DNA of 64,000 bases from Streptomyces sp. TLI_235 (GTDB lineage: Bacteria > Actinomycetota > Actinomycetes > Streptomycetales > Streptomycetaceae), in NCBI GenBank assembly GCA_002300355.1, contig NSGV01000001.1, positions 3,410,001 to 3,474,000 on the forward strand, written 5' to 3'. Under the pieces are notes generated by a model. It was not told where the DNA came from. It worked only from the letters and a program-made list of their open reading frames with translations, and searched no databases. A program made the translations under genes and the position numbers. This document shows positions 1 to 64,000 of this stretch, piece after piece. Each line of letters opens with the position of its first letter. The first letter of the stretch is position 1.

Positions 1-361
1 CGACGGCCCGTGCGTCCTCGGGGCGCTTGGCGGAGGCGCGGAGGGTGGAGAGGGACTCCACCGCGGTGGCGTCCAGCGGGGCGCCGGTGTTGGCTGCGGC
101 CAGCACGCCGTCCCGGAGGATCAGCCGCAGCCGGCCGGGGGCGGTGCCGTTGCGGGCGGCGGCGTCGGCGGCGTTCTGGGCGAGCTCGACGATCAGCCGG
201 TCGCGGTAGCCGCCGAGGGCGAGCTCCTCCTCGGCGTTGGCGTCCTCCCGGAACCGTGCCGGGGCGGCCGTCCACGCGTCCAGGACACGGTGGCGCAGGC
301 CCGCCGTGTCGAAGACGTCCGCCGCCTGCCCGTCCGTACCGCCGATGATCCGAGGCTCCAC
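1..361 (-). CDS. GHKL-fold ATP-binding protein (Hsp90/sacsin-like), N-terminal part only
   Basis: The gene begins at a GTG at 361 and runs off the left edge, so about 120 N-terminal residues are visible. Residues 59-66 read ELAQNAAD, the N-box of the GHKL ATPase fold (Hsp90, MutL, histidine kinases), with N63 as the expected Mg-ATP ligand. They are followed by a VLAAANTGAPLD stretch resembling the glycine-containing ATP lid region. In actinobacteria, large proteins of roughly 900-1000 residues with this N-terminus are annotated as sacsin/Hsp90-like ATP-binding proteins, and I infer this is one. The client and function are unknown. It lies just downstream of the DUF3027 gene in the same direction, 95 bases away, so co-transcription is possible. 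Confidence 0.65.
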   Translation of the reverse strand, partial: MEPRIIGGTDGQAADVFDTAGLRHRVLDAWTAAPARFREDANAEEELALGGYRDRLIVELAQNAADAAARNGTAPGRLRLILRDGVLAAANTGAPLDATAVESLSTLRASAKRPEDARAV

Positions 362-456
362 TGGCCCTGCCGCCTTCCGCCGTTCGCACCCTGCGTACGG
401 TCCGCATTCTCCCCTGCCGGGGGGACAGCTCCGACCGCCCCCGTGGGGGTGCCCCC

Positions 457-1350
457 TCAGGAGTGGCCGAGCTCCTCGGTGGGGGCGTCGGGTTCGACGG
501 AGCCGCCGGCGCGGTCGGGGTGGAGGGTGAGGGGCTCGACCACGGTCTCGTCGAGGATCAGTTCGGAGGGGGTGGGCGGAGCGGGCAGCACGGCCGCCTC
601 GGAGTGGCCGCCGCAGCCGTAGCCGAAGGCCACGACCTGGCCGTCGGCGGGGCCGAACTCGTTGCCGCAGACGCCGAACGCCTGCCCCAGCGAGCCGCCG
701 ATCGGGATCAGGAAGCCGCAGGTGTCGCAGTTCGCCGGGGCGGCCTGCGCCATCGGCGTCTGCGGGCCGAAGGAGGTCTCCCAGCGCTCGGCGGCGAGGT
801 GGAGGCCGAGCCGGGAGAGCACCCGCGGCCGGGCGAGGCCGAGTTCCTCGGCGACGGCGCCGATCCGGGCGCGGGCCGGCGCGGGCTGGATGTGCGGGTC
901 GGTGAGGACGACGTCCTCCTCCGTGGCCTCGCTCATGGCGGAGTTGGGGGCGGGCTCGTCCTCGCCGCTCCAGCCGGGCTCCAGCCGCACGTCGTCGGCG
1001 CCGGTGGGCAGCAGGTCGCCGGGGCCCATGTCGCCGGGGCGCAGACGCTCGCTCCACGGCACCCACTGCGGGGCCAGCACGGCGTCGTCCCCGGGCAGCA
1101 GGACGGCCTCGTCGAGGGTGACGTTCTTCGCGCGCGGGGCGCGGGCCACGGTGACCGCCCAGTGCCAGCCGCGGTAGGCGGCGTCGAGGCACTCGAAGGT
1201 GTGGGTGACCACGCGGTCGGCGTCGGCGCGGGCGCCGAGGTGGGATCCGACGATCTCCGGTCCGACCATCTCGACGGCGGCCTGGCGGGCGAGTTCGACG
1301 GCCTCGGCGCAGAGACGGTCGGGGGTACGGCTTCGCATCGCAGCGCTCAC
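457..1350 (-). CDS. DUF3027 family protein
   Basis: A 297-residue soluble protein. The start is a GTG at 1350 behind GGGAGAG; an internal ATG lies four codons later. The N-terminal half (about 10-110) contains the ARADADRVVTHTFEC stretch and a tryptophan-rich segment (YRGWHWAVTVARAP) with many acidic residues. The C-terminal third holds a CDTCGFL element, a CGNEF element and a later single Cys, which could bind zinc. This matches the actinobacterial DUF3027 family, whose biochemical role is unknown to me. It is divergent from the MFS gene across about 300 bases and precedes the GHKL ATPase gene. Family assignment is fairly sure; function is not. Confidence 0.8.
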   Translation of the reverse strand: MSAAMRSRTPDRLCAEAVELARQAAVEMVGPEIVGSHLGARADADRVVTHTFECLDAAYRGWHWAVTVARAPRAKNVTLDEAVLLPGDDAVLAPQWVPWSERLRPGDMGPGDLLPTGADDVRLEPGWSGEDEPAPNSAMSEATEEDVVLTDPHIQPAPARARIGAVAEELGLARPRVLSRLGLHLAAERWETSFGPQTPMAQAAPANCDTCGFLIPIGGSLGQAFGVCGNEFGPADGQVVAFGYGCGGHSEAAVLPAPPTPSELILDETVVEPLTLHPDRAGGSVEPDAPTEELGHS

Positions 1351-1653
1351 GGCGTCGATTCTCTCCCAGTCCTGTTGTCCGGCGGCGGTCCCGCGCACGG
1401 CCGGGGGCCGTCCGGGGGCGGTGCCCCGCCCGCCGAGGGCTGTACAAGGGGCACTTCTTATTCTGCGCGACCGGGTCCGTGCCCGGCACCAACCGCGCCG
1501 CCCCGCCCGGTCCGTCCCAGACCCCGTGCGCGCGTAGTGCAGGCTACCCGTCGGTCGGGGCCCCGGCACAGTCCGGGGCGGCGCGCGGCGCCGGTGGAAC
1601 GCATGCGCGGTCAACAGTCGTACGGCGACCCATTCTCGGGCAGGATGGCGTAT
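1351..1653. other. Intergenic region between DUF3027 and MFS genes
   Basis: This 303-base divergent region contains one AT-richer island (TTCTTATTCTG near 1455-1466) in otherwise very GC-rich DNA. I see no convincing coding frame, stable inverted repeat or RNA gene. A leaderless-type -10 (CAGGAT, 1641-1646) sits 7 bases ahead of the GTG at 1654. A promoter for the minus-strand gene is probably also here but I cannot place it. Confidence 0.5.
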
Positions 1654-3132
1654 GTGGCGGACGAGACCCCCTCGCAGCACGGCGTGGACGCTCCGCAGCC
1701 GGAGGGTTCCTCGGGGGTGAGCGCTGGGCCGCCGCAGGAGTCGGCGGGCGGTGTCGGGTCGGCCGACGGGTCGGTGCCGCCGAAGGCGGGGAAGCCCCGG
1801 AGCGCGCTGGTACGGGGGGCATCCGCGGCGGGCGTGCGGACCGGCCGGGTGGTGCACGGCACGGGCCGGCGGATCCGCCGGGCGACGTCCGCGGAGGGGG
1901 CCGGAGAGTCGGGGCTCGCGAAGCTGATCGAGCTGCACGCGCTGAACTCCTTCGGCGACATGCTCATCACGATCGCACTGGCCTCCACCATCTTCTTCTC
2001 GGTGCCGACCGGGGAGGCCCGCGGCCGGGTGGCGCTCTACCTGCTGATCACCATGGCGCCGTTCGCCCTGCTGGCCCCGGTGATCGGCCCGCTGCTGGAC
2101 CGGCTGCCGCACGGCCGCCGGTCGGCGATGGCGATGTCGATGCTGGCCCGCGCGGTGCTGGCGTGGACGATGGCCGGTTCGATCAGCGGCGGGGGGATCG
2201 CGCTCTATCCGGAGGCGCTGGGCGTGCTGGTGGCGTCCAAGGCGTACGGGGTGGTGCGCAGCGTGGTGGTGCCGCGGCTGCTGCCGCCGCAGTTGTCGCT
2301 GGTGAAGGCGAACTCGCGGGTGACGCTGGCCGGTCTGCTGGCGACGATGGTGGCGGCCGGGGTGGGCGGGCTGCTGCACCTGGCCGGGCCGGGATGGCCG
2401 CTGCGCGGGGCGTTCCTGGTGTTCGTGATCGGCACGCTGATGGCGTTTCACCTGCCGCACAAGGTGGACTCGGCGAAGGGCGAGCAGCGTGCGGTGCTGC
2501 ACGCGGAGGGGCACGGCGCGCGCTCGTCGAAGGCGATCCTGCGGACGGTGGGCCCGTCGGTGATCCTGGCGCTGCGCGGGGTGTCCTCGCTGCGGTGGCT
2601 GGTGGGCTTCCTGGTGATGTTCCTGGCGTTCCTGATCCGCAAGGAGCCGGTGAGCGGGGTGCCGGAGACGGCGGCGCTGGGGATCGTGGCCGCGGCGGCG
2701 GGGGTGGGCAACGCGCTGGGGTCGGTGTTCGGCTCGTTGCTGAAGACCCGCGGGTCGGAGGCGACGGTGGCGGCGATGCTGCTGCTGGCGGCGATGGCGA
2801 CGGCCGCGGCGGCGATCTGGTACAGCCTGTTGACGATGGCGGTGGTGGCGGCGGCCTCGGGCATGGCGGCCTCGCTGGGCAAGCTGGCGCTGGACGCGGT
2901 GATCCAGCGGGACGTGCCGGAGGCGGTGCGGACGTCTGCCTTCGCGCGGTCCGAGACGGTCCTTCAGCTGTGCTGGGTGGCGGGCGGCGTGGTCGGCATC
3001 TCGCTGCCGCTGAACCCGACGCTCGGCCTGGCGCTGGCGGCGGCGGTGATGACGGTGGCGCTGCTGTGGACGCTGCGGTCGCTGTTCAAGGTGGGCCTGC
3101 GCGGGTCGGCCGCTCGGCCACGGGTGGCATAG
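1654..3132 (+). CDS. MFS-type membrane transporter
   Basis: A 492-residue integral membrane protein. A charged cytoplasmic N-terminus of about 85 residues precedes roughly 10-12 hydrophobic helices, starting at LHALNSFGDMLITIALASTIFF. The loop DRLPHGRR after helix 2 has the basic character of the MFS A-loop. The start is uncertain: GTG 1654 has a -10-like CAGGAT seven bases upstream (leaderless pattern), and ATG 1645 is the alternative. Helix content and length fit the MFS fold, but no substrate-specific motif is visible, so export or import cannot be told. The next gene encodes a secreted or membrane-anchored DUF2771 protein 60 bases downstream. Confidence 0.8.
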   Translation: MADETPSQHGVDAPQPEGSSGVSAGPPQESAGGVGSADGSVPPKAGKPRSALVRGASAAGVRTGRVVHGTGRRIRRATSAEGAGESGLAKLIELHALNSFGDMLITIALASTIFFSVPTGEARGRVALYLLITMAPFALLAPVIGPLLDRLPHGRRSAMAMSMLARAVLAWTMAGSISGGGIALYPEALGVLVASKAYGVVRSVVVPRLLPPQLSLVKANSRVTLAGLLATMVAAGVGGLLHLAGPGWPLRGAFLVFVIGTLMAFHLPHKVDSAKGEQRAVLHAEGHGARSSKAILRTVGPSVILALRGVSSLRWLVGFLVMFLAFLIRKEPVSGVPETAALGIVAAAAGVGNALGSVFGSLLKTRGSEATVAAMLLLAAMATAAAAIWYSLLTMAVVAAASGMAASLGKLALDAVIQRDVPEAVRTSAFARSETVLQLCWVAGGVVGISLPLNPTLGLALAAAVMTVALLWTLRSLFKVGLRGSAARPRVA

Positions 3133-3192
3133 CCGCGGCGACTCGGCGACCCCCGCATCGCGTGATCGCGAAAGCCCGGTAGCCTCTTGCCC

Positions 3193-3711
3193 ATGAGCCT
3201 CAGCACCCGTGCAATCGCCGCCATCGGCGCCGTGGTCGTGATCGGCGCCGGCACGGTCGGCGGTTCCATCGCGTACGCCAGTAACAAGGGCAAGCCCGCC
3301 GAGCACGTCGCGACCCTGACGGTCGGCCGTTCGTCGATCACGTCCGCGCCGTTCTGCTACAACGACGGCAAGGCGCTGGCGCAGGACGTCCTCGCCAAGT
3401 GCCAGGTGGACGCGAAGAAGGCCCGTGAGGCCGGCAAGCTGCCGACGACCGACGTGCAGGCCAGCGACCGGGTCGGCGTGGGCGTTCCGCCGTCGGTCGC
3501 GGACACCGGCTGGTTCGCCTTCACGGACGGCGGCGCGCAGGGCCAGACCCCGCTCGCGCAGGACACCCGCGGCACCACCTGGTCCGGCTCGGTGGCGGCC
3601 TCGCAGCTGCTGAACTCCTCGGGCGACACCACGGTGACGGTCGTCGAGGCCGACCAGAAGAGCCAGGAGATCCTGGCCGTCTGGTTCTTCGACATGAAGA
3701 CCCAGGACTGA
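3193..3711 (+). CDS. DUF2771 family secreted or membrane-anchored protein
   Basis: A 172-residue protein. An uncleaved signal/anchor helix occupies residues 5-27 (IAAIGAVVVIGAGTVGGSIA). A mature region follows with the family-like segment ATLTVG-SS-CYNDGK near 36-58, and two Cys (58 and 69) that could pair. I recognise this as DUF2771, an actinobacterial family of unknown role. The start ATG 3193 has TAGCCT at 3180-3185, seven bases upstream, indicating a leaderless transcript; a TTG six bases earlier is less likely. It sits directly ahead of mqnB (11-base gap), a placement shared with other streptomycetes as far as I recall, but no link to menaquinone synthesis is evident. Confidence 0.7.
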   Translation: MSLSTRAIAAIGAVVVIGAGTVGGSIAYASNKGKPAEHVATLTVGRSSITSAPFCYNDGKALAQDVLAKCQVDAKKAREAGKLPTTDVQASDRVGVGVPPSVADTGWFAFTDGGAQGQTPLAQDTRGTTWSGSVAASQLLNSSGDTTVTVVEADQKSQEILAVWFFDMKTQD

Positions 3712-3722
3712 CCCGACCGGCG

Positions 3723-4466
3723 ATGAGCCTTCGGTACGACGACGAGCAGTCCGGCCCCGGCGCCGGGCTGCTCGTCGTCGTCGCCGTGCAGGCCGAGGCG
3801 GACGCGGTGCTGCGCGGACTCGGCGGCGACGGCGGCGCACTGGCGCTGCCGGGCGGCGGTCTGCGGCACGGCGGGCGGCCCGCGGGCGTGCCGGTGGACG
3901 TGCTGGCGGGCGGGGTCGGCCCGGCCGCGGTGGCCGCGGCGACGGCGGCGGCCCTGGCCTCCCGGCGGTACCGGCTGACGGTGTCGGCCGGCATCGCGGG
4001 CGGCTTCGCCCCGCACGCGCCGGTCGGCGCGACGGTGGTGGCCTCGGAGATCGTGGCGGCCGACCTCGGCGCCGAGACCCCGGACGGCTTCCGGGACGTC
4101 TCCGCACTGGGCTTCGGCAGTGTCCGGCACCGGCCCGCGCCGGGTGCGGTCGGCCTGGCCGCGAAGGCCCTGGACGCGGTGGCCGGCCCGGTGCTGACCG
4201 TCTCCACGGTGACCGGCAGCGCCGAGCGCGCCGCCGAGCTGGCGTCCCGTCATCCGGGTGCGGCCGCGGAGGCGATGGAGGGCTTCGGCGTGGCCGAGGC
4301 GGCCGCCCGGTTCGGCGTGGCCGCCCTCGAGATCAGGACCGTGTCCAACCCCGTCGGCCCGCGCGACCGCGCGGCCTGGCGGATCGGCGAGGCGCTCGCG
4401 GCCCTGGAGCGGGCCTTCGCGGCGCTGCCGTACCCCGAACTGCTCCAGGAGACCGCCGATGGCTGA
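3723..4466 (+). CDS. mqnB: Futalosine hydrolase MqnB
   Basis: A 247-residue enzyme of the nucleoside phosphorylase/MTA-SAH nucleosidase fold. In the futalosine menaquinone pathway MqnB cleaves futalosine to dehypoxanthine futalosine plus hypoxanthine in the cytoplasm. Visible family features are the LLVVVAVQAEADAVL start, the SAGIAGGF nucleotide-binding strand near residue 92, and EAMEGFGVAEAA near 179, which carries the catalytic-region Glu-Met-Glu typical of the fold. Its last 8 bases overlap the start of mqnD, so the two are translationally coupled. The adjacent pathway gene makes the assignment strong. Confidence 0.92.
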   Translation: MSLRYDDEQSGPGAGLLVVVAVQAEADAVLRGLGGDGGALALPGGGLRHGGRPAGVPVDVLAGGVGPAAVAAATAAALASRRYRLTVSAGIAGGFAPHAPVGATVVASEIVAADLGAETPDGFRDVSALGFGSVRHRPAPGAVGLAAKALDAVAGPVLTVSTVTGSAERAAELASRHPGAAAEAMEGFGVAEAAARFGVAALEIRTVSNPVGPRDRAAWRIGEALAALERAFAALPYPELLQETADG

Positions 4467-5301
4467 GCCGCTACGGGTCGCGTACTCGCCGTGCCCGAAC
4501 GACACCTTCGTCTTCCACGCCTGGGCGCACGGCCTGGTGCCCGGCGCGGACGCGCCCGAGGTGCTGTTCGCCGACATCGACCTCACCAACGGCATGGCCG
4601 AGCGCGGCGAGCTCGACCTGCTGAAGATCAGCTACGGGCAGCTGCCCTGGGTGCTGGACGAGTACGCGCTGCTGCCCTGCGGCGGGGCGCTCGGCCGCGG
4701 CTGCGGCCCGCTGGTGCTGACCAGGAAGCCGGGCACCGACCTGGCCGGCGGCACGGTGGCGGTGCCGAGCGAGCGCTCGACGGCCTACCTGCTGTTCCGG
4801 CTGTGGGCGGCGAAGGCGGTGCCGGGCGGCTTCGGGAAGATCGTCGTGATGCCGTTCCACGAGATCATGCCCGCCGTGCGGGACGGCCTGGTCGACGCCG
4901 GCCTGGTGATCCACGAGGCCCGTTTCACGTACCACCGGTACGGGCTGCACAGCCTCGCCGACATGGGTGAGGCCTGGGAGCGGGAGACCGGGCTGCCGAT
5001 CCCGCTCGGCGCGATCGTCGCCCTCCGCTCGCTGGGGGCGGACCGGCTGAAGGAGCTCGCCGACACCCTGCGGGCCTCCGTCCGGGCCGCCTGGGACGCC
5101 CCGGAGGCCTCCCGGGAGTACGTGCTGGCGCACGCGCAGGAGATGGACCCGGCCGTCGCCGACCAGCACATCGGCCTGTACGTCAACGCGTTCACCGAGG
5201 ACCTCGGTGCGGAGGGGTACGCGGCGGTCGAGACGCTGCTCACCCGGGCCGCCGCGGAGGGGCTGGTGCCCTCGGTCGACCCGGGTGCGCTGCGTTTCTG
5301 A
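4459..5301 (+). CDS. mqnD: 1,4-dihydroxy-6-naphthoate synthase MqnD
   Basis: A 280-residue periplasmic-binding-protein-fold enzyme that converts cyclic dehypoxanthine futalosine to 1,4-dihydroxy-6-naphthoate, the last dedicated step before prenylation in the futalosine pathway. The signature YSPCPNDTFVFHA lies at residues 8-20. DLLKISYGQLPWVLDEY and VIHEARFTYHRYG are further conserved blocks, the latter with the catalytic-region histidine. The ATG (4459) lies inside the end of mqnB. The other futalosine genes (mqnA, mqnC, mqnE) are not in this window, so the pathway is split. Confidence 0.95.
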   Translation: MAEPLRVAYSPCPNDTFVFHAWAHGLVPGADAPEVLFADIDLTNGMAERGELDLLKISYGQLPWVLDEYALLPCGGALGRGCGPLVLTRKPGTDLAGGTVAVPSERSTAYLLFRLWAAKAVPGGFGKIVVMPFHEIMPAVRDGLVDAGLVIHEARFTYHRYGLHSLADMGEAWERETGLPIPLGAIVALRSLGADRLKELADTLRASVRAAWDAPEASREYVLAHAQEMDPAVADQHIGLYVNAFTEDLGAEGYAAVETLLTRAAAEGLVPSVDPGALRF

Positions 5302-5330
5302 GCTCCTGACGCCCTCGTCGGGCGGTGCGG

Positions 5331-5714
5331 TCAGACGTCGAACTGGTCCGCGACCGCCCGGAGCAGCACGGCGAGCTTCTGGCCGGCCGGCTTGGCGGGG
5401 TAGCGGCCGCGCTGCAGGCCCGGCAGGACGTCGTCCAGCGTGGTGATCAGATCCTGCACGATCGGTGCCATGTCGTCGGGGCTGCGGCGCTGCGCTGCGG
5501 CGACCGACGGCAGGGCGTCGAGCAGCGTCACACCCATCGCCTGGTCGCCGCGGTGGCCCGCGACGATCCCGAACTCGACGCGCTGGCCCGGCCGCAGCGT
5601 GGTGACCCCGGCGGGCAGCGCCTTGGTGTGGACGAAGACGTCGCCCCCGTCGTCGCGCGACAGGAAGCCGAATCCCTTCGTCTCGTTGAACCACTTGACC
5701 TGGCCGGTGGGCAT
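5331..5714 (-). CDS. Cold-shock-domain protein with C-terminal extension
   Basis: A 127-residue protein. Residues 1-65 form a cold-shock domain with both RNA-binding motifs, KGFGFL (13-18) and DVFVH (25-29), on the usual GQVKWFNETKGFGF framework. A further 60 or so residues of predominantly helical character follow, which ordinary 67-residue Csp proteins lack. It probably binds RNA or single-stranded DNA in the cytoplasm; the extension may dimerise or bind a partner. It is transcribed away from the HAD gene, from a likely promoter at 5787-5815. Confidence 0.85.
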   Translation of the reverse strand: MPTGQVKWFNETKGFGFLSRDDGGDVFVHTKALPAGVTTLRPGQRVEFGIVAGHRGDQAMGVTLLDALPSVAAAQRRSPDDMAPIVQDLITTLDDVLPGLQRGRYPAKPAGQKLAVLLRAVADQFDV

Positions 5715-5786
5715 CTCGAACTGTCCTCGATGTGGGTGTGGGCGGGCCGGCTGTGACCGGACCCGTCGGGTGGACCGCGAGCCGAC

Positions 5787-5815
5787 ACCCTACGCGGGTG
5801 ATCGGCGACTCTCAG
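5787..5815 (-). promoter_or_regulatory. Candidate sigma-70-type promoter of the CSD gene
   Basis: On the minus strand CTGAGA and TAGGGT are separated by 17 bases, giving a leader of about 65 nucleotides. It lies in the 370-base divergent gap 5715-6084. That gap otherwise holds only an AT-rich near-palindrome (GGATTAATGATCC, 5818-5830) and the leaderless -10 of the HAD gene at 6072-6077; I see no small gene there. Confidence 0.4.
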
Positions 5816-6084
5816 CGGATTAATGATCCCTCAGCCGCTCACTCCCGAGCGGCACGTCCGGACGGGGGCCTGGCACGGCACGGACGCGGCGCGGCGCAGT
5901 CCACAGGCAGACACCCCCTCGGCGAAGCGGGGTACTCGATCACCCCGTGCGAGGGCTGCATACCCGGCCGGGCCCGCGGTCGAAACTTTGGGTCCCCGGG
6001 GAACTGCGGGCAGTGACGGACGGCACGTCGCGGCAGGTCCCCCGGCCCACCGACCGGGGCCGGCCACGGCCTAGGCTGGCGGTC

Positions 6085-6687
6085 ATGGCTCTCACCGTCG
6101 GCTTCGACCTCGACATGACGCTGCTGGACACCCGCCCCGGGATCAAGGCCACCTACGACGCGCTCGCCGCCGAGACCGGCACCTGGATCGACAGCGACCT
6201 CGCGGTCAGCCGGCTCGGGCCCCCGCTGCTGCAGGAGCTCGCGCACTGGTTCCCGGCCGAGCGGCTGGACGTGATCGCGGACCGGTACCGGGTGATGTAC
6301 CGGGAGTACGCGCTGCCGGCGACCCTGCTGCTGCCCGGCGCCCGGGAGGCGGTCGCCGCCGTGCGCGCCCGGGGCGGGCGGGTCGCGGTGATCACCGGCA
6401 AGTACGAGCCGAACGCCCGGCTGCACCTGGAGCACTTCGACCTGGAGGCGGACGTCCTGGTCGGGGACCTGTGGGCGGAGACCAAGGGCGACGCGCTGCG
6501 CGAGCACGGCGCCGGCGTCTACGTCGGGGACCATCTCGGCGACATCCGCGGCGCCCGGGCGGCGGGTGCCGTCGCGGTCGCCGTGGCCACCGGGCCGTAC
6601 AGCGCCGGCGAACTGCGCGAGGCGGGCGCGGACGTCGTCCTGGACGACCTCACGGCCTTCCCCGGCTGGCTCGCCGACGCCCTGTAG
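6085..6687 (+). CDS. HAD-superfamily hydrolase (phosphatase)
   Basis: A 200-residue haloacid-dehalogenase-like hydrolase. Motif I is DLDMTLLDT (residues 8-16) with D8 as the nucleophile and D10 as the acid/base. Motif II is the VITG strand (near 103-106), the motif III region GKYEPNARL carries the Lys, and motif IV is VGDHLGD near 148-154. The helical cap between motifs I and II is of the phosphoglycolate-phosphatase/beta-phosphoglucomutase type. The substrate cannot be read from sequence. The start is supported by TAGGCT at 6072-6077, seven bases upstream (leaderless pattern). Confidence 0.88.
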   Translation: MALTVGFDLDMTLLDTRPGIKATYDALAAETGTWIDSDLAVSRLGPPLLQELAHWFPAERLDVIADRYRVMYREYALPATLLLPGAREAVAAVRARGGRVAVITGKYEPNARLHLEHFDLEADVLVGDLWAETKGDALREHGAGVYVGDHLGDIRGARAAGAVAVAVATGPYSAGELREAGADVVLDDLTAFPGWLADAL

Positions 6688-6713
6688 CGGCCCCGTCTGC
6701 CCCTGGGCCGCCG

Positions 6714-6944
6714 TCAGCCCCGGGCGCGGCGGCGCTCGGCGCGGGCGGTGGCCAGGAGTCCGGCCAGGGACAGCAGGAAGCCGAGCGGCATCAGCATGCA
6801 GATCCAGTACGCCGCGCTGGGCAGCCTGGTCAGGTCGAAGAACAGCGGGACGAAGGTGACCAGGGTCGCGACCGCGCCGACGGCGAAGACGATCGCCCCG
6901 GCGCGGACCAGGGCGTCACCACGGTCGGCGGACTGCTTGCTCAC
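6714..6944 (-). CDS. Small two-helix membrane protein
   Basis: A 76-residue protein with two hydrophobic segments (about 13-35 and 43-67) and positively charged ends (C-terminus AERRRARG). No known motif is visible. It is convergent with the HAD gene (26-base gap) and divergent from the esterase gene. Similar small membrane proteins are common in streptomycetes without assigned function. The ATG start at 6944 gives a good length and helix topology. Confidence 0.65.
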   Translation of the reverse strand: MSKQSADRGDALVRAGAIVFAVGAVATLVTFVPLFFDLTRLPSAAYWICMLMPLGFLLSLAGLLATARAERRRARG

Positions 6945-6985
6945 AACGGGCTCCTCACGGCACGGACCCCGTCATTCTCCCAGCA

Positions 6986-7017
6986 AATCGGCCCCCGCCG
7001 TTCGGCGGGGGCCGATT
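6986..7017. other. Perfect GC-rich inverted repeat between divergent genes
   Basis: Two 14-base arms (6986-6999 and 7004-7017) enclose a GTTC loop. It has the look of an intrinsic terminator but lies between divergently transcribed genes, upstream of both. It could terminate an unmapped antisense or leader transcript, insulate the two promoters, or act as an operator. Confidence 0.5.
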
Positions 7018-7035
7018 CAGCCTGCGCGCCGAGTC

Positions 7036-7058
7036 CTCCCAGAAATCTCCCAGCGATC
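7036..7058 (+). repeat. Phased CTCCCAG direct repeats ahead of the esterase promoter
   Basis: CTCCCAGAAATC (7036-7047) and CTCCCAGCGATC (7047-7058) are repeated at exactly 11-base spacing, one helical turn, immediately upstream of the putative -35. A third copy, CTCCCAGCAAATC, lies at 6977-6989 and runs into the inverted repeat. Helically phased heptamer repeats are typical of activator sites such as those of SARP-type regulators, but this heptamer is not one I recognise. Confidence 0.45.
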
Positions 7059-7059
7059 C

Positions 7060-7089
7060 TTGAAACTGAGAGCGGAACCGGGGTAACGG
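7060..7089 (+). promoter_or_regulatory. Candidate promoter of the first membrane esterase
   Basis: TTGAAA (7060-7065) and TAACGG (7084-7089) are separated by 18 bases. The -10 is only 12 bases from the ATG, so the transcript would have a very short leader carrying the GGGGGAG ribosome-binding sequence. Confidence 0.35.
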
Positions 7090-7101
7090 GGGAGCAGAGA
7101 G

Positions 7102-8235
7102 ATGGGACTCACCAGCCACAAAGTGCTGGCGCTGTCCGCCCTGGTGGCGGTGGCGGCGATCGCGGGCACGGTCTGGCTGTGGCCCCGCCTGGCCGAGCGG
7201 ACCTGGACGGCGGTGCTGGCCCGGCTCGGCACGATCGTCGGCACGCAGCTCGCGGTGATGTGCACGATCGGTCTGCTCGCCAACAACTACTTCGCGTTCT
7301 ACAGCAGCTGGGACGACCTGCTGGGCACCGGCGACCAGGGGCCGGTGACGATCCAGAACCGGCTGGAGGGCCGGGAACACGGTGTGCAGCGGCTCTCGGG
7401 GGAGAACGTCCGCGGCACCAACACCGTCGGCCGGGACGCGGCCCAGGTCGGCCGGCTGGAGCGGATCCGGATCCCCGGGGCGACCACCGGGCTGTCCACG
7501 GACGGCTACGTGTACCTGCCGCCGCAGTACTTCCAGCCGGAGTACCAGGACAAGCGCTTCCCCGCCGCGATCGCCATCACCGGCTTCCCCGGCGATGCCA
7601 AGAACCTGATCACCAAGCTGAACTACCCCGCCACCGAACTGCAGCTGATCCGGGACGGCAAGATGAAGCCGACCGTCCTGGTGCTGATGCGGCCCTCGCC
7701 GGCGATGCCGCGGGACACCGAGTGCGAGGACGTGCCGGGCGGTCCGAAGGCGGCGACCTACTTCAGCACCGACGTGCCGGCCGCGATCCGGGCCGCGTAC
7801 CGGGTGGCCCAGGGCCCCGGCAGCTGGGGTGCGATCGGCAACTCCACCGGCGGGTACTGCGCGCTCAAGCTGGCGCTGCGCAGCCCGGACGTGTTCTCCG
7901 CGGCGGTCTCGCTCTCCGGCTACTACAGGGCGGCCGAGGACGCCACGACCGGCGACCTGTTCGGCGGCGACGGGCGGCGCCGCGAGGACGCCGACCTGAC
8001 CTGGCGGCTCACCCACCTGCCCCGCCCTGCGGTGTCGCTGCTGGTCGGCGGCAGCCGCGAGGGCGACGGCGACTACTTCGGCAACACCGAGAAGTTCGTC
8101 GCGGCGGCCAAGGGCGGGCAGACGAAGGTCTCCTCGATCACGCTGGCGACCGGCGGCCACAACTTCAACACCTGGTCGCGGATGCTGCCGGCCTCACTGG
8201 GCTGGCTGGGCGAACACCTCGCCGACCCGCGCTGA
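7102..8235 (+). CDS. Membrane-anchored alpha/beta-hydrolase, esterase D/mycolyltransferase-like (copy 1)
   Basis: A 377-residue protein. Two N-terminal hydrophobic segments (about 8-28 and 42-62) should hold the enzyme on the cell surface. The catalytic domain (about 110-370) resembles the esterase D/antigen 85 family (PF00756). The nucleophile elbow is GNSTGG with Ser248 and the histidine lies in GGHNFNTW (His353); the acidic residue is probably in the RRREDADLTW or GSREGDGD region. The paralogue at 51438-52622 shares the anchor pair, NN-x2-FY-x-SW, YLPP-x-YF and the ECxDVPGGP block. The substrate is unknown: cell-envelope esters or an acyl transfer are plausible. It probably uses the promoter at 7060-7089. 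Confidence 0.82.
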   Translation: MGLTSHKVLALSALVAVAAIAGTVWLWPRLAERTWTAVLARLGTIVGTQLAVMCTIGLLANNYFAFYSSWDDLLGTGDQGPVTIQNRLEGREHGVQRLSGENVRGTNTVGRDAAQVGRLERIRIPGATTGLSTDGYVYLPPQYFQPEYQDKRFPAAIAITGFPGDAKNLITKLNYPATELQLIRDGKMKPTVLVLMRPSPAMPRDTECEDVPGGPKAATYFSTDVPAAIRAAYRVAQGPGSWGAIGNSTGGYCALKLALRSPDVFSAAVSLSGYYRAAEDATTGDLFGGDGRRREDADLTWRLTHLPRPAVSLLVGGSREGDGDYFGNTEKFVAAAKGGQTKVSSITLATGGHNFNTWSRMLPASLGWLGEHLADPR

Positions 8236-8324
8236 CGTGTGCCGCCGCCGGGTGACGGCTCCTCAGAAGAATCGGGCATTTCGTCCATAATCGGACGGAG
8301 ATGCCCGACTTCCGGGAGGTCCCG

Positions 8325-9332
8325 ATGCCCAACCGGCCGACCCGCCGGGCGGTCCTGACCGCGATCGCCGCAGGCGCCGGCGCCGCCCTGGCCGGATGCA
8401 CCGGTCCGCAGATCCGCGGCGGCGCGCCGGCCGCGACCGACGCCGAGGGCACGGCGAGCGGCAGCCCCAGCCCGCGGCCCACCCCCAGCACCACGGTGAC
8501 CGCCGCGAACGGCCCGGTCACCGTGCCCGGCGGCCCCGTCCGGGTGGTGGTGCTCGGCACCCCGGAGCTGGACTCCGCGATGACCCTCGGCATCACCCCG
8601 GTCGGTGCCACCCGCTCCGCCCTCGACCCCGGCCTCCCGGACTACTGGCCGGCCTCACGGCTCGCCGAGATCGCCTACGTCGGCGACACCGGCACCCCCG
8701 ACCCGGAGCGGATCCGGGCGGTGCAGCCGCAGGTCGTCCTCGGCAGCCAGTCCCGCGACAGCGCCCACCTGGACGAGCTGCGGCAGATCGCGCCGACCGT
8801 GTTCAGCCGCACCCCGGGCCAGCCCTGGAAGGACAACTTCCAGCTGCACGCGCAGACCCTCGGCCGCCAGGAGCAGGCCGCTGCCGTCACCGCCGAGTAC
8901 CGGCGGCACACCGAGCGGGCCACCCGAGCGATCCGGGACGCCGGCTCGGGCGGCCGCCGGATCAGCCTGCTGCGCTTCGTCGAGGGCCCGCTGCCCGGCA
9001 TCCGCACCTACGGGCGGCAGAGCTGGCCGGGGAGCGTCCTCGCCGATGTCGGCCTCGGGCGACCGGACGTGCAGAACACCGACCAGGACGAGATCGACCT
9101 GCCCCTCGACCAGCTGGCCCGCGCCGACGCCGACTTCCTCTTCTACGCCACCTACGGCGACCCGGAGCGGGCCGGGACCACGGCGGTGCTGCGCAGCCCG
9201 GCCTGGTTCGCGCTGGGCGCCGTCCGGGCGCACCGCGCCTTCCCGGTGGAGGACGGGCTGTGGTTCCAGGGCACCGGCTACACCGGCGCCAATCTGGTCC
9301 TCGGCGAGCTGCAGCGCTTCCTCGGCGGCTGA
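8325..9332 (+). CDS. Iron-siderophore ABC transporter substrate-binding lipoprotein
   Basis: A 335-residue secreted lipoprotein. A twin-arginine-like TRRAVLTA start and a lipobox LAGC at about residues 22-25 predict lipid anchoring. A Pro/Thr/Ser-rich linker leads into a class III (FecB/FepB-like) binding protein with VVVLGTPELDSAMTLGITPVG near 70-90 and RIRAVQPQVVLGS near 128. ATG 8325 is chosen because GGGAGGT sits five bases upstream; ATG 8301 in the same frame lacks spacing. No permease or ATPase genes are adjacent, so it must work with components encoded elsewhere. I see no clear iron box upstream. Confidence 0.87.
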   Translation: MPNRPTRRAVLTAIAAGAGAALAGCTGPQIRGGAPAATDAEGTASGSPSPRPTPSTTVTAANGPVTVPGGPVRVVVLGTPELDSAMTLGITPVGATRSALDPGLPDYWPASRLAEIAYVGDTGTPDPERIRAVQPQVVLGSQSRDSAHLDELRQIAPTVFSRTPGQPWKDNFQLHAQTLGRQEQAAAVTAEYRRHTERATRAIRDAGSGGRRISLLRFVEGPLPGIRTYGRQSWPGSVLADVGLGRPDVQNTDQDEIDLPLDQLARADADFLFYATYGDPERAGTTAVLRSPAWFALGAVRAHRAFPVEDGLWFQGTGYTGANLVLGELQRFLGG

Positions 9333-9365
9333 CCCTGCGGCCCCGCGCGGCCCTGCGGGTGCCGG

Positions 9366-10241
9366 TCAGTCGGCCTTGCGGCGGCGCAGGGTCACCGTGA
9401 GGACGGCGAGCGCGGTGAGGACCGCGGCGGCCCGCAGCACACCGGGGGCGGCCGTCCAGACCGCGTGGTTCATCGCCGCGCCCTCGGCCAGCGGCTGCCC
9501 CCAGCGCCCCTTGGTGCGGCCCCAGTACCAGGCGGCGGAGCCGAACAGGGTGGCCAGCGGGATGCCGAGCACCAGGGTCTTGCGGGTGAGGTCGGAGAGC
9601 TGCCGGGACAGGTAGGCCGCGCCCCAGCCGAGCAGCATCGCCAGCAGCTGGCCGGTGACGGCGCCGGCCAGCAGCGCGGCCGCGGCGAGGAGCAGCAGCG
9701 GGGAGGGGCGGCGGCCGGCGAGCGGGCTGGCGGGCTTGGCCCTGGCGGCCTTGGGGTCGGCCCCGGCGGCTCCGCCGCCCTCCGCGGCATCGCCCTTGGC
9801 CTTGGCCTTGCGGCCCTTGCGGCCCTTGCGTCCATTCGCCGGTTCGGGCCGGGCGGGTGCCTCGGGGGCCGGGGCGTCCGCGGCCGGGGCCTCGGCGCGC
9901 TGCGCGGGCAGGTCGGCGACCGGCTGACCGAGCAGGTCGAGGCCGTCGTGGTACTCCACCACCTCCCAGCCGGGGAGGTTGAGGGTGCCACCGGGCCCGG
10001 CGGGCAGCGGGCCGTCCGTCGGGGCCGGGCTCCTCGGCGGGGTGCGCGGGGGCTCCGCGGCGGGCGCCGCCGGGCTCTGCGGGGCGTACACGCTCTGCTC
10101 GTCGGCCGGGGTGTCGTCGGCAGCCGGGCGCGGCGGGCCGATCACCCGCCAGGGCTGCTCGGATCGCCACCACTCGCCGCCGGCCGCCCGGCCGCCCTGT
10201 CCGGCGCCGTCCGCCGCTCCGCCCGCCCCGTCGTCCGCCAT
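9366..10241 (-). CDS. Proline/alanine-rich membrane protein of unknown function
   Basis: A 291-residue protein. The N-terminal 130 residues are disordered, Pro/Ala/Asp-rich, with a short WWRSEQPWRVIGPPRP element and a GGTLNLPGWEVVEYHDG segment. A lysine-rich stretch (GRKGRKGRKAKAKG) follows, then a membrane part with about three hydrophobic segments from residue 178 to the end, closing with LRRRKAD. This architecture is typical of streptomycete envelope proteins of unknown role; I cannot name a family. It is divergent from the helicase-associated gene (about 210 bases). Confidence 0.7.
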   Translation of the reverse strand: MADDGAGGAADGAGQGGRAAGGEWWRSEQPWRVIGPPRPAADDTPADEQSVYAPQSPAAPAAEPPRTPPRSPAPTDGPLPAGPGGTLNLPGWEVVEYHDGLDLLGQPVADLPAQRAEAPAADAPAPEAPARPEPANGRKGRKGRKAKAKGDAAEGGGAAGADPKAARAKPASPLAGRRPSPLLLLAAAALLAGAVTGQLLAMLLGWGAAYLSRQLSDLTRKTLVLGIPLATLFGSAAWYWGRTKGRWGQPLAEGAAMNHAVWTAAPGVLRAAAVLTALAVLTVTLRRRKAD

Positions 10242-10452
10242 CGCCCGCACCCCTGCTCGCTCACCGGCCCGCCCACCGCTGACGGTACCGACTGGCGTGC
10301 CGCGCACGCGAGAGGCGCCGCCGTCGCCGGGCGCGGGACGACGGCGGGGCACGTGCGGGGCGCCGGTGGAGCGGGCGCGGTGGAAGGGATGCGGCGACCG
10401 GTCGCCGTCCGGCACTGGGCCCCGGCAACCCGGGCCGACTAACCTGGGTCGG

Positions 10453-12984
10453 ATGACCACCCAGCAGAGCGGACCGTCCCGCGCCCGGGCCGCCGCACCC
10501 CGCACGCTCGCCGAGGAGCTCCGCGCCCGCAGCGACGAGGCCCTCACCGGGCTGCTGCGCGCGCGACCCGACCTGCTGAACCCGGTGCCGGGGGACCTGA
10601 CCCAGCTGTCCGCGCGGCTCTCCAGCCGGGCCTCGGCGCTGCGTGCCCTGGAGCGGCTCGACCGGTTCACCCTGCAGGTCGCCGAAGCGCTGGCCGCCGC
10701 GCCGGACGGCAGCAGCGACACCGTCGTCCGCAATCTGCTGGCCGGCCCGGCCCGGGTGAAACCGCACCCGCGGGCCGAGCCGGTGGACCGGGCCGCGGTC
10801 ACCGCCGCGCTGCCCGGGGCGCTGGAGACACTGCGGGTCAGGGCCCTGCTGTGGGGCCCGGAGTCGGGGCTGCGGCTGGTGCTGGCCGTCCGGGAGGCAC
10901 TGGCGCCGAGCGCGGCCAACCCGGGCCGGACGGGCCTCGGCCCCACCGTGGCGGAGGCCACCGTCGGGATGTCCCCGGCCCGGCTGCAGGAGCTGCTGGC
11001 CGGGGCCGGGCTGCCCGCCACCCCCGACCCGGTGACCGCGGTGGCCGCCCTGGCCGACCTGTTCACCGACCGCAAGCGGTGCGCGGCACTGCTGGAGCAG
11101 GCGCCGCCGCCGGCGCTCGCCCTGCTGGACCGGCTGGTCTGGGGTCCGCCGACCGGCACCCTGCCGGACGCCGCCCGCCCGGTCACCGCCGAGCAGGCGC
11201 ACACCCCGCTGGAGTGGCTGCTCGCCCGCGGCCTGCTGCTGCCGTCCGGGCCGGGCTCGGTGGTGCTGCCGCGCGAGCTCGCCCTGCACCTGCGCGGCGG
11301 GCGCAGCCACCGCGCCGTGGAGCCGGCGCGGCCGGCCCTGGGGGCCGTCGCCGAGCGGGACCGCGCCACGGCGGACGCCACCGCGGCGGGCCAGGCCTAC
11401 ACCGCGGTGCGCACGGTCGAGGAGCTGCTGGAGGGCTGGGGGCTGCAGCCGCCGCCCACCCTGCGGGCGGGTGGCGTCGGCGTCCGCGACCTGAAGCGGG
11501 CGGCGCTGGCGCTGGACTGCTCCGAGCCGATCGCCGCGTTCTGGCTGGAACTCGCCTACGGCGCCGGCCTGCTCGCCCCGGACGGCGACGCGGACGAGCA
11601 CTGGGCGCCGACCCCGGCGTACGACGGCTGGCTGCAGGACACCGTCGCCGAGCGGTGGACCGTGCTGGCCGCGAGCTGGCTCGCCGCGACCCGGGTGGCC
11701 GCGCTGACCGGCAGCCCGGACGCCAAGGGCAGGCCGCGGGCCGCGCTCGGCCCGGAGCTGGACCGCACGCTCACGCCGTCCGTCCGCCGGGCGGTGCTGG
11801 GGCTGCTGGCCGAGCTGCCGCCGGGCGGCACGGCCGGGGCCGAGGAACTGCTGCCGGTGCTGCGCTGGCAGCGGCCGCTGCGCGGCGGGGCGACCGGGCC
11901 GGACGGCCGCGACCTGCGCGAGCACCTCACCGACTGGACGCTGCAGGAGGCGGAGCTGCTCGGGGTCACCGGCCGGGGCGCGCTCTCCTCGGCCGCCCGG
12001 GAGCTGCTGGCGGGCGGCGACCCGGTGCCCGCGCTCGACCCGCTGCTGCCGCAGCCGCTGGACCACGTCATCCTGCAGCCGGACCTGACGGCGATCGCGC
12101 CGGGCCCGCTGCTCACCCCGCTCTCCCAGGCGCTGGCGCTCTGCGCGGACATCGAGTCCAAGGGCGGGGCGACGGTGTACCGGTTCACCGCGGAGTCCGT
12201 CCGGCGGGCACTGGACGCCGGACGGACCGCCTCCGACCTGCACGCCTTCCTGGCGCAGCACTCGCGGACGCCGGTGCCGCAGCCGCTCACCTACCTGATC
12301 GACGACGTGGCGCGGCGGCACGGTGTGCTGCGGGTCGGGGCGGCCTCCTCGTACCTGCGCTGCGACGATCCCTCGCTGCTGAACGAGGTGCTGGCGGACC
12401 GCCGGGGCGCGGAGCTGCGGCTGCGGCTGCTGGCGCCGACGGTGCTGGCCGCGCAGGCGCCGCCGGACACGCTGCTCTCGGTGCTGCGGGCGATGGGCTA
12501 CGCGCCGGCCGCGGAGTCCGCCGAGGGCGATGTGCTGATCACCCGGCCGGACAGCCGGCGCACGCCGCCGCGCAGCGCGCCCAAACCGGTGCCGGACGGG
12601 CCGCCGCGCCCGGACGGCGCGCTGCTCGGCGCGGCGGTGAAGGCGATCCGGGCCGGCGACCGGGCGGCCACCGCCGTCCGCCGGGAGACGGTGGCCGGGC
12701 CGGCCGCGCACCTGCCGCAGTCCGGCCCGGCCCGCACCGACCTGCGGCAGCTGCCGCGCACCGCGGCCGCCGACACGCTGGCCGCGCTGCAGACCGCGGT
12801 ACTGCTCGGCGAGCGGATGTGGATCGGCTACATCAACGCCGAGGGCGTCGCCTCGCAACGGGTGGTCGACCCGGTGAAGGTCGAGGGCGGCTTCGTCACC
12901 GCGTACGACCACCACGCGGACGAGGTGCGCACCTTCGCCCTGCACCGGATCACCGGGGTGGCCGAGGTCGACGAGCCGGCCTGA
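10453..12984 (+). CDS. XPB/Ssl2-like helicase-associated domain protein
   Basis: An 843-residue protein with no helicase motifs. Its central region (about 520-690) contains HVILQPDLTAIAPGP and YRFTAESVRRALDAGRTASDLHAFL, characteristic of the XPB/Ssl2 helicase-associated family (Helicase_C_3). The N-terminal 450 residues are rich in winged-helix-like repeats. The C-terminal segment (MWIGYINAEGVASQRVVDPVKVEGGFVTAYD) resembles a WYL-like ligand- or nucleic-acid-binding barrel. TAACCT seven bases ahead of the ATG gives a leaderless promoter. The XPB helicase lies 0.4 kb downstream in the same direction. I infer a partner or accessory role in DNA repair, which is unproven. Confidence 0.78.
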   Translation: MTTQQSGPSRARAAAPRTLAEELRARSDEALTGLLRARPDLLNPVPGDLTQLSARLSSRASALRALERLDRFTLQVAEALAAAPDGSSDTVVRNLLAGPARVKPHPRAEPVDRAAVTAALPGALETLRVRALLWGPESGLRLVLAVREALAPSAANPGRTGLGPTVAEATVGMSPARLQELLAGAGLPATPDPVTAVAALADLFTDRKRCAALLEQAPPPALALLDRLVWGPPTGTLPDAARPVTAEQAHTPLEWLLARGLLLPSGPGSVVLPRELALHLRGGRSHRAVEPARPALGAVAERDRATADATAAGQAYTAVRTVEELLEGWGLQPPPTLRAGGVGVRDLKRAALALDCSEPIAAFWLELAYGAGLLAPDGDADEHWAPTPAYDGWLQDTVAERWTVLAASWLAATRVAALTGSPDAKGRPRAALGPELDRTLTPSVRRAVLGLLAELPPGGTAGAEELLPVLRWQRPLRGGATGPDGRDLREHLTDWTLQEAELLGVTGRGALSSAARELLAGGDPVPALDPLLPQPLDHVILQPDLTAIAPGPLLTPLSQALALCADIESKGGATVYRFTAESVRRALDAGRTASDLHAFLAQHSRTPVPQPLTYLIDDVARRHGVLRVGAASSYLRCDDPSLLNEVLADRRGAELRLRLLAPTVLAAQAPPDTLLSVLRAMGYAPAAESAEGDVLITRPDSRRTPPRSAPKPVPDGPPRPDGALLGAAVKAIRAGDRAATAVRRETVAGPAAHLPQSGPARTDLRQLPRTAAADTLAALQTAVLLGERMWIGYINAEGVASQRVVDPVKVEGGFVTAYDHHADEVRTFALHRITGVAEVDEPA

Positions 12985-13003
12985 GGGGCGCCGGGTGGCG
13001 GGA

Positions 13004-13276
13004 TCAGTGGCCCTGCGCGGCCTTGGCGTCCTGCTCGGCCTTCTGCTGCTTGGCCTGCTCGACGAAGGACTGCGGGTCCGGGATCTTGGGCTGCACCCCG
13101 GTCAGCAGGCCGGTCGCGGTGAAGGCGGTGGCGCCGAGCAGGCCGCCCGGGTGGCTGATGTCGGCGACCTGGTCGAGCCCGGGCTCGGCGGCCTGGGCGG
13201 GGCTCGCGCCGAGGACGGTGGCGAAGGCCGCGCCGGAGAGGGCTAGGCCGGCGAGGAGGCGGTTCGGCTTGTTCAT
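13004..13276 (-). CDS. Small secreted protein
   Basis: A 90-residue protein. It has a clean Sec signal peptide (basic NKPNR, hydrophobic LLAGLALSGAAFATVLG, cleavage after SPAQA near residue 29) followed by a short mature chain of about 60 residues ending in a Lys/Gln/Ala-rich helix. No cysteines and no recognised domain. It sits antisense between the two XPB-related genes, with a 98-base gap to the XPB start. Its function is unknown. Confidence 0.7.
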   Translation of the reverse strand: MNKPNRLLAGLALSGAAFATVLGASPAQAAEPGLDQVADISHPGGLLGATAFTATGLLTGVQPKIPDPQSFVEQAKQQKAEQDAKAAQGH

Positions 13277-13374
13277 GCCCTGCCCAACGAGGCCGACCCC
13301 GCCCGGTCACCCGGAACCGCCCGGGTGCGGGACACTGGAAAGTCTGCGACACGACACACGGAGGGGTTGCCCGC

Positions 13375-15009
13375 GTGAACGACGGACCGCTGATCGTCCA
13401 GAGCGACAAGACGCTGCTGCTGGAGATCGACCACCCGAGAGCGGCGGACTGCCGGCGGGTGATCGCCCCGTTCGCCGAGCTGGAGCGCGCCCCCGAGCAC
13501 GTGCACACCTACCGGGTGACACCGCTCGGCCTGTGGAACGCCCGGGCGGCCGGCCATGACGCCGAGCAGGTGGTGGACGCCCTGGTCAGCCACTCGCGCT
13601 ACCCGGTGCCGCACGCCCTGCTGGTGGACATCGCCGACACCATGGCCCGCTACGGCCGGCTGCAGCTGCAGAAGCACCCGGTGCACGGGCTGGTCCTGTC
13701 CACCACCGACCGGCCGGTGCTGGAGGAGGTGCTCCGCTCCAAGAAGATCGCCCCGCTGGTCGGCGCCCGGATCGACCCGGACACCGTGGTGGTGCACCCC
13801 TCGGAGCGCGGCCAGATCAAGCAGGCGCTGCTGAAGCTCGGCTGGCCCGCCGAGGACCACGCCGGCTACGTGGACGGCGAGGCCCACCCGATCGACCTGC
13901 ACGAGGACGGCTGGCAGCTGCGCCCGTACCAGAAGCAGGCGGTCGAGGGCTTCTGGCACGGCGGCAGCGGTGTGGTGGTGCTGCCCTGCGGCGCGGGCAA
14001 GACGCTGGTCGGCGCGGCGGCGATGGCGGAGGCCAAGTCGACCACGCTGATCCTGGTGACCAACACGGTCTCGGCCCGGCAGTGGAAGCACGAGCTGGTG
14101 AAGCGCACCTCGCTGACCGAGGACGAGATCGGCGAGTACAGCGGCACCCGCAAGGAGATCCGCCCGGTCACCATCGCCACCTACCAGGTGATGACGACCC
14201 GCCGGAAGGGCGTCTACCCGCACCTGGAGCTGTTCGACGCCCGCAACTGGGGCCTGGTGGTGTACGACGAGGTGCACCTGCTGCCGGCCCCGGTCTTCAA
14301 GTTCACCGCGGACCTGCAGGCCCGTCGCCGGCTCGGCCTGACGGCGACCCTGGTGCGCGAGGACGGCCGCGAGGGTGACGTGTTCTCGCTGATCGGCCCC
14401 AAGCGGTTCGACGCGCCGTGGAAGGAGATCGAGGCGCAGGGCTACATCGCGCCCGCGGACTGCGTGGAGGTGCGGGTGACGCTCTCCGACTCGGAGCGGC
14501 TGGCGTACGCGACCGCCGAGCCGGAGGAGCGGTACCGGTTCTGCTCCACCACGGCGACCAAGCGGCGGGTGGTGGAGTCGCTGGTCCGCAAGCACGAGAA
14601 GGACCAGACGCTGATCATCGGCCAGTACATCGACCAGCTGGACGAGCTGGGCGAGGTGCTCGAAGCCCCGGTGATCAAGGGCGAGACGACCAACGCCCAG
14701 CGCGAGAAGCTGTTCGACGCGTTCCGGAACAAGGAGATCTCCGTGCTGGTGGTCTCCAAGGTGGCGAACTTCTCGATCGACCTGCCGGAGGCCACCGTGG
14801 CCATCCAGGTGTCGGGGACGTTCGGCTCCCGCCAGGAGGAGGCGCAGCGGCTCGGCCGGGTGCTGCGGCCCAAGGCGGACGGGCACATGGCCCACTTCTA
14901 CTCGGTGGTCGCGCGGGACACCGTGGACCAGGACTTCGCGGCGCACCGGCAGCGCTTCCTGGCCGAGCAGGGCTACGCGTACCGGATCGTCGACGCGGAC
15001 GACATCTGA
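13375..15009 (+). CDS. DNA repair helicase XPB (ERCC3-like)
   Basis: A 544-residue SF2 helicase of the bacterial XPB type. An N-terminal damage-recognition region (1-175) precedes helicase domain 1 with Walker A PCGAGKT (204-210) and DEVH (298-301), and an XPB-specific RED motif (328-330). Helicase domain 2 ends with the arginine-finger block QRLGRVLRPK. The protein unwinds DNA with 3'-5' polarity and is implicated in nucleotide excision repair or transcription-coupled DNA opening. The GTG start is supported by GGAGGGG about nine bases upstream. The length agrees with mycobacterial XPB (about 540-550 residues). Confidence 0.95.
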   Translation: MNDGPLIVQSDKTLLLEIDHPRAADCRRVIAPFAELERAPEHVHTYRVTPLGLWNARAAGHDAEQVVDALVSHSRYPVPHALLVDIADTMARYGRLQLQKHPVHGLVLSTTDRPVLEEVLRSKKIAPLVGARIDPDTVVVHPSERGQIKQALLKLGWPAEDHAGYVDGEAHPIDLHEDGWQLRPYQKQAVEGFWHGGSGVVVLPCGAGKTLVGAAAMAEAKSTTLILVTNTVSARQWKHELVKRTSLTEDEIGEYSGTRKEIRPVTIATYQVMTTRRKGVYPHLELFDARNWGLVVYDEVHLLPAPVFKFTADLQARRRLGLTATLVREDGREGDVFSLIGPKRFDAPWKEIEAQGYIAPADCVEVRVTLSDSERLAYATAEPEERYRFCSTTATKRRVVESLVRKHEKDQTLIIGQYIDQLDELGEVLEAPVIKGETTNAQREKLFDAFRNKEISVLVVSKVANFSIDLPEATVAIQVSGTFGSRQEEAQRLGRVLRPKADGHMAHFYSVVARDTVDQDFAAHRQRFLAEQGYAYRIVDADDI

Positions 15010-15058
15010 GCGGACGGCATCCGGGCGGTCGCCCCTGGGCGAGGGGCGGCGGGCCTGG

Positions 15059-15226
15059 TCAGTAGGAGACGCCGTCGCGGCCGAGGAAGACGACGCGGGC
15101 GGCGGTGTCGAGCATGATGCCGACGTTGCGGACGGCCTTCGCCACCGGGCTGCGGTGGCGGGGGCCGGCCGGGGCGGTGCGGTCGGCGGACGGGCGGTCG
15201 GCGGCGTGGCGGGTTCTCTCTCTCAT
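15059..15226 (-). CDS. Small basic protein, hypothetical
   Basis: A 55-residue reading frame: a basic, low-complexity N-terminal half and a C-terminal AVRNVGIMLDTAARVVFLGRDGVSY that could form one amphipathic helix. GGTGGAGG lies immediately ahead of the ATG, rather closer than usual. It is convergent with XPB (49-base gap) and divergent from the HelD-like gene. I do not recognise the family. The codon pattern fits coding DNA, but the case rests mainly on ribosome-binding signal and position. Confidence 0.5.
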   Translation of the reverse strand: MRERTRHAADRPSADRTAPAGPRHRSPVAKAVRNVGIMLDTAARVVFLGRDGVSY

Positions 15227-15311
15227 GCCTCCACCGTAGGTTTTCGGCCATCCGAGCGCATCGGCCCGAAGTCCGTTTGCGCGGGCCGCGGGTGTCGTCC
15301 TCAAGGCGTAG

Positions 15312-15345
15312 GGCGACCCCGAGGTTCGGGGGTGGCGACCCCGAG
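15312..15345 (+). repeat. GGCGACCCCGAG direct repeat upstream of the HelD-like gene
   Basis: Two identical 12-base copies (15312-15323 and 15334-15345) start 22 bases apart, two helical turns. They lie 30-65 bases upstream of the putative -35, a typical activator-site position. The central part also forms a CCCCGA/TCGGGG inverted repeat. Confidence 0.45.
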
Positions 15346-15376
15346 ACCGCCACCGGACCGGAAGTGTGCGAAATGA

Positions 15377-15406
15377 TTGGTGCCGCCGCGGGGAGCGGTC
15401 TATGAT
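15377..15406 (+). promoter_or_regulatory. Candidate promoter of the HelD-like gene
   Basis: TTGGTG (15377-15382) and TATGAT (15401-15406) are separated by 18 bases. The transcript would start near 15413 and carry a leader of about 157 nucleotides containing two perfect inverted repeats. The gap 15227-15569 is otherwise non-coding. Confidence 0.5.
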
Positions 15407-15463
15407 CGCCGGTCTGCCCCCTCCCGAACCGTGGTGCCCCGTCGTGCGGCAGCCGGGGGAGGT

Positions 15464-15486
15464 CCGGCCGGTCGGCAACCGGCCGG
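15464..15486 (+). promoter_or_regulatory. Leader inverted repeat 1 (HelD-like gene)
   Basis: Nine-base arms CCGGCCGGT and ACCGGCCGG flank a five-base loop. In RNA this would be a stable hairpin 84 bases before the GTG. Confidence 0.5.
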
Positions 15487-15524
15487 TGTCCTTCTGCCGT
15501 GGCCCAAACGATGAGTCCGCTGCC

Positions 15525-15546
15525 CCCGTACGGCCCGCCGTACGGG
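15525..15546 (+). promoter_or_regulatory. Leader inverted repeat 2 (HelD-like gene)
   Basis: Ten-base arms CCCGTACGGC and GCCGTACGGG are separated by CC, giving a near-perfect 22-base palindrome ending 23 bases before the GTG. The tiny spacer favours a dimeric-protein operator over an RNA hairpin. It overlaps an out-of-frame short reading frame (ATG 15511). Confidence 0.5.
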
Positions 15547-15569
15547 CGGGGCAGCCGGGAAGGTTCGCC

Positions 15570-17630
15570 GTGCACTCCCCCACCACCGACGCCGCCGACA
15601 CGGATCCGCTGCAGCGCGAGCGGGACCACCTGGCCTCCTCGCGCGCCGCGCTGCGCGCCATGCGCGAGGACGTCGAGTCGCTGGACCTCCGCGACGTGAC
15701 CGGCACCTGGGTGTCGGCCGCCGTCCTGCACAACCAGATCCAGCAGCGGATCGCCGCACTGGCCGACCTGGCGCACACCCCGCTGTTCTTCGGCCGCCTG
15801 GACTACCTGCACGCGATCAGCGAGGAGCTCGCCGAGGGCGGCACCGGCGAGCAGTTCTACATCGGCCGCCGGCACGTCCACGACGCCGACGGCGACCCGA
15901 TGGTGATCGACTGGCGGGCGCCGGTCTCGCAGCCGTTCTACCGGGCCAGCCGCAAGGACCCGATGGACGTCGAACGGCGCCGCCGGTTCGGCTACACGGC
16001 GGGCGAGCTGACGGCGTACGAGGACGAGCACCTGACCGACCCGGCCGAGGACGACACCCGTTCGGCGCTCCTCGCGGCGGAGATCGAGAAGCCGCGCGTC
16101 GGTCCGATGCGCGACATCGTCGCCACCATCCAGCCCGAGCAGGACGAGATCGTCCGGGCCGACATCACGGGCACGGTCTGCGTCCAGGGCGCCCCGGGCA
16201 CCGGGAAGACCGCCGTCGGCCTGCACCGCGTCGCCTACCTGCTGTACGCGCACCGGGAGCGGCTGGCCCGCACCGGCACGCTGGTGATCGGCCCGAACAG
16301 CTCCTTCCTGCAGTACATCGAGCAGGTGCTGCCCGCGCTCGGCGAGCTGGACGTCGCCCAGGCGACCGTGCAGCAGCTGGTGGGACACGTCGAGGTGCGC
16401 GGCGAGGACTCCGCCGAGGCGGCGCTGGTGAAGGGCGACGCCCGGATGGCGGAGGTGCTGCGCCGGGCGGTGCGCTCGGGTGTCACGCTGCCCGCCGAAC
16501 CGTGCGTGGTCGTCCGCGGCGCCCGGCGCTGGCGGGTGCCGGTGCACGAACTCACCGAGATCATCGAGGAGTTGCAGGGCCGGGAGATCCGCTACGGGGC
16601 CGCGAGGGAGGCGCTTCCGCAGCGGATCGCGCACGCCGTCCTGGTGAAGATGGAGCAGTCCGGTGAGGCGCCGGACGACCGGGTGCAGGACGCGGTGGCC
16701 CGCAACGCGGCGGTCAAGGCGGCGGTCAAGGAGTGCTGGCCGCCGGTCGACCCGGTGAAGCTGGTGCACCGGCTGCTGTCGGACGCGGAGTTCCTCGCGC
16801 AGTGCGCGGACGGCGTGCTGACCGAGGAGGAGCAGCGGGCCGTCCGCTGGGAGAAGCCGGCCCGCTCGCCGAGGACCGCCCGCTGGTCTGCGGCGGACGC
16901 GGTCCTGGTGGACGAGGCCGCCGACCTGGTGCAGCGCACCGCCTCGCTCGGCCACGTGGTGCTCGACGAGGCCCAGGACCTGTCGCCGATGCAGTACCGC
17001 GCGGTGGGCCGCCGCTGCTCGACCGGCTCGGCGACCGTCCTCGGCGACCTCGCCCAGGGCACCACCCCGTGGGCGACCGCCGGCTGGACGGAGGCGCTGT
17101 ACCACCTGGGCAAGCCGGGTGCGCACATCGAGGAGCTCACCCAGGGCTTCCGGGTGCCGGAGGAGGTCATCGCGTACGCTTCGCGGCTGCTGCCCGCCAT
17201 CGCGCCCGGGCTGGCCCCCGCCACCTCCGTCCGCGACGCGCCCGGCTCGCTGACGGTCCGCCGGGTCGACGGCGACCAGGTCGCCGAGGTGGTGGCGGCC
17301 TGCCGGGCGGCGCTCGGCCACGAGGGCTCGACCGGCCTGATCGCCGCGGACTCCCGCATCCCGCTGTTCGCGGAGGCGCTGGCCGCGGCCGGCCTGTCCT
17401 TCGTCGAGCCCGGTACCGAGACCACCGCCGAGTCCCGGCTGACCCTGGTGCCCGCCTCACTGGCCAAGGGCCTCGAGTACGACTACGTGGTGCTGGACGA
17501 GCCCGCCGACGTGGTGGCCGGCGAACCCGACGAGCGGACCGGGCTGCGCCGGCTGTACGTCGCCCTCACCCGGGCGGTCTCCGGGCTCTACGTCCTGCAC
17601 TCGGCGCCGCTGCCGGACCAGCTCGGCTGA
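15570..17630 (+). CDS. helD: HelD-like RNA polymerase-associated SF1 ATPase
   Basis: A 686-residue SF1 helicase-fold protein. An N-terminal arm region (1-100, with the charged LQRERDHLASSRAALRAMRED helix) is followed by a 1A domain with Walker A GAPGTGKT (207-214), and later DEAQD in VVLDEAQDLSPMQY. The last block (AKGLEYDYVVLDEP and LRRLYVALTRAVSGLYVLH) matches HelD/UvrD motifs. HelD proteins pry stalled RNA polymerase off DNA, and the streptomycete relative HelR also displaces rifampicin; which of the two this is cannot be decided here. GGGAAGG seven bases upstream supports the GTG start. Its leader is unusually structured. Confidence 0.85.
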   Translation: MHSPTTDAADTDPLQRERDHLASSRAALRAMREDVESLDLRDVTGTWVSAAVLHNQIQQRIAALADLAHTPLFFGRLDYLHAISEELAEGGTGEQFYIGRRHVHDADGDPMVIDWRAPVSQPFYRASRKDPMDVERRRRFGYTAGELTAYEDEHLTDPAEDDTRSALLAAEIEKPRVGPMRDIVATIQPEQDEIVRADITGTVCVQGAPGTGKTAVGLHRVAYLLYAHRERLARTGTLVIGPNSSFLQYIEQVLPALGELDVAQATVQQLVGHVEVRGEDSAEAALVKGDARMAEVLRRAVRSGVTLPAEPCVVVRGARRWRVPVHELTEIIEELQGREIRYGAAREALPQRIAHAVLVKMEQSGEAPDDRVQDAVARNAAVKAAVKECWPPVDPVKLVHRLLSDAEFLAQCADGVLTEEEQRAVRWEKPARSPRTARWSAADAVLVDEAADLVQRTASLGHVVLDEAQDLSPMQYRAVGRRCSTGSATVLGDLAQGTTPWATAGWTEALYHLGKPGAHIEELTQGFRVPEEVIAYASRLLPAIAPGLAPATSVRDAPGSLTVRRVDGDQVAEVVAACRAALGHEGSTGLIAADSRIPLFAEALAAAGLSFVEPGTETTAESRLTLVPASLAKGLEYDYVVLDEPADVVAGEPDERTGLRRLYVALTRAVSGLYVLHSAPLPDQLG

Positions 17631-17641
17631 GCGGCGCCCGG

Positions 17642-17659
17642 CCGCCCCGGCCCGGGCGG
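17642..17659. terminator. Possible terminator between helD and cutC
   Basis: CCGCCC and GGGCGG arms with a six-base CGGCCC loop lie between two convergent stop codons. The stem is short, so it is only a weak candidate. Confidence 0.35.
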
Positions 17660-17682
17660 ATCACCGCCGCGGAGCCGGGGTG

Positions 17683-18369
17683 TCAGGCGTCGGCCAGGGC
17701 ACGCCAGGAGGCGACCTTGGCGGGGTCGACCGGGGTGGACCAGCCGTCCACGCGGGCGGCGCCGCCGATGTGGAAGGCGTCGAAGCCGGCTGCCTTGAGC
17801 CCGGGCATGTGCTCGGCCCGCAGGCCGCCGCCGACCAGGATGCGCTGGGTGTAGCCGGATTCGCCGCCCTTGGCGAGTTCGCCCTCCAGGACGCCCTGGC
17901 CGGCGTCGACCCCGGCCGGGGCGCCGGAGGTGAGGAAGGTGTCCAGTCCTGGCAGGGCGGCGACCGCGGCACGGACACCGGCCCGGTCGGCGCTGTGGTC
18001 GAGCGCGCGGTGGAAGGTCCACGGGCAGCCGGCCACGGCCTCGGCGACGGCCGCGGTGGCCGTGAGGTCGGCCTCGCCCTGCGGGTCGAGGAAGCCGAAG
18101 ACGAACTCCTCGGCGCCCTCGGCGCGCAGCGCGGCCGTCCGGGCGAGCAGGTCGTCCAGGTCGCCGGGGGTGAAGCCGTCGCGGATGCGCAGCATCACCC
18201 GCAGCGGCAGGGCGACCGCGGCCCGGATCTCGGCGAAGCCGGCCACCGACGGGGTGAGCCCGTCGGCGGCCATGTCGGTGACCAGCTCGAGCCGGTCGGC
18301 GCCGCCGGACTCGGCGGCCCGGGCGTCCTGGGCGGTCAGCGCGATGACTTCGACAATTGGTCTAGACAT
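17683..18369 (-). CDS. cutC: CutC family protein (copper homeostasis-type TIM barrel)
   Basis: A 228-residue single-domain TIM-barrel protein. Family blocks visible are GGADRLELV (23-31), LRVMLRIRDG (56-65), FVFGFLDPQGE, TFHRALDH and LTSGAPAGVDAG. CutC was named for copper tolerance in E. coli; its biochemical activity remains unsettled, so the name should be read as a family label. The first codons (ATG TCT AGA CCA ATT) are all rare for this genome and coincide with a DasR-box-like palindrome. No metal-transport gene is nearby. Confidence 0.9.
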   Translation of the reverse strand: MSRPIVEVIALTAQDARAAESGGADRLELVTDMAADGLTPSVAGFAEIRAAVALPLRVMLRIRDGFTPGDLDDLLARTAALRAEGAEEFVFGFLDPQGEADLTATAAVAEAVAGCPWTFHRALDHSADRAGVRAAVAALPGLDTFLTSGAPAGVDAGQGVLEGELAKGGESGYTQRILVGGGLRAEHMPGLKAAGFDAFHIGGAARVDGWSTPVDPAKVASWRALADA

Positions 18370-18371
18370 AT
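18356..18371. promoter_or_regulatory. DasR-box-like palindrome across the cutC start codon
   Basis: ATTGGTCTAGACATAT matches the published dre consensus (ACTGGTCTAGACCACT) at 12 of 16 positions, including an unbroken TGGTCTAGAC core. It overlaps the ATG and first four codons of cutC, where a bound repressor would block transcription or initiation. Confidence 0.5.
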
Positions 18372-18387
18372 GCGTACCCTGCCATAC

Positions 18388-18412
18388 GGGGGGCCCGCTG
18401 GGCGAGCCCCCC
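18388..18412 (-). terminator. Terminator of the padR-membrane protein operon
   Basis: GGGGGGC and GCCCCCC arms with an inner CGC/GCG pair form a hairpin 12 bases past the stop codon of the membrane-protein gene. Confidence 0.55.
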
Positions 18413-18423
18413 TCCCCGATCGG

Positions 18424-19359
18424 TCAGCCGACGGCCGGGGGCAGCTCCGCGGAACGGCCGCGGCGGATCAGCAGGGCCACGGACGCGACAAAGCCCACGG
18501 CGGCGACGAGCACCAGCACCGACGCCTGCAGATCGCCGAACATCAGGTACATCCGTCCCAGGTTCTCGCCGACCATCCCCGGCAGCAGTGCCAGGACGAC
18601 GGCGACCGGCAGGTGGTGGCCGCGGGCGGCGGCCGCCAGCCCGAGCGCCATCAGCCCCGCGGAGACCAGCGGCACCACGAGGAACATCTCCGAGCTGCCG
18701 TGCATAAACAGGCCGGAGCCGGAGTACAGCACCAGTGCGCCGACGGCGAGGGCCGCGGCACCGAAGCCGCGTCGGGCGGACGCCCGGGGCAGCAGATCGG
18801 GCGGCGCGGCCAGCACGAAGACGGACCAGATCAGCGGCGGCAGGAGGGTCGACCCGAGCCACACGACCGCGCCGAAGGAGAACCCGGGGAAGGCCGGACT
18901 CAGCATCTGGGCGATCCGGAGGTACGCCACGCCGAGCGCGCCCAACACGGCCGGCAGCACGAGGAGCCGGGCGAGTGTCCACCGTCCGGCGAGCCCTGCG
19001 ACGGCGGCCGCGAACTGCCCGGCGGCGATGAGCACGAACAGCAGCATCTGGGTGTCGAGCCCGTGCCGCCACGGATTGCTCAGCACGGGCAGCAGCAGGT
19101 CGGGCAGCGCCGTCCCGGCCCCCGCCGCCAGGACCAGCGGTGCGGCGACGGCCAGCAACCGCCCGCCGGGTGCGGCCGAGGTGAGCCCGGTCCGCAGCCG
19201 CAGACCGTACCCGGCTATGCCGGCCAGCTCACGGGCGGCGGCGAGGCGTCCGGCGCCGGCCGTGGTGTCGGCATAGACGGCGGCGAGCTCCGGGCCGCGG
19301 TCGGCGCGGTAGGCCGCCGGATACAGCCGCATCGCGGCGGTGAACAGTCGTGTCGTCAT
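18424..19359 (-). CDS. Polytopic membrane protein of a PadR-controlled operon
   Basis: A 311-residue protein. The soluble N-terminal region (about 1-55, LYPAAYRADRGPELAAVYADT) resembles the cytoplasmic lead-in of permease-like proteins often paired with PadR regulators. About seven hydrophobic segments follow between residues 68 and 295. The ATG overlaps the padR stop codon by four bases (ATGA), so the two are translationally coupled. A role in stress sensing or drug/lipid handling is a guess based only on PadR partnership; no substrate motif is seen. Confidence 0.75.
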   Translation of the reverse strand: MTTRLFTAAMRLYPAAYRADRGPELAAVYADTTAGAGRLAAARELAGIAGYGLRLRTGLTSAAPGGRLLAVAAPLVLAAGAGTALPDLLLPVLSNPWRHGLDTQMLLFVLIAAGQFAAAVAGLAGRWTLARLLVLPAVLGALGVAYLRIAQMLSPAFPGFSFGAVVWLGSTLLPPLIWSVFVLAAPPDLLPRASARRGFGAAALAVGALVLYSGSGLFMHGSSEMFLVVPLVSAGLMALGLAAAARGHHLPVAVVLALLPGMVGENLGRMYLMFGDLQASVLVLVAAVGFVASVALLIRRGRSAELPPAVG

Positions 19360-19727
19360 GCGAAGGCCCCCCTGACCCTCGGGTCCGTCTTCGGGCGGGC
19401 GTTCGGGCGGGCGGCCGCCATCCGGCGCTCCGCCTCGGCGGCCACGGCCCGCAACCGCTCGGACTCGGCGGCCAGCACCTCCCGGCCGGCGCCGGTGAGC
19501 GCATAGCTGCGGCGGGCCCGGCCGTCGACCACCTCCTCACGCTCGACCTCGATCAGCCCCTGCTGCAGCAGGCGGTCGAGGGCGCCGTACAGGGTGCCGG
19601 TGCGCATCCGGACCCGGCCGCCGGAGATCGCGGCGACCTCCTGGATCAGCGCGTACCCGTGTCGCGGGGCGTCCGCGAGCGCGGTGAGCAGGAGCAGCGT
19701 GGGCTCCTGCATGCTTCGTTCCGTCAT
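19356..19727 (-). CDS. PadR family transcriptional regulator
   Basis: A 123-residue winged-helix regulator. The signature LLTALADAPRHGYALIQEV and GTLYGALDRLLQQGLIE (residues 13-61) is diagnostic of PadR, followed by the beta-wing RRSYALTGAGREVL and a C-terminal dimerisation helix. It probably represses its own operon with the downstream membrane protein. The promoter region carries a GGTC-GGT-GACC inverted repeat and an ATGT/ACAT inverted repeat overlapping the start codon, either of which could be its operator. The effector is unknown. Confidence 0.9.
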   Translation of the reverse strand: MTERSMQEPTLLLLTALADAPRHGYALIQEVAAISGGRVRMRTGTLYGALDRLLQQGLIEVEREEVVDGRARRSYALTGAGREVLAAESERLRAVAAEAERRMAAARPNARPKTDPRVRGAFA

Positions 19728-19735
19728 GTCGACTA

Positions 19736-19765
19736 CATATACCGGTCACCGACCTATGGTGTCCG
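19736..19765 (-). promoter_or_regulatory. Candidate padR promoter
   Basis: On the minus strand CGGACA and TATATG are separated by 18 bases; the start site would fall within a few bases of the ATG. The spacer contains GGTCGGTGACC, a plausible autoregulatory operator. Confidence 0.4.
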
Positions 19766-19804
19766 GCGAACCGGCGGAATCGGGCCGGGCGCAGAATGGG
19801 TGTC

Positions 19805-20434
19805 ATGACCGATGCGCTGCTGGACCGTTGGAACGAACTGCTGCGCCGCTGCGGGGCGGCGGCAGACCCGGAGCCGTACGGGCGGGACCTGCTGGCCCGG
19901 TGGTCCGAGCCGCAGCGGCGGTACCACACGGTGGCGCACCTGACCGCCGTGCTCGACCACGTGGACGCGCTGGCCGGACGGGCCGAGAACGTCGACGCGG
20001 TGCGGCTGGCCGCCTGGTTCCACGACGCGGTCTACCGCCCGGACCGCTCGGAGAACGAGGAACGCAGCGCCCAACTCGCCGTCCGGGCACTGCGCGAGGC
20101 CGGACTGGCCGAGCAACTGGTCGACGAGACCGCTCGACTGGTGCGGCTGACGGCGGGTCACGGCTGCGAGAGCGGCGACCGCAACGGCGAGGTGCTCTGC
20201 GACGCGGACCTCGCGATCCTCGGCACCGACCCGGACCGGTACGCGGCGTACACGGCGGCCGTGCGCGAGGAGTACGGCTTCGTCCCGGAAGAGGCCTTCC
20301 GGGCCGGGCGGGCGGCGATCCTGCGGCAGCTGCTGGAACTGCCCGCGCTCTACCGCACACCGGAGGCGCTGGCCCGGTTCGACGCCGCCGCCCGGGCCAA
20401 CCTCGCGGCGGAGCTCAGGAGCCTGGAGAGCTGA
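19805..20434 (+). CDS. HD-domain metal-dependent hydrolase
   Basis: A 209-residue all-helical protein. RYHTVAHL (near 38-45) and WFHDAVYRP (near 71-79) carry the His and His-Asp metal ligands of the HD superfamily, with CDADLAILG further on supplying the last Asp. It is similar to stand-alone HD proteins whose substrates are unknown (nucleotide phosphohydrolases are common in the fold). ATG 19805 is preferred because CAGAAT ends seven bases upstream, as in leaderless genes; ATG 19796 is in frame. Its 3' end overlaps the convergent DUF4031 gene by 20 bases. Confidence 0.82.
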   Translation: MTDALLDRWNELLRRCGAAADPEPYGRDLLARWSEPQRRYHTVAHLTAVLDHVDALAGRAENVDAVRLAAWFHDAVYRPDRSENEERSAQLAVRALREAGLAEQLVDETARLVRLTAGHGCESGDRNGEVLCDADLAILGTDPDRYAAYTAAVREEYGFVPEEAFRAGRAAILRQLLELPALYRTPEALARFDAAARANLAAELRSLES

Positions 20435-20684
20435 CCTTGCGGCGGCGCAGGCCGGCGGCGGTGAGCCGGGCGACCAGCTCCTTGCTGCCGACCGGCCGGG
20501 CGCCGAGGGCCACGGCCCGCTCGTACCAGTCGGCCGGTATGTCGTAGTGGTCGCGCTCGAAGCCGCGGGCGGGCGCGCCCAGCTCCGCGGCGAAGGCGTG
20601 CAGTTCCTCGTAGCTGACGTCGCTGACCAGGTGCGACCAGAACTTCCCGTGGCCGGGCCAGCTGGGCGGGTCGACGAGGATCAC
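20415..20684 (-). CDS. DUF4031 family protein
   Basis: An 89-residue protein. VILVDPPSWPGHGKFWSHLVSDVSYEELHAFAAELG at the N-terminus is the DUF4031 signature. The rest is HYDIPADWYERAVALGARPV, with conserved His and Tyr. The function is unknown. The GTG start overlaps the upstream stop codon in a GTGA arrangement, so it is translationally coupled to the 118-residue protein. Confidence 0.82.
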   Translation of the reverse strand: MILVDPPSWPGHGKFWSHLVSDVSYEELHAFAAELGAPARGFERDHYDIPADWYERAVALGARPVGSKELVARLTAAGLRRRKVSSPGS

Positions 20685-21037
20685 GACAGCTCTCCGACCG
20701 GGGCCACCACCGCGCCGCGCTTGCCGCACACCCAGTGCGGGTCGGGGCCGAGTTCCGGCTCCACGCTGAGCGCGTGCGGATCGTCCTCGGCCGCGCAGTC
20801 GGCGCACAGCGGCCAGCGCCCGTACGCCTCCAGCAGCGCGTCCTGCACGTCCTGGGCGACCAGCCCTAGCACGAACTCGGTGCCGTCCGGCCACTGCTCC
20901 AGCCACCACCGCCGGTGCGTCACGGCGTCCTCCACCAGCGACACCACCGAGGCGTCCGCCACGTCCCGGGCGGTCAGGTCGGCGAGGATCAGCGCACGGG
21001 CGCCGTGCAGGGCGGCTTCGATCTCAGAACTGGCCAT
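20681..21037 (-). CDS. Hypothetical protein with a CADCAAE element
   Basis: A 118-residue protein. The N-terminal half is helical (EIEAALHGARALILADLTARDVADASVVSLVEDAV). The C-terminal half contains CADCAAED (about residues 78-85) and a later Cys before GKRG, which might bind zinc. No family is recognised. It lies between the Uma2 protein gene (19-base gap) and DUF4031 (4-base overlap) and seems to form a small operon with them. Confidence 0.72.
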   Translation of the reverse strand: MASSEIEAALHGARALILADLTARDVADASVVSLVEDAVTHRRWWLEQWPDGTEFVLGLVAQDVQDALLEAYGRWPLCADCAAEDDPHALSVEPELGPDPHWVCGKRGAVVAPVGELS

Positions 21038-21056
21038 CCGCCCATTCTCCCGCAGG

Positions 21057-21638
21057 TCACTTGGCGGCCGGGAACCCTTCCGTCCTCAGCTCGATCGCGA
21101 ACGGCGCGGGCAGCGCGACCGGCTGCCCGAAGGGCGTGCGGACACCCCGCTGGTACCGCCCCTGGTCCGGCTCGGAGAACAGCGTGACCGTCGGCCCCTC
21201 CTCGTCGAAGCGGTCGACCAGCAGGAAGATCGGGACGGGCGCGTGGCCGTACGCCCAGAGCTTCTTGGTGCGGTCGAGCCGGGCGGTCCGCTTCGAGGTG
21301 ATCTCCACGGCCATCAGCAACGCAGCCGCGTCGATCGACGCCTCCTGTGCCACCAGGCGCGCATCGTCCACCACCACCAGGTCGGGAACGTACAGCTTCT
21401 CCAGCGGGACGATCTCCGTGCCCAGGGTCTGGTAGACGCCCACCTCGGGCGGCAGACACGCGAGCAGCGCCCGGTGCACCTTTCCGGCAATCACGTTGTG
21501 GCCCACGTTGGGCGGCGGCACCAAGCGGATCTCCCCCTCGTCGATCTCCGCGCGCCAACCCTCGGGGACGTCCAGCTCCAGCCAGGTGTTCAGCAAGTAG
21601 TCCCACTGACGCCCCGGCTCGACCGGCATCGCAGTCAC
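21057..21638 (-). CDS. Uma2 family restriction-endonuclease-fold protein
   Basis: A 193-residue PD-(D/E)XK-fold protein. DEGEIRLVPPPNVGHNVIAGKVHRALL near 30-56 and the core VPDLVVVDD (about 88-96) followed by AVEITSKRTARLDRTKKLWAYG carry the metal-binding Asp and the E-x-x-S-K motif. Uma2 (DUF820) proteins are numerous in actinobacteria and cyanobacteria; the nuclease activity is inferred from fold and not demonstrated for most members. GTG 21638 is chosen for its AGGAGG six bases upstream. It precedes two small genes in the same direction. Confidence 0.85.
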   Translation of the reverse strand: MTAMPVEPGRQWDYLLNTWLELDVPEGWRAEIDEGEIRLVPPPNVGHNVIAGKVHRALLACLPPEVGVYQTLGTEIVPLEKLYVPDLVVVDDARLVAQEASIDAAALLMAVEITSKRTARLDRTKKLWAYGHAPVPIFLLVDRFDEEGPTVTLFSEPDQGRYQRGVRTPFGQPVALPAPFAIELRTEGFPAAK

Positions 21639-21756
21639 CGCCGACCTCCTGTCTCCCGTTCGACGCTCGCGGTTGTCACAGTACGGACCGTCCGAGGTGC
21701 CCCATTCCGTCATGGGCTCAGCGTCCCACGACCGAGTGACCCGCGCGGGAATGCCG

Positions 21757-21794
21757 CGAGGGCGGCCTCCCCGTGTGGGGAGACCGCCCTCGCA
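21757..21794 (-). terminator. groEL terminator
   Basis: Seventeen-base arms with one mismatch and a GTGT loop lie 33 bases past the groEL stop codon. Confidence 0.85.
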
Positions 21795-21826
21795 GAGCGT
21801 TCCTGGTCCGCTGATCCTCGGGAGGA

Positions 21827-23533
<1,707 letters not shown>

Positions 23534-23568
23534 CTACCGCTCGACGAGGCCTCACCGACCCGGTCCGC

Positions 23569-23595
23569 TTGTCACTCTCAAGCTGTGAGTGCTAA
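23569..23595. promoter_or_regulatory. CIRCE operator (start-proximal copy)
   Basis: On the minus strand it reads TTAGCACTC-N9-GAGTGACAA, the HrcA-binding CIRCE element with two deviations in the second arm. It lies about 120 bases ahead of the groEL start, in the 319-base gap 23450-23768. Confidence 0.9.
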
Positions 23596-23604
23596 CGCCA
23601 ATGA

Positions 23605-23631
23605 TTAGCACTCACAGGTGGCGAGTGCAAG
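23605..23631. promoter_or_regulatory. CIRCE operator (start-distal copy)
   Basis: On the minus strand it reads CTTGCACTC-N9-GAGTGCTAA. It is separated by nine bases from the first copy, so the adjoining arms (GAGTGCTAA and TTAGCACTC) form a third, outward-facing palindrome with its own 9-base spacer. Confidence 0.88.
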
Positions 23632-23681
23632 CCCGATCGCCGTGTCCCGGCGGAACGGCCGCACCGGTTCCGGACATGACG

Positions 23682-23711
23682 CAGGCCCGTACGACGTGTC
23701 GTACGGGCCTG
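23682..23711 (-). terminator. Terminator of the cold-shock gene
   Basis: Thirteen-base arms CAGGCCCGTACGA and TCGTACGGGCCTG with a CGTG loop lie 58 bases past the csp stop. They separate it from the CIRCE-controlled groEL promoter. Confidence 0.75.
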
Positions 23712-23768
23712 GCGCGAAGAAAGTCGCCGACCAGCTCGTGACGAGCCGAGGGCTCCGCAGGTCGAAGG

Positions 23769-23975
23769 TCAGCCCGCAGCGGCGCGAACCATGTCCGCCT
23801 GCGGCCCCTTCTGCCCCTGGGAGATCTCGAACTCGACCCGCTGGCCCTCCTCGAGGGTGCGGTAGCCGTCCATCTGGATCGCGCTGTAGTGGACGAACAC
23901 GTCCGCACCACCGTCGACCGCGATGAAGCCGTAGCCCTTCTCCGCGTTGAACCACTTGACGGTGCCCTGAGCCAT
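23769..23975 (-). CDS. Cold-shock protein (CspA family)
   Basis: A 68-residue single cold-shock domain with RNP1 KGYGFI and RNP2 VFVHY on the canonical [17 protein letters not shown] start. It binds single-stranded nucleic acid and acts as an RNA chaperone in the cytoplasm. GGGGAG seven bases upstream sets the ATG at 23975. Similar small Csp genes flank groEL2 in streptomycetes as I recall. The probable promoter at 24150-24177 implies a leader of about 165 nucleotides, in keeping with post-transcriptional control of csp genes. Confidence 0.95.
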
Positions 23976-24149
23976 TCCGAACTCCCCTTGTGCTGTGCTG
24001 GCCATTCACGGGTCCGCAGTCTTTGCGGGCCCAGGTCCGGTGGGCCGGCCCGAGGGAACCCCCCCTGGGCACAGCCGTGCACGCCGCAGACCACCGCCCG
24101 GGGCCCCGGTACGGGCCCGACGGACGGGTGAATGCGTCGACCGCGGCTG

Positions 24150-24177
24150 AATGTATCCGGACAGGTGCCCTGTGCAA
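24150..24177 (-). promoter_or_regulatory. Candidate csp promoter
   Basis: On the minus strand TTGCAC and TACATT are separated by 16 bases. Confidence 0.4.
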
Positions 24178-24528
24178 CAGGGTCAACTTCGGGGAAATCC
24201 CGGGCTGCGCCAAGGGATATGACGGGATGAAAGTGCCCGATCTCGGCATTTCACGCCGGACATAACGGGCAGAAAACGACATATTGCCGCAGGAATTCTG
24301 ACACTTGCCTGACAGGTTCGCTCCCGTGCCGTCCGCTTCCCGTCTCAGCGGGCGGACGTGGCCGACGATCGGCGCCAGAGCCTTGCGCACACGATCCAGC
24401 CGCCCGGGCCGGGGTGCGCCGTTCCTGGTATTACCGCTGATCAGAATGGGCGGCGCGGAGGGGAGCGCTGCCACCGCCCCGAACTCTACTCCCCGTCAGG
24501 CGGTGCTTTTTCCACCCGACACGGCGAG

Positions 24529-24574
24529 AGCCGCCGCCGGACCGGAAAATAGGATTCCGGTCCCGGCGGCGGCT
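24529..24574 (-). terminator. Terminator of the sulfur-carrier/thrC operon
   Basis: Arms of 19 and 20 bases pair with a single bulged base around a seven-base loop, 23 bases past the stop codon at 24597. Confidence 0.75.
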
Positions 24575-24596
24575 CGCCGCGGGCAGGGGGCGGGGC

Positions 24597-24875
24597 TCAG
24601 CAGCCGCCGGCCACCGCGGGGATGATCGACACCGTGGCGCCGTCCTTGATCGCCGTCTCCAGGCCCTCGGCGAAGCGCACGTCGTCGTCGTTCACGTAGA
24701 CGTTGACGAAGCGGCGGAGCTTGCCGGCGTCGTCCAGGATGCGGGCGGAGATGCCGGTGTGGTTCTGCTCCAGGTCGGCCACGACGGCGGCCAGGGTGTC
24801 GCCCTCGGCGGTCACCTCGGCCGCACCGCCGGTGTAGGTGCGCAGGATGGTCGGGATGCGGACGGTGGCGCTCAT
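24597..24875 (-). CDS. MoaD/ThiS-type sulfur-carrier protein ending in Gly-Gly-Cys
   Basis: A 92-residue beta-grasp protein (MSATVRIPTILRTYTGGAAEV start), related to CysO/MoaD. Such proteins carry sulfur as a C-terminal thiocarboxylate on Gly-Gly. Here the tail is AVAGGC, with a cysteine after Gly-Gly. If the carrier works in the usual way, the cysteine must be removed first, as Mec+/JAMM proteases do for other carriers with extra C-terminal residues. The gene follows thrC by 32 bases in the same direction, so it is probably under the same SAM riboswitch. No adenylating enzyme or protease gene is in view. Cysteine, methionine or molybdopterin synthesis are all possible. Confidence 0.88.
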   Translation of the reverse strand: MSATVRIPTILRTYTGGAAEVTAEGDTLAAVVADLEQNHTGISARILDDAGKLRRFVNVYVNDDDVRFAEGLETAIKDGATVSIIPAVAGGC

Positions 24876-24907
24876 GGGCGTGCTCCTTGGCGGAAGGGGT
24901 TGGCTGC

Positions 24908-26185
24908 TCAGGCGAGGCCGGCGGCGCGGAAGGACTCCAGCGTCGGGCGGATGGTGGCGGTCAGGCCGGAGTCGGCGACCGCGTCGAGGGTCTTCAGGCC
25001 GTCGCCGGTGTTGATGGCCACGGTCTCCTTCGACGGGTCCAGCTGCCCGGTCTCGACCAGCTTCTTGAGGACGCCGACGGTCACGCCGCCGGCGGTCTCG
25101 GCGAAGATGCCCTCGGTGCGCGCCAGCAGCTTGATGGCGGCCACCACCTCGGCGTCGGTGACGTCCTCGACCGCACCGCCGGTGCGGCGGGCGATGTCGA
25201 GCACGTACGGGCCGTCGGCCGGGTTGCCGATCGCCAGGGACTTGGCGATGGTCTGCGGCTTGACCGGGCGGATCACGTCGTGGCCGGCCTTGAAGGCGGC
25301 GGAGACCGGGGAGCAGCCCTCGGCCTGGGCGCCGAAGATCTTGTACGGGCGGTCCTCGACCAGGCCGAGCTTGATCAGTTCCTGCAGGCCCTTGTCGATC
25401 TTGGTGAGCTGCGAGCCGGAGGCGATCGGGATCACGATCTGCTCGGGCAGCCGCCAGCCGAGCTGCTCGCAGATCTCGAAGGCCAGCGTCTTGGAACCCT
25501 CGCCGTAGTACGGGCGGAGGTTGACGTTGACGAAGCCCCAGCCCTCGCCGGCCGGGTCGCCGATCAGCTCGGAGCAGAAGCGGTTCACGTCGTCGTAGTT
25601 GCCGTCGATGCCGATCAGGGCGCCGCCGTACACGCCGGCCATGACGATCTTGCCCTGCTCCAGGTCGTGCGGGATGAACACGCAGGACTTGAAGCCGGCC
25701 CGGGCGGCGGCCGCGCCGACCGCGCCGGCCAGGTTGCCGGTGGAGGAGCAGGACAGGGTGGTGAAGTCGAAGGCGCGGGCGGCCTCGATGGCGCAGGCGA
25801 CCACGCGGTCCTTGAAGGAGTGCGTCGGGTTGCCGGAGTCGTCCTTGACGTGCAGCTGGGCGGTGAAGCCGAGCTCACGGCCCAGGTTGTCGGCCTTGAC
25901 CAGCGGGGTCCAGCCCGGGTTGAGGTTGGGCTTGCCGGCCACGTCGGCGGGCACCGGCAGCAGCGGGGCGTAGCGCCAGATGCTGGCCGGGCCGGCCTCG
26001 ATGCGCTTGCGGAGTTCGGCGGCGTCGTAGCCGGAGTAGTCGTACGCGATCTCCAGCGGGCCGAAGCACTCGAGGCACGCGAAGCTCGGGCCGAGCGGGA
26101 AGCGGGTGCCGCACTCGCGACAGGAAAGGGCTGCGGCCGGACCGAGGTCGACGGTGGCAGCGGGTGCAGGGGTAGCGGTAGCCAT
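24908..26185 (-). CDS. thrC: Threonine synthase
   Basis: A 425-residue PLP enzyme of the tryptophan-synthase-beta fold that converts O-phosphohomoserine to threonine. The N-terminus has a zinc-ribbon-like pair (CRECGTRF and CLECFG), followed by NPTHSFKDR with the PLP lysine near residue 113, SCSSTGNLAGA as the phosphate loop and TAGGVTVGVL near the C-terminus. The ATG at 26185 is preceded by GAGAGAGG; upstream in-frame starts fall inside the riboswitch. A SAM-I riboswitch occupies the leader, which is notable because threonine competes with methionine/SAM for the same precursor. The sulfur-carrier gene follows. Confidence 0.95.
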   Translation of the reverse strand: MATATPAPAATVDLGPAAALSCRECGTRFPLGPSFACLECFGPLEIAYDYSGYDAAELRKRIEAGPASIWRYAPLLPVPADVAGKPNLNPGWTPLVKADNLGRELGFTAQLHVKDDSGNPTHSFKDRVVACAIEAARAFDFTTLSCSSTGNLAGAVGAAAARAGFKSCVFIPHDLEQGKIVMAGVYGGALIGIDGNYDDVNRFCSELIGDPAGEGWGFVNVNLRPYYGEGSKTLAFEICEQLGWRLPEQIVIPIASGSQLTKIDKGLQELIKLGLVEDRPYKIFGAQAEGCSPVSAAFKAGHDVIRPVKPQTIAKSLAIGNPADGPYVLDIARRTGGAVEDVTDAEVVAAIKLLARTEGIFAETAGGVTVGVLKKLVETGQLDPSKETVAINTGDGLKTLDAVADSGLTATIRPTLESFRAAGLA

Positions 26186-26204
26186 GCTGGCGGAGGCCTC
26201 TCTC

Positions 26205-26332
26205 CTCATCTTCCCCGTGGCGCGGTTGCGCCACAGGCCGGAATTGGCACCTGTCCCGCGGGGGCCTGCGACCGCCACGCGAGAAGGTTGCCGGGACGTC
26301 GACGGGCCGTTCCCTCAGTCCCTCTGGATGAG
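26205..26332 (-). promoter_or_regulatory. SAM-I (S-box) type riboswitch in the thrC leader
   Basis: Read on the minus strand, closing stem P1 pairs CTCATC (26332-26327) with GATGAG (26210-26205). Between them, in order, are the conserved GAGGGA, GGCCC, CCCGGCAACC and GGTGCCAATTCC blocks of the S-box core, then a GGGGAAGATGAG 3' side. The 128-base size fits SAM-I. The 3' strand of P1 runs into the GGAGAGAGG ribosome-binding region, so SAM could control translation or an overlapping terminator of thrC and the sulfur carrier. SAM-IV is an alternative subclass. Confidence 0.87.
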
Positions 26333-26471
26333 CTCTGTGAAGTTGTGTGTTGTGCGCTGCGGCGACCCCGGCGTGCGAAGGCGCGACCGCAGTACGAAGA
26401 CTGTATCCGAAGGCACCGGCGCCGAAAGGCGGCGTCCGATCCGCGAGATGGAAGTTACGAGGAGCGAGACC

Positions 26472-27476
26472 GTGACCGAGCAGCCCCGTCCCGACGTGCT
26501 CCCCGAGGTCGCGTCCTGGCTGCGTCGCCGCTCCTGGGCGGCGGCCGACTACCCGGTGGAGCGGCTGCTCGCCGCCAAGCGGGCGGCGGGGAGCGCGGGA
26601 ACGGTCAGCGTGGTGCTGCCCGCCCTCGACGAGGAGCCCACCGTCGGAGAGATCGTCGCCACCGTCCGCACCGAGCTGATGGAGCGTCACCCGCTGGTCG
26701 ACGAGCTGGTCGTGGTGGACTCGGGCTCGGTCGACCGGACGGCCGAGATCGCCCGGGCGGCCGGCGCCCGAGTGGTGCACCGCGACGACCTCCTGCCCCG
26801 ACTGCCGGCCGCCCCCGGCAAGGGCGAGGTGCTCTGGCGGTCGCTGCTGGCCACCTCCGGCGCGGTGGTCTGCTTCGTCGACGCGGACCTGCGCGAGTTC
26901 GACCCGGCCTTCGTCACCGGGATCGTCGGGCCGCTGCTCACCGACCCCGGGCTGCAGCTGGTCAAGGCGATGTACGACCGGCCGCTGGAGACCGCGGGCG
27001 CGGTGGTACCGGCCGGCGGCGGTCGGGTGACCGAGCTGGTCGCCCGCCCGTTGATCAACCTGCACTGGCCGCAGCTGGCCGGCTTCGTCCAGCCGCTCGG
27101 CGGCGAGTACGCGGCCCGCCGCTCGCTGCTGGAGCGGCTGCCCTTCCCGACCGGGTACGGGGTGGAGCTCGGGCTGCTGGTGGACGCCCTGGAGACGGTC
27201 GGACTGGACGCGCTGGCCCAGGTCGACGTCGGGGTCCGGCACCACCGCCACCAGGACGGGCAGGCGCTCGGGCGGATGGCCGCCACGATCTACCGCACCG
27301 CCCTGGAGCGGCTGGACCGCACCCACCGGCTGAAGGCCGGCGAGGACCTGGTGCACCCGCTGCTCACCCAGTTCAGCCGCGATCCGGGCACCCGCGGCTT
27401 CACCGCGCACACCCACGAGGTGACCGCCCTGGAGCGGCCGCCGATGCGCACCGTGCCCGAGTACCGGGAGCGCTGA
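26472..27476 (+). CDS. gpgS: Glucosyl-3-phosphoglycerate synthase
   Basis: A 334-residue GT-A glycosyltransferase (GT81) that joins glucose from a nucleotide sugar to 3-phosphoglycerate, the first step of glucosylglycerate (and methylglucose polysaccharide) synthesis. Visible blocks are VVLPALDEEPTVGEIV (near 44-59), VVDSGSVDRTAE, CFVDADLREFDP with the metal-binding D-x-D, and GEYAARRSLLERLPFPTGYGVE. GAGGAG seven bases upstream sets the GTG at 26472. It is followed at 61 bases by trehalose-6-phosphate synthase, which points to compatible-solute production. Confidence 0.9.
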   Translation: MTEQPRPDVLPEVASWLRRRSWAAADYPVERLLAAKRAAGSAGTVSVVLPALDEEPTVGEIVATVRTELMERHPLVDELVVVDSGSVDRTAEIARAAGARVVHRDDLLPRLPAAPGKGEVLWRSLLATSGAVVCFVDADLREFDPAFVTGIVGPLLTDPGLQLVKAMYDRPLETAGAVVPAGGGRVTELVARPLINLHWPQLAGFVQPLGGEYAARRSLLERLPFPTGYGVELGLLVDALETVGLDALAQVDVGVRHHRHQDGQALGRMAATIYRTALERLDRTHRLKAGEDLVHPLLTQFSRDPGTRGFTAHTHEVTALERPPMRTVPEYRER

Positions 27477-27537
27477 GCGGCGCCCGCCGCGGCCGCCGGA
27501 TGGTTTGCCGCGGCGGTCGCGCGGCAAGCTAGGGGAT

Positions 27538-29007
27538 ATGGCCGATCTCGCGTTCGAACGCACGCAGCAGTCCGGCGCCGCCCCCGTCCTGGTGGCCTCG
27601 AACCGCGGCCCGGTGTCCTTCAGCAGCGGGGACGACGGCACGCTCACCCTGAAGAGAGGCGGCGGCGGCCTGGTGTCCGGGCTCTCCGCGATCGCCGACC
27701 CCTCGGCGGTCTGGGTCTGCGCCGCCCTCGGCGACGCCGACCGGCAGGCCGCCCGGCAGGCCCCGGACGGGCGGCTCGACCTGGCCGGCCACGACGTCGG
27801 CGGACAGGCCGTCCGGATGCTGGACATCGAGCCCGGCACCTTCGCCCGCGCCTACAACGGCATCGCCAACTCCACCCTGTGGTTCGTCCACCACCTGCTG
27901 TACGACACGCCGGTCAGCCCGGTCTTCGACGACCGGTTCCGGCGCGAGTGGGAGTCCTACACCGCGTACAACACCGCCTTCGCCGAGGCGCTGGCCGCCG
28001 AGGCCGCCCCGGGCGCCGCCGTCCTGGTGCAGGACTACCACCTGTCGCTCGCCCCGGCGCTGCTCCGCGCGCTCCGGCCGGACCTGCGGATCGGGCACTT
28101 CTCGCACACCCCGTGGGCGCCGCCGGAGTACTACCGGCTGCTGCCCGACGACGTCGCCGCCGAGGTGCTCGCCGGCATCCTGGGCGCCGACCGGGCCGGC
28201 TTCCTCACCGAACGGTGGGCGCTCGCCTTCGCCGACTGCTGCGAGGCGGTGCTCGGCGCCACCGTGGACCGCGCGGCCCGCACCGTCACCCACGACGGGC
28301 GCACCACGCGCCTGGGCGTGCACGGGCTCGGCGCCGACGCCGACTTCCTGCGCGAGCGCGCGCACCGGCCGGACGTGGACGCCCGGCTGGCGGCGCTCCG
28401 CGAGGCGGTGGGCGACCGGCGGACGATCGTCCGGGTCGACCGCACCGAACTCAGCAAGAACATCGTCCGCGGCCTGCTCGCCTACCGGCACCTGCTGCGC
28501 AGCCGGCCCGAGTGGCTGGAGCGGGTCGTCCACATCGCCTTCGCCTACCCCTCCCGGCACGACCTGCCGGAGTACCGCGAGTACACGGCGGCGGTGCAGC
28601 GGATCGCCCGGGAGATCACCGACGAGTTCGCCACGGCCGACTGGCAGCCGCTGATCCTGCACGTCAACGACGACTTCCCGCGGTCGCTGGCGGCCTACCG
28701 GCTGGCCGACGTGGCGCTGGTCAACCCGATCCGGGACGGCATGAACCTGGTCGCCAAGGAGGTCCCGGTGGTCTCCGACGCGGGCTGCGCCCTGGTGCTC
28801 TCCCGCGAGGCGGGCGCGTACGCGGAACTCGCCGAGGACGCGATCACGGTCAACCCGTACGACGTGATCGCCACCGCGGACGCGCTGCACCGGGCGCTGA
28901 CCATGCCTGCGGAGGAGCGCGCCGACCGCACCAAGCGGCTCACCGCAGCGGCCACCGCGCTACCTCCGCAGCAGTGGTTCCTCGACCAGCTCAACGCCCT
29001 CGGCTGA
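27538..29007 (+). CDS. otsA: Alpha,alpha-trehalose-phosphate synthase (GT20)
   Basis: A 489-residue GT20 enzyme making trehalose 6-phosphate from a nucleotide-glucose and glucose 6-phosphate. Family blocks are VLVASNRGPVSF with KRGGGGLVSGL at the N-terminus, NSTLWFVHH, VQDYHLSL, GHFSHTPW, RVDRTELSKNIVRG and NPIRDGMNLVAKE. CAAGCT seven bases before the ATG fits a leaderless promoter. The trehalose phosphatase gene lies convergent immediately downstream, so the pair is functionally linked but not an operon. Confidence 0.93.
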   Translation: MADLAFERTQQSGAAPVLVASNRGPVSFSSGDDGTLTLKRGGGGLVSGLSAIADPSAVWVCAALGDADRQAARQAPDGRLDLAGHDVGGQAVRMLDIEPGTFARAYNGIANSTLWFVHHLLYDTPVSPVFDDRFRREWESYTAYNTAFAEALAAEAAPGAAVLVQDYHLSLAPALLRALRPDLRIGHFSHTPWAPPEYYRLLPDDVAAEVLAGILGADRAGFLTERWALAFADCCEAVLGATVDRAARTVTHDGRTTRLGVHGLGADADFLRERAHRPDVDARLAALREAVGDRRTIVRVDRTELSKNIVRGLLAYRHLLRSRPEWLERVVHIAFAYPSRHDLPEYREYTAAVQRIAREITDEFATADWQPLILHVNDDFPRSLAAYRLADVALVNPIRDGMNLVAKEVPVVSDAGCALVLSREAGAYAELAEDAITVNPYDVIATADALHRALTMPAEERADRTKRLTAAATALPPQQWFLDQLNALG

Positions 29008-29040
29008 CACCCGAGGCACATGGGTGACCACTCAGGGGCG

Positions 29041-29901
29041 CTACCTCTCAGCGCCCAGTTCCTCGGCGAGGGCCGCGAGCAGGTCCACCAGGCCGGCCGG
29101 GCCCGGGACGACGAGGTCCGCCCGGTCGGCCAGTTCGCGCACCGGCGCCTCGCCGGTGGTCGGGCCGCTGCAGACGAGCAGGCCGGGCAGGCCCTCGCCG
29201 CGGCGATTCTCGACGGCGGCGAAGGCGGCCAGGTCACCGAGGTCGTCGCCGGCGTAGAGCACCGTGCGGGCGGACCGCTCGGCGAGGAAGGCCTCCAGGG
29301 CGCCGCCCTTGTCGACGCCGGGCGGGCGCAGCTCCAGCACGAACCGGCCGGGTTCGACGACGAGCCCGTGCTCGGCGGCGAAGGCGGCCAGCGGGGCGCG
29401 CAGCCGGTCCATGGCGGGCTGCGGTTCGGCGGTACGGCGGGTGTGCACGGCGAGCGCGCGGCCCTTGTCCTCCGTCCAGGTGCCCTCGGGGGCGCCCTCG
29501 CGGGCCAGCAGGGCGGGCAGTGCGGCGCGGGCGGCGGCGACGCCGGGCGGCGGCTCGGGGGCGGTGAGCGCCCCGGTGTGCGCGTCCCAGCGCTCGGCGC
29601 CGTACTGGCCGAGCACGGTCAGGTGCTCCAGCCCCGGGACACCGTCGAAGCCGCCGAAGGCGACCGCGTCCGCCGCGGGGCGGCCGGTGACCACGGCCAC
29701 CGCGCCGACCCGGGGGGCCAGCGCGGCCAGCACGACGGCGGCCTCGGGGTGTGCGCGGGCGGTGGTCGGATCGGCGACGATCGGGGCCAGCGTCCCGTCG
29801 AAGTCGAGGGCCACCACGGCCTCGCCGGGTGCGGCCAGCAGCGCCGCCAGACCGTCCCGCCCGGCGGCCGTGCTCGGTGTGAACTGCTCAGGAATGCCCA
29901 T
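29041..29901 (-). CDS. otsB: Trehalose-6-phosphate phosphatase
   Basis: A 286-residue HAD-family phosphatase that dephosphorylates trehalose 6-phosphate. VVALDFDGTLAPIV (around residues 30-43) holds the nucleophile and acid/base Asp. VVTGRPAADAVAF and YAGDDLGDLAAF are motifs II and IV. ATG 29901 has TACCGT seven bases upstream (leaderless pattern); an upstream start in the same frame is unlikely. It is convergent with otsA across 33 bases. Confidence 0.93.
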   Translation of the reverse strand: MGIPEQFTPSTAAGRDGLAALLAAPGEAVVALDFDGTLAPIVADPTTARAHPEAAVVLAALAPRVGAVAVVTGRPAADAVAFGGFDGVPGLEHLTVLGQYGAERWDAHTGALTAPEPPPGVAAARAALPALLAREGAPEGTWTEDKGRALAVHTRRTAEPQPAMDRLRAPLAAFAAEHGLVVEPGRFVLELRPPGVDKGGALEAFLAERSARTVLYAGDDLGDLAAFAAVENRRGEGLPGLLVCSGPTTGEAPVRELADRADLVVPGPAGLVDLLAALAEELGAER

Positions 29902-29938
29902 GTCCGGGACGGTACCCAGGCTCGGGCGCCGGACACCG

Positions 29939-30166
29939 TCAGCGCTCGGCGCGCCGCCGCTCACGGATCCGGCGCAGCCGGTTGACCAGCACCGGGTCGG
30001 CGGCGAGCGCCTCCGGATTGTCCAGCAGTGCGTTGAGCAGCTGGTAGTAGCGGGTCGCGGAGACGTCCAGCTCGGCGCGGATCGCCCGCTCCTTGGCGCC
30101 GGCGGTGCGCCAGGGCCGGGCCTCCAGGGCGAGCACCGCGCGGTCCCGCTCGGTCAGGGGGGCCAT
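29939..30166 (-). CDS. DUF3263 family helix-turn-helix protein
   Basis: A 75-residue protein. LTERDRAVLALEARPWRTAGAKERAIRAELDVSATRYYQLLNALLDNPEAL resembles the actinobacterial DUF3263 family, a compact helix-turn-helix with a very basic tail (RRIRERRRAER). A DNA-binding role is inferred from fold. AGGAGG six bases upstream is a strong ribosome-binding site. The gene is 37 bases upstream of otsB in the same direction and could be co-transcribed. Confidence 0.82.
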   Translation of the reverse strand: MAPLTERDRAVLALEARPWRTAGAKERAIRAELDVSATRYYQLLNALLDNPEALAADPVLVNRLRRIRERRRAER

Positions 30167-30260
30167 CGTCCACCTCCTCTTACGAGGTGTCATTCTGCCC
30201 GGCCGGTGCGACACACTCTGCCGTCCCCGTCCGGTGGCCCGGCCCGGCTAGCGTCGTGGC

Positions 30261-30602
30261 ATGACCTTCGCCGTGCACATCCCCGACGCCGAGCTGGAAC
30301 CCGATCCGCTCGACCCCGACCAGATCGTCGCCGGTTCGCCCGAGGTGACCGGCAAGGTGCTGTGGTCCTCGCCGGACGGCCGGCAGCTGCGCGGCCTGTG
30401 GCAGATCACCCCGGGCACGGTGACCGACACCGAGGCGGACGAGCTGTTCGTGGTGGTGAGCGGCCGGGCCACCATCGAGGTCGAGGGCGGCCCGGTCCTG
30501 GAGGTCGGCCCGGGCGACGCGGCCGTCCTGCACGCCGGCGACCGGACGACCTGGACGGTGCACGAGACCCTGCGCAAGGCGTACGCGATCACGCTGCCCT
30601 GA
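30261..30602 (+). CDS. Cupin-domain protein
   Basis: A 113-residue single-domain cupin. The two cupin motifs are degenerate: DTEADELFVVVSGRATIEV (residues 55-73) replaces the usual histidine pair with Asp/Glu, and GPGDAAVLHAGDRTTWTVHE (83-102) keeps a late histidine. A metal-independent or modified binding role is therefore likely. TAGCGT six bases before the ATG suggests a leaderless transcript. The substrate is unknown. Confidence 0.82.
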   Translation: MTFAVHIPDAELEPDPLDPDQIVAGSPEVTGKVLWSSPDGRQLRGLWQITPGTVTDTEADELFVVVSGRATIEVEGGPVLEVGPGDAAVLHAGDRTTWTVHETLRKAYAITLP

Positions 30603-30614
30603 GCCGTCCCGTGC

Positions 30615-31907
30615 TCAGCGCCGGCTGCGGCCCGCCTCGGTGGCGGCGGCGGTCTGCAGGGCGGCGAGCGCGTCGTTGCCGTCGCGCTTCACCGCGGCGC
30701 CGATCTGCTGCTTCACCAGGCCGCTGACCTTGTCCCAGGACGGGTCGCCGTAGGGGTAGAAGTTGGCGGTCGGCAGGGCGTTGAGGAATTCGGCGAGGTC
30801 GCGGTGGCGGCCGCTGCCGGTCATCTCGGTGCGGGTCTCCTGGGTGACCGGCAGCAGGTTGTACTGCTCGTCGAAGGCGAGCTGGTTGTCGGGGCGGTAG
30901 AGGAAGCCGAGGAACTTCTTGATCTCGGTGCGGTGGCCGTTGGCCTTGAAGGCCATCATCCAGTCGGCGACGCCGAAGGTGGCGGGCTTGACCGAGGAGT
31001 CCTTGCGCGGGATCGCCGCCGTGCCGTAGTCGATCTTCGCGGCGGTGGCCTTGGCGACCAGGCCGGGGTGGCCGTTGAGCATCGCGACCTTGCCCGCCGC
31101 GAAGTCGCTGAAGGCGGTCTTGCGGTCGGTCGCGGCCGGGTCGGCGTAGGTGAGGTGCTTGTCGACCAGGTTGGTGCGCAGCCAGGCGAAGGTGGCCCGG
31201 TTCTGCGGGGAGTCGAAGGTGTAGTTGCCGGCGTTGTCGGCGAGGCCGCCGCCCCCGCCCATGGCCCAGATCATGGATTCGGCCTGGGCCTCCTCCGGGC
31301 CGAGCGGCAGCGCGTACGGGGTGACCCCGGGCACCTTGGCCCTGATGAGTTCGGCGTCCTTGCGCAGTTCGTCCCAGGTGGTGGGCGGGGCGGTGATGCC
31401 GGCCTTGGCGAAGACCGCCTTGTTGTAGAAGAAGACCCGGGTCGAGGCGACGAACGGGATGCCGTACTGGCTGCCGAGGACCTGGCCAGCACGTGAGAAG
31501 GCGTCGATCATGCCGGCCTGGGTGTCGATGGAGAGGACCTCGGTGGCCGGGTAGAGCCGGTCGGCGGCGACCTGGTCGGCGAAGCCGCCGGTCTGCACGA
31601 GGTCGGGGGTGTGGCCGGAGGCGATCAGCTGGGCGACCCGCTTGTCGATGTCGTTCCAGCTCTGCAGGTCGAATTCGACCTTGACGCCGGGGTTGGCCTC
31701 CTCGAAGCGGTGGATCACGTCGTCCCAGAAGTGCGAGGTGCTGTTGACCTCGTTGTCGCCGTAGTCGGCGGCGACCAGGCGCAGGGTGACGTCTCCGCCG
31801 CCGTCGCCGGAGCCGAGGGTGCTGCAGCCGGTGGCGAGGACGAGGGCGAGTGCGGGCAGCAGGGTGCGACAGGAGCGGAGCGGGTTCGTGCGGGTGAGGG
31901 TGTTCAC
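30615..31907 (-). CDS. Sugar ABC transporter substrate-binding lipoprotein
   Basis: A 430-residue secreted lipoprotein. A signal peptide ends in a lipobox-like LATGC near residue 28, followed by a Gly/Asp linker. The mature part is a carbohydrate-uptake-1 (MalE/UgpB-like) binding protein with HFWDDVIHRFEEANPGVKVEF and TPDLVQTGGFADQVA. No permease or ATPase genes adjoin. A DasR-box-like site at 31961-31976, about 55 bases ahead of the GTG, links it to the nagK-nagA genes nearby and suggests amino-sugar or chito-oligosaccharide uptake with shared transporter parts (inference). Confidence 0.88.
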   Translation of the reverse strand: MNTLTRTNPLRSCRTLLPALALVLATGCSTLGSGDGGGDVTLRLVAADYGDNEVNSTSHFWDDVIHRFEEANPGVKVEFDLQSWNDIDKRVAQLIASGHTPDLVQTGGFADQVAADRLYPATEVLSIDTQAGMIDAFSRAGQVLGSQYGIPFVASTRVFFYNKAVFAKAGITAPPTTWDELRKDAELIRAKVPGVTPYALPLGPEEAQAESMIWAMGGGGGLADNAGNYTFDSPQNRATFAWLRTNLVDKHLTYADPAATDRKTAFSDFAAGKVAMLNGHPGLVAKATAAKIDYGTAAIPRKDSSVKPATFGVADWMMAFKANGHRTEIKKFLGFLYRPDNQLAFDEQYNLLPVTQETRTEMTGSGRHRDLAEFLNALPTANFYPYGDPSWDKVSGLVKQQIGAAVKRDGNDALAALQTAAATEAGRSRR

Positions 31908-31960
31908 GCGGGACCGCCTTCGGAAGGGGAAGCTGCGCCACCCTCCCAAGCGCCCGCCAG

Positions 31961-31976
31961 TGTGGTCCAGACCTGT
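31961..31976. promoter_or_regulatory. DasR-box-like site upstream of the sugar-binding lipoprotein
   Basis: TGTGGTCCAGACCTGT matches the dre consensus at 11 of 16 positions, with a palindromic TGGTCCAGACC centre. Confidence 0.5.
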
Positions 31977-32060
31977 TCGCGCGGTAGTTATCGAAGTGTC
32001 AGACCTCGTTGCACCGGCTGCAATCGGAACCGGGCAGATCCGGGCATTCCGCGTGGCGGT

Positions 32061-32852
32061 TCAGACGGCGATCACCTGGACGCCGGCCTCCGTGAACGCC
32101 CGCGTCAGCTCCTCGTCGGCCGCGGAGTCGGTGACCAGGGTGTCGATCGCGTCCAGGCCGCAGATCCGGGCGAAGGCGCGGCGGCCCAGCTTGGAGGAGT
32201 CGGCGGCGACGACCACCCGGCGGGCGCGCTCGGCGAGCAGCCGGTTCACCCCGGCCTCGCCCTCGTGGTGGGCGGTCGCGCCGTGCTCGACGTCGATCGC
32301 GTCCACGCCGAGCACCGTGACGTCCAGCGCGAGTTCGCCCAGCAGCAGGCCGGCCAGCGGGCCGATCAGCTCGTAGGACTGCGGGCGGGCGACACCGCCG
32401 GTGACCACGATCTTCACCTGCGGACGGACCGTCAGCTCGTTGGCGATGTTGAGGGCGTTGGTGACCACGGTGAGGCCCTGCCCGCCGCCCTCTGCGGGCT
32501 CGGTCAGGTCGGGCCGGACGGCGAGCGCCCGGGCGACCTCGGTGGTGGTGGTGCCGCCGTTGAGGCCGACCACCTCGCCGGGCGCGACCAGGCCGGCGAC
32601 CGCGGCGCCGATGCGCTGCTTGGCGTCGGCGTGCCGGGCGGTCTTGTAGCGCAGCGGCAGGTCGTAGGAGACGTGGTGGGCGACGGCGCCGCCACGGGTG
32701 CGGGTGACCATCTGCTGGCGGGCCAGCTGGTCCAGGTCGCGACGGATGGTCGCGGCGGAGACCTGCAGGGCCTCGGCGGCCTCCTCGACCTCCAGCCGAC
32801 CATGCTCGGCCAGCAGCTCCAGCAGTGCGTTCCACCGCTCGTACCTGGACAC
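32061..32852 (-). CDS. DeoR/GlpR family transcriptional regulator
   Basis: A 263-residue regulator. The N-terminal helix-turn-helix (YERWNALLELLAEHGRLEVEEAAEALQVSAATIRRDLDQL) is the DeoR signature. The C-terminal sugar-phosphate-binding domain has GLNGGTTTTEVARAL (about 94-108), DSSKLGRRAFA and LVTDSAADEEL. It should sense a phosphorylated sugar and repress. It is divergent from the SIS isomerase gene across 216 bases, so that gene is its likely target. The GTG start has GGGAGGG about ten bases upstream. Confidence 0.92.
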   Translation of the reverse strand: MSRYERWNALLELLAEHGRLEVEEAAEALQVSAATIRRDLDQLARQQMVTRTRGGAVAHHVSYDLPLRYKTARHADAKQRIGAAVAGLVAPGEVVGLNGGTTTTEVARALAVRPDLTEPAEGGGQGLTVVTNALNIANELTVRPQVKIVVTGGVARPQSYELIGPLAGLLLGELALDVTVLGVDAIDVEHGATAHHEGEAGVNRLLAERARRVVVAADSSKLGRRAFARICGLDAIDTLVTDSAADEELTRAFTEAGVQVIAV

Positions 32853-32980
32853 CGCGCGCCCGCCCTCCCGACCGGATCCGACCGCTGCGCGCACCTGCGC
32901 GAAGCCTGCACAGCTTTGCACACCGGCGCGGCGCCGCGCCCGGGCGAAGGCCGGATTTCGGCGACGCACCGGAGACACCG

Positions 32981-33010
32981 TTGCGCATTGCTGCGCGAAA
33001 GGGCTATAAA
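32981..33010 (+). promoter_or_regulatory. Promoter of the SIS isomerase gene
   Basis: TTGCGC (32981-32986) and TATAAA (33005-33010) are separated by 18 bases, one of the best promoter matches in the window. The repeat CTGCGCGAA at 32991-32999 lies inside the spacer and recurs at 32895-32903, and the inverse TTGCGCA overlaps the -35; these may be DeoR half-sites. Confidence 0.55.
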
Positions 33011-33068
33011 TCAATCATCTTCACGCAGTTCCGGTCCGTTCCGGCGCATCAGCCCGAGGAGCCGCTCC

Positions 33069-34001
33069 ATGCCCCAGCCATCCCTCACCGCCGAGGAGCT
33101 GGCCACCCAGCCCGCCGACTGGCGCACGGCGGCGGCCCTGGCCGCCGAGTCGCCCGCCGCCCTGCCGCAGCACGGGGAGCGGGTGGCCGTCGTCGGCTGC
33201 GGCACGTCCTGGTTCATGGCCCAGGCGTTCGCCGCCCTGCGGGAGGCCGGCGGCCACGGCGAGACCGACGCCTTCGCCGCCTCCGAGTTCCCGCACGAGC
33301 GCCGCTACGACCGGGTGCTGGCGATCAGCCGCTCGGGCACCACCACCGAGGTGCTGGACCTGCTGCGACAGGCGAAGGCGCCGACCACGGCGATCACCGC
33401 GGACGTCTCGCAGCCGATCACCGGGGTCGCCGGGGCGGTGGTCGACCTCGGCTTCGCGGACGAGCGGTCGGTGGTGCAGACCCGCTTCGCGACCACGACG
33501 CTCGCCCTGCTCCGCGCCCACCTGGAGAACGAGGGCGCCCTGCCGCCCGGCGTCCGGACGGTGGCCCGGGCCGCCGACGACGCGCTCGCCGCGGTGGAGG
33601 CCGCGCCGCCGCCGGAGCTCGTCGGCAGCGAGCAGTTCTCCTTCCTCGGCACCGGCTGGACGGCTGGCCTGGCCCAGGAGGCCGCGCTCAAGATGCGTGA
33701 GGCCTCGCTGTCCTGGACGGAGGCCTACCCGGCGATGGAGTACCGGCACGGGCCGATCAGCATCGCCGCCCCCGGCCGCGCGGTGGTCGTCCTCGGCGAC
33801 CTCCCGGAAGGCCTGGCCGCGCAGGTCGGGGCGACCGGCGCCCTGCTGGTGGCCGGTTCCGGCGCGGACGGCATCGACCCGCTGGCCGACCTCGTCCGGG
33901 CACAGCGTCTGGCGCTGGCGATCGCCGAGGCCCGCGGGCTGGACCCGGACCGGCCCCGGAACCTGACCCGGTCGGTGGTACTGGCCCCGGACGGGGCATG
34001 A
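33069..34001 (+). CDS. SIS-domain sugar isomerase/deaminase
   Basis: A 310-residue protein with two SIS domains. VVGCGTSWFMAQAFAALRE (near 42-60) and ISRSGTTTEVLDLLRQAKAP form the first phosphosugar site. The second has FLGTGWTAGLAQEAALKMREASLSWTEAYPAMEYRHGP, as in the isomerase half of glucosamine-6-phosphate synthase. The glutaminase domain is absent, so it is an isomerase or deaminase (AgaS/NagB-II-like). With nagK and nagA just downstream, glucosamine 6-phosphate deamination is the best guess. GAGGAG eight bases upstream sets the ATG. Confidence 0.85.
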   Translation: MPQPSLTAEELATQPADWRTAAALAAESPAALPQHGERVAVVGCGTSWFMAQAFAALREAGGHGETDAFAASEFPHERRYDRVLAISRSGTTTEVLDLLRQAKAPTTAITADVSQPITGVAGAVVDLGFADERSVVQTRFATTTLALLRAHLENEGALPPGVRTVARAADDALAAVEAAPPPELVGSEQFSFLGTGWTAGLAQEAALKMREASLSWTEAYPAMEYRHGPISIAAPGRAVVVLGDLPEGLAAQVGATGALLVAGSGADGIDPLADLVRAQRLALAIAEARGLDPDRPRNLTRSVVLAPDGA

Positions 34002-34067
34002 GAAAGGGAGAAGGCCGGGAAGGAGCAAACCTCCCAGCTGCGGCGCAATGGCGACAAACGTCACCGC

Positions 34068-34083
34068 CATGGACCAGACCAAT
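34068..34083. promoter_or_regulatory. DasR-box-like site 1 upstream of nagK
   Basis: CATGGACCAGACCAAT matches the dre consensus at 11 of 16 positions. It lies six bases from a second, better site. Confidence 0.5.
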
Positions 34084-34089
34084 CACGCA

Positions 34090-34105
34090 ACTGGACTAGA
34101 CCTCT
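34090..34105. promoter_or_regulatory. DasR-box (dre) upstream of nagK
   Basis: ACTGGACTAGACCTCT matches the dre consensus at 14 of 16 positions, centred 36 bases before the nagK GTG. DasR is the GntR-type GlcNAc-responsive repressor of streptomycetes, and nagKA is an established DasR target. Confidence 0.72.
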
Positions 34106-34133
34106 CGGACCGGCTCAAGGGAGACTGTCCCCC

Positions 34134-35066
34134 GTGAAGCACGTCATCGCACTCGATGTGGGCGGCACCGGCATGAAAGCCGCGCTGCTCGCCCAGGACG
34201 GCTCCGTGCTGCTCGAAGCACGCCGCCCGACCGGGCGGGAGCACGGCACGGACGCCGTCGTCGCCACCATCCTCGACTTCGCCGCCGAACTGGCGGACGA
34301 GGGCCGCACCCGTCTCGGGAGCGCTCCCGTCGCCGCCGGCGTCGCGGTGCCGGGGACGATCGACGAGAAGAACGGGATCGCGGTCTTCTCCGCCAACCTC
34401 GGCTGGCGCGACCTGCCGCTGCGCAAGCTCCTCGGCGAGCGCCTCGGCGGGCTGCCGGTCGCCCTCGGCCACGACGTCCGCTCCGGCGGGCTGGCCGAGG
34501 GACGGATCGGCGCCGGCCGCGGCGTGGACCGCTTCCTGTTCGTCGCGCTGGGCACCGGCATCGCCGGCGCCATCGGCATCGGCGGTCGGATCGAGGCGGG
34601 CGCGCACGGCTACGGCGGCGAGATCGGCCACGTGGTGGTCCGCCCCGGCGGACCGCTCTGCGGCTGCGGCGCCCGCGGCTGCCTGGAGACCCTGGCCTCG
34701 GCCTCCGCGGTCTCCCGGGCCTGGGCCGAGGCCTGCGGCGACCCGGACGCGGACGCGGCGGCCTGCGCGGCCGCCGTCGAGACCGGCGACCCGCGGGCGG
34801 CGGAGGTGTGGCAGGTCGCGGTGGACGCCCTCGCGGACGGCATCGTGCTGGCCCAGAGCCTGCTCGACCCGTCCACGGTGATCGTCGGCGGCGGGCTGGC
34901 CGAGGCCGGTGACACGCTCTTCACACCGCTGCGTACGGCGGTCTCCGAACGGCTGACCTTCCAGATGCCCCCCGTGGTCGTCCCGGCCATGCTCAGAGAC
35001 ACCGCCGCTTCCCTGGGCGCGGGTCTGCTCGCCTGGGATCTGCTCTCCACGGAGGTGACCGCGTGA
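34134..35066 (+). CDS. nagK: N-acetylglucosamine kinase (ROK family)
   Basis: A 310-residue ROK sugar kinase. DVGGTGMKAAL (residues 8-18) is the ATP phosphate loop. GTGIAGAIGIGGRIEAGAHGYGGEIGHVVV and the zinc-binding CGCGARGCLETLAS (about 180-193) are ROK signatures. It phosphorylates GlcNAc to GlcNAc 6-phosphate for the downstream deacetylase; the role is inferred from operon structure, since ROK specificity is hard to read. The stop overlaps the nagA GTG (GTGA). The dre sites upstream predict DasR control. Confidence 0.9.
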   Translation: MKHVIALDVGGTGMKAALLAQDGSVLLEARRPTGREHGTDAVVATILDFAAELADEGRTRLGSAPVAAGVAVPGTIDEKNGIAVFSANLGWRDLPLRKLLGERLGGLPVALGHDVRSGGLAEGRIGAGRGVDRFLFVALGTGIAGAIGIGGRIEAGAHGYGGEIGHVVVRPGGPLCGCGARGCLETLASASAVSRAWAEACGDPDADAAACAAAVETGDPRAAEVWQVAVDALADGIVLAQSLLDPSTVIVGGGLAEAGDTLFTPLRTAVSERLTFQMPPVVVPAMLRDTAASLGAGLLAWDLLSTEVTA

Positions 35067-36235
35067 CCGCGGACCGCATTGCACTGGCCGGCGCCCGACT
35101 CGTCCTGCCGGGCGGCGTCGTCGAGAACGGCCGGCTCACCGTCGACGGCCCGCGCATCGCGGCCCTCGGCGGCGAGCCGGAGCTCTCCGACCTCGACCTC
35201 ACCGGGTACACGGTCGTCCCCGGTTTCGTCGACCTGCACGTGCACGGCGGCGGCGGCGCCTCGTACGCCGCCGGCGACGCCGAGCAGGCGCTGGTCGCGG
35301 CCCGCACCCACCGGGCGCACGGCACCACCACCACGGTCGCCTCGACCGTCACCGGCGAGATCGACGAGGTCTGCCGGCAGGCGGCCGTCCTCTCCGAGCT
35401 GGTCGAGGACGGCGTGCTGGCCGGCGTGCACTTCGAGGGCCCGTTCATCTCGCCGGGCCGCTGCGGCGCGCACGACCCCGCCCTGCTGCGCGACCCCGAC
35501 CCGGCGGTCGTCCGCAAGGTGGTGGACGCCGCCCGCGGCACCGCCCGCATGGTCACCCTCGCCCCCGAGCTCCCGGGCGGCCTGGAGTCCGTGCGGATGC
35601 TCGCGGACCTCGGCGTGATCGCCGCGGTCGGCCACACCGACTCCGACTACGCCAAGACCCTGGAGGCCATCGAGGCCGGCGCGACCGTCGCCACCCACCT
35701 GTTCAACGCGATGCCCGCCATCGGCCACCGCGCCCCCGGTCCGATCGTCGCCCTGCTGGAGGACGAGCGGGTCACCGTCGAACTGATCAACGACGGCGTC
35801 CACCTGCACCCCTCGGTGCTGGACCTCGCCTACGGCACCGCCGGCTCCGGCCGGGTCGCGCTGATCACCGACGCGATGGGCGCGGCCGGCATGGGCGACG
35901 GCCTCTACCCGCTCGGCCCGCTGGAGGTCCGGGTGGAGAACGGTGTCGCGCGGCTGGTCGAGGGCGGCTCCATCGCCGGCTCCACCCTCACCCTCGACGT
36001 GGCGTTCCGGCGCTCCGTCACCGTCAACGGCCTGAGCCTGAACCAGGCCGTCGAGTCCCTGTCCGCCGTCCCGGCCCGCCTGCTCGGCCTGTCGGACACC
36101 GTCGGGTCGCTGGAGACGGGCAAGTACGCCGACCTCGTCGTCCTCGACTCCCTCACGTACGACCTCGTCGCGGTGATGCGCCGCGGCGAGTGGATCACCG
36201 GCGCGGACCGCCTCGCCAGGACCGTCTCGGTCTGA
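35063..36235 (+). CDS. nagA: N-acetylglucosamine-6-phosphate deacetylase
   Basis: A 390-residue amidohydrolase that converts GlcNAc 6-phosphate to glucosamine 6-phosphate. Metal-binding HxH lies in DLHVHGGGG (near 53-61). HFEGPFISP, GHTDSDYAK, THLFNAMPAI and LITDAMGAAGMGDG carry further ligands and the catalytic Asp. The GTG start overlaps the nagK stop by four bases, giving translational coupling. The glucosamine-6-phosphate product would feed the SIS protein upstream. Confidence 0.95.
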   Translation: MTADRIALAGARLVLPGGVVENGRLTVDGPRIAALGGEPELSDLDLTGYTVVPGFVDLHVHGGGGASYAAGDAEQALVAARTHRAHGTTTTVASTVTGEIDEVCRQAAVLSELVEDGVLAGVHFEGPFISPGRCGAHDPALLRDPDPAVVRKVVDAARGTARMVTLAPELPGGLESVRMLADLGVIAAVGHTDSDYAKTLEAIEAGATVATHLFNAMPAIGHRAPGPIVALLEDERVTVELINDGVHLHPSVLDLAYGTAGSGRVALITDAMGAAGMGDGLYPLGPLEVRVENGVARLVEGGSIAGSTLTLDVAFRRSVTVNGLSLNQAVESLSAVPARLLGLSDTVGSLETGKYADLVVLDSLTYDLVAVMRRGEWITGADRLARTVSV

Positions 36236-36248
36236 CCCCGTCCCACCG

Positions 36249-36285
36249 GGGGTGAGTGGCGGCACCGCGTCCCGTCACTCACCCC
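36249..36285 (+). other. Inverted repeat between nagA and the aldolase gene
   Basis: GGGGTGAGTG and CACTCACCCC, perfect ten-base arms 17 bases apart, lie just after the nagA stop and end 12 bases before the aldolase ATG. It may be an attenuator or partial terminator that sets expression of the last gene, or an operator. Confidence 0.5.
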
Positions 36286-36297
36286 TGGGGGACAGCC

Positions 36298-37158
36298 ATG
36301 CCCATTGCCGCCACCGCCGACCTGCTCGCCGCAGCGACGGCCGACCGCCGCGGTCTGCCCGCCTTCAACGTGATCACCCTGGAGCACGCCGAGGCGGTCG
36401 CCGCCGGGGCCGAACAGGCCGGCACCGCCGCCGTGCTGCAGATCAGTCAGAACGCCGTCCGCTACCACGGCCGGCTGCTGCCGCTCGCCCGCGCCTGCGC
36501 CGAGATCGCCGCCGCCGCCGGGGTGCCGCTCTCGCTCCACCTCGACCACGTCGAGGACCTCGACCTGCTGCACGCCGCACCGGCGGCCGGATTCTCCTCC
36601 GCGATGTACGACGCCTCCCGGCTGCCGCACGACGACAACGTCAAGTCGACCGCGCAGGCCGCCTCCTGGGCGCACCGGCACGGGCTGCACCTGGAGGCCG
36701 AGCTCGGCCGGATCGGCGGCAAGGAGGGCGAGCCGCCGCTCTCCCCGCACGCCCCGGGCGCCCGCACCGACCCGGCGGAGGCGGAGCGGTACGTCGCGGA
36801 CACCGGGGTGGACGCGCTCGCCGTCGCGGTCGGCAGCTCGCACGCGATGACCACCCGCACCGCCGCCCTGGACCACGACCTGATCGCCCGGCTGGCCGCG
36901 GCGGTGCCCGTTCCGCTGGTCCTGCACGGCAGTTCGGGGGTGCCGGACGGCCAGCTCGCGGCCGGTATCGCGGCCGGCCTGGTGAAGGTCAACATCGGGA
37001 CGGCGCTCAACACCGCCTTCACCCCGACGGTCCGCCGGCACCTGGCCGGGGACGAGCGGGTCACCGACCCGCGCCGCTACCTCGCCGAGGGGCGCGCGGC
37101 GATGACCGCCGCGGTCGCCCGCCTCGCCGCCGTGGTCAGCTCTTCGGGTAGTCGCTGA
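36298..37158 (+). CDS. Class II fructose/tagatose-bisphosphate aldolase family protein
   Basis: A 286-residue class II (zinc) aldolase. SLHLDHVEDLDLL has the zinc-binding His-Asp-His neighbourhood. SSAMYDASRLPHDDNV, LVLHGSSGVPD and VKVNIGTALNTAF are the other substrate-phosphate and zinc blocks. The catabolic tagatose/ketose-bisphosphate subgroup (GatY/KbaY/AgaY-like) is more likely than the glycolytic FbaA because of size and the amino-sugar context. It is 62 bases after nagA in the same direction, with an intervening hairpin, and overlaps the convergent gene by 23 bases. Confidence 0.87.
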   Translation: MPIAATADLLAAATADRRGLPAFNVITLEHAEAVAAGAEQAGTAAVLQISQNAVRYHGRLLPLARACAEIAAAAGVPLSLHLDHVEDLDLLHAAPAAGFSSAMYDASRLPHDDNVKSTAQAASWAHRHGLHLEAELGRIGGKEGEPPLSPHAPGARTDPAEAERYVADTGVDALAVAVGSSHAMTTRTAALDHDLIARLAAAVPVPLVLHGSSGVPDGQLAAGIAAGLVKVNIGTALNTAFTPTVRRHLAGDERVTDPRRYLAEGRAAMTAAVARLAAVVSSSGSR

Positions 37159-38059
37159 CCGACATGTCGGTCAGCGCGACCTGGTCGAGCAGGATGCTGC
37201 CGCCGCCGGCCGGGATGGTCACCGTCAGGGTGTTCGTCCCGGCCACCAGCTGCGGCCATATGTTCGTGCTGTACCAGGCGCGGTCCGCGTCGGCGTTGCC
37301 CTTGGAGTAGTTCTTGAAGGTCACCCCGCCGGGGTGCTCCTTGCCGTTGACGGTGACCTGTGCCGGCGTGTCCGAGCCGGTGTTGTTGAAGTGCAGCCAG
37401 AACTTGGCCTGCCCGGCCTGCTGGGCGACCACCGTCCAGGTCACCGTGGATCCGCCCTGCAGCGTCAGATAGCTGCCGTCCGCGGAGACCGCGCCCTTCA
37501 CGCTGCTCGCGGCCGGGGCGTTCTGCGCCTGCAGCTTGGAGGCGTCGGAGACCGGCTTGCTGTCGAGCGTCGGAGTCGCCGACGCGGAGGACGAGGCCGG
37601 GGCGCCGGTCGAGGCCTGCGCGGAGGCCGCGGTCGGGTTCGGCCCGGCCTTGTCCTTCTTGCCCGGGTCCCCGGTCGAGAGCGCGATGCCCGCGCCGATC
37701 GCCACCGCTGCGATCACCGCGATCGCGCCGATGACCGCGCCCTTGCCGCGCCCGGAGGTCTCCCGCTCCTCGCCCGCCTGCGGGCGGGAGCGCTCGGCGT
37801 ACCGGCTCTGCTGCGGCGGCAGCGGCACCGGCGTGGTCTGCTGCCCCTGGCCGTACGACTGCTGCGGCGGGTAGGGCTGCTGCTGCTGGGCGCGCGCGGC
37901 CTGCTGGCCGTACTGCGCCCGGCCGACCTCCATCGGGCGGCTGTACGAGCTGCGCGGCTGGCTGGGCGCGGCCGAGCCGTCGGCGGGGCGGTAGAGGTAG
38001 GCGAACGGGTCGTCTTCGCCCGCGCCCTCGGGCGCGCCGTTGCTGCCGTCCGTGGTCAC
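37136..38059 (-). CDS. Membrane-anchored carbohydrate-binding-like surface protein
   Basis: A 307-residue type II membrane protein. The cytoplasmic N-terminus is Gln/Pro/Tyr-rich (ARAQQQQPYPPQQSYGQGQQ near 50-70). A single helix spans about 108-128 (GAVIGAIAVIAAVAIGAGIAL), followed by an Ala/Ser/Thr linker. The final 130 residues form a beta-sandwich-like domain with GGSTVTWTV, AKFWLHFNNTGSDTPAQVTVNG and NTLTVTIPAGGGSILLDQVAL, resembling CBM35/CBM6 modules. It may bind cell-wall or external glycan. GTG 38059 has GGGGAG eight bases upstream. It converges on the aldolase gene. Confidence 0.8.
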   Translation of the reverse strand: MTTDGSNGAPEGAGEDDPFAYLYRPADGSAAPSQPRSSYSRPMEVGRAQYGQQAARAQQQQPYPPQQSYGQGQQTTPVPLPPQQSRYAERSRPQAGEERETSGRGKGAVIGAIAVIAAVAIGAGIALSTGDPGKKDKAGPNPTAASAQASTGAPASSSASATPTLDSKPVSDASKLQAQNAPAASSVKGAVSADGSYLTLQGGSTVTWTVVAQQAGQAKFWLHFNNTGSDTPAQVTVNGKEHPGGVTFKNYSKGNADADRAWYSTNIWPQLVAGTNTLTVTIPAGGGSILLDQVALTDMSVSDYPKS

Positions 38060-38151
38060 GGTGCTCACTCCCCGGGCAGATGATGGACGCTCGTACCAGC
38101 GGAACCCTACCTGCCGGGGCCGACCACAGGGAAAGCCGATCAGCGCACCTG

Positions 38152-39936
38152 TTACCCGGCGCGACGGTGGGAACGCTCCCCGCGCGCTCCCCTCACGGAA
38201 CCTCCACGCGCCCGCTTCTCGTCGTACATCCGCTCGTCGGCGGCGTGCAGCACCTCCTCGATCGACATGCCGCAACCCGCCCAGCCGATGCCCAGGCTGA
38301 CGCCGACCCGCATCGCGCGGTTGTCTATCCGCATCGGCGGGATGATCGCGTTGCGCAGCCGCCCGGCGAGGTCCTTCGCCTCCTCGCGGCCGATGCCGTC
38401 GGCGAGCACCACGAACTCGTCGCCGCCGAGCCGGGCCACCGTGTCGCCCTCCCGGACGGCCTGCTGCAGCCGGCGGGCGACCTCGATCAGCACCGCGTCG
38501 CCCGCGTTGTGGCCGAACCGGTCGTTGATGGACTTGAAGCCGTCCAGGTCGCAGAAGAGCACCGCCAGGCCCTTGTCCGGCATGCCGGGCCCGCGGTGGG
38601 CGCCGGTCCACGGCTCCGGGCCGTCCGGCGGCTCCGCGGGCACCACGGTGTGCAGGTGCGCCGGGTCGTGGTCGAAGCGGCTCAGCACCTCGCCCGCGGC
38701 GAAGGCCTCCAGGTCGCGGTCGAAGGCCGGGTCGGAGGAGCCGTAGCCGTGCGTCAGCGCGGTCGGGCCGCCCGGGCCGTCGAACGCGGTGTGCGCGCTG
38801 TACGAGAACCCGGGGTGGGCGAAGGCCGGGCCGTGGTCGTGCGCGGTGGGCGGCAGGCTGCACAGCCGGCGGCCGAGGCGGGTGCGCAGCTCGGCGCCGT
38901 TCGGCAGGCCGGTCAGCGCGTCGTGGCTGGCCCGGTGCGCCAGCTGCAGCTCGTGCCGCTTGCGGTCCTCGATGTCCTCGACGTGGGTGAGCAGGAAGCT
39001 CGGGCCCTCGCCGGCGTCCGCCACCACCGAGTTGCGCAGGCAGACCCACTGGTAGCCGCCGTCCCGGCGGGAGAGCCGCAGCTCGGCCCGGCCGCCCTCG
39101 GCGCTGGTGCGGTGCAGCAGGGCGAGGTCCTCGGGGTGGACGAGGTCGGCGAAGCTCTGCCGGCGCAGGGTCGCCCGCGGCCGTCCGAGCAGCCGGCAGA
39201 GCGCGTCGTTGACCCGGGTGAGCTGGCCGCGGGCGGCGCCGTGCAGCTCGGTGATGGCCATCCCGCTGGGCGCGTACTCGAAGGCCTGACGGAAGCTCTC
39301 CTCGCTGGCCCGCAGCGCCTGCTGCTCCTTCTCCAGGCGGGCCAGCGCGCGTTGCATCTCGGCGCGCAGCCGGGCGTTGCCTATCGCGATGGAGGCCTGC
39401 AGGGAGAACATCTCCAGCGCCTCGCGGGTCCAGGCGCCGGGCCGTTTGCCGCCGCGCGGCCGGTCGACCGAGAGCACGCCGAGCAGGTCGCCGCCGGCGC
39501 TGTACATCGGGGCGAACAGGAAGTCCCGCGGGTGCCAATCGTTGGCGTAGGTCGGCAGCGGGCCGTCGCCCGTCCAGGTCGGCACGTCGGTGCCGATCGC
39601 CCAGCCCCGGTCGTAGGGCAGGAAGCGCAGCGTGCCCCAGTGGTCGCTGACGCTGAGCATGCGGTCCCAGGACTCGCGGGAGCCGACCTGGCCGAGCAGC
39701 ACCGCCGGGCCGCCCACCCCGCTCTCCTCGAGCTCCCAGACCGCCGCCACCACCAGGTCGCCGTCGGGCCGGACGAGGCTCACCGCGGCCGCGTCGAACC
39801 CGAGCCCGTGCACGGCGCCCTCCACCACGGCCTGCAGGGTGCCGGCCAGGCTGCGGGCAGCGTTGAGGTCCGCCACGACCCGGTGCAAGGTGCGGAGGGT
39901 CGCGAGGCGGACGTAGGGCTCCGACTCGGCTTCCAT
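38152..39936 (-). CDS. cdgB: Diguanylate cyclase CdgB (GAF-PAS-GGDEF)
   Basis: A 594-residue cytoplasmic sensor enzyme. A GAF domain (about 15-190), a PAS/PAC domain (about 212-330) and a GGDEF domain (338-580) match the architecture of streptomycete CdgB, which makes cyclic di-GMP and controls the timing of development. DALTGLPN (340-347), LFCDLDGFKSINDRFGH (461-477) and GGDEF (504-508) are intact, so it should be active. The inhibitory-site R-x-x-D (496-499) is present five residues before GGDEF. About 90 low-complexity residues (361-454) split the GGDEF domain after its first helix. The nagKA neighbourhood matches that of cdgB in S. coelicolor as I recall. Confidence 0.92.
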   Translation of the reverse strand: MEAESEPYVRLATLRTLHRVVADLNAARSLAGTLQAVVEGAVHGLGFDAAAVSLVRPDGDLVVAAVWELEESGVGGPAVLLGQVGSRESWDRMLSVSDHWGTLRFLPYDRGWAIGTDVPTWTGDGPLPTYANDWHPRDFLFAPMYSAGGDLLGVLSVDRPRGGKRPGAWTREALEMFSLQASIAIGNARLRAEMQRALARLEKEQQALRASEESFRQAFEYAPSGMAITELHGAARGQLTRVNDALCRLLGRPRATLRRQSFADLVHPEDLALLHRTSAEGGRAELRLSRRDGGYQWVCLRNSVVADAGEGPSFLLTHVEDIEDRKRHELQLAHRASHDALTGLPNGAELRTRLGRRLCSLPPTAHDHGPAFAHPGFSYSAHTAFDGPGGPTALTHGYGSSDPAFDRDLEAFAAGEVLSRFDHDPAHLHTVVPAEPPDGPEPWTGAHRGPGMPDKGLAVLFCDLDGFKSINDRFGHNAGDAVLIEVARRLQQAVREGDTVARLGGDEFVVLADGIGREEAKDLAGRLRNAIIPPMRIDNRAMRVGVSLGIGWAGCGMSIEEVLHAADERMYDEKRARGGSVRGARGERSHRRAG

Positions 39937-39973
39937 GCGGGGGCTCCCCGGCTGCTTCGGATTGGCGGTGATG

Positions 39974-40002
39974 GTTATCGTCCGATTGCCAGAAGAACTG
40001 AA
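39974..40002 (-). promoter_or_regulatory. Candidate cdgB promoter
   Basis: On the minus strand TTCAGT and GATAAC are separated by 17 bases, with a leader of about 30 bases. BldD is the known regulator of cdgB, but I find no convincing full BldD box here. Confidence 0.35.
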
Positions 40003-40052
40003 TCACAGCGAGCACAGCGATAGGCACGCTCGGTCAGCAATAGGCCGCCACT

Positions 40053-40068
40053 TGTGACTCAAATCACA
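40053..40068. promoter_or_regulatory. CRP-like palindrome TGTGA-N6-TCACA
   Basis: A perfect five-base inverted repeat with six-base spacing, identical to the E. coli CRP consensus arms, lies between cdgB and the flavin reductase gene. It is about 115 bases upstream of cdgB and 150 upstream of the reductase. Streptomycetes have a Crp protein with a related consensus. The left half, TGACTCA, also fits half of a BldD site. Confidence 0.5.
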
Positions 40069-40216
40069 CCACTTGCCCGTGCCCCGGCGCCGCCGGGCGG
40101 TCGCATACCGGGACGAACCGTGACATCGCCCCGCAGCCCGACCGCCCGTACCGGCCCGCGGTCCTACGACCAGGGCCCGATTCCGCTCCGCACGGGCGCG
40201 GACTACCGTGCGGTAC

Positions 40217-40744
40217 GTGCACACCTCCTCGCAGCCCTCGCCCACCCGTACGGCCGGCCCCGACGAATTCCGGGCCGCCCTCTCCCAGCTCGCCTCGGGC
40301 GTGGCCCTGGTGACCGCCAACGACCCGGAGGACGGCGAGGACGCGGGCATGACGGCGACCTCGTTCCTGTCGGTGTCGCTGGAGCCGCCGCTGGTGCTGA
40401 TCTCGGTCCGCGAGGACTCCCGGATGGACGACGTGCTCACCCGTGCCGAGACCTGGGCGGTGTCCGTGCTCGCGGAGGAGCAGCGCACCGCCGCCTCCCG
40501 GTTCGCCATGAAGGGCCGGCTCAGCGACCGGCTGCTCTTCGCCGACACCCCGCACCGCCGCGGGGAGCACAGCGGTGCACCGCTGGTCGAGGGCGCTCTG
40601 GCGACCGTGGAGTGCCGCACCGAGCAGCGCGTTCCCGCCGGCGACCACGTCCTGGTGGTCGGCCGGGTGCTGGAGGCACGGGTCGAGCAGCCCGGCGCGA
40701 AGCCGCTGCTCTACTTCCGCGGCGACTACCGCAGGCTCGGCTGA
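40217..40744 (+). CDS. Flavin reductase family protein
   Basis: A 175-residue FMN-binding split-barrel protein. FRAALSQLASGVALVTAN (about 18-35) followed by GMTATSFLSVSLEPPLVLISVREDSRMDDVL is the flavin reductase (NADH:FMN oxidoreductase, HpaC-like) signature, and FADTPHRRGEHSGAPLVEGALATVEC ends the core. It probably supplies reduced flavin to a monooxygenase encoded elsewhere. GTG 40217 has TACCGT seven bases upstream; an in-frame GTG at 40208 is inside that hexamer. Confidence 0.88.
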   Translation: MHTSSQPSPTRTAGPDEFRAALSQLASGVALVTANDPEDGEDAGMTATSFLSVSLEPPLVLISVREDSRMDDVLTRAETWAVSVLAEEQRTAASRFAMKGRLSDRLLFADTPHRRGEHSGAPLVEGALATVECRTEQRVPAGDHVLVVGRVLEARVEQPGAKPLLYFRGDYRRLG

Positions 40745-40770
40745 CGGCACCGCCGGCCGCCGGCGCGGCG

Positions 40771-41205
40771 TCAGTCCGCCGGGCGGACCCGGCCCCGGCC
40801 CTGCTTCAGCTGCGCGCGGTGGCGCTTGTGCTCCAGTCGGCGCTCGACCATGCCGCGGGTCGGCCTGGTCGCCCGGCGGGCCTTCGGCGGCGGGGCGGTG
40901 GCCTCGCCGAGCAGCGCGGCCAGCCGCGCCGCGGCGGTCTCCCGGTTGCGCCACTGCGAGCGGTGCTCGGAGGCCCGGACGACCAGCACCCGGCCGTCCA
41001 CCAGTCGGTGGGCGAGGCGCTCCAGGGCGCGCTCCTTCCACACCGGGGGCAGGGCCGCCGACGCCGCGAGGTCGTAGCGCAGCTCGACCTGGGTGTCGGA
41101 GGTGTTCACGTGCTGGCCGCCGGGGCCGGAGGAACGCGAGAAGCGCCAGACGAGCTCGGCGTCGGGGACGACCACCGACCCCCGTACGCGGATGGGCTCG
41201 GACAT
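40771..41205 (-). CDS. arfB: Peptidyl-tRNA hydrolase ArfB (ribosome rescue)
   Basis: A 144-residue class I release-factor-like protein. The GGQ motif (29-31, in SGPGGQHVN) hydrolyses peptidyl-tRNA on stalled ribosomes. The C-terminal KARRATRPTRGMVERRLEHKRHRAQLKQGRGRVRPAD is the basic tail that enters the empty mRNA channel. There is no stop-codon recognition domain, which separates it from RF1/RF2. The ATG at 41205 gives the family length (about 140 residues). Confidence 0.93.
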   Translation of the reverse strand: MSEPIRVRGSVVVPDAELVWRFSRSSGPGGQHVNTSDTQVELRYDLAASAALPPVWKERALERLAHRLVDGRVLVVRASEHRSQWRNRETAAARLAALLGEATAPPPKARRATRPTRGMVERRLEHKRHRAQLKQGRGRVRPAD

Positions 41206-41336
41206 GCGTCCATCATCCCGCCCCGCCCGGCCCCGGGTCACGCGGTTATCGGCGAGAACCCCGGCGGCAGCACCCGTTGGCAGCCCGGTGGGCGGCACCT
41301 CGGGGGTGCGTCCCGCGCGCTTGAGAGAATGGCGTC

Positions 41337-41825
41337 GTGATCGAGCTCGGGTACTCCCTGTCCAACCGCTTCCCCGACCCGCCGCAGACGGACTACCGGC
41401 AGGCCCCTGTGCGGAGCCTGCGGCACGACCTGTTCTGCGGCGACGTCTACCTGGAGGTGGACGGCGAAGCCGTCGAGACGCGCTGGGGCTGGGTGCCGGT
41501 GCTCGACTTCGCGTGGGCGCTGTGCGACATCGCCGAGCAGGTGGACCTGGACCCGCAGGGCAGCCGCGCCGCGGCCGTGCAGACCGCCGACCTGGACTTC
41601 ACCCAGAACACCGAGCTGCTCCGGTTCGCCCGCCGCTTCGGCTGGGTGGAGATCACCGCGACCTGGCTGCGGGACGCCGAGCCGCTGGTCGTCCGGCACG
41701 CCGACTTCCGCCGCGAGGCCCGCGACTTCCTGCAGGACGTGCTGGCCGATCTGACGGACCTGCACGAGGGCCTCGCCGACAATCCGAACATCTGGACCGT
41801 GCAGGGCCGTTTCCCCCGGGTCTGA
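41337..41825 (+). CDS. Conserved hypothetical protein
   Basis: A 162-residue soluble protein with no recognised domain. It is rich in aromatic and acidic residues (WGWVPVLDFAWALCDIAEQVDLDPQG, DFTQNTELLRFARRFGWVEITATWL) and has a C-terminal helix (ADFRREARDFLQDVLADLTDLHEGL), the layout of an immunity- or adaptor-like small protein. GAGAAT six bases before the GTG suggests a leaderless transcript. It precedes terD by about 140 bases in the same direction. Confidence 0.7.
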   Translation: MIELGYSLSNRFPDPPQTDYRQAPVRSLRHDLFCGDVYLEVDGEAVETRWGWVPVLDFAWALCDIAEQVDLDPQGSRAAAVQTADLDFTQNTELLRFARRFGWVEITATWLRDAEPLVVRHADFRREARDFLQDVLADLTDLHEGLADNPNIWTVQGRFPRV

Positions 41826-41963
41826 CCGGCGCCCGGCCACCCCCGCGCGCCCGCGGCACGCCGCCACGCGTCGGTTCGTACGAGAAATTCGGCCGGGCCT
41901 GGAACCATGGCCCCCGCGAGCAGCGTTCTTCCGAACAAAAGCGACCGAAGGGACACACACACC

Positions 41964-42539
41964 ATGCCCGTGAGCCTCTCCAAGGGTGGCAACGTCTCGC
42001 TGACCAAGGAGGCCCCCGGCCTGAGCGCCGTCACCGTCGGCCTCGGTTGGGACATCCGCACCACCACCGGTGCGGAGTTCGACCTCGACGCCAGCGCGAT
42101 CGTGCTGAACAACGACGGCAAGGTGTATTCCGACCGTCACTTCGTCTTCTTCAACAACACCAGCACCCCGGACAACTCGGTCGTCCACACCGGCGACAAC
42201 CGGACGGGCGAGGGCGCCGGCGACGACGAGCAGATCAACGTGAACCTGGCCGCCCTGCCGGCCGACGTCACCCGGATCACCTTCCCGGTCTCCATCTACG
42301 ACGCGGTCACCCGCGGCCAGAGCTTCGGCCAGGTCCGCAACGCCTACATCCGCGTACTCAACGCGGCCGGCGGCGCCGAGATCGCCCGCTACGACCTGTC
42401 CGAGGACGCCGCCACCGAGACGGCCATGATCTTCGGCGAGCTGTACCGCAGCGGCGCGGAGTGGAAGTTCCGCGCCATCGGCCAGGGCTACGCCTCGGGC
42501 CTGGTCGGCATCGCACAGGACTTCGGCGTCAACGTCTGA
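41964..42539 (+). CDS. TerD family tellurite/stress resistance protein
   Basis: A 191-residue TerD-type protein. [28 protein letters not shown] and [16 protein letters not shown] contain the calcium-binding Asp residues; [22 protein letters not shown] is the second conserved acidic block. TerD proteins bind calcium and are linked to tellurite resistance, stress and, in streptomycetes, differentiation. It is a single gene, not a full ter operon. A very strong hairpin follows. Confidence 0.95.
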
Positions 42540-42580
42540 CGCACCGGCAGTCACCGGGCCGTCAACGTACGGTGCTCCAC

Positions 42581-42628
42581 GAACGGGCGATGCCCGGGAA
42601 CCGTCGGGTTCCCGGGCATCGCCCGTTC
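42581..42628. terminator. Bidirectional terminator between terD and the coiled-coil gene
   Basis: Perfect 22-base arms with a GTCG loop, between convergent genes. Confidence 0.9.
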
Positions 42629-42647
42629 GACGTTCTCCGGCGCCCCG

Positions 42648-43700
42648 TCAGGAGCGGCCCGCCCGCAGCTCGGGGAGCTGCAGCATCTCGGTGTCCTCGT
42701 GCGGCGTCAGGTCGACCACCTCGGGGCGGCCGTGCTCGGCCTCCTCCGCCGGGGCGGCCGGCGCCTGCTCGGCCTGCTGCGGCCGGTCGGCCGGGGCGGA
42801 GTAGCGCACGCTCTCGGCGAGCGCCTCGTCGCCCACCACGTCGGCCAGGTCGCCGACGGCGGGCGCCGGGGCGGCCGCGCGGAGCGCTGCGGCGGTGGCG
42901 GGCCGGCCGAAGAAGCTGAATCCCGCGCCCCGGCCGACGGCCCGGACGCGCGCGGACGGCACGACGGTGCCCGTCCGCGGCCGCACGGCGGGCGGCGCGG
43001 TGAGCGGCTGCGGGGCGGTGGACGGCCGGTCGACGGCCGTCCCCACGACCGTGACGGGCTCGGCCGCCGGGGCCTGCGGCCGGGCGACCGGCACCGGCTG
43101 CGGCATCCGCGGCCGGAGGGCCAGCTGGGCCCGCGCCTCGCCCTCCTGGCGGCGCTCCTCCGCCTCGGTGCCGAGGCGCTCCAGGTGGCGCAGGGCGGCG
43201 GCGGCCCGCACGTACGCGGCCGGGCTGGCCGGGTGCTTCGGGCGGGCGGCCTCCCGGGCGCGCTTGGCCGCCTCGGCCTCGCGCATCGCCTGCTCGGCGA
43301 CCATCACGGCACGCTCGCGCAGCAGGCGGGCGATCTCGGTCTCGGCCTTGGCGAGCCGGGACTTCTCGGCGGTCAGCCGCCGGCCGAAGCGGGTGGCCCG
43401 CTCCTCGGCGACCTCGGCCGCGTACTCGGCCTCGGCGAGCTGCTCCTCGAAGCGCTCCTCCAGGCGCAGCCGCCTGGTCGCGGCGAGCTGCAGGGCACCG
43501 CGGGCGGCACGGTCGCGCTGGCGCAGCAGGAGGCCGAGCCCGACGGCCGCGACCACGGCGGCGACGCCGACCGAACGTGCCACCACCGGATCGGGTGTGG
43601 CCACCAGTGCGGCCACGGCGGCGAGCACGAGCACCCCGATGGCGGCGGGTGGCACGTAGCGGCCGAGGACGGAGGAATGACGGTGGCGTCCACGAGACAT
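42648..43700 (-). CDS. Membrane-anchored coiled-coil protein
   Basis: A 350-residue protein. Two hydrophobic segments (about 18-37 and 42-60) are followed by a long coiled coil (roughly 65-150, AEYAAEVAEERATRFGRRLTAEKSRLAKAETEIARLL). A Pro/Ala-rich tail (185-300) ends in an acidic ADRPQQAEQAPAAPAEEAEHGRPEVVDLTPHEDTEMLQLPEL. The shape suggests a structural or scaffold protein at the membrane; no family is recognised. It is divergent from the WXG100-like gene (146 bases). Confidence 0.72.
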   Translation of the reverse strand: MSRGRHRHSSVLGRYVPPAAIGVLVLAAVAALVATPDPVVARSVGVAAVVAAVGLGLLLRQRDRAARGALQLAATRRLRLEERFEEQLAEAEYAAEVAEERATRFGRRLTAEKSRLAKAETEIARLLRERAVMVAEQAMREAEAAKRAREAARPKHPASPAAYVRAAAALRHLERLGTEAEERRQEGEARAQLALRPRMPQPVPVARPQAPAAEPVTVVGTAVDRPSTAPQPLTAPPAVRPRTGTVVPSARVRAVGRGAGFSFFGRPATAAALRAAAPAPAVGDLADVVGDEALAESVRYSAPADRPQQAEQAPAAPAEEAEHGRPEVVDLTPHEDTEMLQLPELRAGRS

Positions 43701-43846
43701 GCCAAGAAACTAGCGTGCGAATCGGGGCCCTGTCAGCCTCGCCACTCATTCGGCTCTTGACAGGTCGTCGGAAATACCGGGCGCTTCACACCGGTCACGG
43801 GCCGTTACCATGACGGGCGTCCGTCCGACCGTTGAGCGAGGCGCCC

Positions 43847-44149
43847 GTGTCCCCCGGCTTCCGTGTTCACCCAGGCGAGTTGACCGCCGCCGGGCAGGCC
43901 GCCCGGCAGACCGCCGAACGACTGCGCGCCGACGCCCGGGCGGTGCTCCGGCCGACCGACGCCGCGGTGGCGGCACTGCCCGGCTGGCGGACGGCCGCCG
44001 CGCTGCGGGACTGCGCGGAGGCCTGGCACCGGCTGTTCGAGCGGCTGGCGGACGACCTCGGCACGATCGGCGCCGACCTGGTGCGGACGGCCGAGGGCTA
44101 CACCGCCGCCGACGAGTCCGTCCGGCGCAGCCTCACCGCGGCGGGCTGA
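43847..44149 (+). CDS. WXG100-like small helical protein
   Basis: A 100-residue protein predicted as two helices joined by a turn. The turn reads LPGWRTAAAL (near 43-52), with W in place of the WXG motif's first residue but no glycine, so it is a divergent WXG100/ESX-like protein (start VSPGFRVHPGELTAAGQAARQTAERL is typical of the family). GAGG five bases upstream sets the GTG; other in-frame starts lack it. It is followed after one base by the DUF1023 hydrolase. No ESX secretion machinery is in view. Confidence 0.68.
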   Translation: MSPGFRVHPGELTAAGQAARQTAERLRADARAVLRPTDAAVAALPGWRTAAALRDCAEAWHRLFERLADDLGTIGADLVRTAEGYTAADESVRRSLTAAG

Positions 44150-44150
44150 G

Positions 44151-45707
44151 GTGGACGCCGCCGCCCTGGCCGCCGCCCGCCCGGCCGAACTGCCCGCCGT
44201 CGCGGCGGCGTACGGCGCCCTGATCGCCGCGCTGGACGGCCACCACGACGCCTGGGCCGGGCAGACCGCGGGCCGGGTGCACGGCTCCGGCTGGCAGGGC
44301 CGCGCGGCCGAGCTGGCGGGCGCCGCGGTCGACCGGGCCACCGGCCGGCTGCAGGCCGCGTGGATGGAGCTGACGATCGTCCAGGAGACGCTGCGTCAGG
44401 CCGCGGAGGCGTTCGGGGTGGCGCAGGCCGCGCTGTCCGCCGATCCGGCCGGCGCGCTCGCCGCGGCGGAGCGGGCCGACACGGCGGCCGCCGAGCGGCT
44501 GGCGGCGCTGGCCGCGGCCGCCCGGGACGGCAGGGCGCTGACCCCGGCCGCGACGATGGCGGGCCTGGGTCGGCTGGCCGACCCTCGGGAGCCGCTGAAC
44601 GCCGCGCTGCGGGCGCTGCTGCCGCCGCCGGGGGCCGGGCCGCTGCAGGTGGCCGCCTGGTGGCGTGGCCTGGCCCCGGGCGCCCGGGAGGCGCTGTTGC
44701 AGGGGCGGCCGGAGCTGGTGGGCGCCCTGGACGGACTGCCGGCCCGCGACCGGGACCGGGCCAACCGGCTGCAGCTCTCCCGCCTGCTGGAGCACCCGGA
44801 CGTGCTGCCCGGCCCTGTGCGGGAGGGCCTGCGGGCGGTGGCCGCCCGGCTGGCCGAGGGCGACCCGGCGGGCGGTCCGCTCCTGCTGCTCGCGCTGGGC
44901 GCCGAGGGGCAGGGCCGGGCGGTGCTCTCGTACGGCGACCCGGACACCGCGGACGACGTGGCGGTGTACGTGCCGGGCTTCGGCACCGCGCTGGCCAACG
45001 CGGGCCGCGGGGACGCCGAACGGGCCGAGCGGATCCGCACGGCCGCGGCCGGCTGCGGGGCCGGCCGGACGACGGCGGCGATGGTGTGGCTGGGGTACGA
45101 CGCCCCGCCGAACGAGGGGCTGAGCCTGCGCTCGGCCGAGGTGGCGGGCGACGGCCGGGCCCGGGCCGGCGCGGAGGACCTGAACCGCTTCCTGGGCGGG
45201 CTGCGGGCCGCCCGGCCCGCGAGCCCGGCGCACGTCACCGCGGTCGGGCACAGCTACGGCTCGCTGGTGGTGGGGCTCGCCGCCCGGCAGGACGGCGCCG
45301 GGATGGACGACGTGGTGCTGGTGGGCAGCCCGGGCGTCGGGGTGGACCGGGCCGACGGGCTGAAGGTGGGCGGCGACCACGTGTACGTCGGGGTGGCCGA
45401 GCACGACCCGGTCGGCCGGCTCCCGGCCGGCACGGCGGTGGCCGGGGGCATGCTGCTGGGTGGTCCTGCCGCGGCCCTGGCCGCCCAGGCGGCCGGCCCG
45501 GACCGGCTGTGGTTCGGCCGCGACCCGGCGGACGAGGGCTTCGGCGCGCACCGCTTCGAGGTGGCGCCCGGCGATCCGGAGCACGCCTTCGCGAGTCACT
45601 CCGCCTATTTCGACGTGACACCGGACGGCCCGTCCGCCTCCCTGGCGAACATCGGCCGGGTGGTCGCGGGCCACGGCCCCGAGACCACCCCGGCCCCGCA
45701 CCGCTGA
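44151..45707 (+). CDS. DUF1023 alpha/beta-hydrolase with helical N-terminal domain
   Basis: A 518-residue protein. The N-terminal 240 residues are helical and Ala-rich with one W-x-G (GSGWQGRAAEL, near residue 43), like the WXG/LXG targeting domains of type VII-associated proteins. The C-terminal part is a DUF1023 alpha/beta-hydrolase: YVPGFGT oxyanion region, GHSYGS nucleophile elbow (about 366-371), VGSPGVGVD acid region and FASHSAYF with the histidine. Substrates are unknown. It starts one base after the WXG100-like gene, so the two are co-translated and may form a complex or secreted pair. Confidence 0.78.
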   Translation: MDAAALAAARPAELPAVAAAYGALIAALDGHHDAWAGQTAGRVHGSGWQGRAAELAGAAVDRATGRLQAAWMELTIVQETLRQAAEAFGVAQAALSADPAGALAAAERADTAAAERLAALAAAARDGRALTPAATMAGLGRLADPREPLNAALRALLPPPGAGPLQVAAWWRGLAPGAREALLQGRPELVGALDGLPARDRDRANRLQLSRLLEHPDVLPGPVREGLRAVAARLAEGDPAGGPLLLLALGAEGQGRAVLSYGDPDTADDVAVYVPGFGTALANAGRGDAERAERIRTAAAGCGAGRTTAAMVWLGYDAPPNEGLSLRSAEVAGDGRARAGAEDLNRFLGGLRAARPASPAHVTAVGHSYGSLVVGLAARQDGAGMDDVVLVGSPGVGVDRADGLKVGGDHVYVGVAEHDPVGRLPAGTAVAGGMLLGGPAAALAAQAAGPDRLWFGRDPADEGFGAHRFEVAPGDPEHAFASHSAYFDVTPDGPSASLANIGRVVAGHGPETTPAPHR

Positions 45708-45735
45708 GCCGGGCACCGGGCCCGCCCCACCCTCG

Positions 45736-46227
45736 TCAGCGGGGTGAGGGCTCCACCGGGTGGCTGGGGCCGTTGTGGTCCTCGGGCAGCTTGCAGATGT
45801 GCTGCAGCCAGAGCGCGGCGGCCATCACCGCGGCGCCGGCGAGCACGGCGAAGCCGGCGGTGACGGCCTGCGACTTGCGGGCCGCGATGTCGAGCTGCTC
45901 CAGCAGGTAGACCCCGGTGCCGGCGTAGATGCCGGTGACCACCGCGGCGACCAGGGCGCTGGCCTGGGCGAGCACCAGGGCCCGGGCGGCGTGCAGCGGG
46001 TCCACACCCTTGGCGTCGGGCCGCCGCTCGCGGACCGCCTTGAGCCGGGAGCGCAGCGAGATCGCGGTGGCGAGCAGCACGACGGCGACCGCCGCGAGCA
46101 CCAGTGGTGCCGCGGCCGGCACGCCGGGCAGGCTGCCGAGCGATCCCCAGAGCTTGGCCCCGGACCAGGACAGCACGCCCGCCACGGCGGTGATGCCGAG
46201 CAGCAGGCGGAGACGGATCGGCTTCAC
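45736..46227 (-). CDS. DUF3180 family membrane protein
   Basis: A 163-residue protein with four hydrophobic segments (about 5-25, 35-56, 82-103, 115-140) and a short charged tail (LPEDHNGPSHPVEP). It matches the actinobacterial DUF3180 family, which regularly follows folK in this phylum; the function is unknown. The GTG at 46227 is behind GGAAGG, about 11 bases away, slightly long. A strong hairpin separates it from folK. Confidence 0.82.
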   Translation of the reverse strand: MKPIRLRLLLGITAVAGVLSWSGAKLWGSLGSLPGVPAAAPLVLAAVAVVLLATAISLRSRLKAVRERRPDAKGVDPLHAARALVLAQASALVAAVVTGIYAGTGVYLLEQLDIAARKSQAVTAGFAVLAGAAVMAAALWLQHICKLPEDHNGPSHPVEPSPR

Positions 46228-46333
46228 GCGGACGATGTCCTTCCCGGCGGAGGCGACGGACTGCTGTCCCTGACGGACCGTCGCGGTGCGGCGGTGCCTG
46301 CCCACCGTACCGGGCCCTCGCACGCCACCTGTA

Positions 46334-46380
46334 CGGACGGCCCGGCGGCCGGGGAAGTTCCCCGGCCGCCGGGCCGTCCG
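46334..46380 (-). terminator. folK terminator
   Basis: A 47-base near-perfect palindrome: 23-base arms around a single G, seven bases past the folK stop. Readthrough would be needed for the DUF3180 gene unless it has its own promoter. Confidence 0.78.
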
Positions 46381-46387
46381 GCCGGGG

Positions 46388-46987
46388 TCACTCCGGCAGG
46401 CGCAGCTGCAGGTCGGCGCGGCGGCGGACGCCCTGGGCGTCCTCGCCGCCGAGGCCCTTGAGGAGGTCGGCGACGGGGCCGTGGCCGGGTACCTCGGCCG
46501 CCGGGTCGGCGTCGAGCCAGGGGGCGAGCACGAAGGCACGCTCGTGGGCGCGCGGGTGCGGCAGGATCAGCTCCGGGTCCTCGCTGAGGACGCCCTCCAC
46601 GGCGAGGATGTCGACGTCGAGGGTGCGCGGGCCCCAGCGGACCTCGCGGACCCGCCCGAAGGCGTCCTCGACGGCGTTGCCGCGCTCCAGCAGGGACTGG
46701 GCGGGCAGCGTGGTGCGGAGCAGCACCACGGCGTTGAAGTAGGACGGCTGGTCGGCAGGGCCTCCGACGGCGTCCGTCTCGAAGACGCCGGACACGGAGG
46801 TGACCTTGATGCCGGGGGTGTCGGCGAGCGCGTCGACGGCGCCCTGCAGGGTCTCCAGCCGGTTGCCGAGGTTGGCGCCGAGCGCGATCGCGGCGTGGCG
46901 GACGGTCTGCAGGGTGGAGTCGGCACTGTCCACCCGGCGCTCCAGGTCGAACGTGGTCGGCGAGGCGGTCGGGTCGCTGGTGCTCAT
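46388..46987 (-). CDS. folK: 2-amino-4-hydroxy-6-hydroxymethyldihydropteridine pyrophosphokinase
   Basis: A 199-residue HPPK that pyrophosphorylates 6-hydroxymethyl-7,8-dihydropterin in folate synthesis. IALGANLGNRLETLQGAVDAL (near 34-54), PSYFNAVVLLRT, EVRWGPRTLDVDIL with the metal-binding Asp pair, and LPHPRAHERAFVLAPWL are the diagnostic blocks. A 30-residue N-terminal extension precedes the fold. It is 40 bases downstream of folB in the same direction. Confidence 0.95.
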   Translation of the reverse strand: MSTSDPTASPTTFDLERRVDSADSTLQTVRHAAIALGANLGNRLETLQGAVDALADTPGIKVTSVSGVFETDAVGGPADQPSYFNAVVLLRTTLPAQSLLERGNAVEDAFGRVREVRWGPRTLDVDILAVEGVLSEDPELILPHPRAHERAFVLAPWLDADPAAEVPGHGPVADLLKGLGGEDAQGVRRRADLQLRLPE

Positions 46988-47027
46988 CGGGTTCCCTCTG
47001 CGGCTCGGGGGCGACGCGGCCGGCACG

Positions 47028-47399
47028 TCATGCGCGGCCCCGGTGAATGGTGACGGTCACATCGTCGAACGGGACGGTGATCGGGGCGTCCGGCTTGTGC
47101 ACGGTGACCTCGACCTCCTGGACGGGCTCGTGCTTGAGGCACTGGTCGGCGATGCGCTGGGCGAGCGTCTCGATCAGGTCGACGGGGTCGCCGGCGATCA
47201 CCGCGGTGACCTCCTCGGCGATCACGCCGTAGTGGGCGGTCTTGGTGAGATCGTCGCCCGCCGCGGCCGGCCGGGTGTCCAGGAAGAGCACGAGGTCGAC
47301 GACGAAGGTCTGGCCCTCGATGCGCTCCCGTTCGAAGACGCCGTGGTGGCCGCGGGCACGCAGGCCCCGCAGGGTGACGCGGTCCAGCAAACGAATCAC
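47028..47399 (-). CDS. folB: Dihydroneopterin aldolase
   Basis: A 123-residue aldolase that releases 6-hydroxymethyl-dihydropterin and glycolaldehyde. RGLRARGHHGVFERERIEGQTFVVDL (near 11-36) carries the catalytic Glu and conserved His-His-Gly; the lysine is in VTVHKPDAPI. The start is GTG 47399, with GGGAG only two bases away; TTG 47390 is an alternative. It leads into folK. Confidence 0.93.
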   Translation of the reverse strand: MIRLLDRVTLRGLRARGHHGVFERERIEGQTFVVDLVLFLDTRPAAAGDDLTKTAHYGVIAEEVTAVIAGDPVDLIETLAQRIADQCLKHEPVQEVEVTVHKPDAPITVPFDDVTVTIHRGRA

Positions 47400-47594
47400 T
47401 GCTCCCAGGAAGACGGCCCCGACCGAGGGCAGGGCGAAGGCGGGCACCGTCGCCCGCCATCCCTCGAATCTACCTCCGGGTGCCCGCGGTCCAGACCGTC
47501 TACCCGGCAGGGCGGGGCGTCACGCGCGCCGGATCGGCGATTGACGTGAACGTTTCGTGCCGTTCCGGCGGCGGGGCGGGGCCGTCCTCCCCGG

Positions 47595-48119
47595 TCAGTC
47601 CTCGTCCTCGTCGTCTCCGCTGGTCAGTACGGGTGAGCCGTGGTGGGACCAGATCCGCCAGCCGTCCTGGGTGCGGCGGAAGAGGTTGGTCGAGACGACC
47701 TTGCCGCCGACCAGCGGGCCGAGTTCGCCCTCCTCCTCGGCCTCGCCGCCGGAGAGGATGTTCTCGGTGCAGGTGACAAGGGCCACATCGCCCTGCACCT
47801 CGCACTCGACGTCGGTCAGGAAGAACTGGATGTACTCGGTGTTGGCCATGATCAGCATGTACGAGCGGGTGACCTGGGCCCGCCCGCGCAGCACCGGCCA
47901 GCCCGGGTGGACGCAGACCACGCCGCTCTTGTCGTCTGCGTCCCCGGCGCCCAGCCAGATGGCTTCGACGGCCTCCAGGTCGCCGTTCTCCAGCGCCTCG
48001 TAGAGCGCATGGTTCGCCGCGAGTACGGCCTCGCGGTCCACTTCCAGGGCTGCCGCCCGGTCACCGCCGCTCATCGCGCCGCCTCCGCTCGGCGGGCCTG
48101 CCTCGCCCTCGTCCCGCAC
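47595..48119 (-). CDS. NTF2-like (SnoaL-fold) nuclear transport factor 2 family protein
   Basis: A 174-residue protein with the cone-shaped NTF2-like fold: NHALYEALENGDLEAVEAIWLGAGDADDKSGVVCVHPGWPVLRGRAQV near the N-terminus and GGKVVSTNLFRRTQDGWRIWSHHGSPVL near the C-terminus. Members may be ketosteroid-isomerase-like or bind ligands; no function is assigned. The GTG 48119 is preferred because AGGAGG lies four bases upstream. ATG 48074 with GGAGG is an alternative. It follows folP by 28 bases, so the two are likely co-transcribed. Confidence 0.8.
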   Translation of the reverse strand: MRDEGEAGPPSGGGAMSGGDRAAALEVDREAVLAANHALYEALENGDLEAVEAIWLGAGDADDKSGVVCVHPGWPVLRGRAQVTRSYMLIMANTEYIQFFLTDVECEVQGDVALVTCTENILSGGEAEEEGELGPLVGGKVVSTNLFRRTQDGWRIWSHHGSPVLTSGDDEDED

Positions 48120-48147
48120 TGTGCCTCCTGCCGGGCTTCTGCCACGC

Positions 48148-49005
48148 CTACCCCCTTCGGGCGGCCTGCTGCCAGGCCGCGACCACTCGTACGGCGTCCG
48201 CCGTGCCGGCCACGTCGTGCACCCGGACGGCCCAGGCGCCGGCCCTGGCCGAGAGCACCGAGATCGCCGCCGTGGCGTCGTCCCGCTGCCTGGCCGGGCG
48301 CAGCTCCCCGGATTCCGGGTTGGCGAGCAGCGTACCCAGGAAGCGCTTGCGCGAAGCGGCGACGAGGACGGGGCGGCCGAGCGCGATGAGCGCGTCGAGC
48401 CGGCCGAGCAGGGCCCAGTTGTGCTCGCTGGTCTTGGCGAAGCCGAGTCCGGGGTCGAGGACGAGCTGATCCTCCTTGACGCCGGCGGCGAGCAGGGCGG
48501 CCACCCGGGCGGTGAGTTCGGCGGTGACGTCGGCGACCACGTCGTCGTAGACGGCTAGGGAGTCCATGTCGGCGGACTGGCCGCGCCAGTGCATGACCAC
48601 GAAGGGCGCGCCGGTGGCGGCCACCACCTCGGCCATCGCCTGGTCGGCGAGGCCGCCGGAGACGTCGTTGACCAGCCGGGCGCCGGCCTCGACGGCGGCC
48701 GCGGCGACGCTCGCCCGCATGGTGTCCACGGAGACCACCGCGCCGGCGGCGGCGAGTTCGCGGACCACCGGGACGACCCGGCGCAGCTCCTCGGCCTCGG
48801 TGACCCGCTGGGCGCCGGGCCGGGTGGACTCGCCGCCGACGTCGATCAGGTCGGCGCCCTGCGCGGTCAGCCGCAGGCCGTGCGCCACCGCGGCGGCCGG
48901 ATCGAGCCACAGGCCGCCGTCGGAGAAGGAGTCGGGGGTGACGTTGACCACCCCCATCACGGCGCAGCGGTCGAGGGTCGGGAGGCCGGGCAGCGGGTTG
49001 TCCAT
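48148..49005 (-). CDS. folP: Dihydropteroate synthase
   Basis: A 285-residue TIM-barrel enzyme joining p-aminobenzoate to hydroxymethyldihydropterin pyrophosphate, the sulfonamide target. GVVNVTPDSFSDGG, VGGESTRPGA, DPGLGFAKT and ASRKRFLG are the family loops. GATAAT ends six bases before the ATG (leaderless pattern). It is separated from folB and folK by the NTF2-like gene, so the folate genes form a broken cluster. Confidence 0.95.
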   Translation of the reverse strand: MDNPLPGLPTLDRCAVMGVVNVTPDSFSDGGLWLDPAAAVAHGLRLTAQGADLIDVGGESTRPGAQRVTEAEELRRVVPVVRELAAAGAVVSVDTMRASVAAAAVEAGARLVNDVSGGLADQAMAEVVAATGAPFVVMHWRGQSADMDSLAVYDDVVADVTAELTARVAALLAAGVKEDQLVLDPGLGFAKTSEHNWALLGRLDALIALGRPVLVAASRKRFLGTLLANPESGELRPARQRDDATAAISVLSARAGAWAVRVHDVAGTADAVRVVAAWQQAARRG

Positions 49006-49064
49006 GGGGCCATTATCGAGCCACCCGGCGGAGGCGGGACCGACCACCGGGGCGGCCGCACGAA

Positions 49065-49106
49065 CGCCCGCGGCGGGCACCGGGGAGCCGGTGCCCGCCG
49101 CGGGCG
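49065..49106 (-). terminator. Terminator of the MprF-like gene
   Basis: Perfect 19-base arms with a GGAG loop, 41 bases past the stop at 49147, insulating it from folP. Confidence 0.88.
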
Positions 49107-49146
49107 GTGGAGCGGGCGAGTGCCCGGGCGGGTACGCCGCGGGCGG

Positions 49147-51003
49147 TCAGGCCGCCTCGGTGACCGCGGCCAGCCGGGCCTGGTCGGGCTCGGGCATCAG
49201 GCCCTGCCGCTGCCTGGGGCGGCCCAGCCGGGGCATGCCGAGGGTGATGAAGGCCTCGGCCTGCATCGCCGCGAAGCCGATCCGCGGGAGGTCGCGGGTC
49301 TGCTTGTAGACGAGGAAGCGGGGCTCCCACATCGGCTGGAACTTGGCGTTGAACTTGTAGAGCGACTCGATCTGGAACCAGCGGGAGAGGAACACCAGCA
49401 GTCCGCGCCAGGCGCGCAGCACCGGGCCTGCGCCGATCCGCTCGCCGCGGGCGAGGGCGGAGCGGAACATCGCGAAGTTCAGCGAGACCCGCTTGACGCC
49501 CATCGCGGGCACGGCCTGCAGGGCGGCGACGATGAGCAGCTCATTGAGGCCGGGGTCGGCCTCGCGGTCGCGGCGCATCAGCTCCAGGGAGATGCCGTCC
49601 GGGCCCCAGGGGACGAAGTGCAGCACCGCCTTGAGGTCGCTGCCGGGCGGGCCGGCCGGCTCGCCCTCCTCCGCGGCCTTGTGGGCGGTGACGACGACGC
49701 ACCGGTCGTCGGTGGGGTCGCCGAAGCGGCCGAGCGCCATGGAGAAGCCGCGCTCGGTGTCGGTGCCGCGCCAGCGGGAGGCGGCGTCGGCGATCACCCG
49801 GCGCTCCTCCAGGCTCAGGTCGCCGACCCGGCGGACCTGGCAGGAGTAGCCGTTGCGCTCGATCCGCTTGACCATCTGGCGGACGTTGCGCATGGCACGG
49901 CCGGCGAGCGAGAAGGTGGCGGTGTCGACGATCGCCTCGTCGCCCAGCTCCAGCGCGTCCAGGCCCGCCTCGCGGGTCCAGACCTCGCCGCCGACCTCGC
50001 TGCAGCCCATCACCGCGGGCACCCAGGCGTGCTCGCGGGCCTCCGCCATGAAGACCTTGATCGCGCCGGGCCAGGCCTCGACGTCGCCGACCGGGTCGCC
50101 GGAGGCGAGCATCACGCCGGAGACCACCCGGTAGGAGATGGCGGCCTTGCCGGAGGGAGAGAAGAGCACGCTCTTGTCGCGGCGGAGCGCGAAGTAGCCG
50201 AGCGAGTCCCGGGTGCCGTGCCGGGCGAGCAGCTCGCGGACCTTCACCTCGTCCTCGACGGTGAGCTCCGGCTCGGGCTTCTCCGGGCGCAGCGCCAGGT
50301 AGGCGGTGGTGAACGCGGTCAGCAGGCCGAGCGCGCCGAGCGAATAGGCGACCAGGTCGGAGATCCGGTCGGAGCCGTAGCGGATCGGTCCGTCGAAGCC
50401 GAAGAGGCCGTAGACCGTCTCCTGCAGGCGCTGGGCCATCGACGGGTCGCCGAGCTCCGACTTCGGGTGGACGCTCACGATCAGCAGGCCGAGCAGGACG
50501 CTGAAGGCGCCCATCACGACGAGGTTGGCGGCCGCGCGCCAGCGGGTGCGCGGGTCGGCCTTGGCGTAGAACTCGCGGCGGTGGATCAGGATGACCGCGA
50601 ACAGCACCAGCGAGATCACGGCCGGGCCGGTCTGGTGCCAGCGCAGCAGGTGCAGGGCGGCACCCACCGGCAGCAGGACGACGACGGCGCGCCAGGCCCG
50701 CCGCTTGCGGCGGCGCAGCGCGTGGGCGAGCAGCACCAGCAGGACGCCGACCATGAGCGTGCCGGCCGCGGCGAGCGTGGTGGTCGCGCCCGGCAGCTGC
50801 CCGGCGAAGGTGTGCATCCGGGTATGGCGCAGTTTCGGGAAGACGGCGCTGCAGATGTCGAGCAGGCCGATCAGGAGGCAGGCGTAGCCCACCACGCCCG
50901 GAAGCCAGGCGCGGGGGACGGCCGCGGCCTGGGTGCGCAGCGTCTGCAGCCCGCCCTTGCGGGGCTGCTCGGTCGACGGCTCAACGGACACGGGAACGCT
51001 CAT
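49147..51003 (-). CDS. MprF-like phosphatidylglycerol lysyltransferase-domain membrane protein
   Basis: A 618-residue protein. Six or so transmembrane helices occupy residues 30-245. The C-terminal half is a DUF2156/LPG_synthase_C catalytic domain (LGYFALRRDKSVLFSPSGKAAISYRVVSGVMLASGDPVGD, FSMALGRFGDPTDDRCVV, LMRRDREADPGLNELLI). Such proteins transfer amino acids from aminoacyl-tRNA to membrane lipid, raising resistance to cationic peptides. Whether this one uses lysine is inferred from the family. TACGCT eight bases before the ATG suggests a very short leader. A 434-base gap follows upstream. Confidence 0.9.
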   Translation of the reverse strand: MSVPVSVEPSTEQPRKGGLQTLRTQAAAVPRAWLPGVVGYACLLIGLLDICSAVFPKLRHTRMHTFAGQLPGATTTLAAAGTLMVGVLLVLLAHALRRRKRRAWRAVVVLLPVGAALHLLRWHQTGPAVISLVLFAVILIHRREFYAKADPRTRWRAAANLVVMGAFSVLLGLLIVSVHPKSELGDPSMAQRLQETVYGLFGFDGPIRYGSDRISDLVAYSLGALGLLTAFTTAYLALRPEKPEPELTVEDEVKVRELLARHGTRDSLGYFALRRDKSVLFSPSGKAAISYRVVSGVMLASGDPVGDVEAWPGAIKVFMAEAREHAWVPAVMGCSEVGGEVWTREAGLDALELGDEAIVDTATFSLAGRAMRNVRQMVKRIERNGYSCQVRRVGDLSLEERRVIADAASRWRGTDTERGFSMALGRFGDPTDDRCVVVTAHKAAEEGEPAGPPGSDLKAVLHFVPWGPDGISLELMRRDREADPGLNELLIVAALQAVPAMGVKRVSLNFAMFRSALARGERIGAGPVLRAWRGLLVFLSRWFQIESLYKFNAKFQPMWEPRFLVYKQTRDLPRIGFAAMQAEAFITLGMPRLGRPRQRQGLMPEPDQARLAAVTEAA

Positions 51004-51437
51004 GGAAGTTCAGCGTAGGGGCTGATCCGGCTCGTCCTGTCACTCCGAAGTAGGAGTTGTGATGGACCTTCATGACTATTCCTTGATCGAGCAAACCGCT
51101 GGTCAAGGAGGGCCCTCCGGCGGGCAGGCCGGGCGGGCGCCTCCCGGGCCGAGGGAAGCCTGGGGACGGGTGGTGACCGTCCTCGCCGGGCCGGTGTGGG
51201 ACCGGGGGGCCGGGCGGACGGTCGCGGGTGACGGCACGCAGCGGCCGTCGCGTCAGGGACGGTGGTTCACGCACTGCACTCGGTGGACGCCGCATTCTAG
51301 GGCCTCGGTTGCACCCGGACGAGCACCTGTGACGGGGGCGGAATCCGACGCCCGGTCAGGCTAGCCCCGGTGGCCCGGGGCCGTGGGCGAACGGACGATG
51401 AACCCTGGCCCCACCCCCGCCCGACGGAAGGCGCGCC
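51004..51437. other. Long divergent intergenic region
   Basis: Between the MprF-like gene and the second esterase. It contains the MprF-side promoter region, an inverted repeat (CCTTGATC/GGTCAAGG, 51081-51108, one G:T pair) overlapping an AT-rich stretch, and an adjoining perfect 12-base palindrome GGAGGGCCCTCC (51107-51118). From 51120 to 51420 I see only GC-rich sequence without a plausible gene. Confidence 0.55.
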
Positions 51438-52622
51438 ATGGAACTGACCAGCAGGTCGCTGGTGTACTCGCTGATCGCGACGGCGGCCGTGGCCCTGGTC
51501 GCCACCCTCTGGCTGTGGCCCCGGCTGGCCCGCCAGCGGCCGCTGCCGATGCTGGGGCGCCTCGGCCTGCTGACGGTGGTTCAGGTCTCGGTGCTGGGCG
51601 CGATGGCGCTGGCGGTGAACAACTCGTACAGCTTCTACACCTCGTGGAACGACCTGCTGCACCCGGGTGGGGCGGCGCTGGCGCTGACCAGCTCGGAGCA
51701 GGCCAAGGGCGCGGCGCCGGACTCCCAGAAGCTGGTCGAGCCGAGCTCCGAGGGCGGGCTGGAGACGGTGAAGGACGTGCTGCCCGCCGGCAAGCCGGAG
51801 GAGGTGGGGCGGGTCGACTCGGTGAAGGTGACGGGCAGCGAGTCCGGGCTGTCCGACCAGGTCTTCGTCTACCTGCCGCCGGAGTACTTCATCCCCAAGT
51901 ACGCACGCGAACGGTTCCCGGTGATGCTGGCCATCGGCGGCTACCCGGGGCCTTCGCTGCACCTGGTGGAGGGCCTGCGGGTGCCGCAGACGGTGTCGGA
52001 GCTGGAGAAGGCCGGCCGGATGTCCCCCTCGATCGTGGTGATGGCCCGGCCGACGGTGGCGCCGCCGCGGAACACCGAGTGCGTGGACGTGCCCGGCGGG
52101 CCCCACTCGGAGACCTGGTTCTCCAAGGACATCCCGACCGCGATCAGGTCCGCCTACCGGGCGAGCCACTCCTCCGCCTCCTGGGGGGTGTTCGGGTACT
52201 CCACAGGGGGGAGCTGCGCCCTCCGGATGGCGATGCGCAATCCGGACGCCTTCCCGAACGCGGCCGCACTGCACGCGGACTACCAGGTGCCGAACGACCG
52301 CTGGACGGACGGCGACCTCTTCCACGGCGACGCGCAGGCCGCCTCGCAGTCGGACCTGAACTGGCGGCTGAAGAACCTGCCGGCCCCGCACGCGGCGCTG
52401 CTGGTGGTCAGCACCAGGACCGAGGACAACTACCAGGCGACCCAGCAGTTCCTGGCCTCGGCCCAGCAGGTCGCGGCGAACAACCCGGACTTCGCCGTGG
52501 ACTCGCTCTTCCTGGACGACGGCGGGCACAGCTTCGAGACCTGGCGGCGGGAGCTGCCGGCGGCGCTGGAGTGGATGAGCGACCACCTGGCCCCGCCGCC
52601 GGACCGCGAGCCGCGGCAGTAG
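51438..52622 (+). CDS. Membrane-anchored alpha/beta-hydrolase, esterase D/mycolyltransferase-like (copy 2)
   Basis: A 394-residue protein, a paralogue of the one at 7102-8235. Two N-terminal helices (about 8-28 and 42-62, with LWLWPRLARQ as in copy 1) anchor it. The hydrolase domain carries GYSTGG with Ser255, ECVDVPGGPHSETWFSKDIPTAIRSAYR and GGHSFETW with His364. A 45-residue Ser/Glu-rich linker replaces a shorter one in copy 1. GGAAGG seven bases upstream sets the ATG. It is followed by a strong terminator. Confidence 0.82.
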   Translation: MELTSRSLVYSLIATAAVALVATLWLWPRLARQRPLPMLGRLGLLTVVQVSVLGAMALAVNNSYSFYTSWNDLLHPGGAALALTSSEQAKGAAPDSQKLVEPSSEGGLETVKDVLPAGKPEEVGRVDSVKVTGSESGLSDQVFVYLPPEYFIPKYARERFPVMLAIGGYPGPSLHLVEGLRVPQTVSELEKAGRMSPSIVVMARPTVAPPRNTECVDVPGGPHSETWFSKDIPTAIRSAYRASHSSASWGVFGYSTGGSCALRMAMRNPDAFPNAAALHADYQVPNDRWTDGDLFHGDAQAASQSDLNWRLKNLPAPHAALLVVSTRTEDNYQATQQFLASAQQVAANNPDFAVDSLFLDDGGHSFETWRRELPAALEWMSDHLAPPPDREPRQ

Positions 52623-52638
52623 CGGGAGCGTCCTGACA

Positions 52639-52679
52639 CGCGTCCGGCGGGCCGGTTCTCCACCGGCCCGCCGGACGCG
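52639..52679 (+). terminator. Terminator of the second esterase gene
   Basis: Eighteen-base arms (GCGTCCGGCGGGCCGGT and complement, plus one outer pair) with a TCTCC loop, 17 bases past the stop. Confidence 0.85.
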
Positions 52680-52681
52680 GG

Positions 52682-52730
52682 CGTGCTGCGTGCTGCGTGC
52701 TGCGTGCTGCGTGCTGCGTGCTGCGTGCTG
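52682..52730. repeat. Heptanucleotide tandem repeat, (CGTGCTG)7
   Basis: Seven perfect copies of CGTGCTG occupy 49 bases, starting three bases after the terminator hairpin and ending ten bases before the folE stop codon on the other strand. It is non-coding on both strands as annotated. Copy number is likely to vary between strains. Confidence 0.95.
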
Positions 52731-52740
52731 CGCCGGGCCG

Positions 52741-53346
52741 CTACCTCGCGGCGATCAGGCTCATCGCCTCGGCGCGGGTGGCCGGGTCGCGCAGCTGGCC
52801 GCGGACGGCCGAGGTGATGGTCTTGGCGCCGGGCTTGCGGATGCCGCGCATCGACATGCACATGTGCTCGCACTCGATGACGACGATCGCGCCGCGCGGC
52901 TCCAGGATGCGCATCAGGGCGTCGGCGACCTGGCTGGTCAGCCGCTCCTGGACCTGGGGGCGGCGGGCGTAGACGTCGACCAGCCGGGCGAGCTTCGACA
53001 GCCCGGTGATCTTGCCGGTGGTGGCCGGGATGTAGCCGACGTGCGCGACACCGCGGAACGGCACCAGGTGGTGCTCGCAGGTCGAGAACACCTCGATGTC
53101 CTTCACCAGCACCATCTCGTCGTGGCCGATGTCGAAGGTGGTGGTGAGCACGTCCTCGGGCTCCTGCCACAGCCCCGCGAATATCTCCTGGTAGGCGCGG
53201 GCCACGCGGGCCGGCGTCTCCAGCAGGCCCTCGCGGTCCGGGTCCTCGCCGACGGCGATGAGCAGCTCGCGCACCGCGTTCTCGGCACGCTTCTGGTCGA
53301 AGTGCCCGATGGCGGGCTCGCCCTCGAGGGTCACCGGGTCGATCAT
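52741..53346 (-). CDS. folE: GTP cyclohydrolase I
   Basis: A 201-residue FolE-I that converts GTP to dihydroneopterin triphosphate, the first folate step. [20 protein letters not shown] (near 78-97) and [17 protein letters not shown] (near 148-164) contain the zinc-binding Cys and His and the GTP-binding residues. [22 protein letters not shown] is the other signature. It follows ftsH by 123 bases, with a terminator in between. Its 3' end abuts the heptamer repeat. Confidence 0.96.
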
Positions 53347-53406
53347 GCGGGCCTCACTTGCCTCATTGCCAGTAGAAGTCGGTCGTCGGGCAGGGCCCGG
53401 CAGCAC

Positions 53407-53450
53407 GAATGCCGCGCCTCCAGGGTACAAACCCCGGTGGCGCGGCATTC
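53407..53450 (-). terminator. ftsH terminator
   Basis: Twelve-base arms GAATGCCGCGCC and GGCGCGGCATTC with a further partly paired inner stem and an AT-rich loop, 20 bases past the ftsH stop. Confidence 0.75.
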
Positions 53451-53469
53451 ATTCCGTACGGGCGGCCGC

Positions 53470-55512
<2,043 letters not shown>

Positions 55513-55517
55513 CCATG

Positions 55518-55543
55518 CGGGGCGTTGCCGCCCCGTCCCTCCT
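55518..55543 (-). promoter_or_regulatory. Shine-Dalgarno, GC hairpin with GCAA loop, then ftsH ATG
   Basis: On the minus strand AGGAGGG (55543-55537) and one base lead into CGGGGCG-GCAA-CGCCCCG (55535-55518), then five bases and the ATG. Folding the hairpin would shorten the linear 24-base spacer to an effective spacing of about six bases. Confidence 0.65.
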
Positions 55544-55685
55544 GCCACTCGACGGCGCTGCGCGGCCTGGGCCGCGGCGCATCCGGTATCTGCTCATGAG
55601 AAGAGCGGTTCATTGGACCGTACCGCAGTACCACCCGCCCGCGGCGGGAGCACGACGGCACGACGTATTTTCCTACCTCGGCACA

Positions 55686-55717
55686 ACGGGTGGGAACGGT
55701 GTGCTGTTCCCACCCGT
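55686..55717 (-). terminator. hpt terminator
   Basis: Perfect 12-base arms ACGGGTGGGAAC and GTTCCCACCCGT with an eight-base loop, 14 bases past the hpt stop. Confidence 0.82.
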
Positions 55718-55730
55718 CGCCCGGACGGTG

Positions 55731-56285
55731 TCAGCCGCCGTAGACGTGCGGCGCCAGGGTGCCGATGAACGGCAGGTTGCGCAGCTTCTCGGCGTAGTCG
55801 AGGCCGTAGCCGACCACGAACTCGTTGGGGATGTCGAAGCCGACGTACTTGACGTCGATCTCCACCTTGGCGGCGTCCGGCTTGCGCAGCAGGGTGCACA
55901 CCTCGAGCGAGGCGGGCCGGCGCGAGCCGAGGTTGCCGAGCAGCCAGGACAGCGTCAGACCGGAGTCGATGATGTCCTCGACGATCAGCACGTCCTTGCC
56001 GGCGATGTCGGTGTCGAGGTCCTTGAGGATCCGCACCACGCCGGAGGACTTGGTGCCCATCCCGTACGACGAGACGGCCATCCAGTCCATGGTCACCTGG
56101 GAGTGCAGCACCCGGGCGAGGTCGGCCATCACCATGACGGCGCCCTTGAGCACGCCGACCAGCAGCAGGTCCCGCCCGGCGTAGTCCCGGTCGATCCGCT
56201 CGGCCAGCTCAAGCAGCTTGGCGTCGATCTCGTCCTTGCTGATGAGCACCTTCGCCAGGTCGGCGCCCATGTCGTTCTGATCCAC
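55731..56285 (-). CDS. hpt: Hypoxanthine phosphoribosyltransferase
   Basis: A 184-residue purine salvage enzyme. [17 protein letters not shown] is the PRPP-binding loop (near 100-116), [14 protein letters not shown] the first substrate loop and [18 protein letters not shown] the C-terminal family block. It salvages hypoxanthine and guanine, including the hypoxanthine released by MqnB. GTG 56285 is chosen for GAGGA about ten bases upstream; ATG 56270 is in frame. It follows tilS by 62 bases in the same direction. Confidence 0.94.
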
Positions 56286-56347
56286 CGGGGATACGTCCTC
56301 AAACGTTCGGGGTCTGTGTCGGCGGCGGCTCTGCGACCGGTTTGCCG

Positions 56348-57472
56348 CTAGTCGCTCTGTCGCCGAAACACCAGCGTGCCACACCTGCGGCTCGCTTCGA
56401 CCCCCCCGGGTAGGTGCAGCGGCCCCTGGCCGCGCCAGCCGGTCACGAGGAGGTCGACGCTCTCCAGGTGCCGGGCGAAAAGGTCGCCGGCGGGGCAGCC
56501 CGCACGCAGCGCGGCCCTGCGCAGCACCCGGCGGCGGACGGCCGGGGGCAGTTCGGCGAGCCGGCCGACGTCGAGGGCGCCTTCGGCCGTTCGGAGGTCG
56601 CGCTCGGCGAGGGCGGCCCACTGGTCTAGGGCGTCGGCGTCGTCGCGGAACAGGCGGGCGGTGCGGGCGAGCGCCTCGACCACGCCGCCGCCGAGGTGCT
56701 TCTCCAGCACCGGCAGCACCTCGTGGCGGACCCGGGCGCGGGTGTAGGCCGGGTCGGAGTTGTGCGGGTCGTCCCAGACCGGGATGGACTGCGCCGAGCA
56801 GGCCTGGCGGGTGGCGGCGCGGTCGAGTTCGAGCAGCGGGCGGCGGTAGCGGCCCTTCTGGGCGGGCATGCCGGCCAGCGAGCGGGCTCCGGAGCCACGG
56901 GCGAGGCCCAGCAGGACGGTCTCGGCCTGGTCGTCGCGGGTGTGGCCGAGCAGGACGGCGAGTGCGCCGAGCCGGTCGGCGGCGTCGTCGAGGGCGGCGT
57001 AGCGGGCGTCCCGGGCGGCGTTCTCCGGGCCGCCGCCCCGGCCGACCTGGACGGGGATCGCCTCGACCGGATCGAGGCCGAGCTCGCGCAGCCGGACGGC
57101 GACCTGCTCGGCCCGTTCGGTGGAGCCGGGCTGGAGGCCGTGGTCGACGGTGACGGCGCCCACCCGCAGGCCGAGCTTGGGCGCCTCGAAGGCGGTGGCG
57201 GTGGCCAGGGCCATGGAGTCGGCGCCGCCGCTGACGGCCACCAGGACGAGCGGGGAGCCGGGGGCGGCGGGGGTGCGCGGCAGCCCGGAGGGATGGCGGC
57301 GGGCGTTGCCGATCAGGGCGGTGGCGCCGGCCGGGACGAGCGCGGCGGCGGCGGGCCGGCTCTGCGGCGCGCGGACCGGGGCGGCGACGGGGACGCCCGC
57401 CTCGGCCGCGAGGTCGGCGAGGGTACGGCGGACGGCGAGGCGTATCGCCGCGACGGCAGGGTGAGGGCCCAC
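56348..57472 (-). CDS. tilS: tRNA(Ile)-lysidine synthetase TilS
   Basis: A 374-residue PP-loop ATPase that lysidylates C34 of tRNA(Ile2), changing its decoding from AUG to AUA. SGGADSM (81-87) is the PP-loop, with [27 protein letters not shown] downstream. An 80-residue Ala/Pro-rich N-terminal region precedes the PP-loop, longer than usual, and was included because AAGGAG eight bases upstream points to GTG 57472. hpt follows at 62 bases, the common TilS-Hpt-FtsH order. Confidence 0.93.
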
Positions 57473-57634
57473 GGGGTGCACTCCTTGACGGAGACGGGGA
57501 GGGACGGCGGCCGGCCCGGGCGGCGGGGCGGGGAACCTCGCACGCTCACGGTCACCGGGCGCTCACAGATGGTCGCAGAAAGCGGCCCGCTGCCAGGCCG
57601 TGCACGCCAGCGCCGGGTCAACGGTCCCACGTAC

Positions 57635-57662
57635 GGGTGAATGGAAAAACGTTCATTCGCCC
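57635..57662 (-). terminator. Possible terminator of the zinc metalloprotease gene
   Basis: GGGTGAATG and CATTCGCCC arms (one G:T pair) with a ten-base loop rich in A (T on the minus strand), 56 bases past the stop at 57718. Confidence 0.5.
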
Positions 57663-57717
57663 GTTGTCCGCCCGGCTGGGGCAGGTGTGCGGGCGCCTCG
57701 GCGGGCCCCGGACGCCC

Positions 57718-58884
57718 TCAGCGGGCCACCCGGGCGACCCAGGCGGCCGGGTCGTGGATCTCCTCCTTGGTGGGCAGGGTGTTCGGCGACGTCCAGACCC
57801 GGTTGAACCCGGCCATGCCGACCCGGTCGACCACGCCGCGGACGAAGACCGCGCCGTCCTGGTACTGGCGCAGTTTGGCGTCCATCCCGAGCAGCCGGCG
57901 CAGCACCACGTCGAGCCGGCTCGCGCCGCGGTCGCGGCGGCGCTGGAACTTCTCCCGGATCTCGGCGACGCTCGGCACCACGGCCGGCCCGACGCCGTCC
58001 ATCACCACGTCGGCGTGGCCCTCCAGCAGTGACATCACCGCGGTCAGCCGGCCGAGCACCTCGCGCTGGCCGGGCGACTGGACGGCCTCCAGCAGGGTCT
58101 GCGGGCCGGAGCCGTCACCACGGCCGCCGAGGCCGGGGAAGCCGTCCGCGACGACCTCGCGGGCCCGCTCCAGCAGCGCGCCCGGGTCGATGTCGGTCTG
58201 CGCCAGGAAGGACTGCACCTCGGACTGGATGTGGTCGCGCAGCCAGGGCACCGCGCTGAACTGGGTGCGGTGGGTCTCCTCGTGCAGGCAGACCCAGAGC
58301 CGGAAGTCGTGCGGGTCCACGTCGAGCTCCCGCTCGACCTGGACGATGTTCGGCGCCACCAGCAGCAGCCGCCCCGGGCCGGGCGGCTCGGGGCCGCGGC
58401 GCGGCTTGTCGAAGAGCCCGGCGGGGCTGTCCGGCGCGGGCGGCAGCTCGGCCGGGGCGAAGGTCTCGTACTGGCCGAGCACCTTGGTGGAGAGGAAGGC
58501 CAGCAGCGCGCCGACCTCGATGCCGGTGGCCTTCTCGCCGATGCTGCCGAACACCTGGGCGCCGGCACCCTCGCCACGGCGGGCCTGCAGGCGGTCGACC
58601 AGCGGCTGGACGATGGTGCGGAAGCCCGCCACGTTGGCGCGCACCCAGCCGGACCGGTCCACCACCAGCACCGGGGTGGCCTCGGCGTCGGACAGCCGGG
58701 CGGGCTGCAGCCCGGTGTAGCCGCGCACGTGCTCCTCGGCCTCCAGGGCGTGCCGGCGCAGTTCGGCGACGACCTTCACGGCCTCCTCGCGGGTCACCTC
58801 CGGTCCCGGCCTGGCCAGCCGGGTGGCGGTCGCGACCGCGAGGTTCCAGTCCACCATTCCTGCTCCGCCGCTCGCGCTCGTCAT
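57718..58884 (-). CDS. Zinc-dependent metalloprotease (DUF2342 family)
   Basis: A 388-residue protein containing CLHEETHRTQF (HExxH, near residue 205) in a zincin-like context. The rest (VEVGALLAFLSTKVLGQYETF, LLLVAPNIVQVERELDVDPHDFRLWV, VMSLLEGHADVVMDGVG, RRLLGMDAKLRQY) matches the actinobacterial family annotated as zinc-dependent metalloprotease or F420-biosynthesis-associated protein. Its biological substrate is unknown. TACGGT six bases before the ATG suggests a leaderless transcript. It follows dacB (79-base gap) in the same direction. Confidence 0.87.
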   Translation of the reverse strand: MTSASGGAGMVDWNLAVATATRLARPGPEVTREEAVKVVAELRRHALEAEEHVRGYTGLQPARLSDAEATPVLVVDRSGWVRANVAGFRTIVQPLVDRLQARRGEGAGAQVFGSIGEKATGIEVGALLAFLSTKVLGQYETFAPAELPPAPDSPAGLFDKPRRGPEPPGPGRLLLVAPNIVQVERELDVDPHDFRLWVCLHEETHRTQFSAVPWLRDHIQSEVQSFLAQTDIDPGALLERAREVVADGFPGLGGRGDGSGPQTLLEAVQSPGQREVLGRLTAVMSLLEGHADVVMDGVGPAVVPSVAEIREKFQRRRDRGASRLDVVLRRLLGMDAKLRQYQDGAVFVRGVVDRVGMAGFNRVWTSPNTLPTKEEIHDPAAWVARVAR

Positions 58885-58963
58885 GCCCTCACCGTACGTG
58901 CTCCGGGGCGGCGGAGGGAGGGAACCTGCCGGGCCGCGGCGCCGGGGCTCCACGGCGGGCGGA

Positions 58964-60484
58964 TCAGCGGCAGCCGCAGGCCGCGATCCGGGCGACGATC
59001 CGGTCCACCGCGGCGCGGGCGTCGCCCGCGCCGGACCGGCTCATCAGCGCGAAGACCAGCACCCGGCCGTCCGCGTCGACGACCGTGCCGGCCAGCGTGA
59101 CCACGCCGGAGAGCGTGCCGGTCTTGGCCCGGACGATGCCGGCCGCCTCGGCGGCGCCGGAGCGGGCGCCGTAGCGGTTGACCAGGGTGCCGGTGAAGCC
59201 GGCGACCGGCAGGCCGGTGAGCACCGGGCGCAGCTCCGGGTGGTCCGACGCGGCGGCGCGGGCGAGCAGTTCGGTGAGGGTGATCGGCGGGATCAGGTTG
59301 GTCTTGCTGAGGCCGCTGCCGTCGGCGAGCGCCACGCCCGCGGTCGGCACGCCGAGTGCGGTGAGCGCCTGCAGGGTGGCCGCGGAGGCGCCCTCGAAGC
59401 TCGCCGGGCGGTGCGCGGCGATGGCGACCTGCCGGGCGACGGCCTCGGCGAGGGTGTTGTCGGAGGTGGTGAGCAGCCGCTCGACGAGCCGGGGGACGGT
59501 GGGCGAGCGGACGGCGGCGAGGACGGCCGCGCCGGCCGGGGCGGTGGTCTGCGCGGGGGTGCCGTCCACGGTGACGCCCTCGGCGCGCAGCCGGTCGGCG
59601 AAGGCCGCGGCGGCCTGCCCGGCGGGGTCGTAGACCCGGGCGGGGGCCTCGTCGGGGGACTTCGGGTCGACCCGGCCCTCGTCGACCATCAGCGGGGTGA
59701 CGGCGGCGATGTTCATGGCGTCGTGCTCGGGGTGCAGCAGCGGGCCGGTGTAGAGCGAGGTGTCGTAGCCGAGCCGGACGGTCGTGGTGCCGGCGGCCTT
59801 GAGCGCGGCGGCGGTGCGGGCGGCGAGGTCGGCGAGCGAGGCGGGGGCGGTGTCCGCGTCGACCGGCTGGCCGCCGACCCGGATCTGGTCGGCGGGCAGC
59901 ACGGTGAGGGTCGGGTCGCCGCCGCCGACCAGGGTGATGCTGCCGGGGGAGCTGCCGCGGACGACGGTCGTGCTGATCCGCGTGGTCGGCGGTATCAGCG
60001 AGAGCGCGGCGACGGAGGTGGCGAGCTTGGTGGTGGAGGCGGGGGTGGCCGGGGTGTTCTCGCCGGAGCCGAGCAGCAGCCTGCCGGTGGCGGCGTCGGC
60101 GACCGCCCAGTTGAGGGTGCCGAGGGCGCCGTCGTGGACGGCGGCGCCGAGCGAGCGCTGTATGCCCTCGCCGGTGGGCACGCCGGCGGCGTCCGCGACG
60201 GCGGCGAGCACCGGGCCCTTCACCGGGACGCTGCGCGGGCGCCGGGCCGTGCCCTGGCCGGGCCCGGCGTCGTTTTTCTTGTCGGTCCTGTCGTCGCCGC
60301 CGCCGCCGCGGCGGGCGCCGTCCGCGCCGTCGCCCGAGCGGTGGCGGTCCTGCCGGCCGGCGGCGGGGCCGGGATCGGCCGCCGCGGTGGGGACGGTGAG
60401 CGGTCCGGCGACCGCGAGCACCGTCGCGGCGGCCCCGGCGGCGACCGCCCTGCGGCCCCTCCACACCCGTGCACGCGCGTTCAC
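58964..60484 (-). CDS. dacB: D-alanyl-D-alanine carboxypeptidase/endopeptidase (PBP4/DacB)
   Basis: A 506-residue secreted penicillin-binding protein of class C. A signal peptide (about 1-36, [17 protein letters not shown]) is followed by a low-complexity, charged linker (40-85). The catalytic motifs are S-T-T-K (150-153), SDN (in [10 protein letters not shown]) and KTG (in [10 protein letters not shown]). It trims or cleaves peptidoglycan peptide cross-links. GTG 60484 has GGGAAAGGGG upstream. It is divergent from ppa with only 74 bases between them. Confidence 0.92.
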
Positions 60485-60558
60485 CGACCGGCCCCTTTCC
60501 CGAGCACTACCTGCCGTGCGAGACACTGGATTCTGTCAGTTTCTACCTTGGAGGAACC

Positions 60559-61050
60559 TTGGAGTTCGACGTCCTGATCGAGATCCCGAAGGGCTCGCGC
60601 AACAAGTACGAGGTCGACCACGAGACCGGCCGGCTCCGTCTCGACCGGATGCTCTTCACCTCGACCCGCTACCCGGCCGACTACGGCTACGTCGAGGGCA
60701 CGCTCGGCGAGGACGGCGACCCGCTGGACGCGCTGGTCATCCTGGACGAGCCGACCTTCCCGGGCTGCCTGATCAAGTGCCGCGCCATCGGCATGTTCCA
60801 CATGACCGACGAGGCCGGCGGCGACGACAAGCTGCTCTGCGTCCCGGCGACCGACCCGCGCTGGGAGCACCTGCGGGACATCCACCACGTCTCGGAGTTC
60901 GACCGCCTGGAGATCCAGCACTTCTTCGAGGTCTACAAGGACCTGGAGCCCGGCAAGTCGGTCGAGGGCGCCAACTGGGTCGGCCGCGTCGAGGCCGAGG
61001 CCGAGATCGAGGCGTCGATCAAGCGCCTGGAGGAGACGGGCGGCCACTGA
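60559..61050 (+). CDS. ppa: Inorganic pyrophosphatase
   Basis: A 163-residue soluble family I pyrophosphatase. [18 protein letters not shown] (8-25), [24 protein letters not shown] with the D-G-D-P-L-D metal site and [14 protein letters not shown] near the end are diagnostic. The start is a TTG at 60559, unusual but set by GGAGG five bases upstream and by the family N-terminus ([12 protein letters not shown]). It is convergent with dodecin across a strong terminator. Confidence 0.95.
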
Positions 61051-61079
61051 GCCGTCCCTCCCCTCGGTTCTCCGAGGTG

Positions 61080-61121
61080 ACGAGGGCCGGGGCGAGCAGC
61101 TGTGCTCGCCCCGGCCCTCGT
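61080..61121. terminator. Bidirectional terminator between ppa and dodecin
   Basis: Nineteen-base arms with a GCTG loop between convergent genes. Confidence 0.9.
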
Positions 61122-61132
61122 GCGTTCGCGGG

Positions 61133-61348
61133 TCAGTCCGCGTCGTCCAGCCGGAAGCCGACCTTGAGCCCGACCTGGTAGTGCTCGATCCGGCCGTCCA
61201 CGAGGTGTCCGCGGACCTGGGTCACCTCGAACCAGTCCAGGTTCCGCAGCGTCCTGGAGGCCCGCTCGATGCCGTTGCGGATCGCGTTGTCGATGCCCTC
61301 GGAAGAGGAGCCGACGATCTCGGTGACTCGGTAGACGTGGTCGGTCAT
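61133..61348 (-). CDS. Dodecin family flavin-binding protein
   Basis: A 71-residue protein: MTDHVYRVTEIVGSSSEGIDNAIRNGIERASRTLRNLDWFEV followed by RGHLVDGRIEHYQVGLKVGFRL. This is the dodecin fold, a dodecamer that stores riboflavin or FMN, or another cofactor. The flavin-stacking Trp is in LDWFEV (near residue 39). GGGAG eight bases upstream sets the ATG. Confidence 0.94.
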   Translation of the reverse strand: MTDHVYRVTEIVGSSSEGIDNAIRNGIERASRTLRNLDWFEVTQVRGHLVDGRIEHYQVGLKVGFRLDDAD

Positions 61349-61502
61349 GGCGCATCTCCCAGCAGTGGGTGACGAGGAACGGTGTGCGGGCCCTCGTCCA
61401 CCGTGCCGCAGGACGCCGCGACCCGCGCGCCGAGCCGCCCCCGGGCGACCGCCCGGGGGACACACGGGGCACACCCGGGCCCCCGTCCCTGGCGCGCCGG
61501 GA

Positions 61503-62453
61503 TCAGAACGCGGCGCGCACCTCGCCGACCACCGCGCCGCCGCCGTGCAGCGGCTCGGCGCCGATCCGGCCCAGCACCTCGTGCTCGACGCCGAGGCGGC
61601 GCAGCGCGGCGGCGAGCACCGGTCCTCGGGCCCGCTCGGCGCCGTCGTCGATCTTGAAGGCGAGCGCCCGGCCGTCGGCCAGCGCGACCACCTGGACGGC
61701 CTCGGCGCCCATCTTGGACAGCGCGCCGGGCACCGCCCGCATCAGCCAGGTGTCGGCGCGGCGGGTGCCGGCCACGTACTCCGGGTGGGCGCGCATCGCG
61801 TCGGCGACGCGGCGCTGCGGGCTGCCGGGCTCGGCGAGCACCAGGGAGCGGTAGCCGCGGGCCAGGCCGGTCAGCGAGACGGCGAGCAGCGGGGCGCCGC
61901 AGCCGTCGGTGCCGATGTGCGTGGCGCTCTCACCGGTGGCCTCCTCCAGGGCCTCGCGGGCAAGCACCTGGATCGGGTGGGCGGCGTCGAGGTAGCCGGC
62001 GGTGTCCCAGCCGTTGGCGGCGCTGGCGGCGAGCCAGCCGGCGTGCTTGCCGGAGCAGTCCATGAGGATCGGGGCGGCGGCTCCGCCGGAGCGCAGCAGC
62101 AGCTCGGCCTCGACCCGGTCGAGCGGGAGGTCCGCGGGGGTGCGCAGGGCGTCCTCGGTGAGGCCGGCGGCGGCGAGGATCGCGCGGACGGCGTCGCGGT
62201 GGAAGTCCTCCGCGGAGTGGCTGGAGGCGGCCAGGGCGAGCGCGGCGCCGTCGAGGGCGAGGCCGGCCCGGAGGGTGGCCACCGCCTGGAAGGGCTTGGC
62301 GGTGGAGCGCGGGAAGACCGGTGCGTCCGGTGCGCCGAGCGCGTACTCGACCGTGCCGTCGGCGGCGAGCAGCACCAGGGAGCCGCGGTGGCGGCCCTCG
62401 GTGAAGCCGGAGCGTATGACCTCGGCGAGGGCGGGCAGGGCGGACAGCGGCAT
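61503..62453 (-). CDS. Asparaginase (Rhizobium etli type II family)
   Basis: A 316-residue member of the PF06089 asparaginase family, unrelated to E. coli AnsA/AnsB. PRSTAKPFQAVATL (48-61) and MDCSGKHAGWLAAS (about 131-144) carry the two catalytic Ser-x-x-Lys tandems, and GTDGCGAP the conserved Cys. It should hydrolyse asparagine to aspartate and ammonia. CAGGAG eight bases upstream sets the ATG. It is 57 bases downstream of rsiG, same direction. Confidence 0.9.
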   Translation of the reverse strand: MPLSALPALAEVIRSGFTEGRHRGSLVLLAADGTVEYALGAPDAPVFPRSTAKPFQAVATLRAGLALDGAALALAASSHSAEDFHRDAVRAILAAAGLTEDALRTPADLPLDRVEAELLLRSGGAAAPILMDCSGKHAGWLAASAANGWDTAGYLDAAHPIQVLAREALEEATGESATHIGTDGCGAPLLAVSLTGLARGYRSLVLAEPGSPQRRVADAMRAHPEYVAGTRRADTWLMRAVPGALSKMGAEAVQVVALADGRALAFKIDDGAERARGPVLAAALRRLGVEHEVLGRIGAEPLHGGGAVVGEVRAAF

Positions 62454-62510
62454 GGAGTACTCCTGACGGCGGTTGCACTGGGTGAGGGTGGCCCGGCCGC
62501 CGCCCGCTCC

Positions 62511-63020
62511 TCAGCCCCCCGTGAGCAGGTCGTCGACCCGTGCTTCCCCTTCACGGTACCTGCGGGTGATTTCGGCACTGCAGTCGTCCGCCGTCCGCTG
62601 CAGCAGCTGGCGGCGGCCGGAGACCTCACGCTCGTGCCGGGTGAGCCGCTCGACGGCGGCCAGCAGGGCGGAGGTGGGGTGCGCCGCGAGGTCGGCGAGC
62701 CGGACGTCGCCCATCAGCGTGTCGGCCTCCCGCTGGTACTGCTCGCCGCGCGGAGGCCCGAGCGTGACGTGCCGGGCCGGGCGGCGGACGGAGGAGGGCA
62801 GGTCGGCCAGGATCGCCGGCAGCCGGTCGACCAGGTCGGCAGGGGCGGGCGGGGCGAGGTCGTGCGGCACCCGGCGGCGGGCGAGCTCGGCCCGCAGGAT
62901 GTCCATCCGGCCCTGCAGCAGACGGCGGAGGTACGAGAGGTCGGCCTCCTGTTCCTGTGCGTCGCGCCGCAGCGTCCGTAGCTGGTCGAGGCCCAGCCCG
63001 CCGATGTCGCTCGCGTCCAT
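62511..63020 (-). CDS. rsiG: RsiG, c-di-GMP-dependent anti-sigma factor (AmfC family)
   Basis: A 169-residue, mostly helical protein with two exact copies of the RsiG c-di-GMP motif E(X)3S(X)2R(X)3Q(X)3D: E25-S29-R32-Q36-D40 and E130-S134-R137-Q141-D145. In streptomycetes RsiG bound to c-di-GMP sequesters sigma WhiG and holds back sporulation; both motif copies are needed for that. A linker of about 90 residues separates the motifs. It should respond to CdgB-made c-di-GMP. The ATG at 63020 has only a weak AGGTGG upstream. Confidence 0.93.
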
Positions 63021-63361
63021 CCACCACCTGCCGTTGTTCCTGCGTCCGGGGCCGGTGCGGCCCGTACGTGAGCACGCCCGGCAGCCCCCGGGGAGTTCCC
63101 GGCGGGGGCCGGTGCCACCCGCTCGGGCTATCGGCGGCCCGCGCCGTGGCCGGTGCGGCCGGGCCGTGCGCGGGCGGCCGTCGACAGCGTCCCACCCCGG
63201 TGGGCGGCCGCGCACCGCCCGGCACCCGAACGGCCCCCCTGGCGAACCGCCATGGCTGGTACGACAATTGGCGGCTGCGCGCTGACCTGCGCCGACCTCG
63301 GCGCACGCGCGCGCCACCCGGCGCACGCCGATGCGCCGCGCGCCTCCGGCAGAATGGCGGC
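63021..63361. other. Divergent intergenic region rsiG-dtd
   Basis: A 341-base GC-rich region. CAGAAT (63350-63355) six bases before the dtd ATG is a leaderless-type -10. An AT-richer ACGACAATTGG near 63263-63273 may belong to the rsiG promoter. I see no gene or strong operator. Confidence 0.5.
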
Positions 63362-63793
63362 ATGCGAGCAGTGGTGCAGCGGGTGTCGGAGGCGGCCGTC
63401 CGGGTGGACGGCGAGTGCGTGGGCGCGTTCGAGGGGCCCGGGCTGTGCGTCCTGGTCGGCGCGACGCACGAGGACACCCCGGCGAAGGCGGCCCAGCTGG
63501 CCCGCAAGCTGTGGACGCTGCGGCTCTTCCCCGGCACGCCGGAGCTGTCCTGCGAGGAGCTGGGCGCGCCGCTGCTGGTGATCAGTCAGTTCACGCTGTA
63601 CGGCGACGCACGCAAGGGCCGCCGGCCCACCTGGAACGCCGCGGCGCCCGGCCCGGTCGCCGAGCCGCTGGTGGACGCGGTGGTGGCCGAGCTGCGGGCG
63701 CTGGGCGCCAAGGTGGAGACCGGGCGGTTCGGCGCCGACATGAAGGTGTCCCTGGTGAACGACGGCCCGTTCACCGTGCTGCTGGAGGTCTGA
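63362..63793 (+). CDS. dtd: D-aminoacyl-tRNA deacylase
   Basis: A 143-residue protein, full length. [17 protein letters not shown] start, [17 protein letters not shown] (near 78-94) and the active-site [11 protein letters not shown] at the C-terminus are the DTD signatures (Ser-Gln-x-Thr and Asn-x-Gly-Pro). It hydrolyses D-amino acids, and mischarged glycine, from tRNA. It is convergent with the ygfZ gene ten bases away. Confidence 0.96.
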
Positions 63794-63803
63794 CCCCCGG
63801 CGG

Positions 63804-64000
63804 CTACTGCGGGACGATCACGTCCTGGGTGCCGGGCACGCCGTCGGCGAGCAGCACGGCGTCGACCGGGACGTTCCGCTTCACCAGCGCCATGGCGATC
63901 GGCCCGAGCTCCCAGTGGCGGGCCGAGGAGGTCACGAAGCCGAGCGGCCGCCCGTCCTCGCCGTCCGAGGCGAGCCGGACCTGGGCGCCGTGCGGCGGCA
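63804..64000 (-). CDS. ygfZ: Folate-binding protein YgfZ, C-terminal fragment
   Basis: The gene enters from the right edge; the last 65 codons are visible and end in TAG. GRPLGFVTSSARHWELGPIAMALVKRNVPVDAVLL matches the C-terminal barrel of YgfZ/GcvT-like tetrahydrofolate-binding proteins, which assist Fe-S cluster assembly. The rest lies outside the window. Confidence 0.8.
   Translation of the reverse strand, partial: PPHGAQVRLASDGEDGRPLGFVTSSARHWELGPIAMALVKRNVPVDAVLLADGVPGTQDVIVPQ

Follow-up and report, generated by a model that had tools for sequence, protein, structure and literature searches.

A metO-type sulfur-carrier gene of the Kitasatospora-type actinomycete Streptomyces sp. TLI_235, which follows a metM-type gene and a SAM riboswitch in the 64,000-nucleotide stretch of DNA analysed here (the window), encodes a protein ending in Gly-Gly-Cys, and the pair probably serves homocysteine synthesis (we put the probability of the whole model at about 0.8). 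In this model, MetO would be made with a one-residue Cys cap, which the single Mec-type JAMM protease of the genome would remove, exposing the Gly-Gly. MoeZ would adenylate and then thiocarboxylate the glycine end of the trimmed carrier, and MetM would convert the MetO thiocarboxylate and O-phosphohomoserine into homocysteine; MetM reportedly acts together with thiocarboxylated MetO. The cap may be gained and lost by one 3-bp unit at the GGC/TGA junction. We propose that the cap is retained since Mec, which is there for CysO anyway, would tolerate it and cut the same Gly-Cys bond as in the CysO-cysteine adduct. Gene content, synteny, the riboswitch, the cap distribution and the codon pattern come from this study, and the function of MetM/MetO and the need of capped carriers for JAMM and MoeZ come from published work.

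The carrier reading frame (24597..24875, minus strand) starts with ATG and encodes 92 residues with the C-terminus SIIPAVAGGC. Judged from its sequence, it is a real gene, since the product, a ThiS/MoaD-type beta-grasp protein, matches Pfam ThiS with 67.1 bits (cut-off 22.5), M. tuberculosis CysO of known structure (3dwg_C) aligns with it full length to the Gly-Gly (E 5.8e-33), and AAGGAG lies directly 5' of the ATG. The preliminary description had reported a cysteine behind the Gly-Gly, and the terminal codons at 24597..24608 (minus strand) confirm it: GGC (24606-24608), GGC (24603-24605), TGC (24600-24602) and the stop TGA (24597-24599). The nearest public relative, Kitasatospora sp. DSM 101779, is identical at 268 of 276 bases and has the same Gly-Gly-Cys-TGA end with a TGC codon, as does every other Kitasatospora-labelled locus fetched by name. 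Chance or an assembly or sequencing error is therefore ruled out as the source of the extra cysteine.

On the minus strand of the window, a SAM riboswitch (RF00162, 26203..26334, 73.2 bits) is followed by the metM-type gene (24908..26185, 425 residues) and, after a gap of 32 nt, by the metO-type gene. A very stable hairpin without a U-run lies just 3' of metO (about 24522..24581, minus strand, z -6.7) and is a possible transcript end; a scan for promoters and U-run terminators found none. Co-transcription of the carrier with thrC under a SAM riboswitch had been put forward, and the arrangement stands insofar as the carrier follows the upstream gene and the riboswitch on one strand, but the partner is MetM-type and the true thrC is located elsewhere. 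Nor is the riboswitch over the operon unusual, as had been thought: all 20 metM loci sampled, from many families, have one upstream. In 135 genomes, the carrier gene has a metM-like gene of the same strand directly upstream. In family f14, a c-di-AMP riboswitch (RF00379) is found near metM-metO on the strand opposite the operon (L057:802-988, L109:2133-2309). Elsewhere in the window, a CIRCE-like inverted repeat, GAGTGCTAA-N9-TTAGCACTC (23584-23617), lies upstream of groEL (21827-23449, minus strand), as expected for HrcA control.

The upstream gene, which had been taken for thrC, is almost certainly not a threonine synthase gene. Its product is ThrC-like (PLP fold type II) and scores 268.9 bits against the threonine synthase model TIGR00260, above the cut-off, and a cyanobacterial homologue produces threonine in vitro (PMC12172450). 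Both observations would fit a second threonine synthase with a carrier of some other role. We consider this highly improbable, as the genome has a separate, canonical thrC between the homoserine dehydrogenase and homoserine kinase genes (hom-thrC-thrB), the only SAM riboswitch found in its 9.25 Mb precedes the metM-type gene, MetM complements MetX across genomes and the function of MetM has been published for S. albulus. The metM-type product and the canonical ThrC of the same genome are 38% identical over their shared region. By analogy with S. albulus MetM, the gene probably encodes an O-phosphohomoserine-dependent homocysteine synthase. This revises an annotation, the second "threonine synthase" being very probably a homocysteine synthase.

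Across 394 genomes of the class, MetM and MetX are complementary: MetX is missing in 141 of 249 genomes with MetM versus 11 of 145 genomes without it, where a genome counts as having the ThrC-like gene at E<=1e-100 and MetX at E<1e-70. Several of the 11 genomes with neither gene at these thresholds (G007, G010, G014, G076, G081, G084, G140, G150, G201, G244 and G273) are incomplete, and others may use another homocysteine route. In the window genome, MetX was not found by E-value (the 500-bit cut-off of its model was reached by no genome, controls included), and neither was MetA. Because neither was found, metM-metO is probably the main homocysteine route of this genome. Such a lack of the acylhomoserine route (MetX/MetA) speaks for a MetM assignment without strictly defining it. 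Two PLP enzymes of Cys/Met metabolism are encoded in addition, one of the cystathionine gamma-synthase family and one nearest to methionine gamma-lyase.

The preliminary description had pointed out that carriers with extra C-terminal residues need a JAMM protease and had proposed a genome search for Mec+ and MoeB/MoeZ homologues. The expected trimmer is indeed present: the genome encodes one Mec-type JAMM protein with an intact motif, HSHTATEAYPSRTD (HxH-x7-S-x2-D), and one MoeZ (752 bits against a cut-off of 647). Every one of the 50 genomes whose cap begins with Cys also has a Mec match, which is a weak test, as nearly all sampled MetM genomes have Mec. The suggestion that the terminal cysteine could mimic the carrier-cysteine adduct is chemically correct, since the peptide Gly-Cys bond of the tail is the bond that Mec+ cuts in CysO-cysteine. 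By analogy, we infer that Mec would trim the MetO of the window. The mec gene adjoins cysM and a cysO whose product ends in GG-MK (L002:705-1767; G000:C1, near 4924030-4925092). By linkage to metM and not to mec or cysM, the window carrier is not the CysO of cysteine synthesis, the carrier of the mec-cysO-cysM locus being its paralogue. Together with a ThiS and a MoaD, both ending in bare GG, these make four carriers in the genome, of which the window carrier and the GG-MK CysO belong to one subfamily. With two such carriers at hand, the Cys-capped MetO might never be activated while CysO serves MetM, and redundancy between PtmS2 and PtmS3 has been proposed in S. platensis (PMC6006322). This is very unlikely, however: the core of capped MetO proteins is conserved, their linkage to metM is kept, no decay is seen among them, and CysO is itself capped.

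The metM-metO system and the GG-C cap are both already known, and the window holds another instance of metM-metO. A novel pathway from O-phosphohomoserine and a carrier thiocarboxylate was considered and dropped, as it has been published as MetM/MetO. In S. albulus, according to Hasebe et al. 2024 as cited in PMC12172450, MetM converts O-phosphohomoserine to homocysteine and MetO is the sulfur carrier. As described there, the S. albulus system shares with the window a ThrC-like gene with a sulfur-carrier gene behind it, a SAM riboswitch upstream and a homocysteine route through a ThrC-like enzyme, which for the window is predicted. Homocysteine activity is reported for the S. albulus enzymes; the window pair is likened to them by gene arrangement.

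The literature likewise already has a Gly-Gly-Cys carrier with its likely processing, in S. platensis. There, PtmS3 ends in GG-C, PtmS2 in GG-MV and two further carriers in bare GG, and thioacid formation is lost when the gene for the JAMM protein or for the MoeZ-like protein is deleted (PMC6006322). Strain CB00739 resembles the window genome in having a second carrier with a two-residue cap, one JAMM protein and one MoeZ-type activator, and its PtmS3, like the window MetO, has a single Cys after a Gly-Gly at residue 91 (PMC6006322). In vitro, PtmS3 whose cap had been removed in cloning was active together with the MoeZ-like protein, and its role in vivo was deduced from redundancy (PMC6006322). 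It was studied for thioplatensimycin, not for methionine (PMC6006322). PtmS3 would be the MetO orthologue judging by its cap and by its length, which puts the GG at residue 91.

The closest solved structure to the window carrier comes from the CysO-CysM-Mec+ system of M. tuberculosis (PDB 3dwg). As in MetM-MetO, a PLP enzyme uses a carrier thiocarboxylate on an O-phospho substrate, and Mec+ cleaves a Gly-Cys bond, hydrolysing CysO-cysteine (PMC3227635). Unlike the window carrier, M. tuberculosis CysO has no cap after its Gly-Gly and serves cysteine synthesis; its true counterpart in the window genome is the mec-linked carrier ending in GG-MK. The HcyS/HcyD pathway of Wolinella succinogenes, like MetM-MetO, makes homocysteine from a thiocarboxylate, but its PLP enzyme is of the acylhomoserine type and not ThrC-like. 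Its one-residue (Ala) cap is cleaved by a JAMM protein. PMC5764234 cites this pathway.

The Cys cap is nearly specific to MetO, which follows from a comparison of carrier ends. The metM-linked carriers of 135 actinomycete genomes have the ends GG (83), GGC (49), GGCA (1), GGA (1) or GGSS (1). The mec-linked CysO proteins (n=83) have a bare GG in 30 cases, and the remaining 53 carry 33 different caps, one of them C. Exactly one Cys thus forms the cap in 49 of 52 capped metM-linked carriers versus 1 of 53 capped CysO proteins (Fisher p 4e-25, kinship ignored). The three rare MetO ends (GGCA, GGA and GGSS at L094, L100 and L103) all belong to family f26. Among the mec-linked CysO ends read in family f1, caps range from two residues (MV, MR, AR) up to 25, and none is a bare GG. 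The preliminary description had asked whether most streptomycete homologues share the GGC end and whether it is already explained. It is common, and already described in PtmS3, but it is not the majority end in an even sample of the family (15 of 40), the count among the nearest relatives being 46 of 80. No clear association was seen between the cap state and MetX, which is present in 25 of 83 genomes with a GG end and in 22 of 50 with a Cys after the Gly-Gly.

On a FastTree tree of MetM and MetO, which has many open forks, at least 21 changes of the Cys cap are needed, 11 of them forced by well-supported branches. The window genome, which alone represents its genus in the sample, branches first in the tree of family f1 and has the Cys. 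To the extent of the open-access literature searched, where we did not find it, this turnover is a modest new observation. Of the 49 Cys-capped metM-linked carriers, 48 use TGC for the Cys and one uses TGT, and GGC precedes this codon in 40. Duplication or loss of 3 bp at the GGC/TGA junction would, on this codon pattern, account for the reversibility of the cap as well as for its residue and length. Stop-codon read-through is an unlikely origin because caps longer than one residue are very rare and none of the 49 Cys-capped genes has a tandem second stop behind it.

It is about an even chance that the cysteine is a purely mutational leftover, added and removed as TGC by recurrent slippage and neutral since Mec removes it. 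The frequent GGC TGC pair, the missing tandem stops and the many cap changes are what such slippage would leave behind. A neutral residue, however, should drift as it does in CysO, yet the only caps beyond Cys are A, CA and SS, confined to one family, and slippage in a GGCGGC run should also yield Gly-Gly-Gly, which is never seen. The 3-bp step alone leaves unexplained why Cys hardly ever drifts and why CysO differs, and so leaves room for selection. That single-residue caps are almost never anything but Cys is a hint of selection and not of tolerance alone. The terminal Cys might then be specifically selected, newly made MetO being a carrier-cysteine adduct that is activated only where Mec is active, which would couple methionine to the cysteine pathway. 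MetO caps are nearly always Cys while CysO caps vary freely, all 46 further capped relatives also have Cys, and the codon is kept at metO loci where the 3' flank is scrambled. We nevertheless regard specific selection as unlikely, given that the cap is often lost or gained, that 83 of the 135 sampled MetO proteins do without it and that slippage can give Cys without selection. In its fullest form, which is more doubtful still, the Cys cap would be a selected, switchable licence: an encoded carrier-cysteine adduct that only Mec matures, tying homocysteine to the cysteine-releasing protease and toggled by one 3-bp step.

Carrier capping thus appears as a trait that switches repeatedly, with the residue nearly fixed in MetO and freely varying in CysO. 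The natural GG and GGC forms of MetO in sister species make the question of why some carriers need a protease testable.
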